NCBI GenBank assembly: GCA_027484655.1
Contig: JAIXSM010000063.1
Coordinates: 1-50,952, forward strand
Source of the DNA: Hyphomicrobiales bacterium
Lineage (GTDB): Bacteria > Pseudomonadota > Alphaproteobacteria > Rhizobiales > Beijerinckiaceae
DNA length: 50,952 nt
Direction of reading: 5' to 3'
Made by a program: the position numbers and the translations under genes. Shown here piece after piece: positions 1-50,952 of this stretch (the stretch's first letter is position 1; each line of letters begins with the position of its first letter). Under the pieces are notes generated by a model, which did not search any database, had not been told where the DNA came from, and saw nothing but the letters and a program-made list of their open reading frames with translations.

Positions 1-15
1 GACGCCCGCGGTCCA
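1..15 (-). repeat. Half-arm of the GGACCGCG palindromic repeat
   Basis: The first 15 bases are the reverse complement of the left arm of the dispersed palindrome seen complete at 222-278. The rest of the element lies outside the window or is lost. From here to 287 I see only repeat remnants and no gene. Confidence 0.55.
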
Positions 16-109
16 ACGAAGCGCGCATCTTCCAGCCGCGTCATGGCGGCGAAGGCAAGAACGTCCTTGCATCCACGGCCGGCCACACGCGCGATGTCTA
101 TCGAGCTTG

Positions 110-190
110 TCCCACATCCCCGGACGCCGAAGGCGATCCGGGGCCTAGGGGCCGTGCTTCAAGGCTGGATCCCGGGTTCGTGCTGCGCAC
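110..190 (-). repeat. REP-like repeat block, inverted copy of 20335-20413
   Basis: Read on the minus strand this block closely matches the stretch at 20335-20413, with the same order of motifs: a CCCGGG-containing segment, a GTGCTTC-type segment, and a CCCCGGATCG hairpin. The hairpin itself (117-145) is a near-perfect palindrome around a short loop. The two copies are inverted and about 20 kb apart. Confidence 0.65.
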
Positions 191-221
191 GCCCCGGGAA
201 TGTGGGCAGAGAGGCGCCTGC

Positions 222-278
222 TGGACCGCGAGCGTCCTCGCTCGCATCACGCCTGCGCGCGAGGACGCGCGCGGTCCA
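222..278. repeat. Complete 57-bp palindromic element
   Basis: The element starts TGGACCGCG and ends CGCGGTCCA. Two arms of about 25 bp, with two mismatches, flank a 7-base loop, so a transcript or single strand would fold into a long hairpin. Related copies occur at 9051, 20002, 20150, 21262 and 21539. It lies just beyond the stop of the alcohol dehydrogenase gene and could act as its 3' hairpin. No U-tract follows, so classic intrinsic termination is not shown. Confidence 0.7.
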
Positions 279-287
279 CATCCCCTG

Positions 288-1400
288 TCACCGCCACGGA
301 TCGATGGAGCAGTGAATCGAAGCCGGCTGCCCCTGCCCGCCGACCGTCATCAGCGCCTCGTGCGTTTGCGCCAGCGGGAAGACGTGCGTGCACATCTCAT
401 CGAGCGGGAACTTGCCCGAGGCGATGATCTGGATCGCCAGCTCCACGGCCTCCCATGAATGGCCGCGCACGCCCTTCACGGTCAAAAACTTCTTCACGAG
501 AATGTCCGTGTCGAACTCGGCCTTCTTGTCAGGGCTGCGCCCGCCGAGGATCACGCGCCCGCGCTTGCGCGCCAGCCGGATCGCGGCGATGGCCGCCGCA
601 GGCCCGCCCGATGAGCAGTCCATCACAAGGTCGGCCATCTCGCCGCCGGTAATGTCGGCCACGGTCTCGAACAGGTCTTCCTCGTCGATGTCGATGGTGT
701 GCGTGGCGCCAAGCGTGCGCGCCAGCGCCAGCCGCTTCTTGTCCTGCGGCGTCGACCTGCCCGTGACGATGACGATGGACGCCCCCGCCTCCCGCGCGGC
801 GACAGCGCACGCGAGCCCCTGCTGGCCCGGCCCCTGAATGACCACGGCCTCACCGATCTTCAGCCCGCCCTGCAGGCACGACCACTCGACGCCGTTGCCC
901 AGCGGCAGCGCCAGCGTGCCAAGACGCGCGGACACATGCGCGGGCATCTTGTGGAACACCGAGTTGCGGTGGAGATACTGATACTGCGAATAGCCGCCCC
1001 ACAACGATGGCGCGACGCTCACCGGCGTCGAGCCGAAGCGGATCGTGTCCGTGCGGTTGAGCGTGTCGGTCTCGTCGCACAGGCGAAAATCGCCGGTGCG
1101 GCAGAAGCGGCAGTGCCCGCAGGGCAGATATTCTTCCAGCGCGACGCGGTCGCCCTCCTTCACGCCAAAGCGCGCACCCGCATACTTGCCGATGCGGTCC
1201 ACCACGCCAACGGTTTCATGGCCGAGAATGAGCGGCCCGCGCGTGCGCGGATAGTTATTATACTGCGGCCAGTCGCTGCCGCAGATGCCGCACAGCTCAA
1301 CTTTCAGAAGCCCCGCATCCTCCTCGATGTCGGGAAAGGGAAACTCGCGCACTTCCGTTTCGCGGACCGCATAGGAAACCGCCGCAGATACTTTCGCCAC
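288..1400 (-). CDS. Zinc-binding alcohol dehydrogenase (MDR superfamily)
   Basis: This encodes 370 aa, normal for a medium-chain zinc dehydrogenase. CGICGSD near residues 37-43 and GHE at 60-62 supply catalytic-zinc ligands. Four cysteines at 94, 97, 100 and 108 match the structural-zinc lobe. A Rossmann turn GPGQQG lies near residue 195 for NAD(P). The family oxidises alcohols to carbonyls, or the reverse; the substrate cannot be read from sequence. It starts 12 bases after the stop of the upstream Rieske oxygenase gene and is surely co-transcribed, so it may act on an alcohol or cis-diol made by that oxygenase (inference). The conserved His that often follows GSD is absent here, replaced by a W-P-Q stretch. 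Confidence 0.9.
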   Translation of the reverse strand: MAKVSAAVSYAVRETEVREFPFPDIEEDAGLLKVELCGICGSDWPQYNNYPRTRGPLILGHETVGVVDRIGKYAGARFGVKEGDRVALEEYLPCGHCRFCRTGDFRLCDETDTLNRTDTIRFGSTPVSVAPSLWGGYSQYQYLHRNSVFHKMPAHVSARLGTLALPLGNGVEWSCLQGGLKIGEAVVIQGPGQQGLACAVAAREAGASIVIVTGRSTPQDKKRLALARTLGATHTIDIDEEDLFETVADITGGEMADLVMDCSSGGPAAAIAAIRLARKRGRVILGGRSPDKKAEFDTDILVKKFLTVKGVRGHSWEAVELAIQIIASGKFPLDEMCTHVFPLAQTHEALMTVGGQGQPASIHCSIDPWR

Positions 1401-1412
1401 GTCGCTCTCCCC

Positions 1413-2693
1413 TTAAATGCCGGTGTGCGGCACGCCCGGACGGGCGACGAGATCTTCCGCCTTCGTTTTCGCGAAGGGCTGATCCACCGGCAGCACGAAT
1501 GACGCCGAGCGCACCAGATGATGCTCGGGCAAAGCGCCGCGCGGCTCTGTACCCTTCATCAGCGCGTTAGCGGCCTTCTTCAGCAGCGCGCGCGCCATGA
1601 TGATGGCGTTGTCGGTGGAGACGAGATTCTCGCGCCCGCGATCAACAATCGGCCCCATGCTCTCCTGCAACGACGCATCCTGCATGGCGATGCCGTGAAC
1701 GCCTGAATACGTGCGCCCGGCCTTCTGGGCGGCGCGGTCCATCATGTAGTCGTTGTCCTTGTTGATGACGGGGCGGAACGTGCCGGGAACCGTCTCCACG
1801 TGAATGCCGCCACCATGGCGCATGGTGTGCAACTCGCTCGCACTCAGGGGCCGCGTGGGATGCCACGTGAACGACCACGCGATACAGGTCTCGTCATCCA
1901 TCGGCACCCACGCATGGCCGTTGAGCGCGTTGTCCCCATAAGGCGGGATCATCGTCCACCACGGCATGATCCACTGCGTGATGCGCCAGTAATACTGGCC
2001 GGCGTCAGCGTTGCGCCGCGCGCCGATAATCATGCCGCCGGGGCTTTCGACGAGTTCGAACTTCGGCGTCTTATCGCCCTGAAACTTTGCGCCCTTGGTG
2101 CCTTTGTGCAGTGGGTCGGTATGCAGCTCGCCGCTGTGCAGCCAGGAGACGTGCGAGGAATCGATGCCGCCTTCCATGGCCTGCAGCCAGTTGCACTCCT
2201 GCCAGCGCTTGGCGACGAGGCGTTGGCCTTCGGGCAGATCAAGCCACTCGAACGCCGGGAACTCGGGCTGCTTGTCCTTCGGCCCCATGTAGGTCCAGAT
2301 GATGCCGGCCTTCTCCACGCACGGATAGGACGTGAGCTTGATCTTCTGGCAGTAGCCGCTCTCCACGGGCTCGGAGGGCACCTCCACGCACTGGCCGTTC
2401 ACGTCGAATTTCCAGCCGTGGTACGGGCAGCGGATGCCGTTCTCCTCGTTGCGGCCGAACCACAACGACACGCCGCGATGGGCGCAGAACTCATCGATGA
2501 ACCCAACCTTGCCAGCGGTGTCGCGGAACGCGATCAGCCGCTCGCCGAGCAGCTTGACGCGGATGGGCGGGCAATCGGGCTCGGGGAGTTCTTCCGAGAT
2601 GAGGACCGGTATCCAGAACCGCCGCATGAGTTGCCCCATGGGCTCGCTGGCGCCCGTGCGCGTCACCAGGTCGTTATCTTCCTTGGTCAGCAT
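1413..2693 (-). CDS. Rieske 2Fe-2S aromatic ring-hydroxylating oxygenase, alpha-subunit type
   Basis: This encodes 426 aa. The N-terminal Rieske domain has C70-x-H72 and C89-x2-H92 as 2Fe-2S ligands. The mononuclear iron site follows as D178-x2-H181-x4-H186. The layout resembles the phthalate 4,5-dioxygenase / Rieske monooxygenase group, which use an electron from a separate reductase to activate O2. No reductase or ferredoxin gene is nearby, so electrons must come from elsewhere. The start at 2693 is chosen because GGAGG lies just upstream; an in-frame ATG at 2726 has no such site. It leads an operon with the alcohol dehydrogenase 12 bases downstream. Confidence 0.92.
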   Translation of the reverse strand: MLTKEDNDLVTRTGASEPMGQLMRRFWIPVLISEELPEPDCPPIRVKLLGERLIAFRDTAGKVGFIDEFCAHRGVSLWFGRNEENGIRCPYHGWKFDVNGQCVEVPSEPVESGYCQKIKLTSYPCVEKAGIIWTYMGPKDKQPEFPAFEWLDLPEGQRLVAKRWQECNWLQAMEGGIDSSHVSWLHSGELHTDPLHKGTKGAKFQGDKTPKFELVESPGGMIIGARRNADAGQYYWRITQWIMPWWTMIPPYGDNALNGHAWVPMDDETCIAWSFTWHPTRPLSASELHTMRHGGGIHVETVPGTFRPVINKDNDYMMDRAAQKAGRTYSGVHGIAMQDASLQESMGPIVDRGRENLVSTDNAIIMARALLKKAANALMKGTEPRGALPEHHLVRSASFVLPVDQPFAKTKAEDLVARPGVPHTGI

Positions 2694-2906
2694 GGTTTCC
2701 TCCAGAAGGGTCGGGCCGTGCGCCACGTTTATTGACGCTCCTTAAAGCCGCCGGGAGGCGTGCGCGTCAATCTGGATCAGGACGGGAAGCTCGCGCGCCC
2801 TCCCGAGCGCCATCCGTGTTCAGCCCGGTTGGATCGGCGACAGAATGGACTGGGCTGATGGGTGACCGGCGTCCTGGCGGCCGGAAACTCCGACATACCG
2901 ACGCAG

Positions 2907-3641
2907 TTACCCCAACCGCGCAAGGGCCGGGAACGTCTCAAGAATCCAGAACGAGAACGTCTGCATCGCGCCTGTCATGAAGGCGACGCCGGTGGCGATG
3001 AGCAGCACGCCGACGACCCGCTCCACCATGCGGAAGTTCTTCTTGAACTTGCTGATGAACCGCATGAACGGCTCAATGGCGAGGGCGGCGGCGAGGAAGG
3101 GGACGCCGAGGCCTGCGGAGTACGCAGCAAGGAGAATCGCGCCCCGCGTGGCGGTGTCCTCGCTGCCGGCGACCGTGAGAATCGCCGCCAGAATCGGTCC
3201 GATGCATGGCGTCCAGCCAAAGGCGAACGCGAGCCCCATCACGTAGGCGCCCCACAGGCCGACTGGCTTCTCCACCGTGACGCGCTTCTCGCGATAGAGA
3301 AACGCCAACCGCCATACGCCGAGAAAGTGCAGGCCCATGGCGATGATGGCGACCCCGGCGAGCGACGACAGCCAGCCGATGTGCGCGCGGATGACCTGCC
3401 CGAACACCGAGGCGGTCGCCCCCAGCGCCACGAAAACGGTGGAGAACCCCAGAACAAACAGAACTGCGGCCATCGCCACGTCGCGCTTCGCCCTGCGCTC
3501 GCCCACCTCCGCCAGTTCCTCGACGGTGGTTCCGGCGATGAACGTGAGATACGGCGGCACGAGCGGGAGCACGCACGGGCTCAGGAACGAGAGAAGCCCG
3601 GCGAAGACGGCGGCGGTGAGTGTCACATCGACCATAGCCAT
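2907..3641 (-). CDS. ccdA: Cytochrome c biogenesis protein CcdA family
   Basis: This encodes 244 aa, almost all hydrophobic, with about six membrane segments. SPCVLP near residues 21-26 and a matching TPCIGP in the second half hold the two cysteines that relay thiol electrons from cytoplasmic thioredoxin to the periplasm in CcdA/DsbD-type proteins. The family feeds haem-lyase and periplasmic disulfide reduction. The start at 3641 is preferred because GAGG precedes it and the protein begins directly before the first membrane helix. Translation from 3731 would add an Arg/Gly-rich stretch unlike the family. The 213 bases between this gene and the Rieske gene show no ORF and presumably hold the oxygenase promoter. 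Confidence 0.9.
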   Translation of the reverse strand: MAMVDVTLTAAVFAGLLSFLSPCVLPLVPPYLTFIAGTTVEELAEVGERRAKRDVAMAAVLFVLGFSTVFVALGATASVFGQVIRAHIGWLSSLAGVAIIAMGLHFLGVWRLAFLYREKRVTVEKPVGLWGAYVMGLAFAFGWTPCIGPILAAILTVAGSEDTATRGAILLAAYSAGLGVPFLAAALAIEPFMRFISKFKKNFRMVERVVGVLLIATGVAFMTGAMQTFSFWILETFPALARLG

Positions 3642-3857
3642 TAGATAGACCTCGCCGCGCCCGCGCGAAAGGCCGCATCCGGTCGCGCCCCCGCCGCCGG
3701 GATGGGCCGAGGTGCGGCTTGCGTGCAACACTTGCGCTCAAGATGCGCATGAACGTGACCTTCACCTTGCCTTGAGGGTGAACGCCCTGCTAACGCATGG
3801 CGCAGGTCAAGCGGCTTCGACCGCAGCCTGCCGAATTGCGAAACAGGGATACCAAAA

Positions 3858-4604
3858 ATGAAGAAGCTCCTCCTCTCCACTGCGGCCATTATGCTCGCCG
3901 CCCCGGCCCTCGCTGCGGATCTGCCGCGCCGCTCCCCGGCGGTTGCTCCTGCGCCGGTGTTCACGCAGGCGTTCTCCTGGCAGGGGTTCTATGTCGGCGC
4001 GCAGGTTGGTTATGTGTGGGGCGAGTCGGATGTGGTGTCTTTCTCCGCGACGCCTGCTCGCGTCGGCGGCGCGAACGTTGACGCCAATGGTTTCGTTGGC
4101 GGCCTGCACGCGGGTTACAACTGGCAGCGCGGTTCCCTCGTGTACGGCCTTGAGGCCGACATCGAGTACGCTGCTCTCGACGGTTCGGCCAACGTGCTTG
4201 AGGGCGCGACGGTCCTCGCTCGCGCGACAGTCGAGAGCCAGTTCCGCGGCTCGCTGCGCGCCCGCCTCGGCGTCGCTTTCGACCGCACCCTGCTTTACGT
4301 GACCGGCGGTCTGGCCCTCGGCCAGGTTGAAGGGGCTTTCGTGAATGGCGCGAACCGCGCGTCGGGCAGCGAAACGCAGTTCGGCTGGACCATTGGCGCC
4401 GGCGTTGAGTACGCCATCAGCAACAACTGGTCGGCGCGCGCCGAGTATCGCTACACCGACCTCGGGGACTTCAACGTCGCCACGCCGACAGCCGTTGTTA
4501 CTGGCGCCGCCCGGTCGAACATCGACACCACGGACCACTCGGTCCGCGTCGGTCTGTCCTACCGCTTCGGCGGTCCGGCTCGCCCGGTCGTCGCCCGCTA
4601 CTGA
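3858..4604 (+). CDS. Outer-membrane beta-barrel protein, Omp25/opacity type (paralogue 1)
   Basis: This encodes 248 aa. The N-terminus is a clear signal peptide with a lysine pair, hydrophobic core and cleavage after an A-L-A-A type site near residue 19. A proline/alanine linker follows, then alternating strands with repeated G-x-Y-V-G and aromatic residues. The chain ends in R-Y, the C-terminal aromatic signature recognised by the BAM complex. The family is an eight-stranded porin-like barrel abundant in Rhizobiales (Omp25, Omp31, RopB). The protein is clearly paralogous to the next gene and to 45793-46590. An intrinsic terminator at 4632 separates it from the next gene, so the pair have independent expression. 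Confidence 0.9.
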   Translation: MKKLLLSTAAIMLAAPALAADLPRRSPAVAPAPVFTQAFSWQGFYVGAQVGYVWGESDVVSFSATPARVGGANVDANGFVGGLHAGYNWQRGSLVYGLEADIEYAALDGSANVLEGATVLARATVESQFRGSLRARLGVAFDRTLLYVTGGLALGQVEGAFVNGANRASGSETQFGWTIGAGVEYAISNNWSARAEYRYTDLGDFNVATPTAVVTGAARSNIDTTDHSVRVGLSYRFGGPARPVVARY

Positions 4605-4631
4605 TTGGCGCCCGTTCACGTCAAGATACGA

Positions 4632-4656
4632 GGCCCGGCGACGCGCCGGGCCTTTT
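4632..4656 (+). terminator. Intrinsic terminator after porin paralogue 1
   Basis: A GC-rich stem GGCCCGGCG/CGCCGGGCC with a two-base-plus loop is followed directly by five T's. Confidence 0.9.
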
Positions 4657-4766
4657 TGCGTCATGGTTTATGAAACCTGCAACGGAATGCGCGGGATTAA
4701 CCATTTTTTCAGTCAAGCCCAAGTAAGACTCCCTTGTCTCATCTTTTCAGGCACGGGATTTTGCAT

Positions 4767-5582
4767 ATGAAAAAGCTTCTCCTCACCACCACGGTCGCGA
4801 TGCTGGCCGCTCCGGCGATTGCCGCCGACCTGCCGAGCCGCGCCGCGCCCCCGCCGCCGGCTCCGATTGCGGCGCCGTCGGCCGCCCGCACAGTGACTGT
4901 GCTTCCCACGTTTACCTGGAGCGGCTTTTACGCCGGCGTTCAGGGCGGCTACGCGTTCGGCGCTGGCGACGGCCAGCTCACCGAAACCACGTCGGCCGCG
5001 ACCCCCGTGATCTCCAGCTTCGACCGCTCGATCAAGCCGCGCGGCTTCCTCGGCGGCCTCCATGCTGGCTATAACTTCCAGAGCGGCGGCTACGTATACG
5101 GCCTTGAGGCTGACGCCGAGTACGCGATGGTCGATGGCTCGCTGTCGTCGGCGACGTCTGCGACCGCGACGACCGTCGGCCGCTTCAGCGCCGAGCAGGA
5201 TTTCCGCGGCTCGCTGCGCGCCCGCTTCGGCCTCGCCTACGACGGCATCCTGATCTACGTCACCGGCGGCGCGGCCGCCGCGCGAATCGAGGCGACCTAC
5301 GCGGCTGCCGGACGCGCCTCGAAGAACGACGTGCTGATCGGCTGGACCGCTGGCGCCGGCGTCGAATACGCCCTGTGGAGCAACTGGTCGGCCCGCGCCG
5401 AGTATCGCTACACCAACTTCGGCGATCAGAGCGTCTCGTTCCCCGGGACGACTGTCGTGGCCGGCAACACCAGCAGCTACAAGTGGTCGGTGGACCATAC
5501 CGAGCACGCCGTGCGGGCCGGCCTTACCTACCGCTTCGGCGGCGAATCGTCCGGCGCCCGGCCGATTTTCGCCCGTTACTGA
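4767..5582 (+). CDS. Outer-membrane beta-barrel protein, Omp25/opacity type (paralogue 2)
   Basis: This encodes 271 aa with the same plan as the preceding gene: a Lys-Lys signal peptide, a Pro/Ala-rich linker, W-S-G-F-Y as the first strand, a GFLGGLHAGYN motif shared almost word for word with paralogue 1, and a terminal A-R-Y. The start at 4767 gives a proper signal peptide. An upstream in-frame ATG at 4734 would place eleven polar residues before it. The linker between signal and barrel is longer than in paralogue 1. The tandem copies probably arose by duplication and divergence. Confidence 0.9.
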   Translation: MKKLLLTTTVAMLAAPAIAADLPSRAAPPPPAPIAAPSAARTVTVLPTFTWSGFYAGVQGGYAFGAGDGQLTETTSAATPVISSFDRSIKPRGFLGGLHAGYNFQSGGYVYGLEADAEYAMVDGSLSSATSATATTVGRFSAEQDFRGSLRARFGLAYDGILIYVTGGAAAARIEATYAAAGRASKNDVLIGWTAGAGVEYALWSNWSARAEYRYTNFGDQSVSFPGTTVVAGNTSSYKWSVDHTEHAVRAGLTYRFGGESSGARPIFARY

Positions 5583-5612
5583 CCCCGCATACCTCCTTCA
5601 AATCCGCGGCAA

Positions 5613-5640
5613 ACGTCCGACCGAAAGGCCGGACGTTTTT
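5613..5640 (+). terminator. Intrinsic terminator after porin paralogue 2
   Basis: A ten-base-pair stem with one mismatch, ACGTCCG/CGGACGT outside a GAAA loop, runs into a T-tract. It also sits at the 3' end of the convergent MFS gene. Confidence 0.88.
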
Positions 5641-5644
5641 CGTT

Positions 5645-6901
5645 TCATGGCTCGCCAGCGGGTTTGCGCATGGCCAGCCAGAAGGCGACCGTTCCGACGG
5701 CGATCAGCGCAAACAGGATCCAGAGAACCGGATCATAGGATCCGAACCCCTCCCTCATGATGGCGACGGTCACCGGCGCCATGGTGCGCGGCAGGATGCA
5801 GACCGTCGTCAGCGCCCCGGCGATGGCGCCGTAGCCTCGCGTGCCGAAAATCTCCACGATTGCCGTCTGCCGCACGATCATGATGACGCCCGCGGCCATG
5901 CCGTAAACAACCGCATAGAACACGAGCCCCCACAGGCCCATGGGCGCGAGCACGATCAGGCTGAGAATGCCGAGGCCGAAAAACGGAAAGGCGATTCGGC
6001 CCGACTTGCGAGCGCTCGCCGCCGGGTCGAGCACGTAGAGCGCGAGGCGGCCCACAACGGCGGCGGGACCGCCAAAGGCGAACACCGCGACGGCGACCTC
6101 GTGCGCTACGCCGCGCTCCTGCATCATTGGCAGAAAATGGATCAGGATCGCTGTGATGACGAACCAGTGGACCGAGCAGGCGACCGCCAGCAACCAGAAC
6201 GCGGGGGTGCGCAGCGCCGAACGCAAGGGCGAGGCGCCCCCCATGGGCGCGGAGGGCGCCCTGCCCTCCGCAAGCGCCTCGCGCCGGCGCGCGAATTCTG
6301 CGGTCCGGCTGCCGACGGTGCCGCGCAACACCACCAGATAGACGAGCGTCGGCCCGACGAGCTGAGCCACCGCAAGGGCCATGAGACCGGTGCGCCACCC
6401 CCACACGGTCACCGCAAGGCTCGCAAACGGCACCACCGCAACGGAAGACAACCCCGACAGAATCGCCACCCACGTGAGCCCGCGGCGGAAATCGCGCACA
6501 TTGGCGGTCAGCGCGGCGGCGGCCACGTTGTTCAGGCACATGGATTGCGCGAACCCGATGGCGATCCAGATCGCGTAAAAGCTCCACAATGTTTCGACAC
6601 GCGACCACGCCGCCAGCAGCACCGCCGCCAGGGTTGATCCCAGCGCCATGGCGAGGCGGCCGCCATGCCGGTCCACCCAATGGCCCACCGGGATGCCGAA
6701 CAGGTCCGCGCAGAACAGTCCGATGGTGAAAGCCAGCGTAATCTGCGTGCCCGACCAGCCAAGCTCGGCCTGCATCGGGCCGACAAACAGCGAAAACGAG
6801 TGAAAAAGGACGCCGAACGTCAGGATCTGCCCGGCGGCCACGCCGAAGACGATCATGTTGTCGCTGGGCTTGTGCGGCGCAGAACGAGCGTCGGCTTTCA
6901 T
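5645..6901 (-). CDS. MFS transporter (monocarboxylate/oxalate-type 12-TM carrier)
   Basis: This encodes 418 aa with about twelve hydrophobic segments and a basic loop G-H-W-V-D-R-x-G-G between TM2 and TM3, the major-facilitator motif A. The overall look (long N-terminal half, [12 protein letters not shown] after TM1) is that of the MCT/oxalate-formate antiporter group that moves organic acids by proton coupling. The substrate is unknown. It is convergent with the porin genes and divergent from rpe, with its start about 108 bases from the rpe start. The 3' end almost touches the porin terminator. Confidence 0.88.
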
Positions 6902-7009
6902 GACGCCACCTTAAGCCAGAGGCAGGCCAGACCATCAAGCCGTCGGGCGCATGGGAGCCCCGCGCCTGCCGCATGGACTCTCCTGCAAGCCCATGATACC
7001 GGCCCGCTC

Positions 7010-7690
7010 ATGCGACCACTCCAGATTTGCCCCTCCATCCTGTCCGCCGACTTCGCCGCGCTCGGAGAGGACGTCCGCGCTGTGATGGCCGCGGGCGGCG
7101 ACATTGTGCACGTGGACATCATGGATGGCCACTTCGTGCCGAACATCTCCTTCGGACCGGATGTGATGAAATCCATCCGCAAGGTGACGGACAAGGTTTT
7201 TGACGTTCACCTGATGATCTCGCCGGTGGACCCCTACATCGAGGCGTTCGCCCGCGGCGGCGCCGATGTCATCACTGTTCACGCGGAGGCGGGTCCGCAC
7301 CTGCACCGCTCGCTGCAAGCGATCCGCGCACTGGGCAAGCGCGCCGGCGTGTCGCTCAATCCCGCCACGCCTGAAAGCGTGCTGGAGTACGTGATGGACG
7401 ACGTGGACCTGATCCTCGTCATGACCGTGAACCCCGGCTTCGGCGGGCAGAAGTTCATCCCCTCCGGCCTCGAAAAGCTGCGCCGCATCCGACAGATGAT
7501 CGGCGACCGCCCGATTGATCTCGAGGTTGATGGCGGCGTGACGGCGGATAACGCGGGCGCCATCGCGGCCGCCGGCGCCAACTGGCTCGTTGCGGGCTCC
7601 GCCGTGTTCAAGGGCGGCCCGTCGGCCTACGCTTCCAACATCGAGGCCATCCGTCGCGCCGCGCTCGCTGCTCGCGGCGAACTGGTTTGA
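7010..7690 (+). CDS. rpe: Ribulose-phosphate 3-epimerase
   Basis: This encodes 226 aa, the usual length. It interconverts D-ribulose 5-phosphate and D-xylulose 5-phosphate in the pentose phosphate and Calvin cycles. The TIM-barrel signatures are all visible: CPSILSADF at the N-terminus, [12 protein letters not shown] with the metal-binding His/Asp, [12 protein letters not shown] for the phosphate loop, and EVDGGV near residue 170. The start at 7010 gives the canonical N-terminus; the open frame extends further upstream but with low-complexity sequence. The only CDS on the same strand downstream is purB, 40 bases away. Confidence 0.95.
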
Positions 7691-7730
7691 CCTTTCCCTC
7701 TACGGCCTCCCGCGAGGCGGAGACGATACG

Positions 7731-9038
7731 ATGATCCCGCGCTATTCCCGCCCCGAGATGGTCAAGATCTGGGATCCGCAGACGCGGTTCCGCATCTGGT
7801 TCGAGATCGAGGCGCACGCCTGCGACGCCCTGGCCGAGATCGGCGTGATCCCGAAGGAGAGCGCGAAGGCCATCTGGGAGCGCGCGGGCCACGTCACGTT
7901 CAATGTGGACCGGATCGACGAGATCGAGCGCGTCACCAAGCACGACGTGATCGCGTTCCTCACGCATCTGGCGGAGTTCATCGGCGCGGACTCACGCTTC
8001 GTGCATCAAGGCATGACGTCGTCAGACGTGCTCGACACGTGCCTGGCCGTGCAGCTCATGCGCGCCGCAGACATTCTCATAGCCGATGTGGACGCGCTGC
8101 TCGCCGCCATTCGCCGCCGCGCGTTCGAGCACAAGATGACGCCCAGCATCGGCCGTTCCCACGGCATCCACGCGGAGCCGGTGACGTTTGGCCTGAAGAT
8201 GGCGCAGGCGTTCGCGGAGTTCACCCGCTGCCGCGCGCGCCTTGTCGCCGCGCGCGAGGAAATCGCCACCTGCGCGATTTCAGGCGCAGTCGGCACGTTC
8301 GCCAACATCGACCCGCGCGTGGAAGAACACGTGGCCGGGAAGATGGGCCTGAAGCCGGAGCCCGTCTCGACGCAGGTCATTCCGCGCGACCGGCACGCGA
8401 TGTTCTTCGCGACCCTTGGCGTGGTCGCTTCGTCCATCGAGCGGCTGGCGACGGAAATCCGGCACTTGCAGCGCACGGAGGTGCTGGAGGCGGAGGAGTT
8501 CTTCTCCGAGGGGCAGAAAGGCTCCTCGGCGATGCCGCACAAGCGCAATCCCGTACTCACCGAGAACCTCACTGGCCTTGCGCGTCTCGTGCGCGGGATG
8601 GTGACGCCGGCGCTGGAGAACGTGGCGCTCTGGCACGAGCGCGACATCTCGCATTCGTCGGTGGAGCGCATGATCGGCCCCGACGCAACAGTGACGCTGG
8701 ACTTTGCGCTGGCGCGCCTGACAGGCGTGATCGAGAAGCTGATCGTCTATCCCGCCAACATGCAGAAGAATCTGGATCGGCTGGGCGGCCTTATCCATTC
8801 CCAGCGCGTGCTCCTCGCCCTCACCCAGAAGGGGCTCTCGCGCGAGGATTCCTACGCCTGCGTGCAGCGCAACGCGATGCCGGTGTGGCGCGGCGAGGGC
8901 GACTTCCTCACGCTGCTGAAGGCCGACAAGGACGTTTCAGCAAAGCTTTCCGACGCCGAGTTGGAGGAGTTGTTCGACCTCGGCTACCACCTCAAGCACG
9001 TGGATACGATCTTCCACCGGGTGTTCGGCGAGGCGTGA
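7731..9038 (+). CDS. purB: Adenylosuccinate lyase
   Basis: This encodes 435 aa. It removes fumarate from SAICAR and adenylosuccinate, two steps of purine synthesis. The fumarase/aspartase signature GSSAMPHKRNP lies near residues 263-273 and carries the flexible catalytic-serine loop. SIGRSHGIHAEP and QGMTSSDVLDT supply the other conserved catalytic and substrate segments. The protein begins MIPRYSRPEM, as in the bacterial short PurB group, after a GAGGCGGAGA ribosome site. It is followed by a half-copy of the palindromic repeat and a GC hairpin. Confidence 0.95.
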   Translation: MIPRYSRPEMVKIWDPQTRFRIWFEIEAHACDALAEIGVIPKESAKAIWERAGHVTFNVDRIDEIERVTKHDVIAFLTHLAEFIGADSRFVHQGMTSSDVLDTCLAVQLMRAADILIADVDALLAAIRRRAFEHKMTPSIGRSHGIHAEPVTFGLKMAQAFAEFTRCRARLVAAREEIATCAISGAVGTFANIDPRVEEHVAGKMGLKPEPVSTQVIPRDRHAMFFATLGVVASSIERLATEIRHLQRTEVLEAEEFFSEGQKGSSAMPHKRNPVLTENLTGLARLVRGMVTPALENVALWHERDISHSSVERMIGPDATVTLDFALARLTGVIEKLIVYPANMQKNLDRLGGLIHSQRVLLALTQKGLSREDSYACVQRNAMPVWRGEGDFLTLLKADKDVSAKLSDAELEELFDLGYHLKHVDTIFHRVFGEA

Positions 9039-9050
9039 GCGAACGTGGCC

Positions 9051-9075
9051 TGGACCGCGCGCGTCCTCGCGCGCA
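9051..9075 (+). repeat. Single arm of the GGACCGCG palindromic repeat
   Basis: The 25 bases match the left arm of the complete element at 222-278. The right arm is missing. A different inverted repeat (about 9081-9113, CGCCCTC/GAGGGCG) follows at once, so this 3' tail of purB is a composite of repeat pieces. Confidence 0.6.
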
Positions 9076-9167
9076 GCAAACCGCCCTCACCCGACGTTCG
9101 TTGGGCGAGGGCGTCGTCATGCTGCGCAACTGTTGACCCGCCGCGCCGTTTGGGCGATCCCATATCC

Positions 9168-10091
9168 ATGAGCCTTCGGCCAGTTGCACTCGCCCTCGTT
9201 GTGATCGGAGCCTTCATTGGCGCCGCGCCGGCGCAATCGCCGCTCATGCTTCCCGGAGCCGTACAGGAAACCTCGCCGTTCACCGGCCCAAGCTCAAGCA
9301 TGCTGACTTTGTCGGCGAGCTTCGGGCAGGACGCGGCCCGGATCACCTCCGGCCTGTCCTGGCGAGTGTTCCGCGCGTCCCCGGGCGAGGACGGGCGCCA
9401 CCAACCCGTCGCGCGCTCCTCTGACGCGGCGCCCGTGTTTGCGTTGCAGCCAGGCGACTACATGGTGCACGTCTCGTTCGGGCTTGTGGGCTCCGTGCGC
9501 CGCATCAGCGTCACTGGCGGAAGCCAGGCTGAGCGGGTGGTGCTGAATGCCGGCGGACTGCGGATCGTCGGGATGCTGGGCGACTCGCGGCTGGCGCCCG
9601 AACGGGTTTCCATCTCGATCTTCGTGCCCGAGGGCAACAATCCGCAGGGCAAGCTCGTCGCCCGCGATGTGCGGGCGGATCAGGTTGTGCGGCTGCCGGA
9701 AGGGCCGTACCACATCATCTCCACCTACATGGACACGATGACCCCCGGCTCGCCTCCATCGCCCACCAACTCGGTAGTGGACGCGGACGTGCGCATCGAG
9801 GCCGGTCGGCTGACGGAAGCCAGCCTGCGCCACCGGGCGGCGCAGATGACGCTGAAGCTCGTCAATGCGCCGGGTGGCGAGGCGCTGGCGAACACGTCCT
9901 TCACGGTGCTCACGCCGGGAGGCGACGTCATTCGCGAAATGATCGGCGCGTTTCCGTCCATCGCCCTCGCAGAAGGCGAGTATGTAGCGATCGCGCGCCG
10001 GGACGGTCGCACATATCAGGGCACATTCCAGGTGCGGTCGGGGCGGGACAGGGACGTGGAGATCCTGGCCCGCGACCCGCCCCGCCAATAG
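9168..10091 (+). CDS. Exported hypothetical protein
   Basis: This encodes 307 aa. I do not recognise the family. Residues 1-22 form a signal peptide ending near A-P-A-Q, so the protein is exported. The rest is predicted beta-rich with several similar stretches in which a regulatory-like beta-sandwich could be repeated (segments around 75-110, 125-160 and 225-300, each with V-R-L-P-E-G or L-A-E-G-E-Y turns). These turns resemble carboxypeptidase-regulatory or PEGA-like beta folds, but I cannot assign one. It lies between purB and a small Lrp/AsnC effector-domain gene, 29 bases before the latter. Confidence 0.75.
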   Translation: MSLRPVALALVVIGAFIGAAPAQSPLMLPGAVQETSPFTGPSSSMLTLSASFGQDAARITSGLSWRVFRASPGEDGRHQPVARSSDAAPVFALQPGDYMVHVSFGLVGSVRRISVTGGSQAERVVLNAGGLRIVGMLGDSRLAPERVSISIFVPEGNNPQGKLVARDVRADQVVRLPEGPYHIISTYMDTMTPGSPPSPTNSVVDADVRIEAGRLTEASLRHRAAQMTLKLVNAPGGEALANTSFTVLTPGGDVIREMIGAFPSIALAEGEYVAIARRDGRTYQGTFQVRSGRDRDVEILARDPPRQ

Positions 10092-10120
10092 ACAGGCGGC
10101 GCCGCCGCCGGAGGAGAGCC

Positions 10121-10357
10121 ATGCAAACGTTCTTCGTCGAGATCAAGTGTGCTCTGGGCAAGACCTACGAGGTGGCGAGCGCGCTTGCGGAAGCCGAGAT
10201 TGCGTCGGAAATCCATTCCATCGCAGGCCACTACGATATTCTGGCCAAGTTCTACGCGCCGCAGGGCGTGGATATCGGCCACTTTGTCGGCGAGAAGGTG
10301 CAGACGATTCCGGGCATCGTCGACACCCGCACGATCATCGCCTTCAAGGCGTTCTGA
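10121..10357 (+). CDS. Stand-alone Lrp/AsnC ligand-binding (RAM) domain protein
   Basis: This encodes 78 aa made only of the alpha/beta RAM domain that binds amino acids in Lrp/AsnC regulators. The usual helix-turn-helix is absent. The pattern V-E-I-K-C-x-L-G-K-x-Y-E-V-A at the start and G-x-Y-D-I-L-A-K-F in the middle is typical of these small 'SraA/DM1-like' proteins. An AGGAGAGCC ribosome site is placed well. Such proteins oligomerise and are thought to sense amino acids or modulate full-length Lrp proteins. The role here is unknown. Confidence 0.85.
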   Translation: MQTFFVEIKCALGKTYEVASALAEAEIASEIHSIAGHYDILAKFYAPQGVDIGHFVGEKVQTIPGIVDTRTIIAFKAF

Positions 10358-10450
10358 GGCCTCCAGCGAACGAAGGCGCGGCCGGTGCGTTTGACCCTGC
10401 GCAAGGCGCCGGAGCGACGCCGCAGGCAGCCTTGCGCTCAGGAGGTCGTC

Positions 10451-10825
10451 ATGGCGCACAGGCGAATGGAATTGGCAGCCGCAGCCTTTCTCGGAATCCT
10501 CGCAAACGGGGCGCCGGCTTGCGCATCCGACGTCGCCAACGGCGAGCGGCTCGCGGTCCGGTGGTGCGCGCCCTGCCATGTGGTCTCGCCCGGACAGACC
10601 CGCGCCCAGGCGGACGCGCCGTCCTTCGCCGCCATCAGCGCCACGCGCCGAATCCCGGAGATAGACGGATTCCTGCGGCAGTCGCATCCGCAAATGCCGG
10701 ACATGTCCCTGACGCGCAACGAGATTTCCGATCTCATCGCCTACATGCAAACCCTCGCCGCACCGCTCGATCCGGCGGCTCCTCCGTCGCGCAAAGATGA
10801 CTACGCCCCGCCCACCCGGGGCTAG
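10451..10825 (+). CDS. Small periplasmic c-type cytochrome
   Basis: This encodes 124 aa. Residues 1-25 form a signal peptide. The single haem motif is C39-A-P-C42-H43, and the distal methionine is M82 or M85 in H-P-Q-M-P-D-M-S-L. The domain is class I monohaem. The start at 10451 is fixed by CAGGAGGTCGTC just upstream; an earlier in-frame ATG (10385) would add an arginine-rich non-signal segment. It follows the RAM-domain gene on the same strand with no clear terminator between them. The partner oxidoreductase is not in the window. Confidence 0.88.
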   Translation: MAHRRMELAAAAFLGILANGAPACASDVANGERLAVRWCAPCHVVSPGQTRAQADAPSFAAISATRRIPEIDGFLRQSHPQMPDMSLTRNEISDLIAYMQTLAAPLDPAAPPSRKDDYAPPTRG

Positions 10826-10830
10826 CCGAT

Positions 10831-10878
10831 CGATTGGTCTAGACAATCGAGATTGAAGGATACTTCGATTGGACCAAT
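10831..10878 (+). promoter_or_regulatory. Candidate LysR/OxyR-type operator before ahpC
   Basis: CGATTG and CAATCG flank seven bases at 10831-10849, and a second palindrome ATTGG-A-CCAAT lies at 10868-10878. ATTG-N7-CAAT is the T-N11-A shape bound by LysR-family activators. OxyR regulating ahpCD is known in many bacteria, so OxyR is the natural candidate. The spacing between the two sites does not fit the full OxyR consensus exactly, so the regulator identity is inference. Confidence 0.45.
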
Positions 10879-10958
10879 GACCCGGGCGTCGCTTATCTCT
10901 CGCTCATGCGCTGCGACCTCCCCGCGGCGCACCACTTTCAAGCAAGCGAGAGACACAC

Positions 10959-11510
10959 ATGCTCGGCATCGGCCACAAGCTCCCCAAGTTCGAAGTCGTT
11001 GGCGTAAAGCCCGGTTTCGAGCGTCATGAAGAGAAGGGCGTGAGCGCGTTCGAGGCGATCACAGACGAGAGCTTCCCCGGCAAGTGGAAGATCATCTTCT
11101 TCTACCCGAAGGATTTCACCTTCGTCTGCCCGACCGAAATCGCCGAGTTCGCGCGCCTTGGGTCCGAGTTCGCGGACCGTGACACGGTTGTGCTCGGCGG
11201 GTCGACCGACAACGAGTTCGTGAAGCTCGCCTGGCGCCGGGACCACAAGGATCTCGCCAAGCTCCCGATCTGGCAGTTCGGCGACACCAAGGGCACGCTC
11301 GTTGACGGTCTGGGCGTGCGCGCCGAGGACGGGACGGCCCACCGCTACACGTTCATCGTCGATCCGCAGAACGTGATCCAGCACGTCTACGCGACCAACC
11401 ACAATGTTGGCCGCAATCCCAAGGACACCCTGCGCGTGCTCGACGCCCTCCAGACCGACGAACTGTGCCCCTGCAACCGCGAAGTCGGCGGCGAAACCCT
11501 GGCTGCGTAA
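10959..11510 (+). CDS. ahpC: Alkyl hydroperoxide reductase subunit C-type peroxiredoxin
   Basis: This encodes 183 aa. The peroxidatic cysteine is C57 in F-T-F-V-C-P-T-E. The C-terminal tail carries C170 and C172 (L-C-P-C-N), the resolving region of the actinobacterial and rhizobial AhpC group that uses AhpD rather than AhpF. It reduces H2O2, organic hydroperoxides and peroxynitrite. The gene is followed after 10 bases by ahpD, confirming the redox pair. A palindromic operator candidate lies at 10831-10878. Confidence 0.93.
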
Positions 11511-11520
11511 GGAGGTCTCC

Positions 11521-12069
11521 ATGTCCATTGAAGCGCTCAAGGCCCGCATCCCGGATTTCGCCAAGGATGTGCGCCTCAACCTCTCGTCCCTTGTCAATGA
11601 CGAGGGGCTGCAGGGCGAAACCAAGTGGGGGCTGATCCTCGCCTGCGGCATCGCGACCCGCAACGCGGAAGTCGCCAACGCGATTGACGCGGAGGCGTCC
11701 GCCCATCTCTCCGCGCAGGCGCGCGAGGCCGCCCGCTCCGCCGCCAGCATCATGGCGATGAACAACGTCTACTATCGCTTCGTGCACCTTGCCTCGAACA
11801 AGGAGTACGGGAAAATGCCCGCCAAGCTGCGTATGACCGTCATCGGCAACCCCGGCGTGTCGAAGACCGACTTCGAGCTCTGGTCGCTGGCGGTGTCGGC
11901 CATCAACGGCTGCGGCATGTGCATCGACGCCCATGAGCAGGTGCTGCGTCAGCACGGCGTGGACAGCGCGGCGATCCAGACCGCCGTGCGGTTCGCATCG
12001 ATCATCACGTCGGCGGCGGTCGCGATCGAAGCCGGTGATCTGGGCGGCACACTCGCCGACGCGGCCTGA
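11521..12069 (+). CDS. ahpD: Alkyl hydroperoxidase AhpD (carboxymuconolactone decarboxylase family)
   Basis: This encodes 182 aa. The AhpD active site is complete: E119, C131-x-x-C134 (CGMC) and H138, the set seen in the Mycobacterium protein. It recycles oxidised AhpC using electrons from lipoylated dehydrogenase subunits. The start at 11521 follows TAAGGAGGTCTCC, a strong ribosome site overlapping the ahpC stop, so the two are translationally close. A strong terminator ends the operon at 12092. Confidence 0.94.
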
Positions 12070-12091
12070 CGGGCGCCTGAGAATACAAGGA

Positions 12092-12120
12092 AGGCGGCTC
12101 TCGAGGGGGCCGCCTTTTTT
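12092..12120 (+). terminator. Intrinsic terminator of ahpCD
   Basis: AGGCGGC and GCCGCCT form the stem, followed by six T's. The T-tract abuts the stop codon of the convergent pilin gene. Confidence 0.92.
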
Positions 12121-12287
12121 CATCTCATAGCGTTGCCGACCTGCGTCTGGATCCTTCCCCACATGCCGCTCGTGCCGCCGCCGAGGGCCGAAATCCCGCC
12201 GACAATCGCGAGCGTCAACAGGGCGGCGATGAGGCCATACTCGATTGCGGTCGCACCCTCGTCGTCGCCGAGGAAGCGAAGCATCAT
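12120..12287 (-). CDS. Flp/Fap-type pilin component
   Basis: This encodes 55 aa from 12287. The core G-A-T-A-I-E-Y-G-L-I-A-A-L-L is the Flp prepilin motif: the small N-terminal leader is cut by the TadV-type peptidase before the hydrophobic helix, and the Glu/Tyr pair aids assembly into Tad fimbriae. The start is uncertain. ATG at 12287 gives M-M-L-R-F-L; an ATG at 12311 would give 63 aa but lies inside the terminator hairpin of the upstream gene, and neither has a good ribosome site. No tad/cpa assembly genes are present here, so it is an orphan copy. Confidence 0.8.
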   Translation of the reverse strand: MMLRFLGDDEGATAIEYGLIAALLTLAIVGGISALGGGTSGMWGRIQTQVGNAMR

Positions 12288-12297
12288 TCGGCGGGAT

Positions 12298-12330
12298 AAA
12301 AAAGCGGCCATGGATGAACCATGGCCGCTT
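12298..12330 (-). terminator. Terminator of the TPP-enzyme gene (minus strand)
   Basis: AAGCGGCCATGG and its complement form a perfect 12-bp stem around five bases (12302-12330). On the minus strand it runs into six U's. It lies between the TPP enzyme and the Flp pilin, both on the minus strand. Confidence 0.88.
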
Positions 12331-12360
12331 CTTCTTAAGCTAAAGTTATAAGTCGCCTTA

Positions 12361-14130
12361 TCAGGCGTAGCCTGGCACGACCCGAACATCGACGACGGCG
12401 ACGCCGCCAGCCTCGACCTCGGCGATCGCCTTGGCGAACGCTTCCGGCAGTTCACCGATGGAGTGAACCGGGCCGATGCCCATGGCGCCCTGCCCGCGCG
12501 CGATGGACGCAATGTCCACGTCGGGCTCGATCATCTTCTGACCGATCCACTTGTTCTCGACGGGACGATTGCGGGCGATGGCCACGCGCTCCTGATGCAA
12601 CTCATCGTTGAAGAACGAGGAGTTGTTGGAGACAACGAGCAGCAGCGGCAGCTTGTAGCGCACCGCCGTCCACACCGCCGTGCAACCCATCAGGAAGTCG
12701 CCGTCGCCGACAATGCCCACCGCCATGCGCTTGTCGTTGCGCAGCGCCAGCGCGCCGCCCACCGAAATGCCCGGGCCGGCCGCGAGACCGCCGCCGCCGG
12801 CGCCGCCGGTGTAGTCGAGCGGATGGCGGATCGGCCACCAGTCCTCATGCCACGCGATGGTGGTGGACATCAGGCAAACATCGCGGTCGCCCAGCGCCTT
12901 GTTGAGCGAGAGCGCAAGATCGCGCACCAGCGGCCGCTCGCTGTCGGCGCGCAGTTCGAGCTTCGGGCGCTCGCGCATTACCTTCGGCGCAGGCGCGGCC
13001 AGGTCCGCGAGCGCGCCTGCGAGCTGGGAGACAACCACGTCGGTGTCCGCCGAGACGAAGTAGTCGACCGGCGGCAGGCCCTGATGGTCCATGCTCCAGC
13101 CATTGTGGACGCGATGGTCGAGGGAGACGTGGACGATCTTCGCGGCGGGGATTTCGCCGTTGAGGTTGGTCTTGAACAGGCCGGCGAGGTCGACAACGTC
13201 GAAGGCCAGGATGAGATCGGCGTTGCGCAGCGCGTCGCCGGCTTCCTTCACCGGCGCCATGCCCGGGCAGACAATATGCAGGGGGTGATCCGTCGGGAAG
13301 CTGCCGCCGACCTTGAGATCCGAAAACACGCCGGCGCCCAGCTTTTCAGCCAGCGTCACGCGCTCGGCCCAGCCCTTTTCGGAACGGGAGAAACGGCCAT
13401 ACACGATGACCGGGTTCTTAGCGCCCCGCGCGAGCCGGGCGATTTCGTCCACCTGCTGGGGCGTCGCGCCCACGCTGACGGCAGGGGTGAAGCGGTTCAC
13501 GTCGAACGCCGGCATGTCCTTGGCCAGCGCGTCTTCCTGCAGGCCAACGTCGAGGTTGACGTAAACGGGGCCCTTCGGCGTCGTCTCGGCGTGCCACTTG
13601 GCGCGGGCCAGAGCCTCGCGGGAGGCGGCAGGCGACATCGGCATGTCGTCATACTTGACGTAGTTGCGGATGAGGGCGCCCTGGTCGCGCGACGTGTGGA
13701 TCCAGTCAATCCACGGGCGGCGCTTGGCGGCGTCGATGGGGCCGCCGGCGCCCATGATGACCATGGGCATGCGGTCGCACCAGGCGTTGAATATCGCCAT
13801 GGTCGCGTGCATCAGACCCACGTTGGAGTGGACAGCGCAGGCCATGGGCTTGTCGGTCACCTTCGCGTAGCCCTGCGCGATGTGGATCGCGTGCTCTTCG
13901 TGGAGGCACAGCAGCATCTCGGGGTTCTTGTTGCCGAGATAGTTCACGATGGAATCGTGAAGGCCGCGGTAGCTCGCGCCGGGATTGAGCGCGATATAAG
14001 TGAGATCGAGATCCCGAAGCGTCTCGGCGATCACGTCGCTGCCAAATCCGGCCTTGGTGGCGAGGGGGCCCTTCGGCTCCTCCCGGCTCAGATCGTTGCG
14101 GGTGTCGCGAACGTTGTCATCGGCGGCCAA
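12361..14130 (-). CDS. Thiamine pyrophosphate-dependent enzyme, acetolactate-synthase-like
   Basis: This encodes 589 aa from a TTG start. It has the three-domain layout of the ALS/benzoylformate decarboxylase superfamily. An N-terminal PYR domain carries the activating glutamate in H-E-E-H-A near residue 85. A central transhydrogenase-like domain follows. The C-terminal PP domain holds G-D-G-D-F with a downstream N-N, the TPP/Mg motif. It probably decarboxylates or ligates a 2-oxo acid; the substrate is unknown and it is not a housekeeping ilvB. The start at 14130 is preferred because GGGAGGGG sits just before it; an ATG at 14172 in the same frame lacks a ribosome site. Confidence 0.85.
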   Translation of the reverse strand: MAADDNVRDTRNDLSREEPKGPLATKAGFGSDVIAETLRDLDLTYIALNPGASYRGLHDSIVNYLGNKNPEMLLCLHEEHAIHIAQGYAKVTDKPMACAVHSNVGLMHATMAIFNAWCDRMPMVIMGAGGPIDAAKRRPWIDWIHTSRDQGALIRNYVKYDDMPMSPAASREALARAKWHAETTPKGPVYVNLDVGLQEDALAKDMPAFDVNRFTPAVSVGATPQQVDEIARLARGAKNPVIVYGRFSRSEKGWAERVTLAEKLGAGVFSDLKVGGSFPTDHPLHIVCPGMAPVKEAGDALRNADLILAFDVVDLAGLFKTNLNGEIPAAKIVHVSLDHRVHNGWSMDHQGLPPVDYFVSADTDVVVSQLAGALADLAAPAPKVMRERPKLELRADSERPLVRDLALSLNKALGDRDVCLMSTTIAWHEDWWPIRHPLDYTGGAGGGGLAAGPGISVGGALALRNDKRMAVGIVGDGDFLMGCTAVWTAVRYKLPLLLVVSNNSSFFNDELHQERVAIARNRPVENKWIGQKMIEPDVDIASIARGQGAMGIGPVHSIGELPEAFAKAIAEVEAGGVAVVDVRVVPGYA

Positions 14131-14229
14131 GCGCCCCTCCCTGCATTGTGGTTTGCCTGAGGGGCATAACATTTCACGTTGGCCCCGCCAATGGCGGGCG
14201 AGGGATGGTCAGGCGCCAGCCTGCGATTT

Positions 14230-14883
14230 TCAATTCGGCCTGTCCCGCGGATGCACCCAGTCGGCAGGCGGGGCATACTCATGGGGACGGACGATCAGTC
14301 CGCCGGGCGTATGGATCATGTGGTCCATGACTGACCTCTCCACATGCTCCCTCGTCAGCGTGAGTGAAGAAGACGAGAGGTCCAGCAGGTGCTTCGAGTG
14401 AGTACGACCGGGCGGACAGACAGTCGTCAGTCGCTTTGCGGGGAAACGGCGCGCGAAGAGTTTCGCGGTCGCAGCCTGATCGGAATCGTTGGTCACCAGA
14501 AACGCATGGTCGAAGACATCCATGTGGGCGTCATCGATCAAAGCCAGCGCGACGTTGATATCCGTCTCCTTCTCCGTCGGCTTTTTCCATGCATTTCCGC
14601 AAGCTCGGCAATCCATGTTCTCCCGAACATAGTGGCCAAACACGACAGTGACCCCGAAATGCTGCTGCGCCTTGATGTACCGCTCATGCCGGACGCGCTT
14701 GCCAAAGTCATTGGGGTAAAAGGCTGTGCAGAAGACGACCTTCTCAAGCGCCTGCGAACGCGCGTGAATGACCCCTTGGGCGAGCGCCCACAGGCTGTTC
14801 CACTTCAGGTAGACAGCGGACAAGTCGTTGATAGCATGGTATAAATTGAATCCATCTATATAAAAGGCCACACGTTCTGGCAC
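14230..14883 (-). CDS. NYN domain (PIN-like) protein with a CxxC insert
   Basis: This encodes 217 aa. The NYN/LabA-type metal nuclease core is readable: D10-G-F-N after a beta strand, T-D-I-N with D108, and T-N-D-S-D with D133 and D135. These acidic residues bind Mg2+ in PIN-like RNases. Between them C92-x-x-C95 sits in a short insert that could hold a zinc with other ligands. Families of this kind act on RNA or in DNA/RNA defence, but the target is unknown. The AT-rich upstream stretch contains TATATA-like sequence suitable for a promoter. The TPP-enzyme gene follows 99 bases downstream. Confidence 0.88.
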   Translation of the reverse strand: MPERVAFYIDGFNLYHAINDLSAVYLKWNSLWALAQGVIHARSQALEKVVFCTAFYPNDFGKRVRHERYIKAQQHFGVTVVFGHYVRENMDCRACGNAWKKPTEKETDINVALALIDDAHMDVFDHAFLVTNDSDQAATAKLFARRFPAKRLTTVCPPGRTHSKHLLDLSSSSLTLTREHVERSVMDHMIHTPGGLIVRPHEYAPPADWVHPRDRPN

Positions 14884-14924
14884 GAGGATCCCCCTTGACG
14901 GTTTGGGGTCGAGTATTTACTTTG

Positions 14925-14990
14925 AAAATATCAACGCCAGTCCGGTGCGCCGGACGGCCCCCCCAAGCTCCGGCTTGGGGTTTTCTTTTT
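14925..14990 (+). ncRNA. Candidate small RNA ending in an intrinsic terminator
   Basis: On the plus strand a small hairpin TCCGG/CCGGA (about 14941-14954) is followed by a C-rich stretch and a strong terminator stem CCCCAAGC/GCTTGGGG with a T-rich tail (14961-14990). No plus-strand gene precedes it for kilobases. A TTGACG-like -35 lies at 14895-14900 with a weak -10 near 14917. A short transcript of about 55-65 nt is therefore plausible. I cannot assign it to a known family. Confidence 0.45.
14961..14990 (+). terminator. Orphan intrinsic terminator
   Basis: A perfect eight-pair GC-rich stem with a four-base loop is followed by TTTTCTTTTT. Its orientation is plus, while both neighbouring genes are minus. 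Confidence 0.8.
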
Positions 14991-15102
14991 CAAGCCCTTT
15001 TTTAGCGGAAAAGTCTTCCGGAAACTGTCCGTGCTCGCCGGGCTGATCGCATAAAGCGCCACACGACATGCTGAGGCCATGCGGGCCGCTCTCGCTGCTG
15101 CC

Positions 15103-15426
15103 CTAGAAATCGAACTTCATGTCCAGGGTGAAGCGCTCGCGGCCCGGATTCAGAAACAGATTTGAATTGCCTGGCGCCGCGCCCACCCACACGCCGGCGC
15201 CGGGCCGGTGTCGGATGGCGTCCTCAAAACCGGGCACGGGGATCGGCACGGGGCTTCCGCGCGGATCATGACGCTCGCGTCGTGTTGGCTCGAACTCGGG
15301 CGCGACGTAGGGGCCAATCTGCTGTTCGTCGCACGTAACGCACTCTGGCCGCCCCTCCTGCGCCGTCGCGGGCGCGGCGGCGAGGCTGCCAAACACAGCG
15401 AGCATCAGAAGGAGCGGACGGGCCAT
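15103..15426 (-). CDS. Small exported hypothetical protein
   Basis: This encodes 107 aa. Residues 1-22 are a signal peptide (R-P-L-L-L-M-L-A-V-F core, cleavage after A-T-A-Q). The mature part is short, Pro/Arg-rich, and has one C-V-T-C pair near its N-terminus, then a W-V-G-A-A segment and an ending F-D-F. I do not recognise a family. It is divergent from the UbiD-family gene, whose start is 141 bases away, and the ribosome site (GGATC) is weak, so expression is less certain. Confidence 0.6.
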   Translation of the reverse strand: MARPLLLMLAVFGSLAAAPATAQEGRPECVTCDEQQIGPYVAPEFEPTRRERHDPRGSPVPIPVPGFEDAIRHRPGAGVWVGAAPGNSNLFLNPGRERFTLDMKFDF

Positions 15427-15567
15427 CGTTGATCCGGAGAGAACCTGCCCCGACGGGATGCGGGGCTATGGCGGCGAAATCATGGCGCGGCCCCAGGCCC
15501 GCAGGTTGGCGACAGGCGCGGAATTGCGATATTCGGTGCACTGAAAACAAATACGCGGGGAGGTTGC

Positions 15568-17109
15568 ATGAGCATCGTACAGAAGGCCGGAGCGTCAATC
15601 GACCTCGACCGGTATCGCCTTCGCAGGTTTGTGGAGGAGGCCACGCAGGCGGGCCAGGTGCGAATCGTGGACGAGCCGACCGACCTCGCCGATGTCGCAG
15701 CGGCCTTCGAGGGCGAAGAGCGCGCGGTCCTGTTCCGCAAGGCGGGGCCTGAAGGCGCGGAGCTGGTGGGCAACGTCAACGGCGCGCGGGCGCGCCTGGC
15801 GCTCGCCTTCGGCTGCAAGCCGGAAGGCTTGACCCATGAGATCATGCGCCGCCTCGGCAACAAGCCGCAAACAATCGAGCTGACCCGCGCCGAAGCGCCC
15901 GTTCAACAGGTCGTGCTCACGGGCGAAGACGCGGACCTCACTACTCTCCCCGTGCATCTGCAGCACGCGCTGGATGGCGCGCCCTACATCTCGTCCACCA
16001 TCGACATCGTGCGCGATCCCGCCACCGGCATGACCAACGTGGGCATCCGCCGGCTCATGCTGCGCGGCCGCCGGGAAGCGGGCGTCGATCTGCTCGCGCC
16101 CAGCGACCTGAAGGTGATCTACGAACTGAGCGCACGGCGCGGCGAGAAGCTGCCCGTGGCCTTCGTGCTTGGCGCACACCCGGTGGACCACGTCGCCGCT
16201 GTCATGCGCATCCCCATCGACGAGGTGGGCATCATGGCGAGCCTGCGCGACGGGCCCATGCCGGTGGTGAAGTGCGTCACCAACGACCTGATGGTCCCCG
16301 CCGACGCGGAAATGATCCTTGAGGGCTACTTCGACGAGCGCGGCCACGTGGAGCCGGAAGGCCCCTATGGCGAGTTCCTCGGCTATTACGGCGAACTCAA
16401 GCGCAATCCGGTGTTCCACCTCACCGCGATTACAAAGCGCGACGACGCGCTGTTCCAGACGTCCACCATCGGCGGACGCACCATGGCGTTCACCGACACC
16501 GCCCAGCTCAACGCCGCCCGCGCCGAGGTGACCATCTGGCGCGCGCTGCAGACCGCCATCCGCGAGCCCGTGGACGTGAACGTGCTCACCGCCTCCGGCG
16601 GCAGCCTGCACGTGCGCGTCGCCATGCGCCAGCGCGCGCCCGGCGAGGCGCGCAACGCCATCGCCGCCGTGTTTGGCTCCGTCGCCAACTCCAAGCATGT
16701 GTGGGTGGTCGATCCCGACATCGACATCCGCGACGACGGCCAGATGGACTGGGCCATGGCCACCCGCTTCCAGGCGGACCGTGACCTTGTAGTGGCGAAC
16801 GGCTTCCGCGCCGTGCCGCTGGATCCTTCACTCGGAGGAGCGCGCACAGGCGCCAAAGCGGGATTCGACTGCACCCTGCCCTTCGCCCAGGCCATGGCCG
16901 GTGGCCCGATCATCCCGGCGCCCCCAACTTACGCGGGAAAACGCTTTCCCACGGTCGAGGACGCGCTTGCAGATGGACCAAAGCACTTTCAGGATCTGAT
17001 GGCGGCCATCGGCAGCCGCGACGGTCGCGAGATTGTCGTGACGCTTGAGGACTTGCGGCGCCGGGGCAAGGTTGGCCGCGACAGCGAGGGACGCTGGAGC
17101 GCGATCTGA
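15568..17109 (+). CDS. UbiD-family decarboxylase
   Basis: This encodes 513 aa, the usual length. UbiD-family enzymes reversibly decarboxylate aromatic or alpha,beta-unsaturated acids using prenylated FMN made by UbiX. The conserved E-P-E-G-P-Y-G-E-F segment near residue 262 holds one of the catalytic acids, and the surrounding split-barrel pattern fits. The ribosome site GGGGAGG precedes the ATG. No ubiX homologue lies nearby. True ubiquinone-pathway ubiD is usually slightly shorter and elsewhere, so this copy may serve a catabolic aromatic or unsaturated acid. Substrate unknown. Confidence 0.9.
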   Translation: MSIVQKAGASIDLDRYRLRRFVEEATQAGQVRIVDEPTDLADVAAAFEGEERAVLFRKAGPEGAELVGNVNGARARLALAFGCKPEGLTHEIMRRLGNKPQTIELTRAEAPVQQVVLTGEDADLTTLPVHLQHALDGAPYISSTIDIVRDPATGMTNVGIRRLMLRGRREAGVDLLAPSDLKVIYELSARRGEKLPVAFVLGAHPVDHVAAVMRIPIDEVGIMASLRDGPMPVVKCVTNDLMVPADAEMILEGYFDERGHVEPEGPYGEFLGYYGELKRNPVFHLTAITKRDDALFQTSTIGGRTMAFTDTAQLNAARAEVTIWRALQTAIREPVDVNVLTASGGSLHVRVAMRQRAPGEARNAIAAVFGSVANSKHVWVVDPDIDIRDDGQMDWAMATRFQADRDLVVANGFRAVPLDPSLGGARTGAKAGFDCTLPFAQAMAGGPIIPAPPTYAGKRFPTVEDALADGPKHFQDLMAAIGSRDGREIVVTLEDLRRRGKVGRDSEGRWSAI

Positions 17110-17141
17110 GGCCCCTCGCGGCGCGCGCAGCGAGGTGACCC

Positions 17142-17948
17142 ATGCGCTTTCTCAGGATCGTGCTGATCCTTATCGCCGCCGTAGCCGGCGGCGTGCTCGC
17201 ATGGGATCTATTCGACGGCGAGGAGCGTCGGGCGCGGCATATGCGCGGTTCATCACTGTTCACGGGCGACGGCGATCCTGCCGCGCTCGCCCGCCGCGCC
17301 GTGGAGGACCGCCTTCGAATCTCGCCCGAACATCGCGCCTTCTTCGCAAGCTACAGGCAAGCGTTCGCAGCCGAGTACGAGCGAATGGCGGCGGGCTTCG
17401 CCCAGCGTGCGGCGGAGACCGGCCGCCTCGACCCGGCTGAACGCTACCTCGCCGAGGGGATGCGAACCCTGCGCAAGTCCCACGGCCTTCTCGCCGCGAA
17501 GGCCGAAAGCGGGCGGCTCGCAGCGCTCTTTGACGCCCAGCACACTCTCATCGACGCCCTCGGCAGGGCGGATCCGCAGTTGTGCGTGGATTTCCTCTTC
17601 GGCCACGCCACCCAGCGCTTCTACGATTTTGCGGCGCGCAACCGCGTGCTTGTGGCGCGTCTGGCGCAGACGAACATTGATGCGATCATCGACGGGCGCG
17701 ACCGGCAGATCGAGCGCGCGGCGCCGACCCCGGAGGACTTCACGACACTGGAGCGCGCCTTGCGCGCGAACGGGCTCGGCCAGCCGGAAATCGAGACCCT
17801 GCTCGACGGCAAGGCGGCCGAACCACCCCTGCCGGACGCGGGGCTCTGCCGTGCGGGTCGCGTGTATCTGGAGACACTGCGCGAGTTGCCGGAGGACATG
17901 CGGATGCGCATCTATGGCCTTGCGGTGGAGGTTCTGGCCCGCTCCTGA
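17142..17948 (+). CDS. Membrane-anchored hypothetical protein
   Basis: This encodes 268 aa. Residues 5-21 form one hydrophobic helix (signal anchor), followed by a soluble helical domain rich in Ala, Arg and Leu. Three cysteines are visible in the soluble part: C-V-D-F-L-F-G-H and L-C-R-A-G. I do not recognise a family. The gene starts 32 bases after the UbiD-family stop with GAGGTGACC before its ATG, so it may be co-transcribed with it. thrS follows after 94 bases. Confidence 0.75.
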   Translation: MRFLRIVLILIAAVAGGVLAWDLFDGEERRARHMRGSSLFTGDGDPAALARRAVEDRLRISPEHRAFFASYRQAFAAEYERMAAGFAQRAAETGRLDPAERYLAEGMRTLRKSHGLLAAKAESGRLAALFDAQHTLIDALGRADPQLCVDFLFGHATQRFYDFAARNRVLVARLAQTNIDAIIDGRDRQIERAAPTPEDFTTLERALRANGLGQPEIETLLDGKAAEPPLPDAGLCRAGRVYLETLRELPEDMRMRIYGLAVEVLARS

Positions 17949-18042
17949 GGATTGCCGCTCGGGCGCCGCTCCGATATACGCGAGCGTCCCGAAAAACCCG
18001 CTTACGCCGGCTCGTTTCGGCGAGTGAGCCACAGGAGCAGAC

Positions 18043-19980
18043 ATGATCTCCGTCACCTTCCCCGACGGCGCCCAGCGCCAATTCGAGCCCGGCGTCACGG
18101 GCGCCGACATCGCGAAATCCATCTCCCCCTCGCTCGCCAAGCGCACGGTGGCCATGACCATCGACGGCGTGCTGAGCGACCTCGCCGACAAGCTGACACG
18201 CGACGCCAGAATCGAGTTCGTGAACCGCGAGGATCCCCGCGCGCTGGAGCTCATCCGCCACGATTGCGCGCATGTGCTGGCGGAAGCCGTGCAGGCCTTG
18301 TTTCCGGGCACGCAGGTCACCATCGGCCCGGTGATCGACAACGGATTTTACTACGACTTCTTCCGCGAGACGCCGTTCACGCCGGAAGACTTCGCCGCCA
18401 TCGAAAAGAAGATGCGCGAGATCATCGGCCGCGACGCGCCCTTCACCAAGGAGGAGTGGTCGCGCGATCAGGCCAAGAGCTTCTTCGAGACGAGGGGCGA
18501 GGCGTTCAAGATCGAACTCGTCGACGCCATTCCCGAAGACCAGACGCTCAAGATCTACAAGCAGGGCGACTGGCTCGACCTGTGCCGCGGCCCGCATATG
18601 ACGTCCACGGGCAAGATCGGCTCCGCCTTCAAGCTCATGAAGGTCGCGGGCGCATACTGGCGCGGCGATTCCAACAAGCCGATGCTCAGCCGCATCTACG
18701 GCACGGCCTTCGCCAAACAGGAAGACCTCGACGCCTACCTGAAGCAGTTGGAGGAGGCGGAGCGCCGCGACCATCGTCGTCTTGCGCGCGAGATGGACCT
18801 CTTCCACTTCCAGGAGGAAGGCCCCGGCACTGTCTTCTGGCACCCGAAGGGCTGGACGCTGTTCCAGACGCTCATCAACTACATGCGCCGTCGTCAGGAA
18901 GACGCCGGCTACATCGAGGTGAACACGCCGCAGGTGCTCGACCGCGCGCTGTGGGAGACCTCGGGCCACTGGCAGACGTATCGCGAGAACATGTTCCTCA
19001 CCAAGACCGAGGACGAACGCGTGTTCGCGCTGAAGCCGATGAACTGCCCGGGCCACGTGCAGATCTTCAAGAACGGGCTGAAGAGCTACCGCGACCTGCC
19101 GCTGAAGATCGCCGAGTTCGGCATCGTGCATCGCTACGAGCCGTCGGGCGCGCTGCACGGCGTGATGCGCGTGCGCGCGTTCACCCAGGACGACGCGCAC
19201 ATCTTCTGCACCGAAGACCAGATCATGGACGAGGCGATGAAGGTCAACGACCTCATCATGTCCGTGTACAAGGACTTCGGCTTCACCGACGTGGTGCTGA
19301 AACTCTCCACGCGGCCCGAGAAGCGCGTGGGCTCCGACGAGGTGTGGGACAAGGCGGAAGCCGCACTGTCCCGCGTGCTCGACAAGGTCGGCGCCACCGG
19401 CGTGAAGACTGGCGTGAACACGGGCGAAGGCGCCTTCTATGGCCCCAAGCTCGAATACACCCTGCGCGACGCCATCGGCCGCGAATGGCAGTGCGGCACC
19501 ACGCAGGTGGACTTCAACCTGCCGTCGCGCTTCGGCGCGTTCTACATCGGCGCCGACAGCGAGAAGACGACGCCGGTGATGATCCACCGCGCCATGTTCG
19601 GCTCGCTGGAGCGGTTTACCGGCATCCTGATCGAGCACTACGCGGGCCATCTGCCGCTGTGGCTGTCGCCGCTGCAGATCATGATCTGCACGATCACGCA
19701 GGAAGGCGACGACTACGCCATGGAGCTGGCCGCCGCCGCCCGCAAGAAAGGCCTGCGCGTGGAGCTGGATCTTCGCAACGAGAAGATCGGCTACAAGGTG
19801 CGCGAACACTCGCTGGCCAAGATCCCCGTCATCATCGCGGTCGGCAAGCGCGAGGCGGAGGAGCGCACCGTCTCCATCCGCCGCCTTGGCTCGCAGCAGC
19901 AGACGTTCCTTGGCCTGGACGAGGCGCTCGCCGCTCTCGCCGACGAGGCGGTGGCGCCCGACGTGAAGCGGCGGGGGTGA
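18043..19980 (+). CDS. thrS: Threonyl-tRNA synthetase
   Basis: This encodes 645 aa, normal for a bacterial enzyme. It charges tRNA-Thr. The TGS domain occupies residues 1-60. The editing domain follows with H-D-C-A-H near residue 73 (HxxxH-type). The class II core shows M-N-C-P-G-H (zinc cysteine) near 340, the motif-2 segment [12 protein letters not shown], and motif 3 at [11 protein letters not shown]. The anticodon-binding domain follows to the end. A GGAGCAGAC ribosome site precedes the ATG. Antisense frames of up to 811 codons across it are GC-driven shadows. Confidence 0.96.
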
Positions 19981-20001
19981 GGGGCGCATCGGCTGAAGGA
20001 T

Positions 20002-20063
20002 TGGACCGCGGGCGTCCTCGCCCGCACAAGAGCGCCAGTGCGCGCCGGGACGCGCGCGGTCCA
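20002..20063. repeat. Complete palindromic element (GGACCGCG family)
   Basis: The same terminal TGGACCGCG...CGCGGTCCA arms as at 222-278 flank a slightly longer loop (62 bp in all). It starts 22 bases after the thrS stop and could be the 3' hairpin of thrS. Confidence 0.7.
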
Positions 20064-20149
20064 TAGTCGCCAACCTCGCTCGGTTGGGTGGCCGGATCAA
20101 GTCCGGCCATGACGCTGCGGGGAGATGGGCGTCTTCTGGACAAGGCATC

Positions 20150-20281
20150 TGGACCGCGGGCGTCCTCGCCCGCACAAGAGCGCCAGTGCGCGCGGGGCCC
20201 CGGATCGCCTTCGGCGTCCGGGGAGGTGGCGCGCGGTCCAGCAGGCGCCTCCCTCGCCGTCATTCCGGCGAAGGCCGGAAT
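20150..20281. repeat. Palindromic element with an inserted hairpin, plus adjacent REP
   Basis: The right arm of a GGACCGCG element (20150-20240) is interrupted by a different hairpin (CCCCGGATCG...GTCCGGGG). A CGTCATTCCGGCG-type REP hairpin follows at 20258-20281. The nested layout suggests stepwise insertion of small mobile palindromes. Confidence 0.65.
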
Positions 20282-20334
20282 CCGCGACAGGCCAAGGGCA
20301 TCCGACAACCTTCGTTTCCCTCCACTTTCCCGGG

Positions 20335-20413
20335 GCGGGCGTAAGCCCGAACCCGGGACCCAGGAGTGAAGCACGGCCCCTAGCCCCGGATCGCTTCGCG
20401 TCCGGGGATGTGG
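20335..20413 (+). repeat. REP-like block, inverted copy of 110-190
   Basis: This matches 110-190 on the opposite strand, including the CCCGGG segment, the GAAGCACGG segment and the CCCCGGATCG hairpin. From 19981 to 20535 I see repeats and a promoter region but no gene. Confidence 0.65.
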
Positions 20414-20510
20414 CCAAGCTGGAAGGGCGGCTCACGGGCCGCCGCATATCATTTTTGCGCCGGCGAGCGGGACAGGCTAATCTTGATCTTGACCAATTAT
20501 GCATTGACTT

Positions 20511-20522
20511 TTGTACATACAA
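20511..20522. promoter_or_regulatory. Candidate toxin-antitoxin autoregulation site
   Basis: TTGTA-CA-TACAA forms a palindrome 14 bases before the toxin start, within the AT-rich promoter zone. TTGACC (20489-20494) is a possible -35. Ribbon-helix-helix antitoxins commonly bind such palindromes over their own promoter; the site itself is unproven. Confidence 0.4.
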
Positions 20523-20535
20523 ACGGCATTCTTTC

Positions 20536-20826
20536 ATGCAGTCTCATGGCTTTGATTGGGACGATGGAAACGTCGCGAAGTGCCAGAAGCACGGGCTGTC
20601 GGTTGAGGAGATCGAGAGCATTCTGCTTCGTGGCCCGCGGGTCGCGCCGGATGAACTCCACAGCGGGACCGAGCAACGCTGGATCGCGGTAGGCGAACAT
20701 TCGAGCGGGCGACCTGTGTTTATCGCTTTCACGCTCAGGACGCGGGACGAGGCGCTTCTGGCAAGGCCGATCTCAGCCCGTTTCATGCATGCTAAGGAGG
20801 CGGTCCGTTATGGACGGAAAGCGTAA
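20536..20826 (+). CDS. brnT: BrnT-family toxin
   Basis: This encodes 96 aa. The BrnT RNase fold is recognisable: an N-terminal F-D-W-D-x-G-N followed by a K-H-G helix, and near the end I-S-A-R with a following helix, the conserved motif of BrnT. In Brucella, BrnT is a ribosome-independent RNase of a type II system. The ATG at 20536 gives a normal length, though the ribosome site is weak. The stop overlaps the antitoxin start by 17 bases, the usual coupling in these operons. Confidence 0.88.
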   Translation: MQSHGFDWDDGNVAKCQKHGLSVEEIESILLRGPRVAPDELHSGTEQRWIAVGEHSSGRPVFIAFTLRTRDEALLARPISARFMHAKEAVRYGRKA

Positions 20827-21091
20827 GCCCACAACCGTTCCCCACTTCGCCACCGACGAAGAGGCGGAGGCTTTTCTCGAACAGGATTTGTCGGAACTAG
20901 ACTTTTCCCAGTTCAAGCCTGCGCGCTTCGAGTTCGTCGCCAAGACCGAGCGGGTGAACATGCGGCTCCCCAAGCCGCTGCTCGATGGCGTGAAGGCCCG
21001 GGCGCAGGCCGAGGGCATGCCCTACCAGCGCTACATTCGCATGGCCCTTGAGGAAGCCATTTCAAAGCCGATGCGGAAGAAGGCGGGATAG
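20810..21091 (+). CDS. CopG/BrnA-type ribbon-helix-helix antitoxin
   Basis: This encodes 93 aa. The C-terminal part (about residues 45-85) has V-N-M-R-L-P-K-P-L-L-D-G-V-K followed by P-Y-Q-R-Y-I-R-M-A-L, a ribbon-helix-helix DNA-binding domain. The acidic N-terminal half would neutralise the toxin. The start at 20810 has AAGGAGG before it. The type (CopG-antitoxin versus BrnA proper) is not settled by eye. It overlaps the end of the toxin gene. Confidence 0.86.
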   Translation: MDGKRKPTTVPHFATDEEAEAFLEQDLSELDFSQFKPARFEFVAKTERVNMRLPKPLLDGVKARAQAEGMPYQRYIRMALEEAISKPMRKKAG

Positions 21092-21098
21092 CGTGTGA

Positions 21099-21839
21099 CG
21101 CGCGGTCCATAGGCGCCAACCTCGCCGTCATTCCGGCGAAGGCCGGAATCTCCGATAGGCCGCAGGGCTGAAACGTTTGCCTGTCGTGGATGCCGACCTT
21201 CGTCGGCATGACGCTGCGGGGAGATGGGCGTCTTCTGGACAAGGCATTTCGACAAGGCCTCTGGACCGCGGGCATCTGGACCGCGGGCGTCCTCGCCCGC
21301 AAAACCTCGCCCGCATGTGTGTGTGTTTCAAAAGCGCACGGGGCCCCGGATCGCCTTCAGCGTCCGGGGAGGTGGCGCGCGGTCCATTGCCGCCCGCCTC
21401 GCCGTCATTCCGGCGAAGGCCGGAATCTCCGATAGGCCGCAGGGTCGAAGCCTGGGCCTGTCGTGGATGCCGACCTTCGTCGGCATGACGCTGCGGAGAG
21501 AGGGGCGCCTTCTGGACAAGGCATTTCGACAAGGCCTCTGGACCGCGAGCATCTGGACCGCGGGCGTCCTGGCCCGCAAAACCTCGCCCGCATGTGCGCA
21601 TCAAAAGCGCGCGGGGCCGGATCGCCTTCGGCGTCCGGGGAGGTGGCGCGCGGGCCATGCTGGCCCCCACCTCGCCGTCATTCCGGCGAAGGCCGGAATC
21701 TCCGATAGGCCGCAGGGCTGAAACGTTTACCTGTCGTGGATGCCGACCTTCGTCGGCATGACGCTGCGGGGAGAGGGGCGCCTTAAGTGCGCACGGGGCC
21801 CCGGATCGCCTTCGGCGTCCGGGGACGCGCGCGGTCCAC
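21099..21839. repeat. Tandem array of about 275-bp composite REP units
   Basis: The CGTCATTCCGGCG hairpin recurs at 21126, 21403 and 21676, spaced 277 and 273 bases. Each unit has the same order: that hairpin, a GATGCCGACCTTCG hairpin (21189, 21466, 21739), a GGACAAGGCATTTCGACAAGG stretch, a GGACCGCG element (21262-21386 and 21539-21658), and a CCCCGGATCG hairpin. The last partial unit ends at 21839 close to the yidD stop. This block contains no real gene. Confidence 0.85.
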
Positions 21840-21855
21840 GCAAGCGCCCAATCCC

Positions 21856-22188
21856 CTACTCCACGCCCTCGCACCGCCTTGGTCCGCGCCAGTCGCCATA
21901 GCGCCACGGCGTGAAAGAGCGCCCCTCTTCGCGCGGTTCCGGCACAGGGTCGAAGCCGGACGCGCCGCCAGGCCGACAGCGGCAGACGCGCGCGAGGCCC
22001 ATCCAGCCGCCTGTCCAGAAGCCGTGCCGCTGGATCGCCTCGTCGGTGTATTCGGAGCAGGTCGGCAAATACCGGCATTGCCGGCCCATGATGGATGAAA
22101 GCGTGAGCTGGTACGTGCGGATGAGCCCGTGCGCGCCATACCTGACGATCTTGGAAACCAGCGGCGCGTCGGCGGGAATCTGCGTCAC
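21856..22188 (-). CDS. yidD: Membrane protein insertion efficiency factor YidD
   Basis: This encodes 110 aa. The family signature R-Y-L-P-T-C-S-E-Y near residues 39-47, the following helix ending C-R-C-R-P-G-G, and the preceding hydrophobic I-R-x-Y-Q-L-T-L-S are all present. YidD helps YidC insert inner-membrane proteins. The Arg-rich C-terminal tail is longer than the shortest homologues. It starts 7 bases after the Fe-S scaffold gene on the minus strand, so the two are an operon. Its usual partners rnpA and yidC are not here. Confidence 0.93.
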   Translation of the reverse strand: MTQIPADAPLVSKIVRYGAHGLIRTYQLTLSSIMGRQCRYLPTCSEYTDEAIQRHGFWTGGWMGLARVCRCRPGGASGFDPVPEPREEGRSFTPWRYGDWRGPRRCEGVE

Positions 22189-22195
22189 GACGCCC

Positions 22196-22654
22196 TCACG
22201 CCTGGGCGGGCGCCCCTGCCCGCGCTTCGACCTCGTCGAGCGCCTTCACGACGGCGTCGAACGTCAGCAGCGTCGAAGCGTGGCGCGCCTTATAGTCGCG
22301 GACGGGCTCAAGCACGGCCACATCGCGCCATTTGCTCGCCTCGTCCGGCGGCGCGCCGTTCTCTTTCAACATGCGACGCACCGTGTCGCGAATCTCGCGC
22401 AGTTCCGCCGGCGTGGTCCCGACCACATTGCGGGCCATGATCGACGAAGACGCCTGCCCCAGCGCGCACGCCTTCACATCGAGGGCGAAGTCGCTCACGC
22501 GACCATCGCTATCAAGCGACAGATCCACCGTCACGGTGGAGCCGCACAGCTTGGAATGGGCGGTCGCGCTCGCCTGCGGAGCAGCCAGACGCCCGAGCCG
22601 GGGGATGTCGGCGGCCAGTTCCAGAATGCGCTTGTTGTAGACGTCGTTGAGCAT
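22196..22654 (-). CDS. Iron-sulfur cluster assembly scaffold protein (IscU/SufU-like)
   Basis: This encodes 152 aa. The fold is the NifU N-terminal/IscU type, beginning Y-N-K-R-I-L-E-L-A. Cysteine C-G-S-T-V near residue 37 and A-C-A-L-G-Q-A-S-S-S near residue 62 correspond to the first two cluster ligands. The third IscU cysteine is not obvious, as in the alphaproteobacterial scaffold subgroup next to yidD. It is the first gene of the two-gene operon with yidD. Confidence 0.87.
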   Translation of the reverse strand: MLNDVYNKRILELAADIPRLGRLAAPQASATAHSKLCGSTVTVDLSLDSDGRVSDFALDVKACALGQASSSIMARNVVGTTPAELREIRDTVRRMLKENGAPPDEASKWRDVAVLEPVRDYKARHASTLLTFDAVVKALDEVEARAGAPAQA

Positions 22655-22865
22655 CGACCTGTCCCGCTCGCCCGCACGGGCTTACGGCCGCCGGGCTCGG
22701 TTCCTATATAGGGTCGCAGGCTGGCTCACCACAACGGAGCAGTCGGATCGAAGCCCTTCCCCGGATTGCGAGGTCGGGCTGCATTTCCATGTGGTCCAAT
22801 CGGCGATGGGACGCGTACGATCAAAAGTTCTGTTTCAACAGTAGCCAACACAGAGGAGGCGCCAC

Positions 22866-23507
22866 ATGGATGCCGTGGTTAAGACCTTGAATCCCGGGCA
22901 TGACGGTTCGAACAGGGCGGCGGCGGAAGCCACCGGCCTTGAGAGGCCAAGCCGCACTGAGGCGGAAGACGCCGTCCGCACGCTGCTGCGGTGGATCGGT
23001 GAGAATCCTGGCCGCGAGGGCCTGCTGGACACTCCCAAGCGCGTCGTGAAGGCCTACGAGCAGTTTTTCGCGGGCTACCATCAGGATGCGGACGAAATCC
23101 TCGGCACGATCTTCGAGGAGGTCGAGGGCTACGACGACATGGTCCTTGTGCGGGACATCGAGTTCGCCGCGCACTGCGAGCATCACATGGTGCCATTCAT
23201 CGGCAAGGCGCACATCGCCTACTTCCCGAACGGCGGCGTTGTCGGATTGTCCAAGCTCGCAAGGCTCGTGGAGATTTACGCCCGTCGCCTGCAAACGCAG
23301 GAAACCATGACGGCGCAGATCGCTGACGCCATGGAGCAGGCTCTCGCGCCGATCGGCGTGGCGGTCATGCTTGAGGCGGAGCACATGTGCATGTCCATCC
23401 GCGGCGTCCAGAAGAACGGCGCCTCCACCGTCACCACCCGCTTCACGGGCCGCATGCGCGATCCGGCTGAGCAGGTGCGCTTTCTGACGCTCGTGCGCGG
23501 CAGGTGA
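22866..23507 (+). CDS. folE: GTP cyclohydrolase I
   Basis: This encodes 213 aa. It opens GTP to 7,8-dihydroneopterin triphosphate, the first step of folate synthesis. The zinc/catalytic region reads H-C-E-H-H-M-V-P-F near residues 103-111, and the second zinc cysteine lies in [16 protein letters not shown] and the final T-R-F-x-G are conserved. The ribosome site is GAGGAGG. The stop overlaps the GTG start of the next gene by four bases, so the two are translationally coupled. Confidence 0.95.
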
Positions 23508-24286
23508 ACCCTCACTTGAGCGCAGGTCACTGCGGCGCCGCCCTCGTCACAGGGGGCGGCAAGCGCATTGGCAAGGCCATTTCCCTGCGCCTCGCGCGCG
23601 CAGGTTACGCCATCGCGATCCATACGTCGGAGCGGTCGCGGGCAGAGGCCGTGGCCGTCTGCGACGAGATCGCGCAGGCTGGGGGGCGCTCGGTCGTCCT
23701 GACGGCAGACCTTGGCGACTTGGCGCAGGTCGAGGGCCTTGTTCCCGCGGCGCGGGCGGCGCTTGGCGACGTGACTTTGCTCGTCAACAACGCATCGCTG
23801 TTTGTGCCCGACGCCGCCACGCCGTTCGACGCGGACCTGTTCGCGCGGCACATGGCGGTGAACCTGCGCGCTCCGCTCCAGTTGGCCGCCCAGTTGCGCG
23901 AGAACCTTGCCGCCGGGACCGAAGGGGCCATCGTCAACGTGCTCGACCAGCGCGTGGCGCGGCTTAATCCGCATTACTTCACGTACACGCTCTCGAAGTC
24001 GGCCCTGCACACGGCGACGACGACCCTCGCCCAATCGCTGGCGCCGAACGTTCGCGTCAACGCGGTGGCGCCTGGCCCCGTGATGCCCAACGCCAACGAC
24101 GGCCCCGGCGCCTTCGAGGGCGAGGCGGCGGCGACCCCCCTCGCCCACTCCGTCGATCCGGACGAAATCGCAGAGGCGGTCGCCTATCTGGCGGGCGCCC
24201 GCAGCGTCACTGGCCAGACGATCTTCGTTGATTCCGGCCAGCGACTGTCATGGCGCACGCCTGATGTGATCGCCGGCTACGGCTAG
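23504..24286 (+). CDS. SDR oxidoreductase, pteridine-reductase-like (FolM-type)
   Basis: This encodes 260 aa from a GTG start. The Rossmann turn is T-G-G-G-K-R-I-G near residue 16, and the catalytic Y-x-x-x-K is Y-T-L-S-K. The basic K-R after the glycines suggests NADPH. The arrangement T-G-x-x-K-R-x-G is that of PTR1/FolM pteridine reductases rather than ordinary fatty-acid SDRs. Translation is coupled to folE, so reduction of a dihydropterin (dihydrofolate or dihydromonapterin) is a reasonable inference. An N-N-A-S-L-F motif follows the fourth strand. Confidence 0.88.
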
Positions 24287-24292
24287 GTCACA

Positions 24293-25111
24293 TCACCTGC
24301 CCGGCAGCACGAGCACTTTGGTACGGCGCGGCAGCGCGGAGCGCGCAAGCGTGATGGACGCTACGTCAGAGTACTCAATCGCAAAGTGCGGCTTCGCCAG
24401 TTCCAGAAACCCGCGCAATGTCGACTGGCTGAAAAAGTGCATCGGAATGACGATCATTGGCTCCATCGCCTTGATGACGCCGATCATCTGCTCCTTGGAC
24501 AGGGTGTAGCCGCCGTCCACCGGTACAAGCGCCACGTCGATGCGGCCAAGTTGCTTCAGGTGCTCGACGGTCAATTCGTGGTGCAAATGCCCGAGGTGCG
24601 CAACGCACAGGTTGGCGGACTCGAAAACAAAGATCGAGTTGCCGCCGCGATCCGTCCCGCCGCCCCACCCGCGAATGTTTGTCGAGACATTGCGAATGCG
24701 CACATCCGCAATGGTCACGTCGTGCTCGGCCGCGCCGCCGTCCGGCGCCCACCCACGCAGCACATGCCGGATGCCCGCATCCGGGCGGTCCGTGTAATGG
24801 GTCGAGTGCGCCCGGTTCATGGTGATGACGTGAGGAAGCTGCGCGGGACGCACGTAATCGTTGAAGTCAGTCGCGATGCGCAGGCCCGACGGCGTTTCGA
24901 TGACGAAGGTCGCGTGCCCTACGAACGTGAGGCCCAGTTCGTCCTCCTGCCCGATCGCAGCCGGGATAACCCTCGGCGGCGCGGATGACACCAGTCTCGG
25001 ACAACCCTCTGCTTTTTGCTCGGAGGACGGAGGGGCGACGCGCGGGGCCTGGGCGACGGCGGCAGCGCCCCCCACAACAAGCCAGACCGCGATAAAAAGT
25101 GTGCGCAGCAT
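24293..25111 (-). CDS. Exported MBL-fold metallo-hydrolase (L-ascorbate/UlaG-like group)
   Basis: This encodes 272 aa with a signal peptide (residues 1-20, cleavage after A-V-A-Q). The fold is metallo-beta-lactamase: a G-H-A-T-F-V strand, then H-S-T-H-Y, A-H-L-G-H-L-H-H and a late P-M-H-F, placing the usual His/Asp metal ligands. The middle contains N-R-A-H-S-T-H-Y in place of the H-x-H-x-D-H of the classic family, so one ligand is altered. The substrate is unknown. A start at 25111 suits the ribosome site AGGGAG better than the in-frame ATG six bases before it. Confidence 0.83.
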   Translation of the reverse strand: MLRTLFIAVWLVVGGAAAVAQAPRVAPPSSEQKAEGCPRLVSSAPPRVIPAAIGQEDELGLTFVGHATFVIETPSGLRIATDFNDYVRPAQLPHVITMNRAHSTHYTDRPDAGIRHVLRGWAPDGGAAEHDVTIADVRIRNVSTNIRGWGGGTDRGGNSIFVFESANLCVAHLGHLHHELTVEHLKQLGRIDVALVPVDGGYTLSKEQMIGVIKAMEPMIVIPMHFFSQSTLRGFLELAKPHFAIEYSDVASITLARSALPRRTKVLVLPGR

Positions 25112-25173
25112 GTTCATGCTCCCTGCCGAGGCAGGATAACAATAGGGCGCGCTGGCGGAAGCGACAGCTTCGG

Positions 25174-25734
25174 TCAAAACATCGTGTGCGACACAAAGAT
25201 GTTCAGGCCTATACCCGCGAGCCCGACGCCGCCGAGAAACTCCGCCCATTTGCCCGCCCGCGCGCCGATGACGCCGCCAAGCCGCAAGCCGATGAACGTC
25301 ATGACAAAGGTCACGAACCCGATCATGAAGAGCGTCAACGGTATGTTGTCGCTGACGAGCGCCAGCGTCACGCCCACGATGATCGCGTCGATGCTCGTGC
25401 CCAGCGCTGTCACCAGCACGCCCAGCCAGCCGGGCGCGGCGCTGGAGGCGGGCCCCGCCTCGTCATCATCGTAGCTGCGCCAGATCATCCGACCTCCAAG
25501 GAAGCCAAGCAACAGGAGCGCCGCCCAATGATCGTAATCCGCGATCACCGAGGCGAACTGCTGGCCGAGCATGTAGCCGATCAGCGGAGCGAGAGCTTCG
25601 AAGACGCCGAACCCAAGCGCAATGAGCAGCGCGCGGTTGACGGAGATTCCGGAGAATTTCGCCCCCTTGGCGATGGAGGCGGCGAACGCGTCTGACGACA
25701 GGCTGAACGCGATCACAGTTGATTGAAGAATCAT
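25174..25734 (-). CDS. mntP: Manganese efflux pump MntP
   Basis: This encodes 186 aa with six membrane segments in two similar halves. The first half carries S-S-D-A-F-A-A-S and the second G-T-S-I-D-A-I-I-V-G, the paired acidic motifs of the DUF204/MntP family. It exports Mn2+. The start at 25734 follows AGAGGTCTC and is the family's usual N-terminus; translation from further up would cross the riboswitch. A yybP-ykoY manganese riboswitch precedes it, which is independent support for the assignment. Confidence 0.94.
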   Translation of the reverse strand: MILQSTVIAFSLSSDAFAASIAKGAKFSGISVNRALLIALGFGVFEALAPLIGYMLGQQFASVIADYDHWAALLLLGFLGGRMIWRSYDDDEAGPASSAAPGWLGVLVTALGTSIDAIIVGVTLALVSDNIPLTLFMIGFVTFVMTFIGLRLGGVIGARAGKWAEFLGGVGLAGIGLNIFVSHTMF

Positions 25735-25773
25735 GAGACCTCTGGCTTTGCGGATTCCCGGCGGGTTTCCGCA

Positions 25774-25872
25774 TCGGTCTCGCCAGAGCGGATCCACCGC
25801 CCGCGTCGCCAGAGTTTTCACCCAGTCTGTTGACGACGCTCCGCCAGACGGCGGCGCCTACTCCCCAATGCG
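25774..25872 (-). promoter_or_regulatory. yybP-ykoY manganese riboswitch before mntP
   Basis: Read on the minus strand the segment carries the family landmarks in order: GGGGAGTAG (25866-25858), a CGTC-GTCAACA segment (about 25837-25828), a GC stem, and GGCGAGACC (25784-25776). These are the hallmark internal-loop segments of the Mn2+-sensing yybP-ykoY aptamer. A hairpin TGCGGA/TCCGCA lies between the aptamer and the ribosome site AGAGG and may be the expression platform. High Mn2+ would be expected to turn mntP on, as in E. coli. Confidence 0.85.
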
Positions 25873-26011
25873 TGCCGCTTCGTACTTCGAGTCGAGGCGC
25901 CGCGCAAATCCGCGACCGGGGCTGAAGGCTCACGGATAAGAGCGCGTGAGCGTTTTGGCCGCTGTGACGCAGCGCCATTGCGTGATACACGGGCGCCGCG
26001 AGGTTCTCATC

Positions 26012-26425
26012 ATGGCATCCACCGGGTTCGCGGCGCGCGGCGACAAGCGCGATATCGAGGAAGGCGTCGCCTTCGCGCCAAAGTTCGACCGCGACGGCCT
26101 GATCGTGTGCATCACGACCGAGGTGAACTCCGGCGACATTCTCATGGTCGCCTACATGAATGAAGAGGCCCTCCGGCTCACACTTGAGACAGGCGTGGCC
26201 CACTACTGGTCGCGCTCGCGCCAATCCCTCTGGCGCAAGGGCGACACGTCCGGACAGGTGCAGACCGTGCGCGAAGTGCTCGTTGACTGCGATCAGGACG
26301 CAATCCAGCTCAAGGTGGAAGCCGGCGGCGACGGCAAGGCGTGCCACACCGGCCGGCGCTCATGCTTCTACAGGCGCGCGGTCGTCACCGGCGACGGCAT
26401 CCGGCTGGAGCCGGCGGAGGGATAG
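26012..26425 (+). CDS. hisI: Phosphoribosyl-AMP cyclohydrolase
   Basis: This encodes 137 aa. It opens the purine ring of PR-AMP in histidine synthesis. Zinc/metal residues are seen in L-V-D-C-D-Q-D-A and in [12 protein letters not shown] near the C-terminus, and [12 protein letters not shown] is the typical substrate segment. The start at 26012 is preceded by GAGG. It is the stand-alone hisI without the hisE domain. The next gene (CBS protein) is convergent and ends 7 bases away. Confidence 0.94.
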
Positions 26426-26432
26426 CGCTTCG

Positions 26433-26864
26433 TCAGGCCGTCGCGATGTATTCGCGAAGCGCCTGCTGCTCGGACTCCATTTCTGCGAGCCGATACTTCA
26501 CCACATCGCCGATTGAAACGATGCCGGCGAGTTTTCCGCCATCAAGCACCGGGACGTGCCGGAAGCGCCCGTCCGTCATCTGCGCCATAACGGTTTGAAC
26601 CGTCGCGCTCTCCACGGTCGTGACGACATCCGCTGTCATGTTCTGGCGCACAGTCTCACCGAGGGCGCCAGGCCCGCGCGCGGCGACGCTACGGACGATA
26701 TCGCGTTCGGAGAGGATGCCGATCACCTCGTCCGGCGAACCGACGACCACAAGCGCGCCCAGCCCCCGCTCTGAGAGCACGAGCGCAGCGTCGGCAAGCG
26801 TTCGGTTTGGAGAGATCGTTACGACGTCGCGACCCTTGGTCGCCAGAATTCCTCTGACCGTCAT
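26433..26864 (-). CDS. CBS-domain pair protein
   Basis: This encodes 143 aa and consists only of two CBS repeats (about 1-65 and 70-140). The adenosine-binding pattern G-I-L-S-E-R-D-I-V closes the first repeat; G-I-V-S-I-G-D-V-V-K closes the second. Such proteins sense AMP, ATP or SAM and modulate partners. The start at 26864 follows GGAGGAGCC. An in-frame ATG upstream (26948) would add a basic tail without a ribosome site. It belongs to the CBS family seen next to hisI in some Rhizobiales. Confidence 0.88.
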   Translation of the reverse strand: MTVRGILATKGRDVVTISPNRTLADAALVLSERGLGALVVVGSPDEVIGILSERDIVRSVAARGPGALGETVRQNMTADVVTTVESATVQTVMAQMTDGRFRHVPVLDGGKLAGIVSIGDVVKYRLAEMESEQQALREYIATA

Positions 26865-26963
26865 GAAGGCTCCTCCTGACTTGCGCCGGCGACGCCCGCA
26901 CGTCACCGGCGAGAGCGGAATGATGCGCCTCGTTACGATTGACGGCAAGCGCGGTCACGGACT

Positions 26964-27818
26964 TCAGGGGGCCGTCATGCGGGTCAGGGGGTCGTGTACG
27001 CTCCGATGTGGCGGATCAAACAGGGAAAAGAACAGGAAGCCGGCAGCAAATCCACCGGCGTGCGCCTCCCAGGCGACGCCGAACTCGGCGATCCCCAGGG
27101 GGACAGCGAAGAGACCCACCAGCAGATTGACCGCGAACCATATGGCGGCGAACTGTAACACGCGCCGGTCGCGCCAGGCTCGGGAGATCGGCAGCGCCGG
27201 CTGTCTGGCGGCGAGATCCGGCGGGAGCGGCCCATAGTATGGAACCGGACCAAGAGGAGCCCCGGGCTGGAAGACGAAGCGCAGCGCCGCCGCCGTCAGA
27301 CCTGAGACCGCCGCCGATGCGCCGATGACCGGCGTCGCGTCAGCCATGTGAAGTGCGTAGTGCGCCCCCGCGCCCGCAACGGCGGTGACTGCGAAAAAGG
27401 CGAGAAAGCGAGCGGCGCCGAACCGGACCGCCACAGGCGCGCCGAAGGCCACTAGCCACAGGCTGTTGACCCCGAGGTGGGTCCAGTCAGCATGCAGCAA
27501 GGCGTAGCTGAGCGGCGTCCACCATTGCTGGCGTCCCACGCCGAGAAAAAACTGACTCATCAGCAATTGGCCGCGGCGCCCTTCCCGGGCGAGATCCGTC
27601 AGCATCTCGGCCACCGCGTCGGGGTTCCATAGGAACGTGAACTGCGCCGGGACAAACGCCATGGCGCGCAGGACGTAGGAGTCCTCAGCGTCGCTAAGAA
27701 TGTACACGCGCACAAGGTGAGCCGCGACCAGAACGGCCAGCACCAGCAGAATGACGCCCGGCAGGTTGAAGATCGGCTTCCGTGGGCCGGGTGACACGCT
27801 GTTCTCCTTGCGCCGCAT
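26964..27818 (-). CDS. Rhomboid-family intramembrane serine protease
   Basis: This encodes 284 aa. Rhomboids cleave membrane proteins in the bilayer with a Ser-His dyad. Here S168 lies in G-A-S-A and H253 in E-A-H-A-G-G, the two catalytic helices. H109-A-D-W-T-H-L-G-V-N118 is the loop/oxyanion segment. About six membrane helices are visible, with an extra hydrophilic insert after the Ser helix (residues 184-218). The start could be TTG 27830, GTG 27824 or ATG 27818. I use the ATG; none has a clear ribosome site. Confidence 0.88.
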   Translation of the reverse strand: MRRKENSVSPGPRKPIFNLPGVILLVLAVLVAAHLVRVYILSDAEDSYVLRAMAFVPAQFTFLWNPDAVAEMLTDLAREGRRGQLLMSQFFLGVGRQQWWTPLSYALLHADWTHLGVNSLWLVAFGAPVAVRFGAARFLAFFAVTAVAGAGAHYALHMADATPVIGASAAVSGLTAAALRFVFQPGAPLGPVPYYGPLPPDLAARQPALPISRAWRDRRVLQFAAIWFAVNLLVGLFAVPLGIAEFGVAWEAHAGGFAAGFLFFSLFDPPHRSVHDPLTRMTAP

Positions 27819-28006
27819 AGCCACGATCAAACATCCATGAAGCTAACAGCGTTCCGGGGCAACCCCCGGCGCCCCTGCGTCCACCGCTGCGTCCGGAGCT
27901 GACGCGCGGAGCCATTGGCACAGCGCGCGCTCTCATGACGCGCAGGCGGCAGCAAGCGAAGGCGATCCGCGCCGAACCGAGCCGCAACGCACCGGGACCG
28001 AACACC

Positions 28007-28549
28007 ATGACACGCAGCAGCACATCCCAGATGCGCCATACCGGGACAGGCGGCCAGAGGCGGGACGCGTCGCTCCCGTTCGACCGCGCGCAAACCATGC
28101 TTGAAGGCACTGTGCTGCTGAGCGCGGAGGAGGCTGGATACCCTGTCCTGATCGCGGGACGCCTGTTTGCCGAAAGCTTCCCAGGAGCACGGCCTGGAGC
28201 ATCGCTCCTCGCCCTAGCGGACTCCGACAGCCGTGGACGGCTGGCCGCCGCGCTCGAAACCGTCGCCTCGCGGCAAGAGCCAGTCACGGTCACCTGCGTG
28301 CGGGCGGGGCGCAACGGCCCGCACTGGATCGAGATCAGCCTTGAGCCCTTGCTCGTCGCCCCCGGCGGCCCTCCGCGTGTGCTGGGACGGCTTATGACGA
28401 GTTCGACAGGCCCCGCGTCGGAGCGCCTTCAGGTGCTCTCGCTACGGCTGCGGGAGGGGCGCCGGCGTCTTTCGGGAGACACCGCGGCCTCCCCCCTCGG
28501 CGGGCGCCCGCATCTGCGCATGATCAGGCCCGCCGCGCGGCAAGGTTGA
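28007..28549 (+). CDS. PAS-domain protein (PAS_5-like)
   Basis: This encodes 180 aa from 28007; an in-frame ATG at 27935 would give 204 aa. Residues about 30-135 resemble the short Rhizobiales PAS_5 module: a basic helical N-terminus, I-A-G-R-L-F-A-E-S-F for the ligand-pocket strand, then a helix and paired strands ending P-R-V-L-G-R-L. The fit is weaker in the first strands, so the assignment is moderate. The PilZ gene follows 63 bases downstream on the same strand, suggesting a shared signalling role. Confidence 0.65.
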   Translation: MTRSSTSQMRHTGTGGQRRDASLPFDRAQTMLEGTVLLSAEEAGYPVLIAGRLFAESFPGARPGASLLALADSDSRGRLAAALETVASRQEPVTVTCVRAGRNGPHWIEISLEPLLVAPGGPPRVLGRLMTSSTGPASERLQVLSLRLREGRRRLSGDTAASPLGGRPHLRMIRPAARQG

Positions 28550-28612
28550 GTTTAAGTTGGCTTTAACCTGCGGCGCGTTAGGATCGAAGCTCGGTTTCGA
28601 GGATCTGTACAG

Positions 28613-29236
28613 ATGCGTCTTGCCCTAGCTGAATCGCTCCGGCAGCGCCTGCCGCTCACACATGAGGAGCGCCGGCGCCATGCGCGGGTGAAGGTATGCC
28701 TGTTCGGCCGCTACATGCTCACCGACCGGCGCGAGCTTCCCTGCCAGTCCATCGACATTTCGCCCAGCGGGCTCGCGCTGATCGCTCCTGTGGAAGGCGA
28801 GATTGGCCAGCGCGTTGTGGTGTACTTGGACCACCTCGGGCGGCTTGAAGGCGAGATCGTTCGCCATGTGCCGAACGGCTTTGCCATGGCGTTGCGTCTC
28901 TCGCCGCAAAAGCGCGAGAAGATCGCCGACAAGCTCACATGGCTGGTCAACCGCGGCGAGTTGGGCCTCGCCGAGGATCGCAGGCATGAGCGCATCGAGC
29001 CGGTTCACAAGCGCGTCCAGATCGCGACAGCCGACGGCGCCCTGCACGCGGGGGTCCTCAACGACGTATCGCTCTCGGGCGCTTCCGTCCGCGCGAACGT
29101 CCAGCCCTCAATGGGAGAACTTGTCACCCTGGGCGCGACCCGCGGACGGGTGGTGCGCCATTTCTCCAGCGGGTTCGCGGTGGAGTTCCTCCGGCTCCTC
29201 CCACTGGAGGACTTCGACAGCCAGATCCGGCTGTGA
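28613..29236 (+). CDS. Tandem PilZ (c-di-GMP-binding) protein
   Basis: This encodes 207 aa made of two PilZ domains in a row. Domain 1 has R21-R-H-A-R25 and D48-I-S-P-S-G53. Domain 2 has R123-R-H-E-R127 and D151-V-S-L-S-G156. Both therefore keep the RxxxR and (D/N)xSxxG motifs that grip c-di-GMP. No other domain is visible, so it is a stand-alone receptor. Its target (flagellar, cellulose or other machinery) cannot be told from sequence. It lies just after the PAS-like gene. Confidence 0.9.
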   Translation: MRLALAESLRQRLPLTHEERRRHARVKVCLFGRYMLTDRRELPCQSIDISPSGLALIAPVEGEIGQRVVVYLDHLGRLEGEIVRHVPNGFAMALRLSPQKREKIADKLTWLVNRGELGLAEDRRHERIEPVHKRVQIATADGALHAGVLNDVSLSGASVRANVQPSMGELVTLGATRGRVVRHFSSGFAVEFLRLLPLEDFDSQIRL

Positions 29237-29240
29237 CGCC

Positions 29241-29774
29241 TCAGGGATCGAGGCGCCGCAGGCCGCTGGCGTAGGCGCGCGCGTTGGCCACGTAATGCGC
29301 CGCGCCGCGGCGCATCTTCTCGATTTCGGCGGCGTCCATCACCCGCACCGCCTTGGCGGGTGCGCCGATGATGAGGCTTCCGTCGGGGAACTCCTTGCCT
29401 TCGGTGACGAGAGCGTTTGCGCCCACGAGGCAGTTTCGCCCGATCTTGGCGCCGTTGAGGATCGTTGCGCCCATTCCGATGAGCGAGCCCTCGCCAATCG
29501 TGCAGCCGTGCAGGATGCAGCCATGGCCGACGGTGCAGTCCGCCCCGATATGCAGGGGGAAACCGGGATCGGTGTGGATCACGGTTCCTTCCTGCACGTT
29601 GGAGCGCGCGCCGACCACGATCCACTCGCGGTCGCCGCGCAGGGTGCAGCCGAACCACACGCTCGCGTCCTCCTCCAGCCGCACCTTGCCAATGATGTTG
29701 GCGTCAGGCGCAATCCAGTAGCGGCCATCGGCCGGCAAATGGGGAACAAGATCGTCGAGCGCGTAGATCGGCAT
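29241..29774 (-). CDS. Gamma carbonic anhydrase-like protein (left-handed beta-helix)
   Basis: This encodes 177 aa of hexapeptide repeats forming a left-handed parallel beta-helix. The three metal histidines are in place: H67, H84 and H89 in V-I-H-T-D and V-G-H-G-C-I-L-H. A C-terminal helix closes the trimer. Family members (YrdA/PaaY/CaiE group) bind Zn or Fe; only some hydrate CO2. The adjacent ABC binding protein on the same strand upstream ends 13 bases before it (transcriptionally upstream), so they may be co-transcribed. Confidence 0.9.
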   Translation of the reverse strand: MPIYALDDLVPHLPADGRYWIAPDANIIGKVRLEEDASVWFGCTLRGDREWIVVGARSNVQEGTVIHTDPGFPLHIGADCTVGHGCILHGCTIGEGSLIGMGATILNGAKIGRNCLVGANALVTEGKEFPDGSLIIGAPAKAVRVMDAAEIEKMRRGAAHYVANARAYASGLRRLDP

Positions 29775-29787
29775 CGGAGTGTCCTGC

Positions 29788-30957
29788 TTACTTTTTAGCG
29801 GGGCGGGTCGGATCCTTCACCGCCGGGATGGTGGCGAATTCCACATTGTAGACCTCGCCATCGGCGAGGCGCTGCGCGCGGCGAATGTACACGTTCTGGA
29901 TGAGATCGCGCGTCTCGGGATCAACCTTCACCGGGCCGCGCGGGCTCTCCCACGCCACATTCTTCATGGCCTCGACGAGCTTCTCGCCGTCCGTGGCGCC
30001 GTTGGTCTTCTTCAGCGCCTCATAGATCAGATGCATTCCGTCATAGCCGTAGGCGGCGACGATGTTGGGCCGCCGGCCGCTCGCCTTGCGAAACGCCTCC
30101 ACGAACGCCTTGTTGGTCGGGCTGTCGTGTGCGGCCGAGTAGGTGTGGGACGTGACCGTGCCCAGCGCGACGTCGCCCATGGAGTTCAGGCTGTCGTCAT
30201 CGAGCATGGAGCCTTCCGCATAGATCTTGATGCCGGCCTGGGCCACGCCGCGGTCGCGCAACTGATTCATGAGCGAAACGCCGACGCCGCCCGACGGCAC
30301 GAAAATGAAAAGGGCGTCGGGCTTGGCGTCCACCACGCGCTGGAGAAAGGGCGCGAACTCAGGGCTCGCCAGCGGAACGCGCAGCTTCTGCAACACCTTG
30401 CCGCCGGTCGCCTCGAACGCTGACGACACCAGGCCCTCGTAATCGATGCCGGGACCATAGTCCGAGACAAGGGTGATCATGGTCTTGGCGCCCTCCTTCG
30501 CGATGTACTCCGCGTAAGGCTGCGCCACCTGCGGCACGGACAGGCTCGTGCGCACGATGAAGGGGGATCTATCCGGAATGACGGCGGTCGCGCCGAGCAT
30601 GACGACCATCGGCGTCTTCGCCTGGGTGGCGACGGGCGCCGTGGCGAGCGCGCCGGGCGTAAGGGTGAAGCCCGCCAGCACGTTCACACGCTCGTTCGTC
30701 ACCAGTTCCTGGGCGATGCGGCGGGTGGTGTCTGCGACACCGGCGTCGTCACGCACCACAAGTTCGATCTTCTTGCCAGCGACAGTGTCGCCATTCTGCT
30801 GGATGTAGAGGCGCACGCCGGCCTCAAGCTGGCGGCCAACCGAGGCGAACGGTCCCGTCTGGGACGAGATCAGGCCGATCTTGACGGTCTCTTGTGCAGG
30901 GGCCGCGCTGGCGAACATTACCCCCGCGACCAGCGAAGCAAAAAGCTTGGTTTTCAT
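29788..30957 (-). CDS. ABC-transporter substrate-binding protein, Leu/Ile/Val type
   Basis: This encodes 389 aa. Signal peptide residues 1-22 (cleaved after A-P-A-Q) lead to a two-lobe periplasmic-binding fold of the branched-chain amino-acid/urea/amide class, with I-G-L-I-S-S-Q-T-G-P-F-A near the start and a late Y-G-Y-D-G-M-H segment. The ligand is unknown. No permease or ATPase genes adjoin it, so it is an orphan binding protein or works with a distant transporter. The start at 30957 removes a basic leader that would precede the signal peptide. Confidence 0.9.
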   Translation of the reverse strand: MKTKLFASLVAGVMFASAAPAQETVKIGLISSQTGPFASVGRQLEAGVRLYIQQNGDTVAGKKIELVVRDDAGVADTTRRIAQELVTNERVNVLAGFTLTPGALATAPVATQAKTPMVVMLGATAVIPDRSPFIVRTSLSVPQVAQPYAEYIAKEGAKTMITLVSDYGPGIDYEGLVSSAFEATGGKVLQKLRVPLASPEFAPFLQRVVDAKPDALFIFVPSGGVGVSLMNQLRDRGVAQAGIKIYAEGSMLDDDSLNSMGDVALGTVTSHTYSAAHDSPTNKAFVEAFRKASGRRPNIVAAYGYDGMHLIYEALKKTNGATDGEKLVEAMKNVAWESPRGPVKVDPETRDLIQNVYIRRAQRLADGEVYNVEFATIPAVKDPTRPAKK

Positions 30958-31042
30958 GTGCGTATTTCCCCGGACGTTTCTCTCCGGGGCAATATCGCAC
31001 AGGCGCGGTTCCCCGCAAGCGCGGCGGCTTCCGGGGCTGGCC

Positions 31043-31438
31043 TCAGAAATCCTCGAGGTCGAAGTCGAGGATCGCCATTTGCAGGGTGAAGGACGAGCCG
31101 CGGGCATCGTCGGCGGACACGACGCCGAGGAAGTCGGGGCCGTTGTTCAGCTCCACCGAGTCCGTCTTGCGGGCGCGGGCGACCACCTTGAGGCCCGCGT
31201 TCTCGAACAGCGCGCGCAGATACTCCTGGATCGTCTCGCGACCCACGGGGATCTTCATTTCGAGGGCGAAGGAGCGGTCGCCGTCCTCGTCATCGACGGA
31301 CAGCGTGGCGATCTGGCGCTCGCCCAGCTGCACGGCCGCCATATCGGTGTTCTTCGGATCAAGGCCGACGCGGATCGCTTCGTTGCCGAACGAATGACGC
31401 AGGAAGGCTTGTAACTTCTGCAGCTCGGTCTTGTTCAA
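31043..31438 (-). CDS. Duplicated DUF3126 protein
   Basis: This encodes 131 aa from a TTG start. DUF3126 proteins are usually a single domain of about 70 aa encoded beside cysE in Rhizobiales and relatives. Here the domain occurs twice: residues about 2-62 (L-Q-K-L-Q-A-F-L-R and D-D-E-D-G-D-R-S-F) and about 68-131 (R-E-T-I-Q-E-Y-L-R to F-T-L-Q-M-A-I-L-D-F-D-L-E). TTG at 31438 gives the typical N-K-x-E-L-x-K-L-Q beginning after AGGGCG; TTG at 31504 is an alternative. Function unknown, cysteine synthesis context. Confidence 0.82.
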   Translation of the reverse strand: MNKTELQKLQAFLRHSFGNEAIRVGLDPKNTDMAAVQLGERQIATLSVDDEDGDRSFALEMKIPVGRETIQEYLRALFENAGLKVVARARKTDSVELNNGPDFLGVVSADDARGSSFTLQMAILDFDLEDF

Positions 31439-31518
31439 AACGCCCTGCTCCGAGGTGTTGTCTTTTGGGGCCGGAGCCTTGCCAGAAAAGCGCAGGCCCG
31501 GCAAGGCTCGCCATTCTG

Positions 31519-32346
31519 TCAGCTCTCGAACTTGTCAGCCAGAATCTGGTCCATGCTGCGAGCGGGCTCGGCGCATCCGGCCTCGCCGACCACCCGCGCG
31601 GGCACGCCGGCGACGGTCTTGCGCGCCTCAACGGAGGACAGCACCACGGACCCGGCGGCCACGCGCGCGCACTGGCCGACCTCGATGTTGCCGATGATCT
31701 TGGCGCCCGCGCCAATGAGCACGCCGCGCCGGATCTTCGGATGACGGTCCCCGCGCTCCTTGCCGGTGCCGCCAAGCGTCACGCTGTGCAGGATCGAGAC
31801 GTCATCCTCGATGACGGCGGTCGAGCCCACAACGAGCCCGGTGGCGTGGTCGAGGAACACGCCCTTCCCTACCCGCGCAGCCGGGTGGATGTCGCACTGG
31901 AACACCTCTGACGAGCGGCTCTGGAGATAGAGCGCAAAATCCTTCCGCCCCGCCTTCCAAAGGGCATGGGCGAGTCGGTGCGTCTGCAGGGCGTGGAACC
32001 CTTTGAAGTAGAGCAGCGGCTCGATGAACCGCGTGCAGGCGGGATCACGGTCGGCCACGGCCATGAGATCGGCGCGGAACGCCTCCGCGATGGCGGGCTC
32101 CCGGGTGATGATGTCCAGATAGGTCTGCCGAATGATGTCGCCCGGCACTTCCTGCCGGTCCAGCCGGTCGGCGAGACGGTGGACCACCGCGCTCTCCAGC
32201 CGGTCGTGGTTCAGCACCGTGCCCAGCACGAACCCGGCGACCTCCGGCTCGCGACGAACGATCTCATCGGCCTCCATACGGATGCGGACGAGCATGGGGT
32301 CCACGCCGGCGAGCCCGACGACCTTCGCAGTATGACCCATAGGCAT
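31519..32346 (-). CDS. cysE: Serine O-acetyltransferase
   Basis: This encodes 275 aa. It acetylates L-serine to O-acetylserine, the committed step of cysteine synthesis. An N-terminal helical bundle (including P-L-L-Y-F-K-G-F-H-A-L-Q) leads to hexapeptide repeats: D-I-H-P-A-A-R-V-G-K-G-V, H-A-T-G-L-V-V-G, then G-K-x-R-G-D-R-H-P-K near the CoA loop, and G-V-P-A-R-V-V-G at the end. The start at 32346 follows GAGGAGGCGCGA. The DUF3126 gene lies 80 bases downstream. Confidence 0.95.
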   Translation of the reverse strand: MPMGHTAKVVGLAGVDPMLVRIRMEADEIVRREPEVAGFVLGTVLNHDRLESAVVHRLADRLDRQEVPGDIIRQTYLDIITREPAIAEAFRADLMAVADRDPACTRFIEPLLYFKGFHALQTHRLAHALWKAGRKDFALYLQSRSSEVFQCDIHPAARVGKGVFLDHATGLVVGSTAVIEDDVSILHSVTLGGTGKERGDRHPKIRRGVLIGAGAKIIGNIEVGQCARVAAGSVVLSSVEARKTVAGVPARVVGEAGCAEPARSMDQILADKFES

Positions 32347-32439
32347 TCGCGCCTCCTCAACCGCCGGATGCGGCGTCTGCTTTCGATCTGAACATATGAG
32401 CCGCCTCGCGGTTTCGATCAAGTCCGCGGGCGGCCGACT

Positions 32440-33216
32440 TCAGCCTGGCCGATCTGGCTCAGCCAGAAACGCGAGCGCCCCCTGCTTGTAAACCTTGTCC
32501 CCGACCGCGAGATTGTGATCACGCCCGGGAATGACCAGCGAGCGGCCATGCGGCAGCAGGGCCGCAAGGCTGGGGCCGTCGCCAGACACATCGTCCCGGT
32601 CGCCCACTGCCACAAGAGTAGGCGTCATGATCGCCGCGGCGCCGCGCACGGTGAGGCTTTGCCGGTTGCCGCGAATGCAGGCGGCGAGCGCGCGCAGGTC
32701 GCTTTTGGTCAACTCAGCGAACGCGCGGAACATCCGCTGCATAGGGTCGCTGAGGTCGTCGAGGGACGCAGCCTCCATGGCCTCTGCGATGTTGCTGGGC
32801 AGCGCGGCCGCTTTCACGAGCCGGTCTCCGAGCCCGCCGAGGATCGCCTTGCGCACGCGCGCTCCATGCTCCAGCGCCATGAACGCTGTGATGCGGGCGC
32901 CCATGGAATAGCCCATCACGTCCGCCCGTTCGATGCCCAGATGATCGAGCAGGTTCACGGCGTCGCGCGCCATTACGCTGGTGTGATACTGCGCGGGCTC
33001 ATAGAGCTTTTCACTCTGGCCGTGGCCGCGGTTGTCGAGCGCGATCACGCGGCGCCCGTCATGGGTGAGCGTCTTGACCCACAGCGTGTTGAGCCAGTTC
33101 ACCGCGTGGTTGGACGCGAACCCGTGGATGAGAAGAATAGGCTCGCCGCGATCCTGCGTGGTAGGCGCGACGTCCACATAAGCGATGCGCACGCCGCTGC
33201 TGTTGAAGAAGTTCAT
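32440..33216 (-). CDS. Alpha/beta-fold hydrolase
   Basis: This encodes 258 aa. The catalytic nucleophile is S104 in G-Y-S-M-G, the oxyanion loop is H-G-F-A-S-N near residue 31, the acid lies in V-G-D-R-D-D near 215 and the histidine in G-R-D-H-N near 240. The family covers esterases, dehalogenases and C-C hydrolases; the substrate is unknown. The start at 33216 gives a normal N-terminus. The same-strand cysE gene follows after 93 bases, and the OsmC cluster is divergent on the other side. Confidence 0.9.
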   Translation of the reverse strand: MNFFNSSGVRIAYVDVAPTTQDRGEPILLIHGFASNHAVNWLNTLWVKTLTHDGRRVIALDNRGHGQSEKLYEPAQYHTSVMARDAVNLLDHLGIERADVMGYSMGARITAFMALEHGARVRKAILGGLGDRLVKAAALPSNIAEAMEAASLDDLSDPMQRMFRAFAELTKSDLRALAACIRGNRQSLTVRGAAAIMTPTLVAVGDRDDVSGDGPSLAALLPHGRSLVIPGRDHNLAVGDKVYKQGALAFLAEPDRPG

Positions 33217-33472
33217 ATGTGCCTCGGTTTGAGGCGCACAATAATCAGGCCACGCGCCAAGACAAGCGCAGCGGTCGCTAATTTGAACAGCGCCGCGCCG
33301 TATTTTTTGGCGCCTGCGAACACTCTGCGGCGCAGGAGATGCTGCTTGCAAACAAGCGAACCGTCGTAATTGCGTGAAAAACATCGCACATGCGGCGTCT
33401 GGCACACGTCATGCTTTGAGGTGGCGGTCGGCCCACGCTCTGCGCGGATCGACGCTACTGGAGGGATCAAGC

Positions 33473-34048
33473 ATGACGACAACAACCGCAACAGTGCTGA
33501 CCGGGTGCCTCGCGCCCGAGCCGGGCACTGCCCCTACCGGGTGCCTCACGCCCATCGACAAGACGGGCCTCGAAGCCCTCATCGCCGCGGGCAAGGCCAA
33601 CCCGCAGGTGATCAAGACTCTCAAGTGCAAGACGGTGGCTGAAGGCCGCTTCCGGCACGCCAACTACATTCGAAGCCTGCCGCCGTACATCGTCGATGAG
33701 CCGCCAGCGCTGCTGGGCGACGACACCGCGCCCAATCCTTCAGAAGCCTCGCTCGCAGCGCTGGGATCGTGCCTGGCCGTTGGGCTGCACGCCAACGCTG
33801 TGCATCGTGGATGGATCGTCAACAAGCTCGAATTGCAGCTCGAAGGCGATCTCAACATCACCGCCGTGTGGGGCACGGGCGACATGAGCGAGAAGCCCGT
33901 GGGCTTCACCGACGTGCGCGTGAAGGTTGATATGGAATGCGAAGGGATCTCGAAAGCCGAGATCGACGCGCTCATCGCCCACGTCAAGCAGTGGTCGCCG
34001 GTGGCCAACACCTTCACCCGTCCGGTGAACCTCGAAGTCGGTCTGTAA
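33473..34048 (+). CDS. OsmC/Ohr-family protein, first gene of the 33-40 kb cluster
   Basis: This encodes 191 aa. The OsmC fold is shown by the two key regions: a T-L-K-C-K-T segment near residue 45 and A-L-G-S-C-L-A-V-G-L near 100, where one or both peroxidatic cysteines of OsmC/Ohr proteins lie. The N-terminus is unusual, with a short repeated T-G-C-L-x-P (residues about 10-14 and 22-26). OsmC proteins reduce organic hydroperoxides with lipoyl or thiol donors. The ATG at 33473 follows GAGGGATCAAG. A GC hairpin (34055-34090) lies between this gene and the next. Confidence 0.86.
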   Translation: MTTTTATVLTGCLAPEPGTAPTGCLTPIDKTGLEALIAAGKANPQVIKTLKCKTVAEGRFRHANYIRSLPPYIVDEPPALLGDDTAPNPSEASLAALGSCLAVGLHANAVHRGWIVNKLELQLEGDLNITAVWGTGDMSEKPVGFTDVRVKVDMECEGISKAEIDALIAHVKQWSPVANTFTRPVNLEVGL

Positions 34049-34054
34049 TCGAAC

Positions 34055-34090
34055 GGGGCGCCTGCCGGCCCGGGTCGGGCGCCCTTCTTC
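34055..34090 (+). terminator. Hairpin between OsmC and the flavoprotein gene
   Basis: GGGCGCC (34056-34062) and GGCGCCC form a stem around a C/G-rich loop, followed by TTCTTC. The U content is modest, so it may attenuate rather than end transcription, leaving the rest of the cluster partly under other control. Confidence 0.5.
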
Positions 34091-34125
34091 AACATTCTTG
34101 CCCTAACATACTGAAGGAGCAACCT

Positions 34126-35229
34126 ATGTCGCTCGCCTTCGCCGACACCGTTACAACGAAGACGGCGCCCATGCCGGCGCGTGTGCGCGCCATCTCACAA
34201 ACCGAGTTACCGCCGCTCGTGACAGCGATTGACGAGGGGCACTACCCGGCGGATTTCATGCGCGCTATCGGCGCAGCCGGCGCCTACGCCTCGCACACTG
34301 ATGCGCGGCCGGGACTTGATCTCAATCCTGCGATCGCCGCCATGGGCGAGGTGTCGGAGGTGTGCGGATCGTCCGGGTTCATGACGTGGTGCCAGGACAC
34401 GCTGGTCTGGTACGTGGCGAACACGGCGAACGACGAATTGAAGGAACGGCTGCTCGCGACGACGGCCAGCGGCGACCAGCTCGGCGGCACGGGCCTGTCA
34501 AATCCGATGAAAAGCTTCTTTGGCATCGAGAAGCTGAAACTGAAGGGTCGCAGGGTCGAGGGCGGCTACGTGGTGCGCGGCGCGCTGCCGTGGGTCTCCA
34601 ACCTGGGCGAGGATCACGTCTTCGGCACCGTCTTCGAACGCGAGGACGGCGAGAAGGTGATGTTCATCGCCGACTGCGCGGATCCCGCCGTTGAACTGCT
34701 ACCCTGCGATCCGTTCCTCGCCATGGATGGGACAGGCACATACGGCATTCACTTCAAGGATACGTTCGTTCCGGACTCCCTCGTGCTCGCCCACGAGGCC
34801 ATGCCCTTCATCAAGAAGATCCGCGCCGGTTTCGTGCTGCTGCAGATGGGTATGGCGATTGGCCTCACCCGTGACTGCATTGCGCAAATGAAGCGGGTGC
34901 GCCCCTCGCTGGGCCACGTGAACAAGTTCCTCGTCACCCAGCAGCCGGAGCAGTTCGAGGAGGCGCTGGAAGCACTCACCGCCGAGGTGAACGATCTCGC
35001 CGCGCAACCCTACGAGACCAGCGCTTCATTCTGGCGTCGTGTGGTTCAGGCGCGCCTTGACGCAGGCGATCTCACCATGGCGGCGGCGCATGCAAGCATG
35101 CTGCACGCGGGCGCGCGCGGTTATCTCAAGAGCAGCCCGGTCCAGCGACGTATGCGCGAAGCCTACTTCGTCGGCATCGTCACGCCGGCGACCAAGCAGC
35201 TTCGCAAGATGCTGGCTGAAATGAATTGA
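34126..35229 (+). CDS. Acyl-CoA dehydrogenase-like flavoprotein
   Basis: This encodes 367 aa. The overall pattern (N-terminal helices, a beta barrel around residues 115-210, a C-terminal helical bundle) is the acyl-CoA dehydrogenase / flavin monooxygenase superfamily. G-L-S-N-P marks the loop that often positions flavin. The set lacks the catalytic Glu context I would expect for a true beta-oxidation enzyme, so it may be an oxidase or a flavin-dependent monooxygenase of the DszC/SfnC/hydroxylase group; this is not settled. A strong AAGGAGCAACC ribosome site precedes it. Confidence 0.82.
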   Translation: MSLAFADTVTTKTAPMPARVRAISQTELPPLVTAIDEGHYPADFMRAIGAAGAYASHTDARPGLDLNPAIAAMGEVSEVCGSSGFMTWCQDTLVWYVANTANDELKERLLATTASGDQLGGTGLSNPMKSFFGIEKLKLKGRRVEGGYVVRGALPWVSNLGEDHVFGTVFEREDGEKVMFIADCADPAVELLPCDPFLAMDGTGTYGIHFKDTFVPDSLVLAHEAMPFIKKIRAGFVLLQMGMAIGLTRDCIAQMKRVRPSLGHVNKFLVTQQPEQFEEALEALTAEVNDLAAQPYETSASFWRRVVQARLDAGDLTMAAAHASMLHAGARGYLKSSPVQRRMREAYFVGIVTPATKQLRKMLAEMN

Positions 35230-35267
35230 ACTCCAGGCATCCGAAGAGCAGGCAACAGGAGCGCAGC

Positions 35268-36131
35268 ATGAGTGAAGTCCTCGTAAGCGCGGCAGACGCC
35301 GCACAGATGATGAGCACGCAGCCCGTCGTTGTGATCGACACGCGAAATCCCGATGCTTATGCCGCCGGGCACATCCCCGGCGCCGTGAATATGCACGAGA
35401 TCTTCACGTACCTCGCCACCTCGACACCGGAAGGCATCGAGGAACTGAAGGCGAAATTCGCGCAGGCGTTTGGCGCCGCGGGGCTTTCCGGCGCGCAGAC
35501 AGCTCTTGTTTATGAGCAGTCCATGAACTCCGGCTTCGGCCAGTCCTGTCGCGGCTACTACCTGCTCAGCGTGCTCGGCTATCGCGAGGCGAAAGTGCTC
35601 CACGGCGGCTTCGACGCGTGGACGAGCGCCGGTCTTCCGGTCTCGACGGAAGCCGCAAGCCCCTCTCCCGCAACGTGTCCTGTTGATTTGGCCGGCGCCT
35701 CCATTCTCATCGACGCGCAAGCGATGCTCGCGGCCCTCGACAACCCGGACATCGCCATTCTCGACGTGCGCGACGTGGACGAGTGGATCGGCGACAGCTC
35801 ATCGCCGTATGGCAAAGAGTTCTGCCCACGCAAGGGCCGCATTCCCGGCGCGCGCTGGCTGGAATGGTATCGCATGATGAAGCCGACCGCCGAGGGACCG
35901 CGCTTCAAGTCGAAGGAGGAAATCCTCGCCGAGTGCGCGACTGTTGGAATCACCGTCGACACGCCTGTCTATCTTTACTGCTTCAAGGGCGCGCGAGCCT
36001 CGAACACGTTCGTCGCGCTCAAGAACGCAGGCGTGAAAGACGTGCGCATGTACTTCGGCTCCTGGAACGAGTGGTCGCGCGATCCCGCCTTCCCGGTGGA
36101 AAGCGGCTCGCCGTTCCCCAAGGCCGCGTGA
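35268..36131 (+). CDS. Two-domain rhodanese (thiosulfate sulfurtransferase)
   Basis: This encodes 287 aa with two rhodanese modules (about 1-140 and 145-285). The second holds the active cysteine C238 in Y-C-F-K-G-A-R, the persulfide loop. The first has V-Y-E-Q-S-M at the matching place, with no cysteine, so it is the usual inactive domain. It moves sulfane sulfur from a donor to a thiol acceptor. It sits 38 bases after the flavoprotein gene and 9 bases before the next gene, so it is in one operon. Confidence 0.9.
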   Translation: MSEVLVSAADAAQMMSTQPVVVIDTRNPDAYAAGHIPGAVNMHEIFTYLATSTPEGIEELKAKFAQAFGAAGLSGAQTALVYEQSMNSGFGQSCRGYYLLSVLGYREAKVLHGGFDAWTSAGLPVSTEAASPSPATCPVDLAGASILIDAQAMLAALDNPDIAILDVRDVDEWIGDSSSPYGKEFCPRKGRIPGARWLEWYRMMKPTAEGPRFKSKEEILAECATVGITVDTPVYLYCFKGARASNTFVALKNAGVKDVRMYFGSWNEWSRDPAFPVESGSPFPKAA

Positions 36132-36140
36132 GGCCGGGCG

Positions 36141-36743
36141 ATGCGCGTCGTTCACTACTTCTCGCCGATGTCCGGGTACGCCTATCTTGGATTCGGCGCG
36201 CTTGGAGCGTTGGCGGACCAGCGACGCGCATCAGTCGATCACAAGCCGATCGACGTCATGAAACTCTTCGCGGCGGTGGACGCCGTCCCCCCCGCGAAGC
36301 AATCGCCCGCGCGCCTTTCGCATCGCCGTATTGATATGGCGCGGTGGGCGAACCGGCGCGGGCTCGTGGTGCAGCTGCAACCACGGTTCTGGCCGGTGGA
36401 CGCGGCGCTGGCCTCGTGCGCGATCATCGCCGCGCAGCAAACAGGCTTTGGCGCCACGGCGCTCGCTGGCTCCATCCTGTCGGCGGTGTGGGCGCGTGAT
36501 CTCGACATTTCACGAACCGATGTCATCGCTGCGCTCGCCCGCGAGAACGGGCTGGACGCCAGTGAGATTCTCGATGTCGCCAAGTCGCCGGCGACTCTCG
36601 CCCGCTACGAGGCGAACACGCTGGAGGCGATTAGCGCGGGCGTGATCGGCTCGCCGACGTATCGCGTGGATGACGAACTCTACTTCGGTCAGGACCGGCT
36701 CGACTTTGTCGATGAAGCCCTGGCCAAAGCCCTGGCGGCCTGA
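36141..36743 (+). CDS. DsbA-family protein, 2-hydroxychromene-2-carboxylate isomerase-like
   Basis: This encodes 200 aa. The GST-kappa/HCCA isomerase layout is seen: an opening Y-F-S-P-M-S-G-Y-A-Y-L in place of a CxxC, with Ser as the glutathione-activating residue, an inserted all-helical domain (residues about 60-150), and the closing G-V-I-G-S-P-T-Y-R near the cis-Pro loop. These enzymes use glutathione to isomerise or conjugate aromatic breakdown products. Here the substrate is unknown. It follows the rhodanese after 9 bases. Confidence 0.85.
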   Translation: MRVVHYFSPMSGYAYLGFGALGALADQRRASVDHKPIDVMKLFAAVDAVPPAKQSPARLSHRRIDMARWANRRGLVVQLQPRFWPVDAALASCAIIAAQQTGFGATALAGSILSAVWARDLDISRTDVIAALARENGLDASEILDVAKSPATLARYEANTLEAISAGVIGSPTYRVDDELYFGQDRLDFVDEALAKALAA

Positions 36744-36779
36744 CCGTTCGCGGCAGGCGCGAATTCAACGGAGATGACG

Positions 36780-38150
36780 ATGGCGAGATTCGACAGCGGG
36801 CCCGGCGCCAAGTTCACCGGTGGGTGCGTATGCGGCAGTCATGAGTCGCAGTCGGCCCATGATCGCGCCTGCACAGCCATTCCCGACACAGCCGCCGACG
36901 ATGAGAAACTCTTCGGCCGTGTGGTGGAGCAAACGTTGCTGCGCGCCATTGCGCCCAATCCCGCCCACCGGCGCGCGTTCCTGCAAAGCGTGGGCGCTGC
37001 GACGGTTTCAGCCGCGCTCGCATCCCTGTTCCCCATAGCGACCGCTACAGATGCGTTCGCCCAGGGCGGGGCGCCCGAGAAGAAATCCCTGAAGGTGGGC
37101 TTCATCCCGATCACGTGCGCCACGCCCATCATCATGGCCCATCCCATGGGCTTCTATGCACGCGAGGGGCTGGACGTTGAGGTCGTGAAAAGCGCCGGCT
37201 GGGCCATCGTGCGCGACAAGACGATCAACCGTGAGTTCGACGCGGCGCACATGCTCGCGCCAATGCCTATCGCGATCTCCATGGGGCTGGGCTCGACCGC
37301 CGTTCCCTTCACCGTGCCGGCCATCGAGAACGTCAACGGGCAGGCCATTTGCCTCGCCATGAAGCACAAGGACAACCGCGATCCGAAGAACTGGAAGGGC
37401 ATGAAGTTCGCCATTCCGTTCGAGTACTCGATCCACGCCTATCTGCTGCGATACCTGCTCGCCGAGGCGGGGCTCGATCCGGACCGCGACGTGCAGTTGC
37501 GCACCGTCCCGCCGCCGGAAATGGTGGCGAACCTGAGGGCGGACAACATCGACGGCTTCCTGGCGCCCGATAACATCGTCCAGCGCGCCGTCTTCGACGG
37601 GGTCGGCTTCATCCACATGCTGTCCAAGGAGATCTGGGACGGCCATCCCTGTTGCGCGTTCGCCGCGCCCCGCGCCTTCGTAACTGAGACGCCGAATTCC
37701 TATGCGGCGCTCATGCGCGCGATCGTGCAGGCCACCGCCTATGCGTCCAAACCCGAGAACCGCAAGGAAATCGCCAGCGTTATTGCTCCCGCCAACTATC
37801 TCAACGCCCCGGTGGTGGTGCTTGAGCAGGTGCTGACGGGCGTCTTCGCCGACGGGCTCGGCGGCGTGCGCCGTGACCCGGACCGCGTGACCTTCGATCC
37901 ATTCCCCTACGAAAGCTTCGCCGTGTGGATCCTCACCCAGATGAAGCGCTGGGGCCAGATCAAGGGCGACGTGGATTACCAGAAGATCGCCCGCGAGGTC
38001 TTCCTCGCCACGGACGCCGCCCGGGCGATGCGGGACGCGGGCCTGACGCCGCCAGCCTCCTCGACCAAGACGTTCTCCGTCATGGGCAAACCGTTCGACG
38101 CGGCGAAGCCGGACGATTACGTCGCGAGCTTCGCCATCAAGCGCGTCTGA
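36780..38150 (+). CDS. CmpA/NrtA-family periplasmic-binding-like protein with a Cys-rich N-terminus
   Basis: This encodes 456 aa. The C-terminal 350 residues fit the NMT1/CmpA/NrtA binding fold (V-G-F-I-P-I-T-C-A-T-P near 108, Y-A-R-E-G-L-D-V-E-V). Before it lies an N-terminal part unlike ordinary binding proteins: C16-x-C18, H21, H27 and C31 in a short acidic segment, then a helix and a twin-arginine-like R64-R-A-F-L-Q leading into a hydrophobic core and A-F-A-Q cleavage site. This suggests Tat export after a cytoplasmic region. The start at 36780 has GGAG at better spacing than ATG 36774. No permease genes adjoin. Confidence 0.85.
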   Translation: MARFDSGPGAKFTGGCVCGSHESQSAHDRACTAIPDTAADDEKLFGRVVEQTLLRAIAPNPAHRRAFLQSVGAATVSAALASLFPIATATDAFAQGGAPEKKSLKVGFIPITCATPIIMAHPMGFYAREGLDVEVVKSAGWAIVRDKTINREFDAAHMLAPMPIAISMGLGSTAVPFTVPAIENVNGQAICLAMKHKDNRDPKNWKGMKFAIPFEYSIHAYLLRYLLAEAGLDPDRDVQLRTVPPPEMVANLRADNIDGFLAPDNIVQRAVFDGVGFIHMLSKEIWDGHPCCAFAAPRAFVTETPNSYAALMRAIVQATAYASKPENRKEIASVIAPANYLNAPVVVLEQVLTGVFADGLGGVRRDPDRVTFDPFPYESFAVWILTQMKRWGQIKGDVDYQKIAREVFLATDAARAMRDAGLTPPASSTKTFSVMGKPFDAAKPDDYVASFAIKRV

Positions 38151-38285
38151 TCCCGCCGGCGCCGGCCCGCCGATGGGAACTGGCCCGACCGCGCCGGAGC
38201 CCTCCTCGGCGCGGTCGCTGGCCACTACCCAACGAGGTCGCTCTCGCCTATGTTGCGCCGCGAAGCGACATGAGGATGATTGACC

Positions 38286-38528
38286 ATGGCCGATCACGGC
38301 ACGCCCCACTTCCACAACCAGCCTGGCGTCCCCGTCGTGCGCGTCGGCGTGAAGGAGTTCATGTGCATCGGCGCGCTGCCGCCGTTCGACCACCCGCACA
38401 TCTTCATCGACATGGGCGCCGACAGCGAAACGATTTGCCCCTACTGCTCAACGCGCTACGTCTATGACGCAACGCTCGGGGCGCACGCCTCCCCGGCGGA
38501 GTGCGAACTGACAGCGCAAGCCGCCTGA
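38286..38528 (+). CDS. Small zinc-finger (zf-CHCC) protein
   Basis: This encodes 80 aa. C27, H36 or H38, C51 and C54 form a CHCC zinc site (C-P-Y-C-S-T-R-Y-V-Y at the end). The fold matches the NDUFS6-type zf-CHCC of respiratory complex I, where it is an accessory subunit; a moonlighting role is common in bacteria. The ATG at 38286 follows GAGGATGATTG. A GC hairpin at 38187-38216 lies in the 135-base gap before it without a U-tract. The FAD monooxygenase follows 25 bases later. Confidence 0.85.
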   Translation: MADHGTPHFHNQPGVPVVRVGVKEFMCIGALPPFDHPHIFIDMGADSETICPYCSTRYVYDATLGAHASPAECELTAQAA

Positions 38529-38553
38529 GCGCGAACCGCGAAGGCAGGCGAGC

Positions 38554-39813
38554 TTGACCGATCCGCTTCACGCCATCGTCTCCGGAGCCGGCGTCGGCGG
38601 TCTCACCGCTGCGTTGTGCCTTGCGCGCGCAGGCTTGCGCGTCACCGTGCTTGAGCGGGCGCCGGCGCTTGAAGAGGTCGGCGCCGGACTTCAACTTTCG
38701 CCCAATGCGTCCAGCATCCTCCGGGATCTGGGGTTGCTCGACACACTTGCGCCATTTGCTGTCGCGCCCGAAGCGCTGCGCGTACGCAGAGCGAGAGATG
38801 GCGCCGAGCTGATGCGCATGCCGCTCGGCGCGCAGGCGGAGGCGCGCTGGGGCGCCCCCCATATTGTGGTTCATCGGGCCGATCTCCAGCGCGTGCTGCT
38901 TGATGCGTGCGGATCCACCCCGTCAATCGTCGTGAAGACCGACGTGGAGGCGCTTGGCTTCGCGACCGTGGAGCAGGATGGCCGCCCGGGCGTCCAGATC
39001 GGGGCGCTGGAGAACTGCGAGCACACCCGCTTTGACGCGGACGTGGCGATTGCAGCCGACGGCCTTCGCTCCACGCTGCGCGGGCGACTGGGTCTGGGCC
39101 TTGGCGACGCTCCTGTTTATTCCGGCCGCACCGCCTGGCGTGCGCTGATCCCGGGCTCTGAGGCGCCTGCGCGCGCCCTGCGGCCCGAAACGAACCTGTG
39201 GCTCGGCGCCAAGGCGCACCTGGTGCATTACCCGCTGCGAGGCAGCGACCTCGTCAATCTGGTGGCGATCATCGAGGATCCCTGGCGCGGGGAAGACGCC
39301 GCCGACATCTGGCGCGATCCGCTCGACGCCAACCCGCGGCATCTGCACCGGGCGTTCTCGATGTGGTCCCATGAGGCGAGGGATTTGCTCTCGCTGGTGC
39401 GCCAGTGGCGGCGCTGGCCGCTGTTCGAACGCCCGTTCTCGAAACGCTGGAGCATGGATAACGTGGCGCTGCTTGGCGACGCCGCGCACCCGGTGCTGCC
39501 GTTTCTCGCGCAAGGCGCCGCGCTCGCGATTGAGGACGCTGCGAGCCTTGGCCTTGCGTTCGCGGCCCACGGCGCAGACGCGCGCGCCGCCATCGCCGCC
39601 TACGAGCGGGAGCGCATTCCCCGCGCCAGCGATGTGGCGATCGCGTCGCGCAGGCAGGCGTCCATCTACCATATGACCGGCCCCATGGCGCTTGCCCGGG
39701 ACGCCGTGATGCGGCGCATCAGCATCGAGGCCGCGATGAGCCGCATGGATTGGGTCTACGGCTACCGCCACGGCTCGGGCGTTTCCCGCCCGCTTCTGCC
39801 ATGGCGGGGATGA
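38554..39813 (+). CDS. FAD-dependent monooxygenase (salicylate/3-hydroxybenzoate hydroxylase-type)
   Basis: This encodes 419 aa from a TTG start. The FAD fold is G-A-G-V-G-G-L-T near the N-terminus, with E-x-x-x-x-L-x-x-V-G-A-G-L, the D-G (I-A-A-D-G-L-R-S) motif, and G-D-A-A-H-P-V-L-P in the second FAD segment, all hallmarks of class A flavin hydroxylases. It adds one oxygen to an aromatic ring with NAD(P)H. The substrate is unknown. It closes the cluster that begins with OsmC; the next gene is on the opposite strand. Confidence 0.92.
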   Translation: MTDPLHAIVSGAGVGGLTAALCLARAGLRVTVLERAPALEEVGAGLQLSPNASSILRDLGLLDTLAPFAVAPEALRVRRARDGAELMRMPLGAQAEARWGAPHIVVHRADLQRVLLDACGSTPSIVVKTDVEALGFATVEQDGRPGVQIGALENCEHTRFDADVAIAADGLRSTLRGRLGLGLGDAPVYSGRTAWRALIPGSEAPARALRPETNLWLGAKAHLVHYPLRGSDLVNLVAIIEDPWRGEDAADIWRDPLDANPRHLHRAFSMWSHEARDLLSLVRQWRRWPLFERPFSKRWSMDNVALLGDAAHPVLPFLAQGAALAIEDAASLGLAFAAHGADARAAIAAYERERIPRASDVAIASRRQASIYHMTGPMALARDAVMRRISIEAAMSRMDWVYGYRHGSGVSRPLLPWRG

Positions 39814-39832
39814 CGGCCGCCGCAGCGTCCGC

Positions 39833-40036
39833 TCATTGAGGCGTCGCCTTGTCCCTCTGCTCGTGATCGGCGCGCAAGGCGACCTGCTCCACGATCAGGT
39901 TGTGCCCGGGATCTGTGAGGCGCACGCTTGCAGACGAGAATGCTTCCGCAGTGGTGCGTTGCTGGGTCGCCAGAAACAGGGCGCCTGCAATCGCTACGAT
40001 GACCATGGCGACAACGGCGAAGATAAAAGCCTTCAT
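39833..40036 (-). CDS. Small membrane protein (67 aa)
   Basis: This encodes 67 aa. A single N-terminal membrane helix (residues 3-24, K-A-F-I-F-A-V-V) is followed by A-T-Q-Q-R-T-T-A-E-A-F and a D-P-G-H-N-L motif. The pattern is known among short uncharacterised Rhizobiales proteins. The start at 40036 fits the ribosome site AGAGGCAGAGCA. It is convergent with the FAD monooxygenase gene and divergent from the photolyase-like gene. Confidence 0.72.
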   Translation of the reverse strand: MKAFIFAVVAMVIVAIAGALFLATQQRTTAEAFSSASVRLTDPGHNLIVEQVALRADHEQRDKATPQ

Positions 40037-40163
40037 TGCTCTGCCTCTGGCCTGACGCCGGTCGCACCGGCGTAGGATCAAGACGGTTCGCCCTCGCCCG
40101 GTTCCGCGTCGGGCGCGGTGCGGCGGATTGTCCACAAACGCTTGCGCCCGCCGCAGCCGCGCT

Positions 40164-41621
40164 ATGTGGCAGGGTATGCGCGCCTTGCAACCACCCTGCC
40201 CCCTGCCCGGGCTCACTGTGCTTCACGCCGACGGCATCGTCACCGCCATGGGCGCGAACACGACCGCCGGCTATTGCCGCTTCAACGAGACGGGGGAAAT
40301 CGAATACCTGTTCGTCGGGCCTGCCTATCGCCGCAAGGGCGTGGCCACATGGCTGCTGGAGTGCGTCGCGCAGCAGACCGGACGCCCCCTCGTGTTCCGC
40401 GAGCCGATCAGCCCCATGGGCCGCAGGCTTGTGGACTCCTACACGGCGCGCGCGGCGCAGCCCTTCTGGACGCCGACGCGCGAGGCGGCGCTCGCGGCCC
40501 TCGGCGAATTTCTGCCGAACGCCGGGCGCGCGTACGCAGCGCGCCGGAATACGGACTACGGCCCCGATGATCGCAGCAACGTCTCGCGCCTGTCGCCGTT
40601 CATCCGGCGCCGACTGATCACCGAGGAGGAAGTGGCGCGCGCCGTACTCGACCGGCACGGCTTCGCGGCGGCCGAGAAGTTCATTCAGGAGGTGTGCTGG
40701 CGCACGTACTGGAAAGGCTGGCTGGAGCAGCGCCCGCACGTCTATGCGGCCTATCTGGCCGATGTGGAGCGCCTGTCGCGCCGGCTGGCGGCGGAGCCCC
40801 AGATCGCGGCCCGCGTGCAAGCGGCGGCGGATGGCGCGACCGGCATCGATTGCTTCGACGCATGGGCGAAAGAACTCACCGCGACCGGGTGGCTGCACAA
40901 CCATGCCCGCATGTGGTTCGCCTCCATCTGGATCTTCACGCTCGAATTGCCATGGCAACTCGGCGCGGACATGTTTGAACGCTGCCTGCTGGATGCGGAC
41001 CCCGCCTCGAACACGCTTTCGTGGCGGTGGGTCGCCGGCCTGCAAACGCTGGGCAAGCACTATGTCGCGCGCGCGGAGAACATTCGCGAACACACGAACG
41101 GCCGCTTTGACCCGCGCGGCCTGCTCAACGAGGCCGCCGAGCCCTTGCCAGATGATGGCGCGCTGGCGCGCCCTGCGGTCCCGCTGCCATCCCCCGACGC
41201 GATCCATGGGGCCCGAGTCGCTCTGCTGCTGAACGACGACGACCTGCATCCCGAAAGTCTCTGCGCGGGCCTCCCCATTGCCGGCGTCGCGGTGCTGGAG
41301 AGCGGCGAAGCGGGGTCCACCGGCAAGCGCGCCTTCCTCGAAGGCGCCCGCGCGGATGCGCTTGCCCGGGCGACCGCAGCGTTCAACGCCCCCTCGGCCG
41401 GCGTGCTCTCGCCGGCTCACGTCAGCGCATGGGCAAGGGATCTCGACGCCGACGTCGTCGTGGCGCCCCATGCCCCCGTGGGCCCGGCCGCCCGCGCGCT
41501 GGCACAGGTCTCGCCAACTCCCGCGCGGCTTCTGCGGCCCTGGGACGCGCGGGCATGGCCTCATGCCCGTGCGGGCTTCTTCCGCTTCCGCCAGCATATC
41601 CCGGACCTGCTCGACCGGTGA
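40164..41621 (+). CDS. GNAT - photolyase FAD-domain fusion with a C-terminal alpha/beta domain
   Basis: This encodes 485 aa from ATG 40164; TTG 40128 and ATG 40176 are other candidates and none has a strong ribosome site. Residues about 35-95 are a GNAT-type acetyltransferase core (Y-L-F-V-G-P-A-Y-R-R-K-G-V-A). Residues about 100-325 are the photolyase/cryptochrome FAD domain: N-T-D-Y-G-P-D-D-R-S-N-V-S-R-L-S-P, C-W-R-T-Y-W-K-G-W, G-W-L-H-N-H-A-R-M-W and W-R-W-V-A-G. Residues about 345-485 look like a Rossmann-like domain, possibly an alpha/beta photolyase domain moved to the C-terminus. Classic photolyases have it at the N-terminus. Role unknown; DNA repair or light sensing are candidates. 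Confidence 0.85.
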   Translation: MWQGMRALQPPCPLPGLTVLHADGIVTAMGANTTAGYCRFNETGEIEYLFVGPAYRRKGVATWLLECVAQQTGRPLVFREPISPMGRRLVDSYTARAAQPFWTPTREAALAALGEFLPNAGRAYAARRNTDYGPDDRSNVSRLSPFIRRRLITEEEVARAVLDRHGFAAAEKFIQEVCWRTYWKGWLEQRPHVYAAYLADVERLSRRLAAEPQIAARVQAAADGATGIDCFDAWAKELTATGWLHNHARMWFASIWIFTLELPWQLGADMFERCLLDADPASNTLSWRWVAGLQTLGKHYVARAENIREHTNGRFDPRGLLNEAAEPLPDDGALARPAVPLPSPDAIHGARVALLLNDDDLHPESLCAGLPIAGVAVLESGEAGSTGKRAFLEGARADALARATAAFNAPSAGVLSPAHVSAWARDLDADVVVAPHAPVGPAARALAQVSPTPARLLRPWDARAWPHARAGFFRFRQHIPDLLDR

Positions 41622-41862
41622 CGCCACGCCCGGCCGGCCGGCCGGGCGCAAGCGGCGCGCACGCGCCTGTGGACAAGACCGTATCGCACGAAAATCGCAG
41701 GGCGGCGTTGCAGATACGCGACGCCGCACCCCGCCCCGCGCGCTAAGCTTTTCGATTCATTTCATGAAGCAGCTCGCGCGCGCTTTGCGAAAACAGGTCG
41801 CTGCCCCTGCGCGGACACCCTGACCGATAACACAGCTGGACGTCGCAAGGGGTCCAGCCTCG

Positions 41863-41892
41863 TTGACAGCGATCTCCGCCGGCGGCTACCGT
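41863..41892 (+). promoter_or_regulatory. Likely sigma-70 promoter of the cobalamin leader
   Basis: TTGACA (41863-41868) and TACCGT (41887-41892) are separated by 18 bases, just before the riboswitch core. The rest of the stretch from 41622 to 41862 is GC-rich spacer with no convincing gene. Confidence 0.5.
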
Positions 41893-41894
41893 GG

Positions 41895-42075
41895 AGAAGA
41901 TGGTTCCCTTCGGGGATTAAAACGGGAACGCAGTGAGAGCCGCGCGGCTTGAATCTGCGGCTGCCCCCGCAACTGTGAGCGGCGAGCGCATCGTCATCAC
42001 GCCACTGGGCCGACGACCCGGGAAGGCGACGAGGCGCAGAGACCCGCGAGCCAGGAGACCTGCCGTCAGCCGTGG
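41895..42075 (+). promoter_or_regulatory. Cobalamin riboswitch
   Basis: The leader has the family order: GGTTCCCTTCGGGG then a short A-rich stretch, GGGAACGC, a G-rich centre with CTGCCCCCGCAACTGTGAGC, CCACTGG, CCGGGAAGGC, and the B12 box GCCAGGAGACCTGCC at about 42050-42064. That box and the preceding junctions are diagnostic. It precedes a TonB-dependent receptor gene; in such settings adenosylcobalamin usually turns the gene off. Confidence 0.93.
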
Positions 42076-42093
42076 TCACACGCGAACTTCTCG

Positions 42094-42126
42094 GCCGGGG
42101 TGTCGCCGATGGAGAGAAACCCCGGC
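42094..42126 (+). promoter_or_regulatory. Expression-platform hairpin after the cobalamin riboswitch
   Basis: GCCGGGGT (42094-42101) pairs with ACCCCGGC (42119-42126) around a 17-base loop that contains GGAGAG. It lies between the B12 box and the receptor's start, and could form or break with the aptamer. It is not followed by a clear U-tract, so control may be at translation. Confidence 0.55.
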
Positions 42127-42187
42127 TCTTGCGAGACGCGGGCGACTTCTTCGCGGTGACGTGCCACTTAGTCGCTCGAGGTTTGTC

Positions 42188-44266
42188 GTGCGTCCTGTTT
42201 TCGTCATCCGCCGGAGCCGCGCGCTCCGTGCGCCTGTGCTTGCCTGCATCATCGCCGCATCGCCAGCGCCGCTCCTCGCCCAATCGCTCGCGCCGGATCT
42301 GTATATCCGCGCGTCGCGCATCGGATCGGGCATAGCGGGCGCTGCGACCACGGTCATCACAACGCAGGATATCGAGCGGACGCCAGCCGCCAGCCTGCAG
42401 GATCTTCTCGCGCTGCAGCCTGGGGTGCAGACGCAGGGTCTGTTCGGCGGCGTCAGCGGCGCCAACACCACCGTGGATGTGCGCGGGTTCGGCGCCTCGG
42501 CCGCGTCGAACACCCTCGTGCTCATCAATGGCCGCCGCACCAACGAGGTTGATCTGCAAAGCGTCGATTACGCGTCGATCCCGATCAACAGCATCGAGCG
42601 CATTGAGATCACCCGAGGGGCCAGCGGCGCGGTGTTGTATGGCGAGGGCGCTGTCGGCGGCGTGATCAACATAATCACCAAGCAGCGCGCCGCCGCGCCG
42701 CAGACAGTGCGTGCAGACATCGGCGCTGGCTCCTATGGGCAGGCGCAGGCCAGCATCTCCGCGCAGGCCTCAACGGGAGACCACAACGTCTCCCTGTACG
42801 TCACCGGCGTGCGCGCGGACGGCTATCGCGCCAACAACGCCCTGACGCAGGGCTCGGGCGTGTTGAATTACAACCGGCCCACGCCGTGGGGCTCACTGTA
42901 TGTGGGCCTCACCGCCGACGCTCAAACGCTTGGCCTTCCCGGTGGACGGATCGTGGATCCATCCACCAACGTCAACCTGCTGCGTACGGACCGCCGCGGC
43001 GCCGCGACGCCGGATGATTACGCCAACAAACAGGGCGCGTCCGCCACGGGCGGGATGACGGTGAACCTTGGCGAGGGCCTCGAACTGATCGTGGACGCAG
43101 GATTCCGGCAAAAGGAACAGCAGGCAGAATTCTTTTTTCTTGGCGGCGCCTACAGCTACATCGCAGCCAGCCTCACCACAGCTTCTTTCACGCCGCGTCT
43201 GAGATTCGACGGCAGCCTCTTTGGCGCGCCGTGGAAAACCATCGCAGGCGTCGATGTTTACGACACCCGCTATGGATCGCCGCGCGGACTCTTCGAAGGG
43301 GCGGATCCGATCCACGTCTACAGACTGGGGCAAACATCGCTCGCGGCCTACGCCATGAACACGATCGCGCCCTTGAGCCATCTGACGGTCTCCTTCGGCG
43401 CACGCCTACAACGCACGGCGGTGCGCGCTCGGGACACGCTGGACGTCACCGCGCCGGGCTGGTGGTCCGGAGAAACACAGGGCGTTCCCCTCGACGCGGC
43501 CGAAACGAACAGCGCGTGGCATCTGGGCTTCGAGCAACGTATCGCGCCCGGGCTCGTCGCCTTCGGGCGCGCGGCGCGAAGCTTCCGCGTGCCCAACGTT
43601 GACGAGCGCGTCGGCATGGCGCCGACCGATCCGCTCACGTGGCTCAAGCCGCCGACCACCTTCGCCTTGAACACGCAAACGTCACAGGACATCGAAGCGG
43701 GGCTGCGCGCGCGCTTGGGCGCGCTCGACGTCCGGACGAGCGTCTGGCGGATGGATCTTGAGAACGAAATTCATTACAGCCCCGCGACCTTCAGCAACGT
43801 GAACCTCGACCCCACGCGCCGCTCCGGCGTCGAGGTGCAAGTGGGTGCGCAAATCACGGAGGCCGTTCGGCTGCGCGCTGGCGCCGCCTACACGCGAGCC
43901 GTCTTCCGCGAGGGCGCGTTCGCGGGAAACGACGTGCCGCTCGTCTCGCGCGAAAGCGCCAACGTCGGCGTATCGTGGAACATTCTCGATCGTCGCCTGA
44001 CGCTTGACGCGACCGCGCGTTACGTCGGCCCGCGCTTCATGGACAACGATCAGGGCAATGAGCGGCCAAAAACCCCTGGCTTCGGTGTCTTCGACATCAG
44101 AATCGGCGGCGAGGCGGACCGGTTCTCGTGGTCCGCGGCCGTGCACAACGCCTTCGACCGCAAGTACTTCGATTACGCGGTCGCAAGCGCGTTCACACCC
44201 GGTCGATACAGCGCCTACCCGCTGGCGGGGCGCACCTTCCTGCTGCGCGTCGGCGCCACCTTCTGA
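42188..44266 (+). CDS. btuB: TonB-dependent receptor, BtuB-like (cobalamin)
   Basis: This encodes 692 aa from a GTG start. A signal peptide with an arginine pair and cleavage after L-L-A-Q (near residue 33) leads to a plug domain (T-T-V-I-T-T-Q-D-I-E, D-V-R-G-F-G-A-S-A, I-E-I-T-R-G-A-S-G-A-V-L-Y) and a 22-strand barrel ending R-V-G-A-T-F. GTG 42188 follows C-GAGG with seven-base spacing; earlier in-frame starts lie inside the riboswitch. The riboswitch directly supports cobalamin as ligand. No btuCDF genes are near. Confidence 0.92.
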   Translation: MRPVFVIRRSRALRAPVLACIIAASPAPLLAQSLAPDLYIRASRIGSGIAGAATTVITTQDIERTPAASLQDLLALQPGVQTQGLFGGVSGANTTVDVRGFGASAASNTLVLINGRRTNEVDLQSVDYASIPINSIERIEITRGASGAVLYGEGAVGGVINIITKQRAAAPQTVRADIGAGSYGQAQASISAQASTGDHNVSLYVTGVRADGYRANNALTQGSGVLNYNRPTPWGSLYVGLTADAQTLGLPGGRIVDPSTNVNLLRTDRRGAATPDDYANKQGASATGGMTVNLGEGLELIVDAGFRQKEQQAEFFFLGGAYSYIAASLTTASFTPRLRFDGSLFGAPWKTIAGVDVYDTRYGSPRGLFEGADPIHVYRLGQTSLAAYAMNTIAPLSHLTVSFGARLQRTAVRARDTLDVTAPGWWSGETQGVPLDAAETNSAWHLGFEQRIAPGLVAFGRAARSFRVPNVDERVGMAPTDPLTWLKPPTTFALNTQTSQDIEAGLRARLGALDVRTSVWRMDLENEIHYSPATFSNVNLDPTRRSGVEVQVGAQITEAVRLRAGAAYTRAVFREGAFAGNDVPLVSRESANVGVSWNILDRRLTLDATARYVGPRFMDNDQGNERPKTPGFGVFDIRIGGEADRFSWSAAVHNAFDRKYFDYAVASAFTPGRYSAYPLAGRTFLLRVGATF

Positions 44267-44302
44267 AACTTTCTGTGGCAGAGGCGCACGCAAAAGTGGA
44301 GA

Positions 44303-44327
44303 ACTACTGCCGTATGTAGACAGTAGT
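44303..44327. promoter_or_regulatory. Inverted repeat before the double winged-helix gene
   Basis: ACTACTG and CAGTAGT (7 bp each) flank an 11-base spacer that contains CGTATGTA. It may be an operator or a weak terminator of btuB. The stretch 44267-44488 is AT-richer than the surroundings and otherwise holds no gene. Confidence 0.4.
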
Positions 44328-44488
44328 CCCCTATTTTCATGAGGTCGATAATGTTTTAGGTTCAGGTGCGAACTTACAAAATTACGACAGTTACTTTCAT
44401 AACTTTGTCCTATTTTGACGATCATCGAAAATTGACTTAAGTGCTGCATAGATTGGCTTTGCGAAGCTGGATTGCGGAGCTTCTTTTT

Positions 44489-45265
44489 ATGGACGGTGAC
44501 GAAGGCAGACGACGGCTTGCGGTCGCGGAGTTTGTGCTGGAGACGGCGGGAACGTTCAGCCTGGTCGCGCCTGTTCTGGCCACCCTCTCCTACGCCGTCC
44601 GACTGGCCGCCCTGAACGAGCGGCCACTCTCCACGACCCAGATCGCAGAAATGCTCGAGATGGAGCGCCATGCGGCCCGGCGGGGCCTCAAGGCGCTGGA
44701 GGGCATGGGCTGGATCGTCGATCGCGACGGCTGGACGTGTGCGCCCCGAAATTCGCGGGTCATGCGAAGCCCACACCGCTGGGGCCAACGCGTTTGCATT
44801 CTCAAACGCGCCGGAGACCGCCTCAATGGCCTCCCCCCACGCGCGCTCAAAGGCGGCAAGGCGACTGACCATGAGTACAAAATGTTCTCTGAGGCGTTCA
44901 TCGCGGTCATGAAACCCTCCGTTGGTCCGGCCCCTACCCGATTCGATGACGCCTTCATCATGGCGGCCTGCGCAATCTCGACGTGGGGGCGCAACCGGCT
45001 GGGCTTGGGCAAGATCAGCACCGCATGCCGGCTTCCCCGCACATCGGTGAATCGGCGCCTTCAGGAACTCATTTCGCGCGGGTGGGTTGAGCGAGAGGCG
45101 GAGGCGTATGTCATTGCACCGGGCTTCGACGCATCAACGGAACGGCGCGAGCGTCTCGCGAGACGGATCGAGGGGATCCAGCGCGCCCTCGCAGGTTTGG
45201 AGGCGGCTGACAGGGCCTCACCGGAGGATCAGCATGACCTGAGCTACAAAATGGACGTCTACTGA
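44489..45265 (+). CDS. Protein with two winged-helix segments
   Basis: This encodes 258 aa from 44489, after GCGGAG. A helix-turn-helix with a wing is seen twice: around residues 44-85 (T-T-Q-I-A-E-M-L-E-M, then A-L-E-G-M-G-W-I-V) and 165-205 (L-G-K-I-S-T-A-C-R-L-P-R, then L-I-S-R-G-W-V-E-R). Residues 86-140 are basic. It is a probable DNA-binding regulator of MarR-like or replication-regulator type; I cannot name a family. Codon use and base composition are lower GC than neighbours, consistent with acquisition. Confidence 0.7.
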   Translation: MDGDEGRRRLAVAEFVLETAGTFSLVAPVLATLSYAVRLAALNERPLSTTQIAEMLEMERHAARRGLKALEGMGWIVDRDGWTCAPRNSRVMRSPHRWGQRVCILKRAGDRLNGLPPRALKGGKATDHEYKMFSEAFIAVMKPSVGPAPTRFDDAFIMAACAISTWGRNRLGLGKISTACRLPRTSVNRRLQELISRGWVEREAEAYVIAPGFDASTERRERLARRIEGIQRALAGLEAADRASPEDQHDLSYKMDVY

Positions 45266-45298
45266 CTAGCCAAATCGTGCGATTCATTTTTTTATTAC

Positions 45299-45315
45299 CG
45301 TATATTTTACATACG
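45299..45315. promoter_or_regulatory. Candidate operator over the promoter of the small ORF
   Basis: CGTAT-N7-ATACG is a perfect palindrome whose centre overlaps a TATATT-type -10 element. A regulator bound here would block RNA polymerase. The neighbouring double-winged-helix protein is the natural candidate, by inference only. Confidence 0.4.
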
Positions 45316-45352
45316 CAAAGGCCCGGCGCGGCTCGATGCTGACAGAGGTTTC

Positions 45353-45553
45353 ATGAGTACGCGGCGACCCAACGACGCCACTTTCTGTTGGCGCTCATGC
45401 GACACGGACCGCGACGTCGTGTCGAAGGCCCTCGCCGAGGCCAACCGCCAGAATATTCTTTTGCTCAGCATCTTACGAGCTATCGCTGCCATGCCCGAAA
45501 CCTCCGCCGGCGAAGCGCAAAAGCTGGCGCGGGACATTCTCTCGCGCCTCTGA
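45353..45553 (+). CDS. Small hypothetical protein (66 aa)
   Basis: This encodes 66 aa. The N-terminal part is polar and has two cysteines (F-C-W-R-S-C); residues 20-65 look like two helices (A-L-A-E-A-N-R-Q-N-I-L-L-L-S-I-L-R). An AGAGG ribosome site with four-base spacing and the adjacent AT-rich promoter support expression. No family is recognised. Confidence 0.55.
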   Translation: MSTRRPNDATFCWRSCDTDRDVVSKALAEANRQNILLLSILRAIAAMPETSAGEAQKLARDILSRL

Positions 45554-45792
45554 TCTCGCACAATCCATCAGAAAACGCCCCTCCCTCCGGTCGCACGTCG
45601 CGGCCGGATTTCTCATGCCGCGCCTGTCACGTTTCGGTGACGAAAGGCGGGAATAGTTGCATTTATGTTATAGGTCAGATTGCAAACATTGTGTATTTCG
45701 TTTCAGAGATCGCCGCGTAAGTCACATTGTAACGACGCGCGGGATCGATGATGGCTCCGCTGGGGAGCCGCACAAGGAACCAGGAGTATTTG

Positions 45793-46590
45793 ATGAACCA
45801 CCGTCTTCTCGCGCTCGGGTCCGTCGCAGCTCTCGCATTCGGCGTCAGCGGCGCCCTCGCCGCCGACATCCCGGCCCGCAGCCCCGCGATCGCGCCGGCC
45901 CCTGTGGTCTTCGCGCCCGTGTTCACGTGGTCCGGTTTCTATGTCGGCGTGAACGCCGGGTACGCCGGCGACAAGTTCGACTATCCTTTCGGGGGCTACA
46001 TCTACGACACGCCCTACGGCGGCTCGGCAAGCGTCACCTCGAGCGGCTTCATCGCCGGCGGCCAGATTGGCTACAATTATGCTTTCGGCGGCGGCTTCAT
46101 GCTTGGCCTCGAAGCGGATTACCAGTTCGCCAATGTCGAAGGCCGTGTGAACCTCGCCATCAATGACCCGATCAGCGCCGCCGTTGAGGCCGGCAGCGAG
46201 TTGACAAGCTTTGGCACAGTTCGCGGGCGAATCGGCTTTGGCTGGGACCGCGCGCTCATCTACGCCACCGGCGGCTGGGCTTACGGCCGGGTGAAGAGCA
46301 GCGGATCCATCGGGTTGGGCGGTTTCGGCGGTGGCCTGTCGCGCAGCCAGTCCGCCAACGGATGGACTGTGGGCGCTGGCGTGGAATACGCGCTCACCAA
46401 CAACCTGAGCTTCAAGACGGAGTACCTCTACGTCGATCTGGGAGACAAGACGCTCTACGCGGCCGACTACGGCTTCGCCACCGCCCGTCTGGACGTCGAC
46501 ACCCGTTTCCATGTGGTGCGCGCCGGCCTGAACTGGCGCTTCTGGTCGCCGGCAGCGCCGGTGACGAGCGCGGTCCTCGCCCGTTACTGA
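45793..46590 (+). CDS. Outer-membrane beta-barrel protein, Omp25/opacity type (paralogue 3)
   Basis: This encodes 265 aa. A signal peptide (residues 1-22, A-L-A-A-D cleavage), a P-A-P linker, W-S-G-F-Y-V-G, G-Q-I-G-Y-N and a terminal A-R-Y give the same barrel family as 3858 and 4767, about 40 kb away. The linker and several loops differ, so it is an older paralogue. The start at 45793 follows AGGAGTATTTG. An intrinsic terminator lies at 46631. The 239 bases upstream are AT-rich and show no further gene. Confidence 0.9.
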   Translation: MNHRLLALGSVAALAFGVSGALAADIPARSPAIAPAPVVFAPVFTWSGFYVGVNAGYAGDKFDYPFGGYIYDTPYGGSASVTSSGFIAGGQIGYNYAFGGGFMLGLEADYQFANVEGRVNLAINDPISAAVEAGSELTSFGTVRGRIGFGWDRALIYATGGWAYGRVKSSGSIGLGGFGGGLSRSQSANGWTVGAGVEYALTNNLSFKTEYLYVDLGDKTLYAADYGFATARLDVDTRFHVVRAGLNWRFWSPAAPVTSAVLARY

Positions 46591-46630
46591 GCAGAAGCGC
46601 CGGCCCTTGCTGCGGGCCTAGCGACTGGAA

Positions 46631-46661
46631 CCCCGCCGGGCATGGTCCGGCGGGGTTTTTT
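46631..46661 (+). terminator. Intrinsic terminator after porin paralogue 3
   Basis: CCCCGCCGG pairs with CCGGCGGGG and is followed by six T's. It also separates this gene from the convergent murD2. Confidence 0.92.
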
Positions 46662-46718
46662 GCCGGATCACGCGCTCTCTGCGCGTTTGTTTCGGAGATG
46701 CCTCAATCATGCGCACCT

Positions 46719-48038
46719 TCAGCGCGCCGGACCGCCGCACAGGTCGATGAAGCGATCCCCGCGATCCTCAAAATCGCGGAATTGTCCGAAGCTGGGAGCC
46801 GCCGGCGACAGCAGGAACACAGCGTCCGCCGGGGCGCGTACGAACGCCAGTTGCACACCCTGCGCGAGATCGGCCGCCCGGAGCACAGGACAACGCAGCG
46901 CGCGCGCCTCCATCTCCCGCGCGATCCGGGCGCCCGTATCCGGCAGAAGAATCACGCAAGCGATGTTGTCTGCGCCTGCCAGATATTCAATCAGCCCCGC
47001 ATGATCCTGTCCGCGGTCCGTGCCGCCGAGGAATAACGCGACCGGCTTGTCGGCGTACGCGCGCAACGCCATCAGCGTCGCCTCGGGCACCGTCGAGATC
47101 GAGTCGTTCACGCATAGGCGCCCGTCGCGTCCGCGAAACTCTTCGAGCCTGTGGCGCAACTGCGCAAAACCTGCGAGATCGACGCTCTCGCGCACGCTGG
47201 TGACGCCGACGAGTTCGCACACCGCGCAGGCGGCGGCGAGGTTTTCCAGGTTGTGGGCGCCGCGCAGGGGGAAGCTTGACGTATCCACCAGCGCGTCCCG
47301 CCTCCACAGAGCGCCGTCGCGCACATGGAAGCCGCTCGCATCGCCGTACCAGACAACGTTGGGGCGCCCGCGCGTTTTCTCCACGAGGGTTTTATTGGCG
47401 GCGTTGAGCACGGCGATTGTAGCCGGATCAGCGATCATGCGCAGCTTGTCGGCGTGATAGCGCTCCACATCGCCGTGCCACGGCGTGTGATCCACGAAAA
47501 GGTTGGTCACAACGCCGATGGTGGGAGCGGCGTCGAGATCAGCAAGCTGATACGACGACAGCTCAAGCACCGTGTGATCGCGCCCCGGCGACTGACCCAG
47601 CGCCGCAACCCCCACGTTGCCAATGAGCGCCGCGTCACGACCGGCCTGACGCAGCATGTGGTGGATGAGGCGCGAGGTGGTGCTCTTCCCCTTCGTGCCC
47701 GTGACCCCGATGGTGTGCGCGCCGGGATTCTCACAGAACCACAGGTTCATTCCTGAGCTGAAGCGAACGCCGCGCGCTTTCGCCGCCGCGATTTCGGGTC
47801 TGTAAAGGCTCACGCCCGGGCTCTTGATGACGAGATCAAAACGTCCGTCCGCGAGCGCTTGCGCAACGTCGGCGCCGTACACAGCTGCGACGTTCGCGGG
47901 AGCCTCGGCAAGCGGCGCGTCGTTGAGAATGGTGATCGCAGCGCCGGGATAGCGCGCACGCACCCAATCAAGGGCGGCGCGTCCTTCGCGGCCATAGCCC
48001 CATATGGCGATAGAGCGCAGGCCGTCAGACAAAGTCAT
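46719..48038 (-). CDS. murD2: UDP-N-acetylmuramoyl-L-alanine--L-glutamate ligase MurD2
   Basis: This encodes 439 aa. The Mur-ligase core is present: the ATP loop G-T-K-G-K-S-T-T near residue 115, E-L-S-S-Y-Q-L, and N-L-F-V-D-H-T-P-W-H-G, where canonical MurD has an L-D-H-H-G-S type segment. Its start overlaps the end of murL by 14 bases. In Xanthomonas, MurD2 adds L-glutamate rather than D-glutamate to UDP-MurNAc-L-Ala, and MurL then epimerises it. The assignment as MurD2 rather than a divergent MurD rests on this gene pair. Confidence 0.88.
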   Translation of the reverse strand: MTLSDGLRSIAIWGYGREGRAALDWVRARYPGAAITILNDAPLAEAPANVAAVYGADVAQALADGRFDLVIKSPGVSLYRPEIAAAKARGVRFSSGMNLWFCENPGAHTIGVTGTKGKSTTSRLIHHMLRQAGRDAALIGNVGVAALGQSPGRDHTVLELSSYQLADLDAAPTIGVVTNLFVDHTPWHGDVERYHADKLRMIADPATIAVLNAANKTLVEKTRGRPNVVWYGDASGFHVRDGALWRRDALVDTSSFPLRGAHNLENLAAACAVCELVGVTSVRESVDLAGFAQLRHRLEEFRGRDGRLCVNDSISTVPEATLMALRAYADKPVALFLGGTDRGQDHAGLIEYLAGADNIACVILLPDTGARIAREMEARALRCPVLRAADLAQGVQLAFVRAPADAVFLLSPAAPSFGQFRDFEDRGDRFIDLCGGPAR

Positions 48039-49371
48039 GCAGCATTCTTTCGTAGCGCTCTGGCAAACGATGGTCAGGCGATGGCGTCAGCAAGTCGCGC
48101 CACACCGCGTCGGGGTTCGGCATCAGCGCGCGCAATCGCGGCGCGAGCGCGGCGATAACGGCGCAATCGCGCCACTCGTCATGCTCCGCAAGGCGAAGCA
48201 TCGCCGCGCCGCATTCGGCGATCTCGCCCACACACTCCCACGGCTTGTGGCCAGAAAGCCCGACAAGCTCCTCGTATCCAGCAAGTTGCGCCGGATCATC
48301 GAGCATGTTCTTGCCGAAAATCGCCTCAATGCGGGGTCGTCCCATGGCGCCCGCAAGCACGAGGAAAGAGAAGCGGCACTTCGGGCAATCGCCGCACCAG
48401 CGCTTCGGCTCGCTGCGCGGATTGATCTGGAACGACCGGTTGCAGCTTGTGAACGCATGGTCGTAGCGGTCAACCCGCGCCATGAGTTGCGCGATGTGCG
48501 CCTCTGACAAGGGCCGCAGCAGCGAGAAGTAATTCAGGCTCGTGTGAACGTGGGTCGCTATCTGCGCGGCGATGTCGCGCTCGGCGCCCGTGGTCTTGGA
48601 ATACTGGTGGTTGATCTCCCGACCATCGACGACAAGGTTGCCCTGGTCTGCCGAGCGCTCGTTGGAGAGCACCACGGTGTCGTAGCCTTCCACGAAGGCG
48701 GCGGCCACAGCGATGAAACTGACAATAGCAGTAATGGGCACATGCCCGTTCAGGGCGCCCTTTTCGTTCAGCTCAAACAGCAGCGGATCGAGATAACGAC
48801 GCACCTGCACGAACGGCAGACCGCTCGCGGCGGCGCATTCCAGAATCGGCTTTTTGGGATTCACCGCGAACAGGGTCATCGGTTCGCCACCCGCTCGCAG
48901 CATCTCGACGCTGACCAGCGAATCCTTGCCTCCGCCCACCAGCACGGCGGACTTGCGCGGCAGCGGGCCGCTCGACGCCCCGCGTGGCTTGCCCGGCGCG
49001 CAGACGGCGTCGAGAAAGTTGATCCTCTCCGCCACGTTGACGCCATTGCGGACCCCGAACTCGCCGAGGCCGTCCACGTAGAGATTTTGCAGGAACGTTC
49101 TCTGGTCCTGCGCCAGGGCGGCGCCCTCGACGCGGATCACACGCGGAACGGAGATCTTGTAGTAGCTGACGCCCGCCGCCAACCAGAGCATTTCGAGAGC
49201 AGCCTCGAACGGTGCGCGAAGCGGAGACGAGATTGCGGGCAGATCCCGGTCAAAGACGAGGCGCTCGGTGAAAGCGTAACGGTCGCCCAGCGCGTACCGC
49301 AAACGGGCTTCGCGCGCAGGCTCGTCAATCTCGAAGCCCTTGAAGCTGAAGGTGTCAGGCCAGTTCGTCAT
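48025..49371 (-). CDS. murL: UDP-N-acetylmuramoyl-L-alanyl-L-glutamate epimerase MurL
   Basis: This encodes 448 aa. MurL landmarks recalled from the Xanthomonas enzyme are seen: L-V-G-G-G-K-D-S-L-V (a PP-loop-type ATP site near residue 150), L-N-G-H-V-P-I-T-A-I-V-S-F-I-A, V-V-L-S-N-E-R-S-A, and R-W-C-G-D-C-P-K-C-R-F, a cysteine cluster. It uses ATP to invert the terminal L-Glu to D-Glu on the peptidoglycan precursor. It overlaps and is co-transcribed with murD2. No glutamate racemase gene is in the window. Confidence 0.9.
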   Translation of the reverse strand: MTNWPDTFSFKGFEIDEPAREARLRYALGDRYAFTERLVFDRDLPAISSPLRAPFEAALEMLWLAAGVSYYKISVPRVIRVEGAALAQDQRTFLQNLYVDGLGEFGVRNGVNVAERINFLDAVCAPGKPRGASSGPLPRKSAVLVGGGKDSLVSVEMLRAGGEPMTLFAVNPKKPILECAAASGLPFVQVRRYLDPLLFELNEKGALNGHVPITAIVSFIAVAAAFVEGYDTVVLSNERSADQGNLVVDGREINHQYSKTTGAERDIAAQIATHVHTSLNYFSLLRPLSEAHIAQLMARVDRYDHAFTSCNRSFQINPRSEPKRWCGDCPKCRFSFLVLAGAMGRPRIEAIFGKNMLDDPAQLAGYEELVGLSGHKPWECVGEIAECGAAMLRLAEHDEWRDCAVIAALAPRLRALMPNPDAVWRDLLTPSPDHRLPERYERMLHDFV

Positions 49372-49538
49372 CCGTCCGCGGTCCTCAATTGTTTTTGGGT
49401 GGCCCGCTTCGCGCGCCGCGTCAAGTACGCATCCACGGCGCGGCTCCGGCGAACGGGCGCGAACAAATGCGTTTGGCGTCAGTTATCCAACAGGTTCGCG
49501 ACATTGGAGCGCGACCAGTCCTGTTACGGAGGTTCGCC

Positions 49539-50039
49539 ATGAAATCGCTTCTTCCCGGATTGTGGAGCGGCGGGCGGGGTTTGCCCGACCCGTTTGCAGA
49601 CATGCGTCGCGAAATGGACACCTTTTTCAATCGCCCGACCCGCGCCTGGCCAACGTTCGACGCCGGTTTCGCCATGCCGGCGGTGAACGTCGCGGAGACG
49701 CCTGACGCGATTGAGGTGACGGCCGAGCTGCCCGGGGTCGATGAGAAGGACATCTCGATCGATGTCGATGGGGCGCGACTGGTCATTTCAGGGGAAAAGA
49801 AAGCCGAGGAACGCAAGGAAGAGAAGAACTGGCGGGTGATCGAGAGCAGCTACGGCGCGTTCCAGCGCGCTGTCGCGCTTCCCTTCGAGCCGCAGGACAG
49901 CGATTGCGACGCCCACTTCGACAAGGGCGTCCTGTACCTGCGTATCTCCAAGCCGAAATCTGCCCCGCAGCAGAACCGCAAGATCGCCATAAAGCCAGGC
50001 GCGCCGTCCAGCAACGGAGCAGGACAAGCGCCCGCCTGA
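49539..50039 (+). CDS. Hsp20/alpha-crystallin small heat-shock protein
   Basis: This encodes 166 aa. Residues about 45-140 are the alpha-crystallin beta-sandwich: P-A-V-N-V-A-E, V-T-A-E-L-P-G-V-D, I-S-G-E-K-K, and F-D-K-G-V-L-Y-L-R-I near the conserved G-V-L. The C-terminal tail is basic and short. It is an ATP-independent holdase. The start at 49539 follows ACGGAGGTTCGCC. It diverges from murL, and converges on the XRE regulator. Confidence 0.92.
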   Translation: MKSLLPGLWSGGRGLPDPFADMRREMDTFFNRPTRAWPTFDAGFAMPAVNVAETPDAIEVTAELPGVDEKDISIDVDGARLVISGEKKAEERKEEKNWRVIESSYGAFQRAVALPFEPQDSDCDAHFDKGVLYLRISKPKSAPQQNRKIAIKPGAPSSNGAGQAPA

Positions 50040-50050
50040 TTCCGGTGAGG

Positions 50051-50068
50051 GCTGGCCCGGCGGCCAGC
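50051..50068. terminator. Hairpin between hsp20 and the XRE regulator
   Basis: GCTGGCC and GGCCAGC form a compact stem between two convergent genes. Only a weak T-stretch follows, so a bidirectional stop is possible but not shown. Confidence 0.4.
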
Positions 50069-50088
50069 TCTCATGCCGGCTCCGCGCA

Positions 50089-50706
50089 TCACTCCATAAC
50101 GGCCGCCTTGAGGATGCAGACCATGGTCGCGTGAGCGGGCCTGTCGGAGCAATTGCGGATGGTGTGCGGCTTGTCGGCCCGGTAGCGCAGGGTGTCGCCG
50201 GCGCGCGCGACGTCGATCACGCCGCCGACCTCCACCTCAAGCTCGCCCTCCAGAACGGAGAGGCACTCAACGGCGCCGTGCTGATGCGGCTCGGAGTCGA
50301 GGACGCCGCCCGGATCGGCCTGAAAATCATACCATTGCAACCACTCAACCGTCTTGATCCACCCAATGATGGAGAGCCGGCACTTGCCGTCGTCCGACAG
50401 CAGGATCGGCGTGTCGCCGCGGCTCGATCGGGCGAGGAACGGCTCGTCTTCGCCGGTCTGGAGAATGCGCTCGATGGGCACGTCCAGCGCCTGCGCGAGG
50501 CGCCAGATTGTTGAAAGGGTGGGATTGGTCTCGTTGCGCTCGATCTGGCTGATGATCGACTTCGCAACGCCCGATTGCTCGGACAGCTCCGAGAGCGACA
50601 AGCTGTTGGCTTTGCGAAGCTTTTGCACCGTGCGACCAAGCAGGCCGGTCAGCGCATGGGCGCCCGCCTCCAGCGTTTTCACCTTGTCGCGGCCTTCGAT
50701 ACCCAT
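50089..50706 (-). CDS. XRE-family regulator with C-terminal cupin domain
   Basis: This encodes 205 aa. A helix-turn-helix is at residues about 28-80 (L-S-E-L-S-E-Q-S-G-V-A-K-S-I-I-S-Q-I-E-R, E-T-N-P-T-L). The second half is a cupin barrel with P-H-Q-H-G and a late P-H-T-I, the histidines that often bind metal or ligand. Members regulate nearby transporters or amino-acid/polyamine catabolism. The adjacent truncated EamA transporter gene ends 72 bases upstream of the start, on the same strand. Confidence 0.9.
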   Translation of the reverse strand: MGIEGRDKVKTLEAGAHALTGLLGRTVQKLRKANSLSLSELSEQSGVAKSIISQIERNETNPTLSTIWRLAQALDVPIERILQTGEDEPFLARSSRGDTPILLSDDGKCRLSIIGWIKTVEWLQWYDFQADPGGVLDSEPHQHGAVECLSVLEGELEVEVGGVIDVARAGDTLRYRADKPHTIRNCSDRPAHATMVCILKAAVME

Positions 50707-50778
50707 ATCGGCGAGCTCCCAAACCGTTTGGGATAGTAGCCGATTTCGTTTGAAAAAACGAACGCGAAAGTGGGCGCG

Positions 50779-50952
50779 TCAGCGCTCGTTCCGTAGTTTC
50801 CCACCCCGACTTTCCTGCCAAACCACCGCAAGTCCGGCGGCGATAACGATCCCGGCGCCAACAAGGACCATGGCGGTGGGCACGTCTCCAAACACCAGAA
50901 ATCCGATGGCCACCGCGAACAAAAGCGACGTGTAATCGAACGTCGCCAGCAC
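50779..50952 (-). CDS. EamA/DMT-family transporter, C-terminal fragment (cut by window end)
   Basis: The last 57 codons of a gene that starts beyond the window edge. The stretch V-L-A-T-F-D-Y-T-S-L-L-F-A-V, then G-D-V-P-T and G-A-G-I-V-I-A-A-G-L-A-V-V, is the typical ending of EamA drug/metabolite exporters, with two membrane helices and a short polar tail. The stop is at 50779-50781. Confidence 0.8.
   Translation of the reverse strand: MLATFDYTSLLFAVAIGFLVFGDVPTAMVLVGAGIVIAAGLAVVWQESRGGKLRNER

Follow-up and report, generated by a model that had tools for sequence, protein, structure and literature searches.

What is a protein that begins like an acetyltransferase, continues with the FAD domain of a photolyase and ends with an alpha/beta domain? 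Such a protein is encoded in the window, the 50,952-nucleotide stretch of Hyphomicrobiales DNA analysed here, by a frame open across 485 codons (positions 40164-41621, + strand; 485 aa). An earlier note had described the order of its parts as unusual and read it either as a circularly permuted flavoprotein or as a fusion whose acetylation of a target is governed by flavin or light. Pfam, a structure model and fold matches confirmed the order GNAT, FAD domain, alpha/beta domain. The protein is likely to be a photolyase of the NewPHL type whose N-terminus carries a fused accessory mini-GNAT.

Structure of the photolyase part

The whole-protein structure model had a mean pLDDT of 90.1 and a pTM of 0.82; the GNAT was its least certain part (blocks of 54-74), and the remainder was mostly above 90. 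Sequence and model both place a photolyase-type FAD domain at residues 100-330 (40461..41153, +), and Pfam FAD_binding_7 matches residues 173-319 with an E-value of 3e-25, in line with the strong motifs previously seen by eye. In an alignment of the window protein with 77 relatives, three residues are invariant (78/78 rows): W264 (40953..40955, +), the middle Trp of the chain (E. coli W359); W287 (41022..41024, +), the Trp nearest the FAD (E. coli W382); and N283 (41010..41012, +), at the position of E. coli N378, which we take to face N5 of the FAD. At the position of E. coli W306 stands R206, and none of the six letters seen most often there is Trp. In column 205, 10 of the 78 rows have a Trp, and a search of the alignment for a third conserved Trp found none. 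By this alignment, the window protein has a Trp dyad instead of a triad. It has no obvious cysteine cluster and no sign of Fe-S cysteines.

The C-terminal alpha/beta domain (the Z-domain of NewPHL; residues 351-485; 41214..41618, +) was modelled at a pLDDT of 94.8, bearing out the suspected Rossmann-like region. Its best fold matches in the PDB are photolyase N-terminal domains, with universal stress proteins nearly tied. A profile-profile comparison against 22 rows of classic-type photolyases was not significant (E 0.027, 19 columns), and hmmsearch of the PDB gave three weak, unrelated matches (best E 0.038). In Pfam, DNA_photolyase was matched by 3 of 63 members of the domain (best E 0.0025) and BLH_phosphatase by 5 of 63 (best E 8.1e-5). 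As these comparisons give no clear link to photolyases, the kinship rests on the fold; judged by the model, this is the kind of domain that opens classic photolyases, here placed last. In NewPHL, the C-terminal domain reportedly closes the FAD site.

Each domain looks complete and has a normal internal order. Circular permutation within one domain was therefore rejected: whole domains alone are exchanged. This inversion with respect to classic photolyases is already published, with the FAD domain at the N-terminus and the alpha/beta (Z) domain at the C-terminus, in the available parts of two papers on NewPHL (PMC9426592, PMC13274461). The most eye-catching feature, and the main surprise of the earlier note, thus belongs to a known class and is not new. 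According to the accessible text of the sources, the NewPHL of D. shibae has a mere Trp dyad (PMC8948257) and a conserved Asn is named for the class (PMC12083526). The likely assignment of the window protein to NewPHL, a class that includes proteins of D. shibae and M. mesophilicum, is made from domain order, Trp dyad and Asn as described for the class.

The N-terminal mini-GNAT domain

Residues 1-98 (40164..40457, +) form a short GNAT domain. In the whole-protein scan, Acetyltransf_1 (Pfam) matched residues 35-70 with 24.9 bits against a cut-off of 20.7, and residues 1-99 scanned alone scored above the curated thresholds for three GNAT models, the Pfam match of the isolated domain covering profile positions 44-86 of 116. 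In the PDB, phmmer with residues 1-98 drew eight weak matches, none better than E 0.49 and each named as an acetyltransferase. A four-row GNAT profile gave 32 PDB matches at E <=1 (best 0.0081), comprising 29 named acetyltransferases, RibT, which we take to be a GNAT, and two uncharacterised proteins. Foldseek against viral models returned short NAT_SF proteins (97-118 aa, TMt 0.56-0.58, E 0.0011 to 0.024), which, we infer, match the N-terminal part, the matched range being absent from the listing.

GNATs bind acetyl-CoA through a loop with the pattern R/Q-x-x-G-x-G/A, which follows strand 4. The predicted loop here is RRKGVA (residues 56-61; 40329..40346, +); R56, G59 and A61, as well as E45, E47 and Y48, are identical in all four mini-GNAT rows. 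These results substantiate the suspected GNAT-like segment, and so does a free-standing gene of 128 aa in a same-genus genome (L030 in G044; 1516-1902, - strand) that is 57% identical to the window GNAT. G044 (92% complete) otherwise holds just a match to a classic-type photolyase.

Two further free-standing mini-GNATs were found, of 129 aa (L141, 1468-1857) and 89 aa (L142, 1465-1734). All three resemble the window GNAT in size and in the conserved motif, with 38-57% identity, and differ from it in being separate genes of 89-129 aa, whereas the window GNAT is fused. The invariant motifs of the family are N-T-T, G-E-x-E-Y and P-x-S-P-x-G, and its free-standing form is sparse in the sampled alphaproteobacterial genomes.

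Between the window and L030 GNATs, dN was 0.36 and dS 1.10 over 96 codons (dN/dS ~0.33, with dS near saturation). Because dN is well below dS, the GNAT appears to have been kept by selection for most of the time since the two split, although it may be the free-standing branch that carries this signal. The full-length GNAT fold has about 140-150 residues, against 98 here with a model pLDDT of 54-74. Given this short form, the domain may not be catalytic in acetyl transfer; through the fusion it probably adds acetyl-CoA binding or acetylation.

The fusion and its distribution

Three observations place the junction at residue 99 (40458..40460, +): L030 terminates at the residue aligned with 98, the FAD-domain model match begins at residue 100, and residues 97-99 have the lowest pLDDT of the whole model. 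The end of the GNAT and the start of the FAD part lie 1-2 residues apart in one frame, with no intergenic space. We propose that the GNAT was formerly a separate small gene, later joined in frame.

The long form occurs in 27 others (L003-L029; L021 and L029 are cut by contig ends) among 200 relative genomes, own included, and a scan of species genomes contributed the best 80 of 589 relatives (L032-L111). Since L003 and L053 are identical and lie on contigs of equal length, at least 106 of these related loci are distinct. Relatives begin at the FAD domain. In 77 of the best 80 (alignment A1, with the window; L033, L038 and L099 dropped), the FAD and C-terminal domains align with the window protein at 44-59% identity; alignments A2 and A3 hold 62 of the 77 plus the window. 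Homologues of the same FAD-first order exist, and none of the related loci searched shows a fused GNAT. With residues 1-98 as query, tblastn (E <=1) against 111 loci matched only the window and L030, leaving the GNAT at 0 of 107 related loci (L032-L111 being among the best 80 of 589 relatives), with flanks of up to 1.5 kb for L003-L029 and 6 kb for L032-L111; a GNAT too diverged for E 1 escapes this search. Genomes were also sampled at the level of genus (51), family (397), class (385), order (397) and phylum (398); these samples overlap and each counts the window, and matches occurred in 2, 2, 5, 2 and 2 genomes, respectively. The window's match alone sits in a frame of more than 400 aa, so these samples hold no second fused copy. 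None was found in viral contigs or plasmids, and no report of a GNAT-photolyase fusion was found in the open-access literature searched.

The best 80 of 589 relatives include a Methylobacterium sp. (L085) and many Roseobacteraceae. In a tree of 105 rows (omitting L029, L033, L099 and the non-members L030, L031, L112 and L113), the window photolyase part groups with sphingomonads, Hyphomonadaceae, Maricaulaceae and an Eremiobacterota bin (SH-aLRT 92, below the 95 mark). Seven own-genus copies (L010, L012, L016-L019, L024) stand apart from it, in a 9-row clade (99) with two same-family copies. Horizontal gain or an old paralogue may lie behind this separation.

Gene neighbourhoods

The window neighbours encode an NMT1-like binding protein, a CHCC zinc finger, an FAD monooxygenase and a TonB receptor, and none of them hints at a partner or target. 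On the - strand, a 127-aa frame (39833-40216) overlaps the beginning of the GNAT-photolyase frame; it has no Pfam match at E 0.01 and may be open by chance. Among the genes flanking the relatives, those that recur most (clpP, clpX, aat and others, identified by eye) are contributed mostly by closely related Rhodobacterales. An FAD/NAD(P)-binding oxidoreductase gene (labelled by eye) lies beside the inverted photolyase at 6 of 80 loci (best 80 of 589) from scattered groups (L034, L056, L058, L093, L098, L111).

Five annotated plasmid copies (L114-L118) are all labelled only 'FAD-binding domain-containing protein'. Near them lie an AarF/ABC1/UbiB kinase gene in 4/5 (L114, L115, L116, L118), a DUF3429 gene in 3/5 (L116-L118) and an FAD/NAD(P)-binding oxidoreductase gene in 2/5 (L116, L118). 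A Deinococcus sp. QL22 plasmid (L120, NZ_CP097153.1) carries a split version in FAD-first order, with genes at 4941-5714 and 5711-6232 that overlap by 4 bases. The FAD-only gene (PF03441, 5.2e-26) has a Cys-rich tail; the second, of 173 aa and annotated as hypothetical, matches the photolyase alpha/beta domain (PF00875) weakly (21.6 bits, cut-off 26.6). The pair resembles picocyanobacterial Phr4/Phr5 as described in the available part of PMC9426592.

Proposed function and alternatives

By analogy with the known class, blue or near-UV light would excite the reduced FAD, and the excited FADH- would split a cyclobutane pyrimidine dimer by passing it an electron; the DNA holding the dimer is most likely single-stranded. 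The FAD would be photoreduced through the two-Trp chain W287 and W264, this dyad re-reducing the flavin. We infer the repair activity and substrate of the window protein from that class. The GNAT would be an accessory module outside the photochemistry, binding acetyl-CoA or acetylating on its own.

Could the GNAT do less than this? That it is a degenerate or non-catalytic passenger, or just an acetyl-CoA sensor, with at most a role in stability or localisation, is a substantial possibility, if short of even. It would fit the short form, the partial profile match and a fusion confined to this genome among those searched; the identity of the loop residues and of E45, E47 and Y48 in all four rows speaks against it, as does the dN/dS, subject to the possible contribution of the free-standing branch. 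At the other extreme, the photolyase part could be a sensor that switches the GNAT. Both parts do share one chain, with the GNAT loop and the residues around the FAD intact, yet the FAD-site and Trp residues are the same as in GNAT-less relatives, the genome samples searched hold no second fused protein, and neither a linker helix nor a target is evident. We regard a light- or flavin-controlled acetyltransferase as very unlikely. Of the fusion proposed in the earlier note, the GNAT fusion itself stands; its control by light or flavin finds no support, as no relative keeps both parts, no neighbour hints at a target and the GNAT is of the short form. Only marginally less improbable is the broader idea that light or flavin redox gates acetylation, or that the acetyl-CoA level gates photorepair, linking metabolism and photorepair in one chain.

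It is unlikely that the frame represents two genes whose separating stop codon or frame change was lost by assembly error. In favour of this reading, the sequence comes from one assembly only, GNAT and photolyase are separate in other genomes, and translation of a GNAT-less protein could begin at a start codon present at residue 85 (40416). However, the two parts leave no intergenic room in their shared frame, and the genome is listed as 100% complete and 1.44% contaminated. An ordinary class I/III photolyase or DASH cryptochrome, to which the named NCBIfam and PDB matches belong, is extremely improbable: these matches span the FAD part and fall far below the NCBIfam cut-offs (68.5 against 317 for DASH), the place of the antenna alpha/beta domain ahead of the FAD domain is taken by the GNAT with the alpha/beta domain following, and the same genome has another photolyase, of classic type, on contig 28. 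A NewPHL-type photolyase with an accessory mini-GNAT remains our preferred reading. If confirmed in reads, the fusion would be a natural construct joining a photoenzyme to an acetyl-CoA-binding module, in which light-dependent acetylation or acetyl-CoA-dependent repair would be directly testable.

Comparison with known systems

NewPHL photolyases were reportedly described by Emmerich et al. (2020, NAR) and short photolyase-like proteins (SPL) by Xu et al. (2021); some SPLs are said to hold an Fe-S cluster, in contrast to the window protein, which lacks an obvious cysteine cluster. In the available parts of the sources, SPL is described in PMC9649867, and PMC13274461 treats SPL and NewPHL together as enzymes of inverted domain topology that repair CPDs in single-stranded DNA. 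The accessible text of PMC9426592 describes several related systems. Synechococcus and Cyanobium Phr6, of reverse order, and the split Phr4/Phr5 share with the window protein the FAD domain first and the photolyase alpha/beta domain last, but differ in that Phr4 and Phr6 have cysteines for an Fe-S cluster; a GNAT goes unmentioned there. NewPHL photolyases, including Prochlorococcus Phr7, have the FAD-first order, alpha/beta (Z) domain last and Trp dyad of the window protein, and Phr7 is stated to lack Fe-S cysteines. An N-terminal GNAT is unmentioned in the accessible NewPHL descriptions, whereas the window protein has one.
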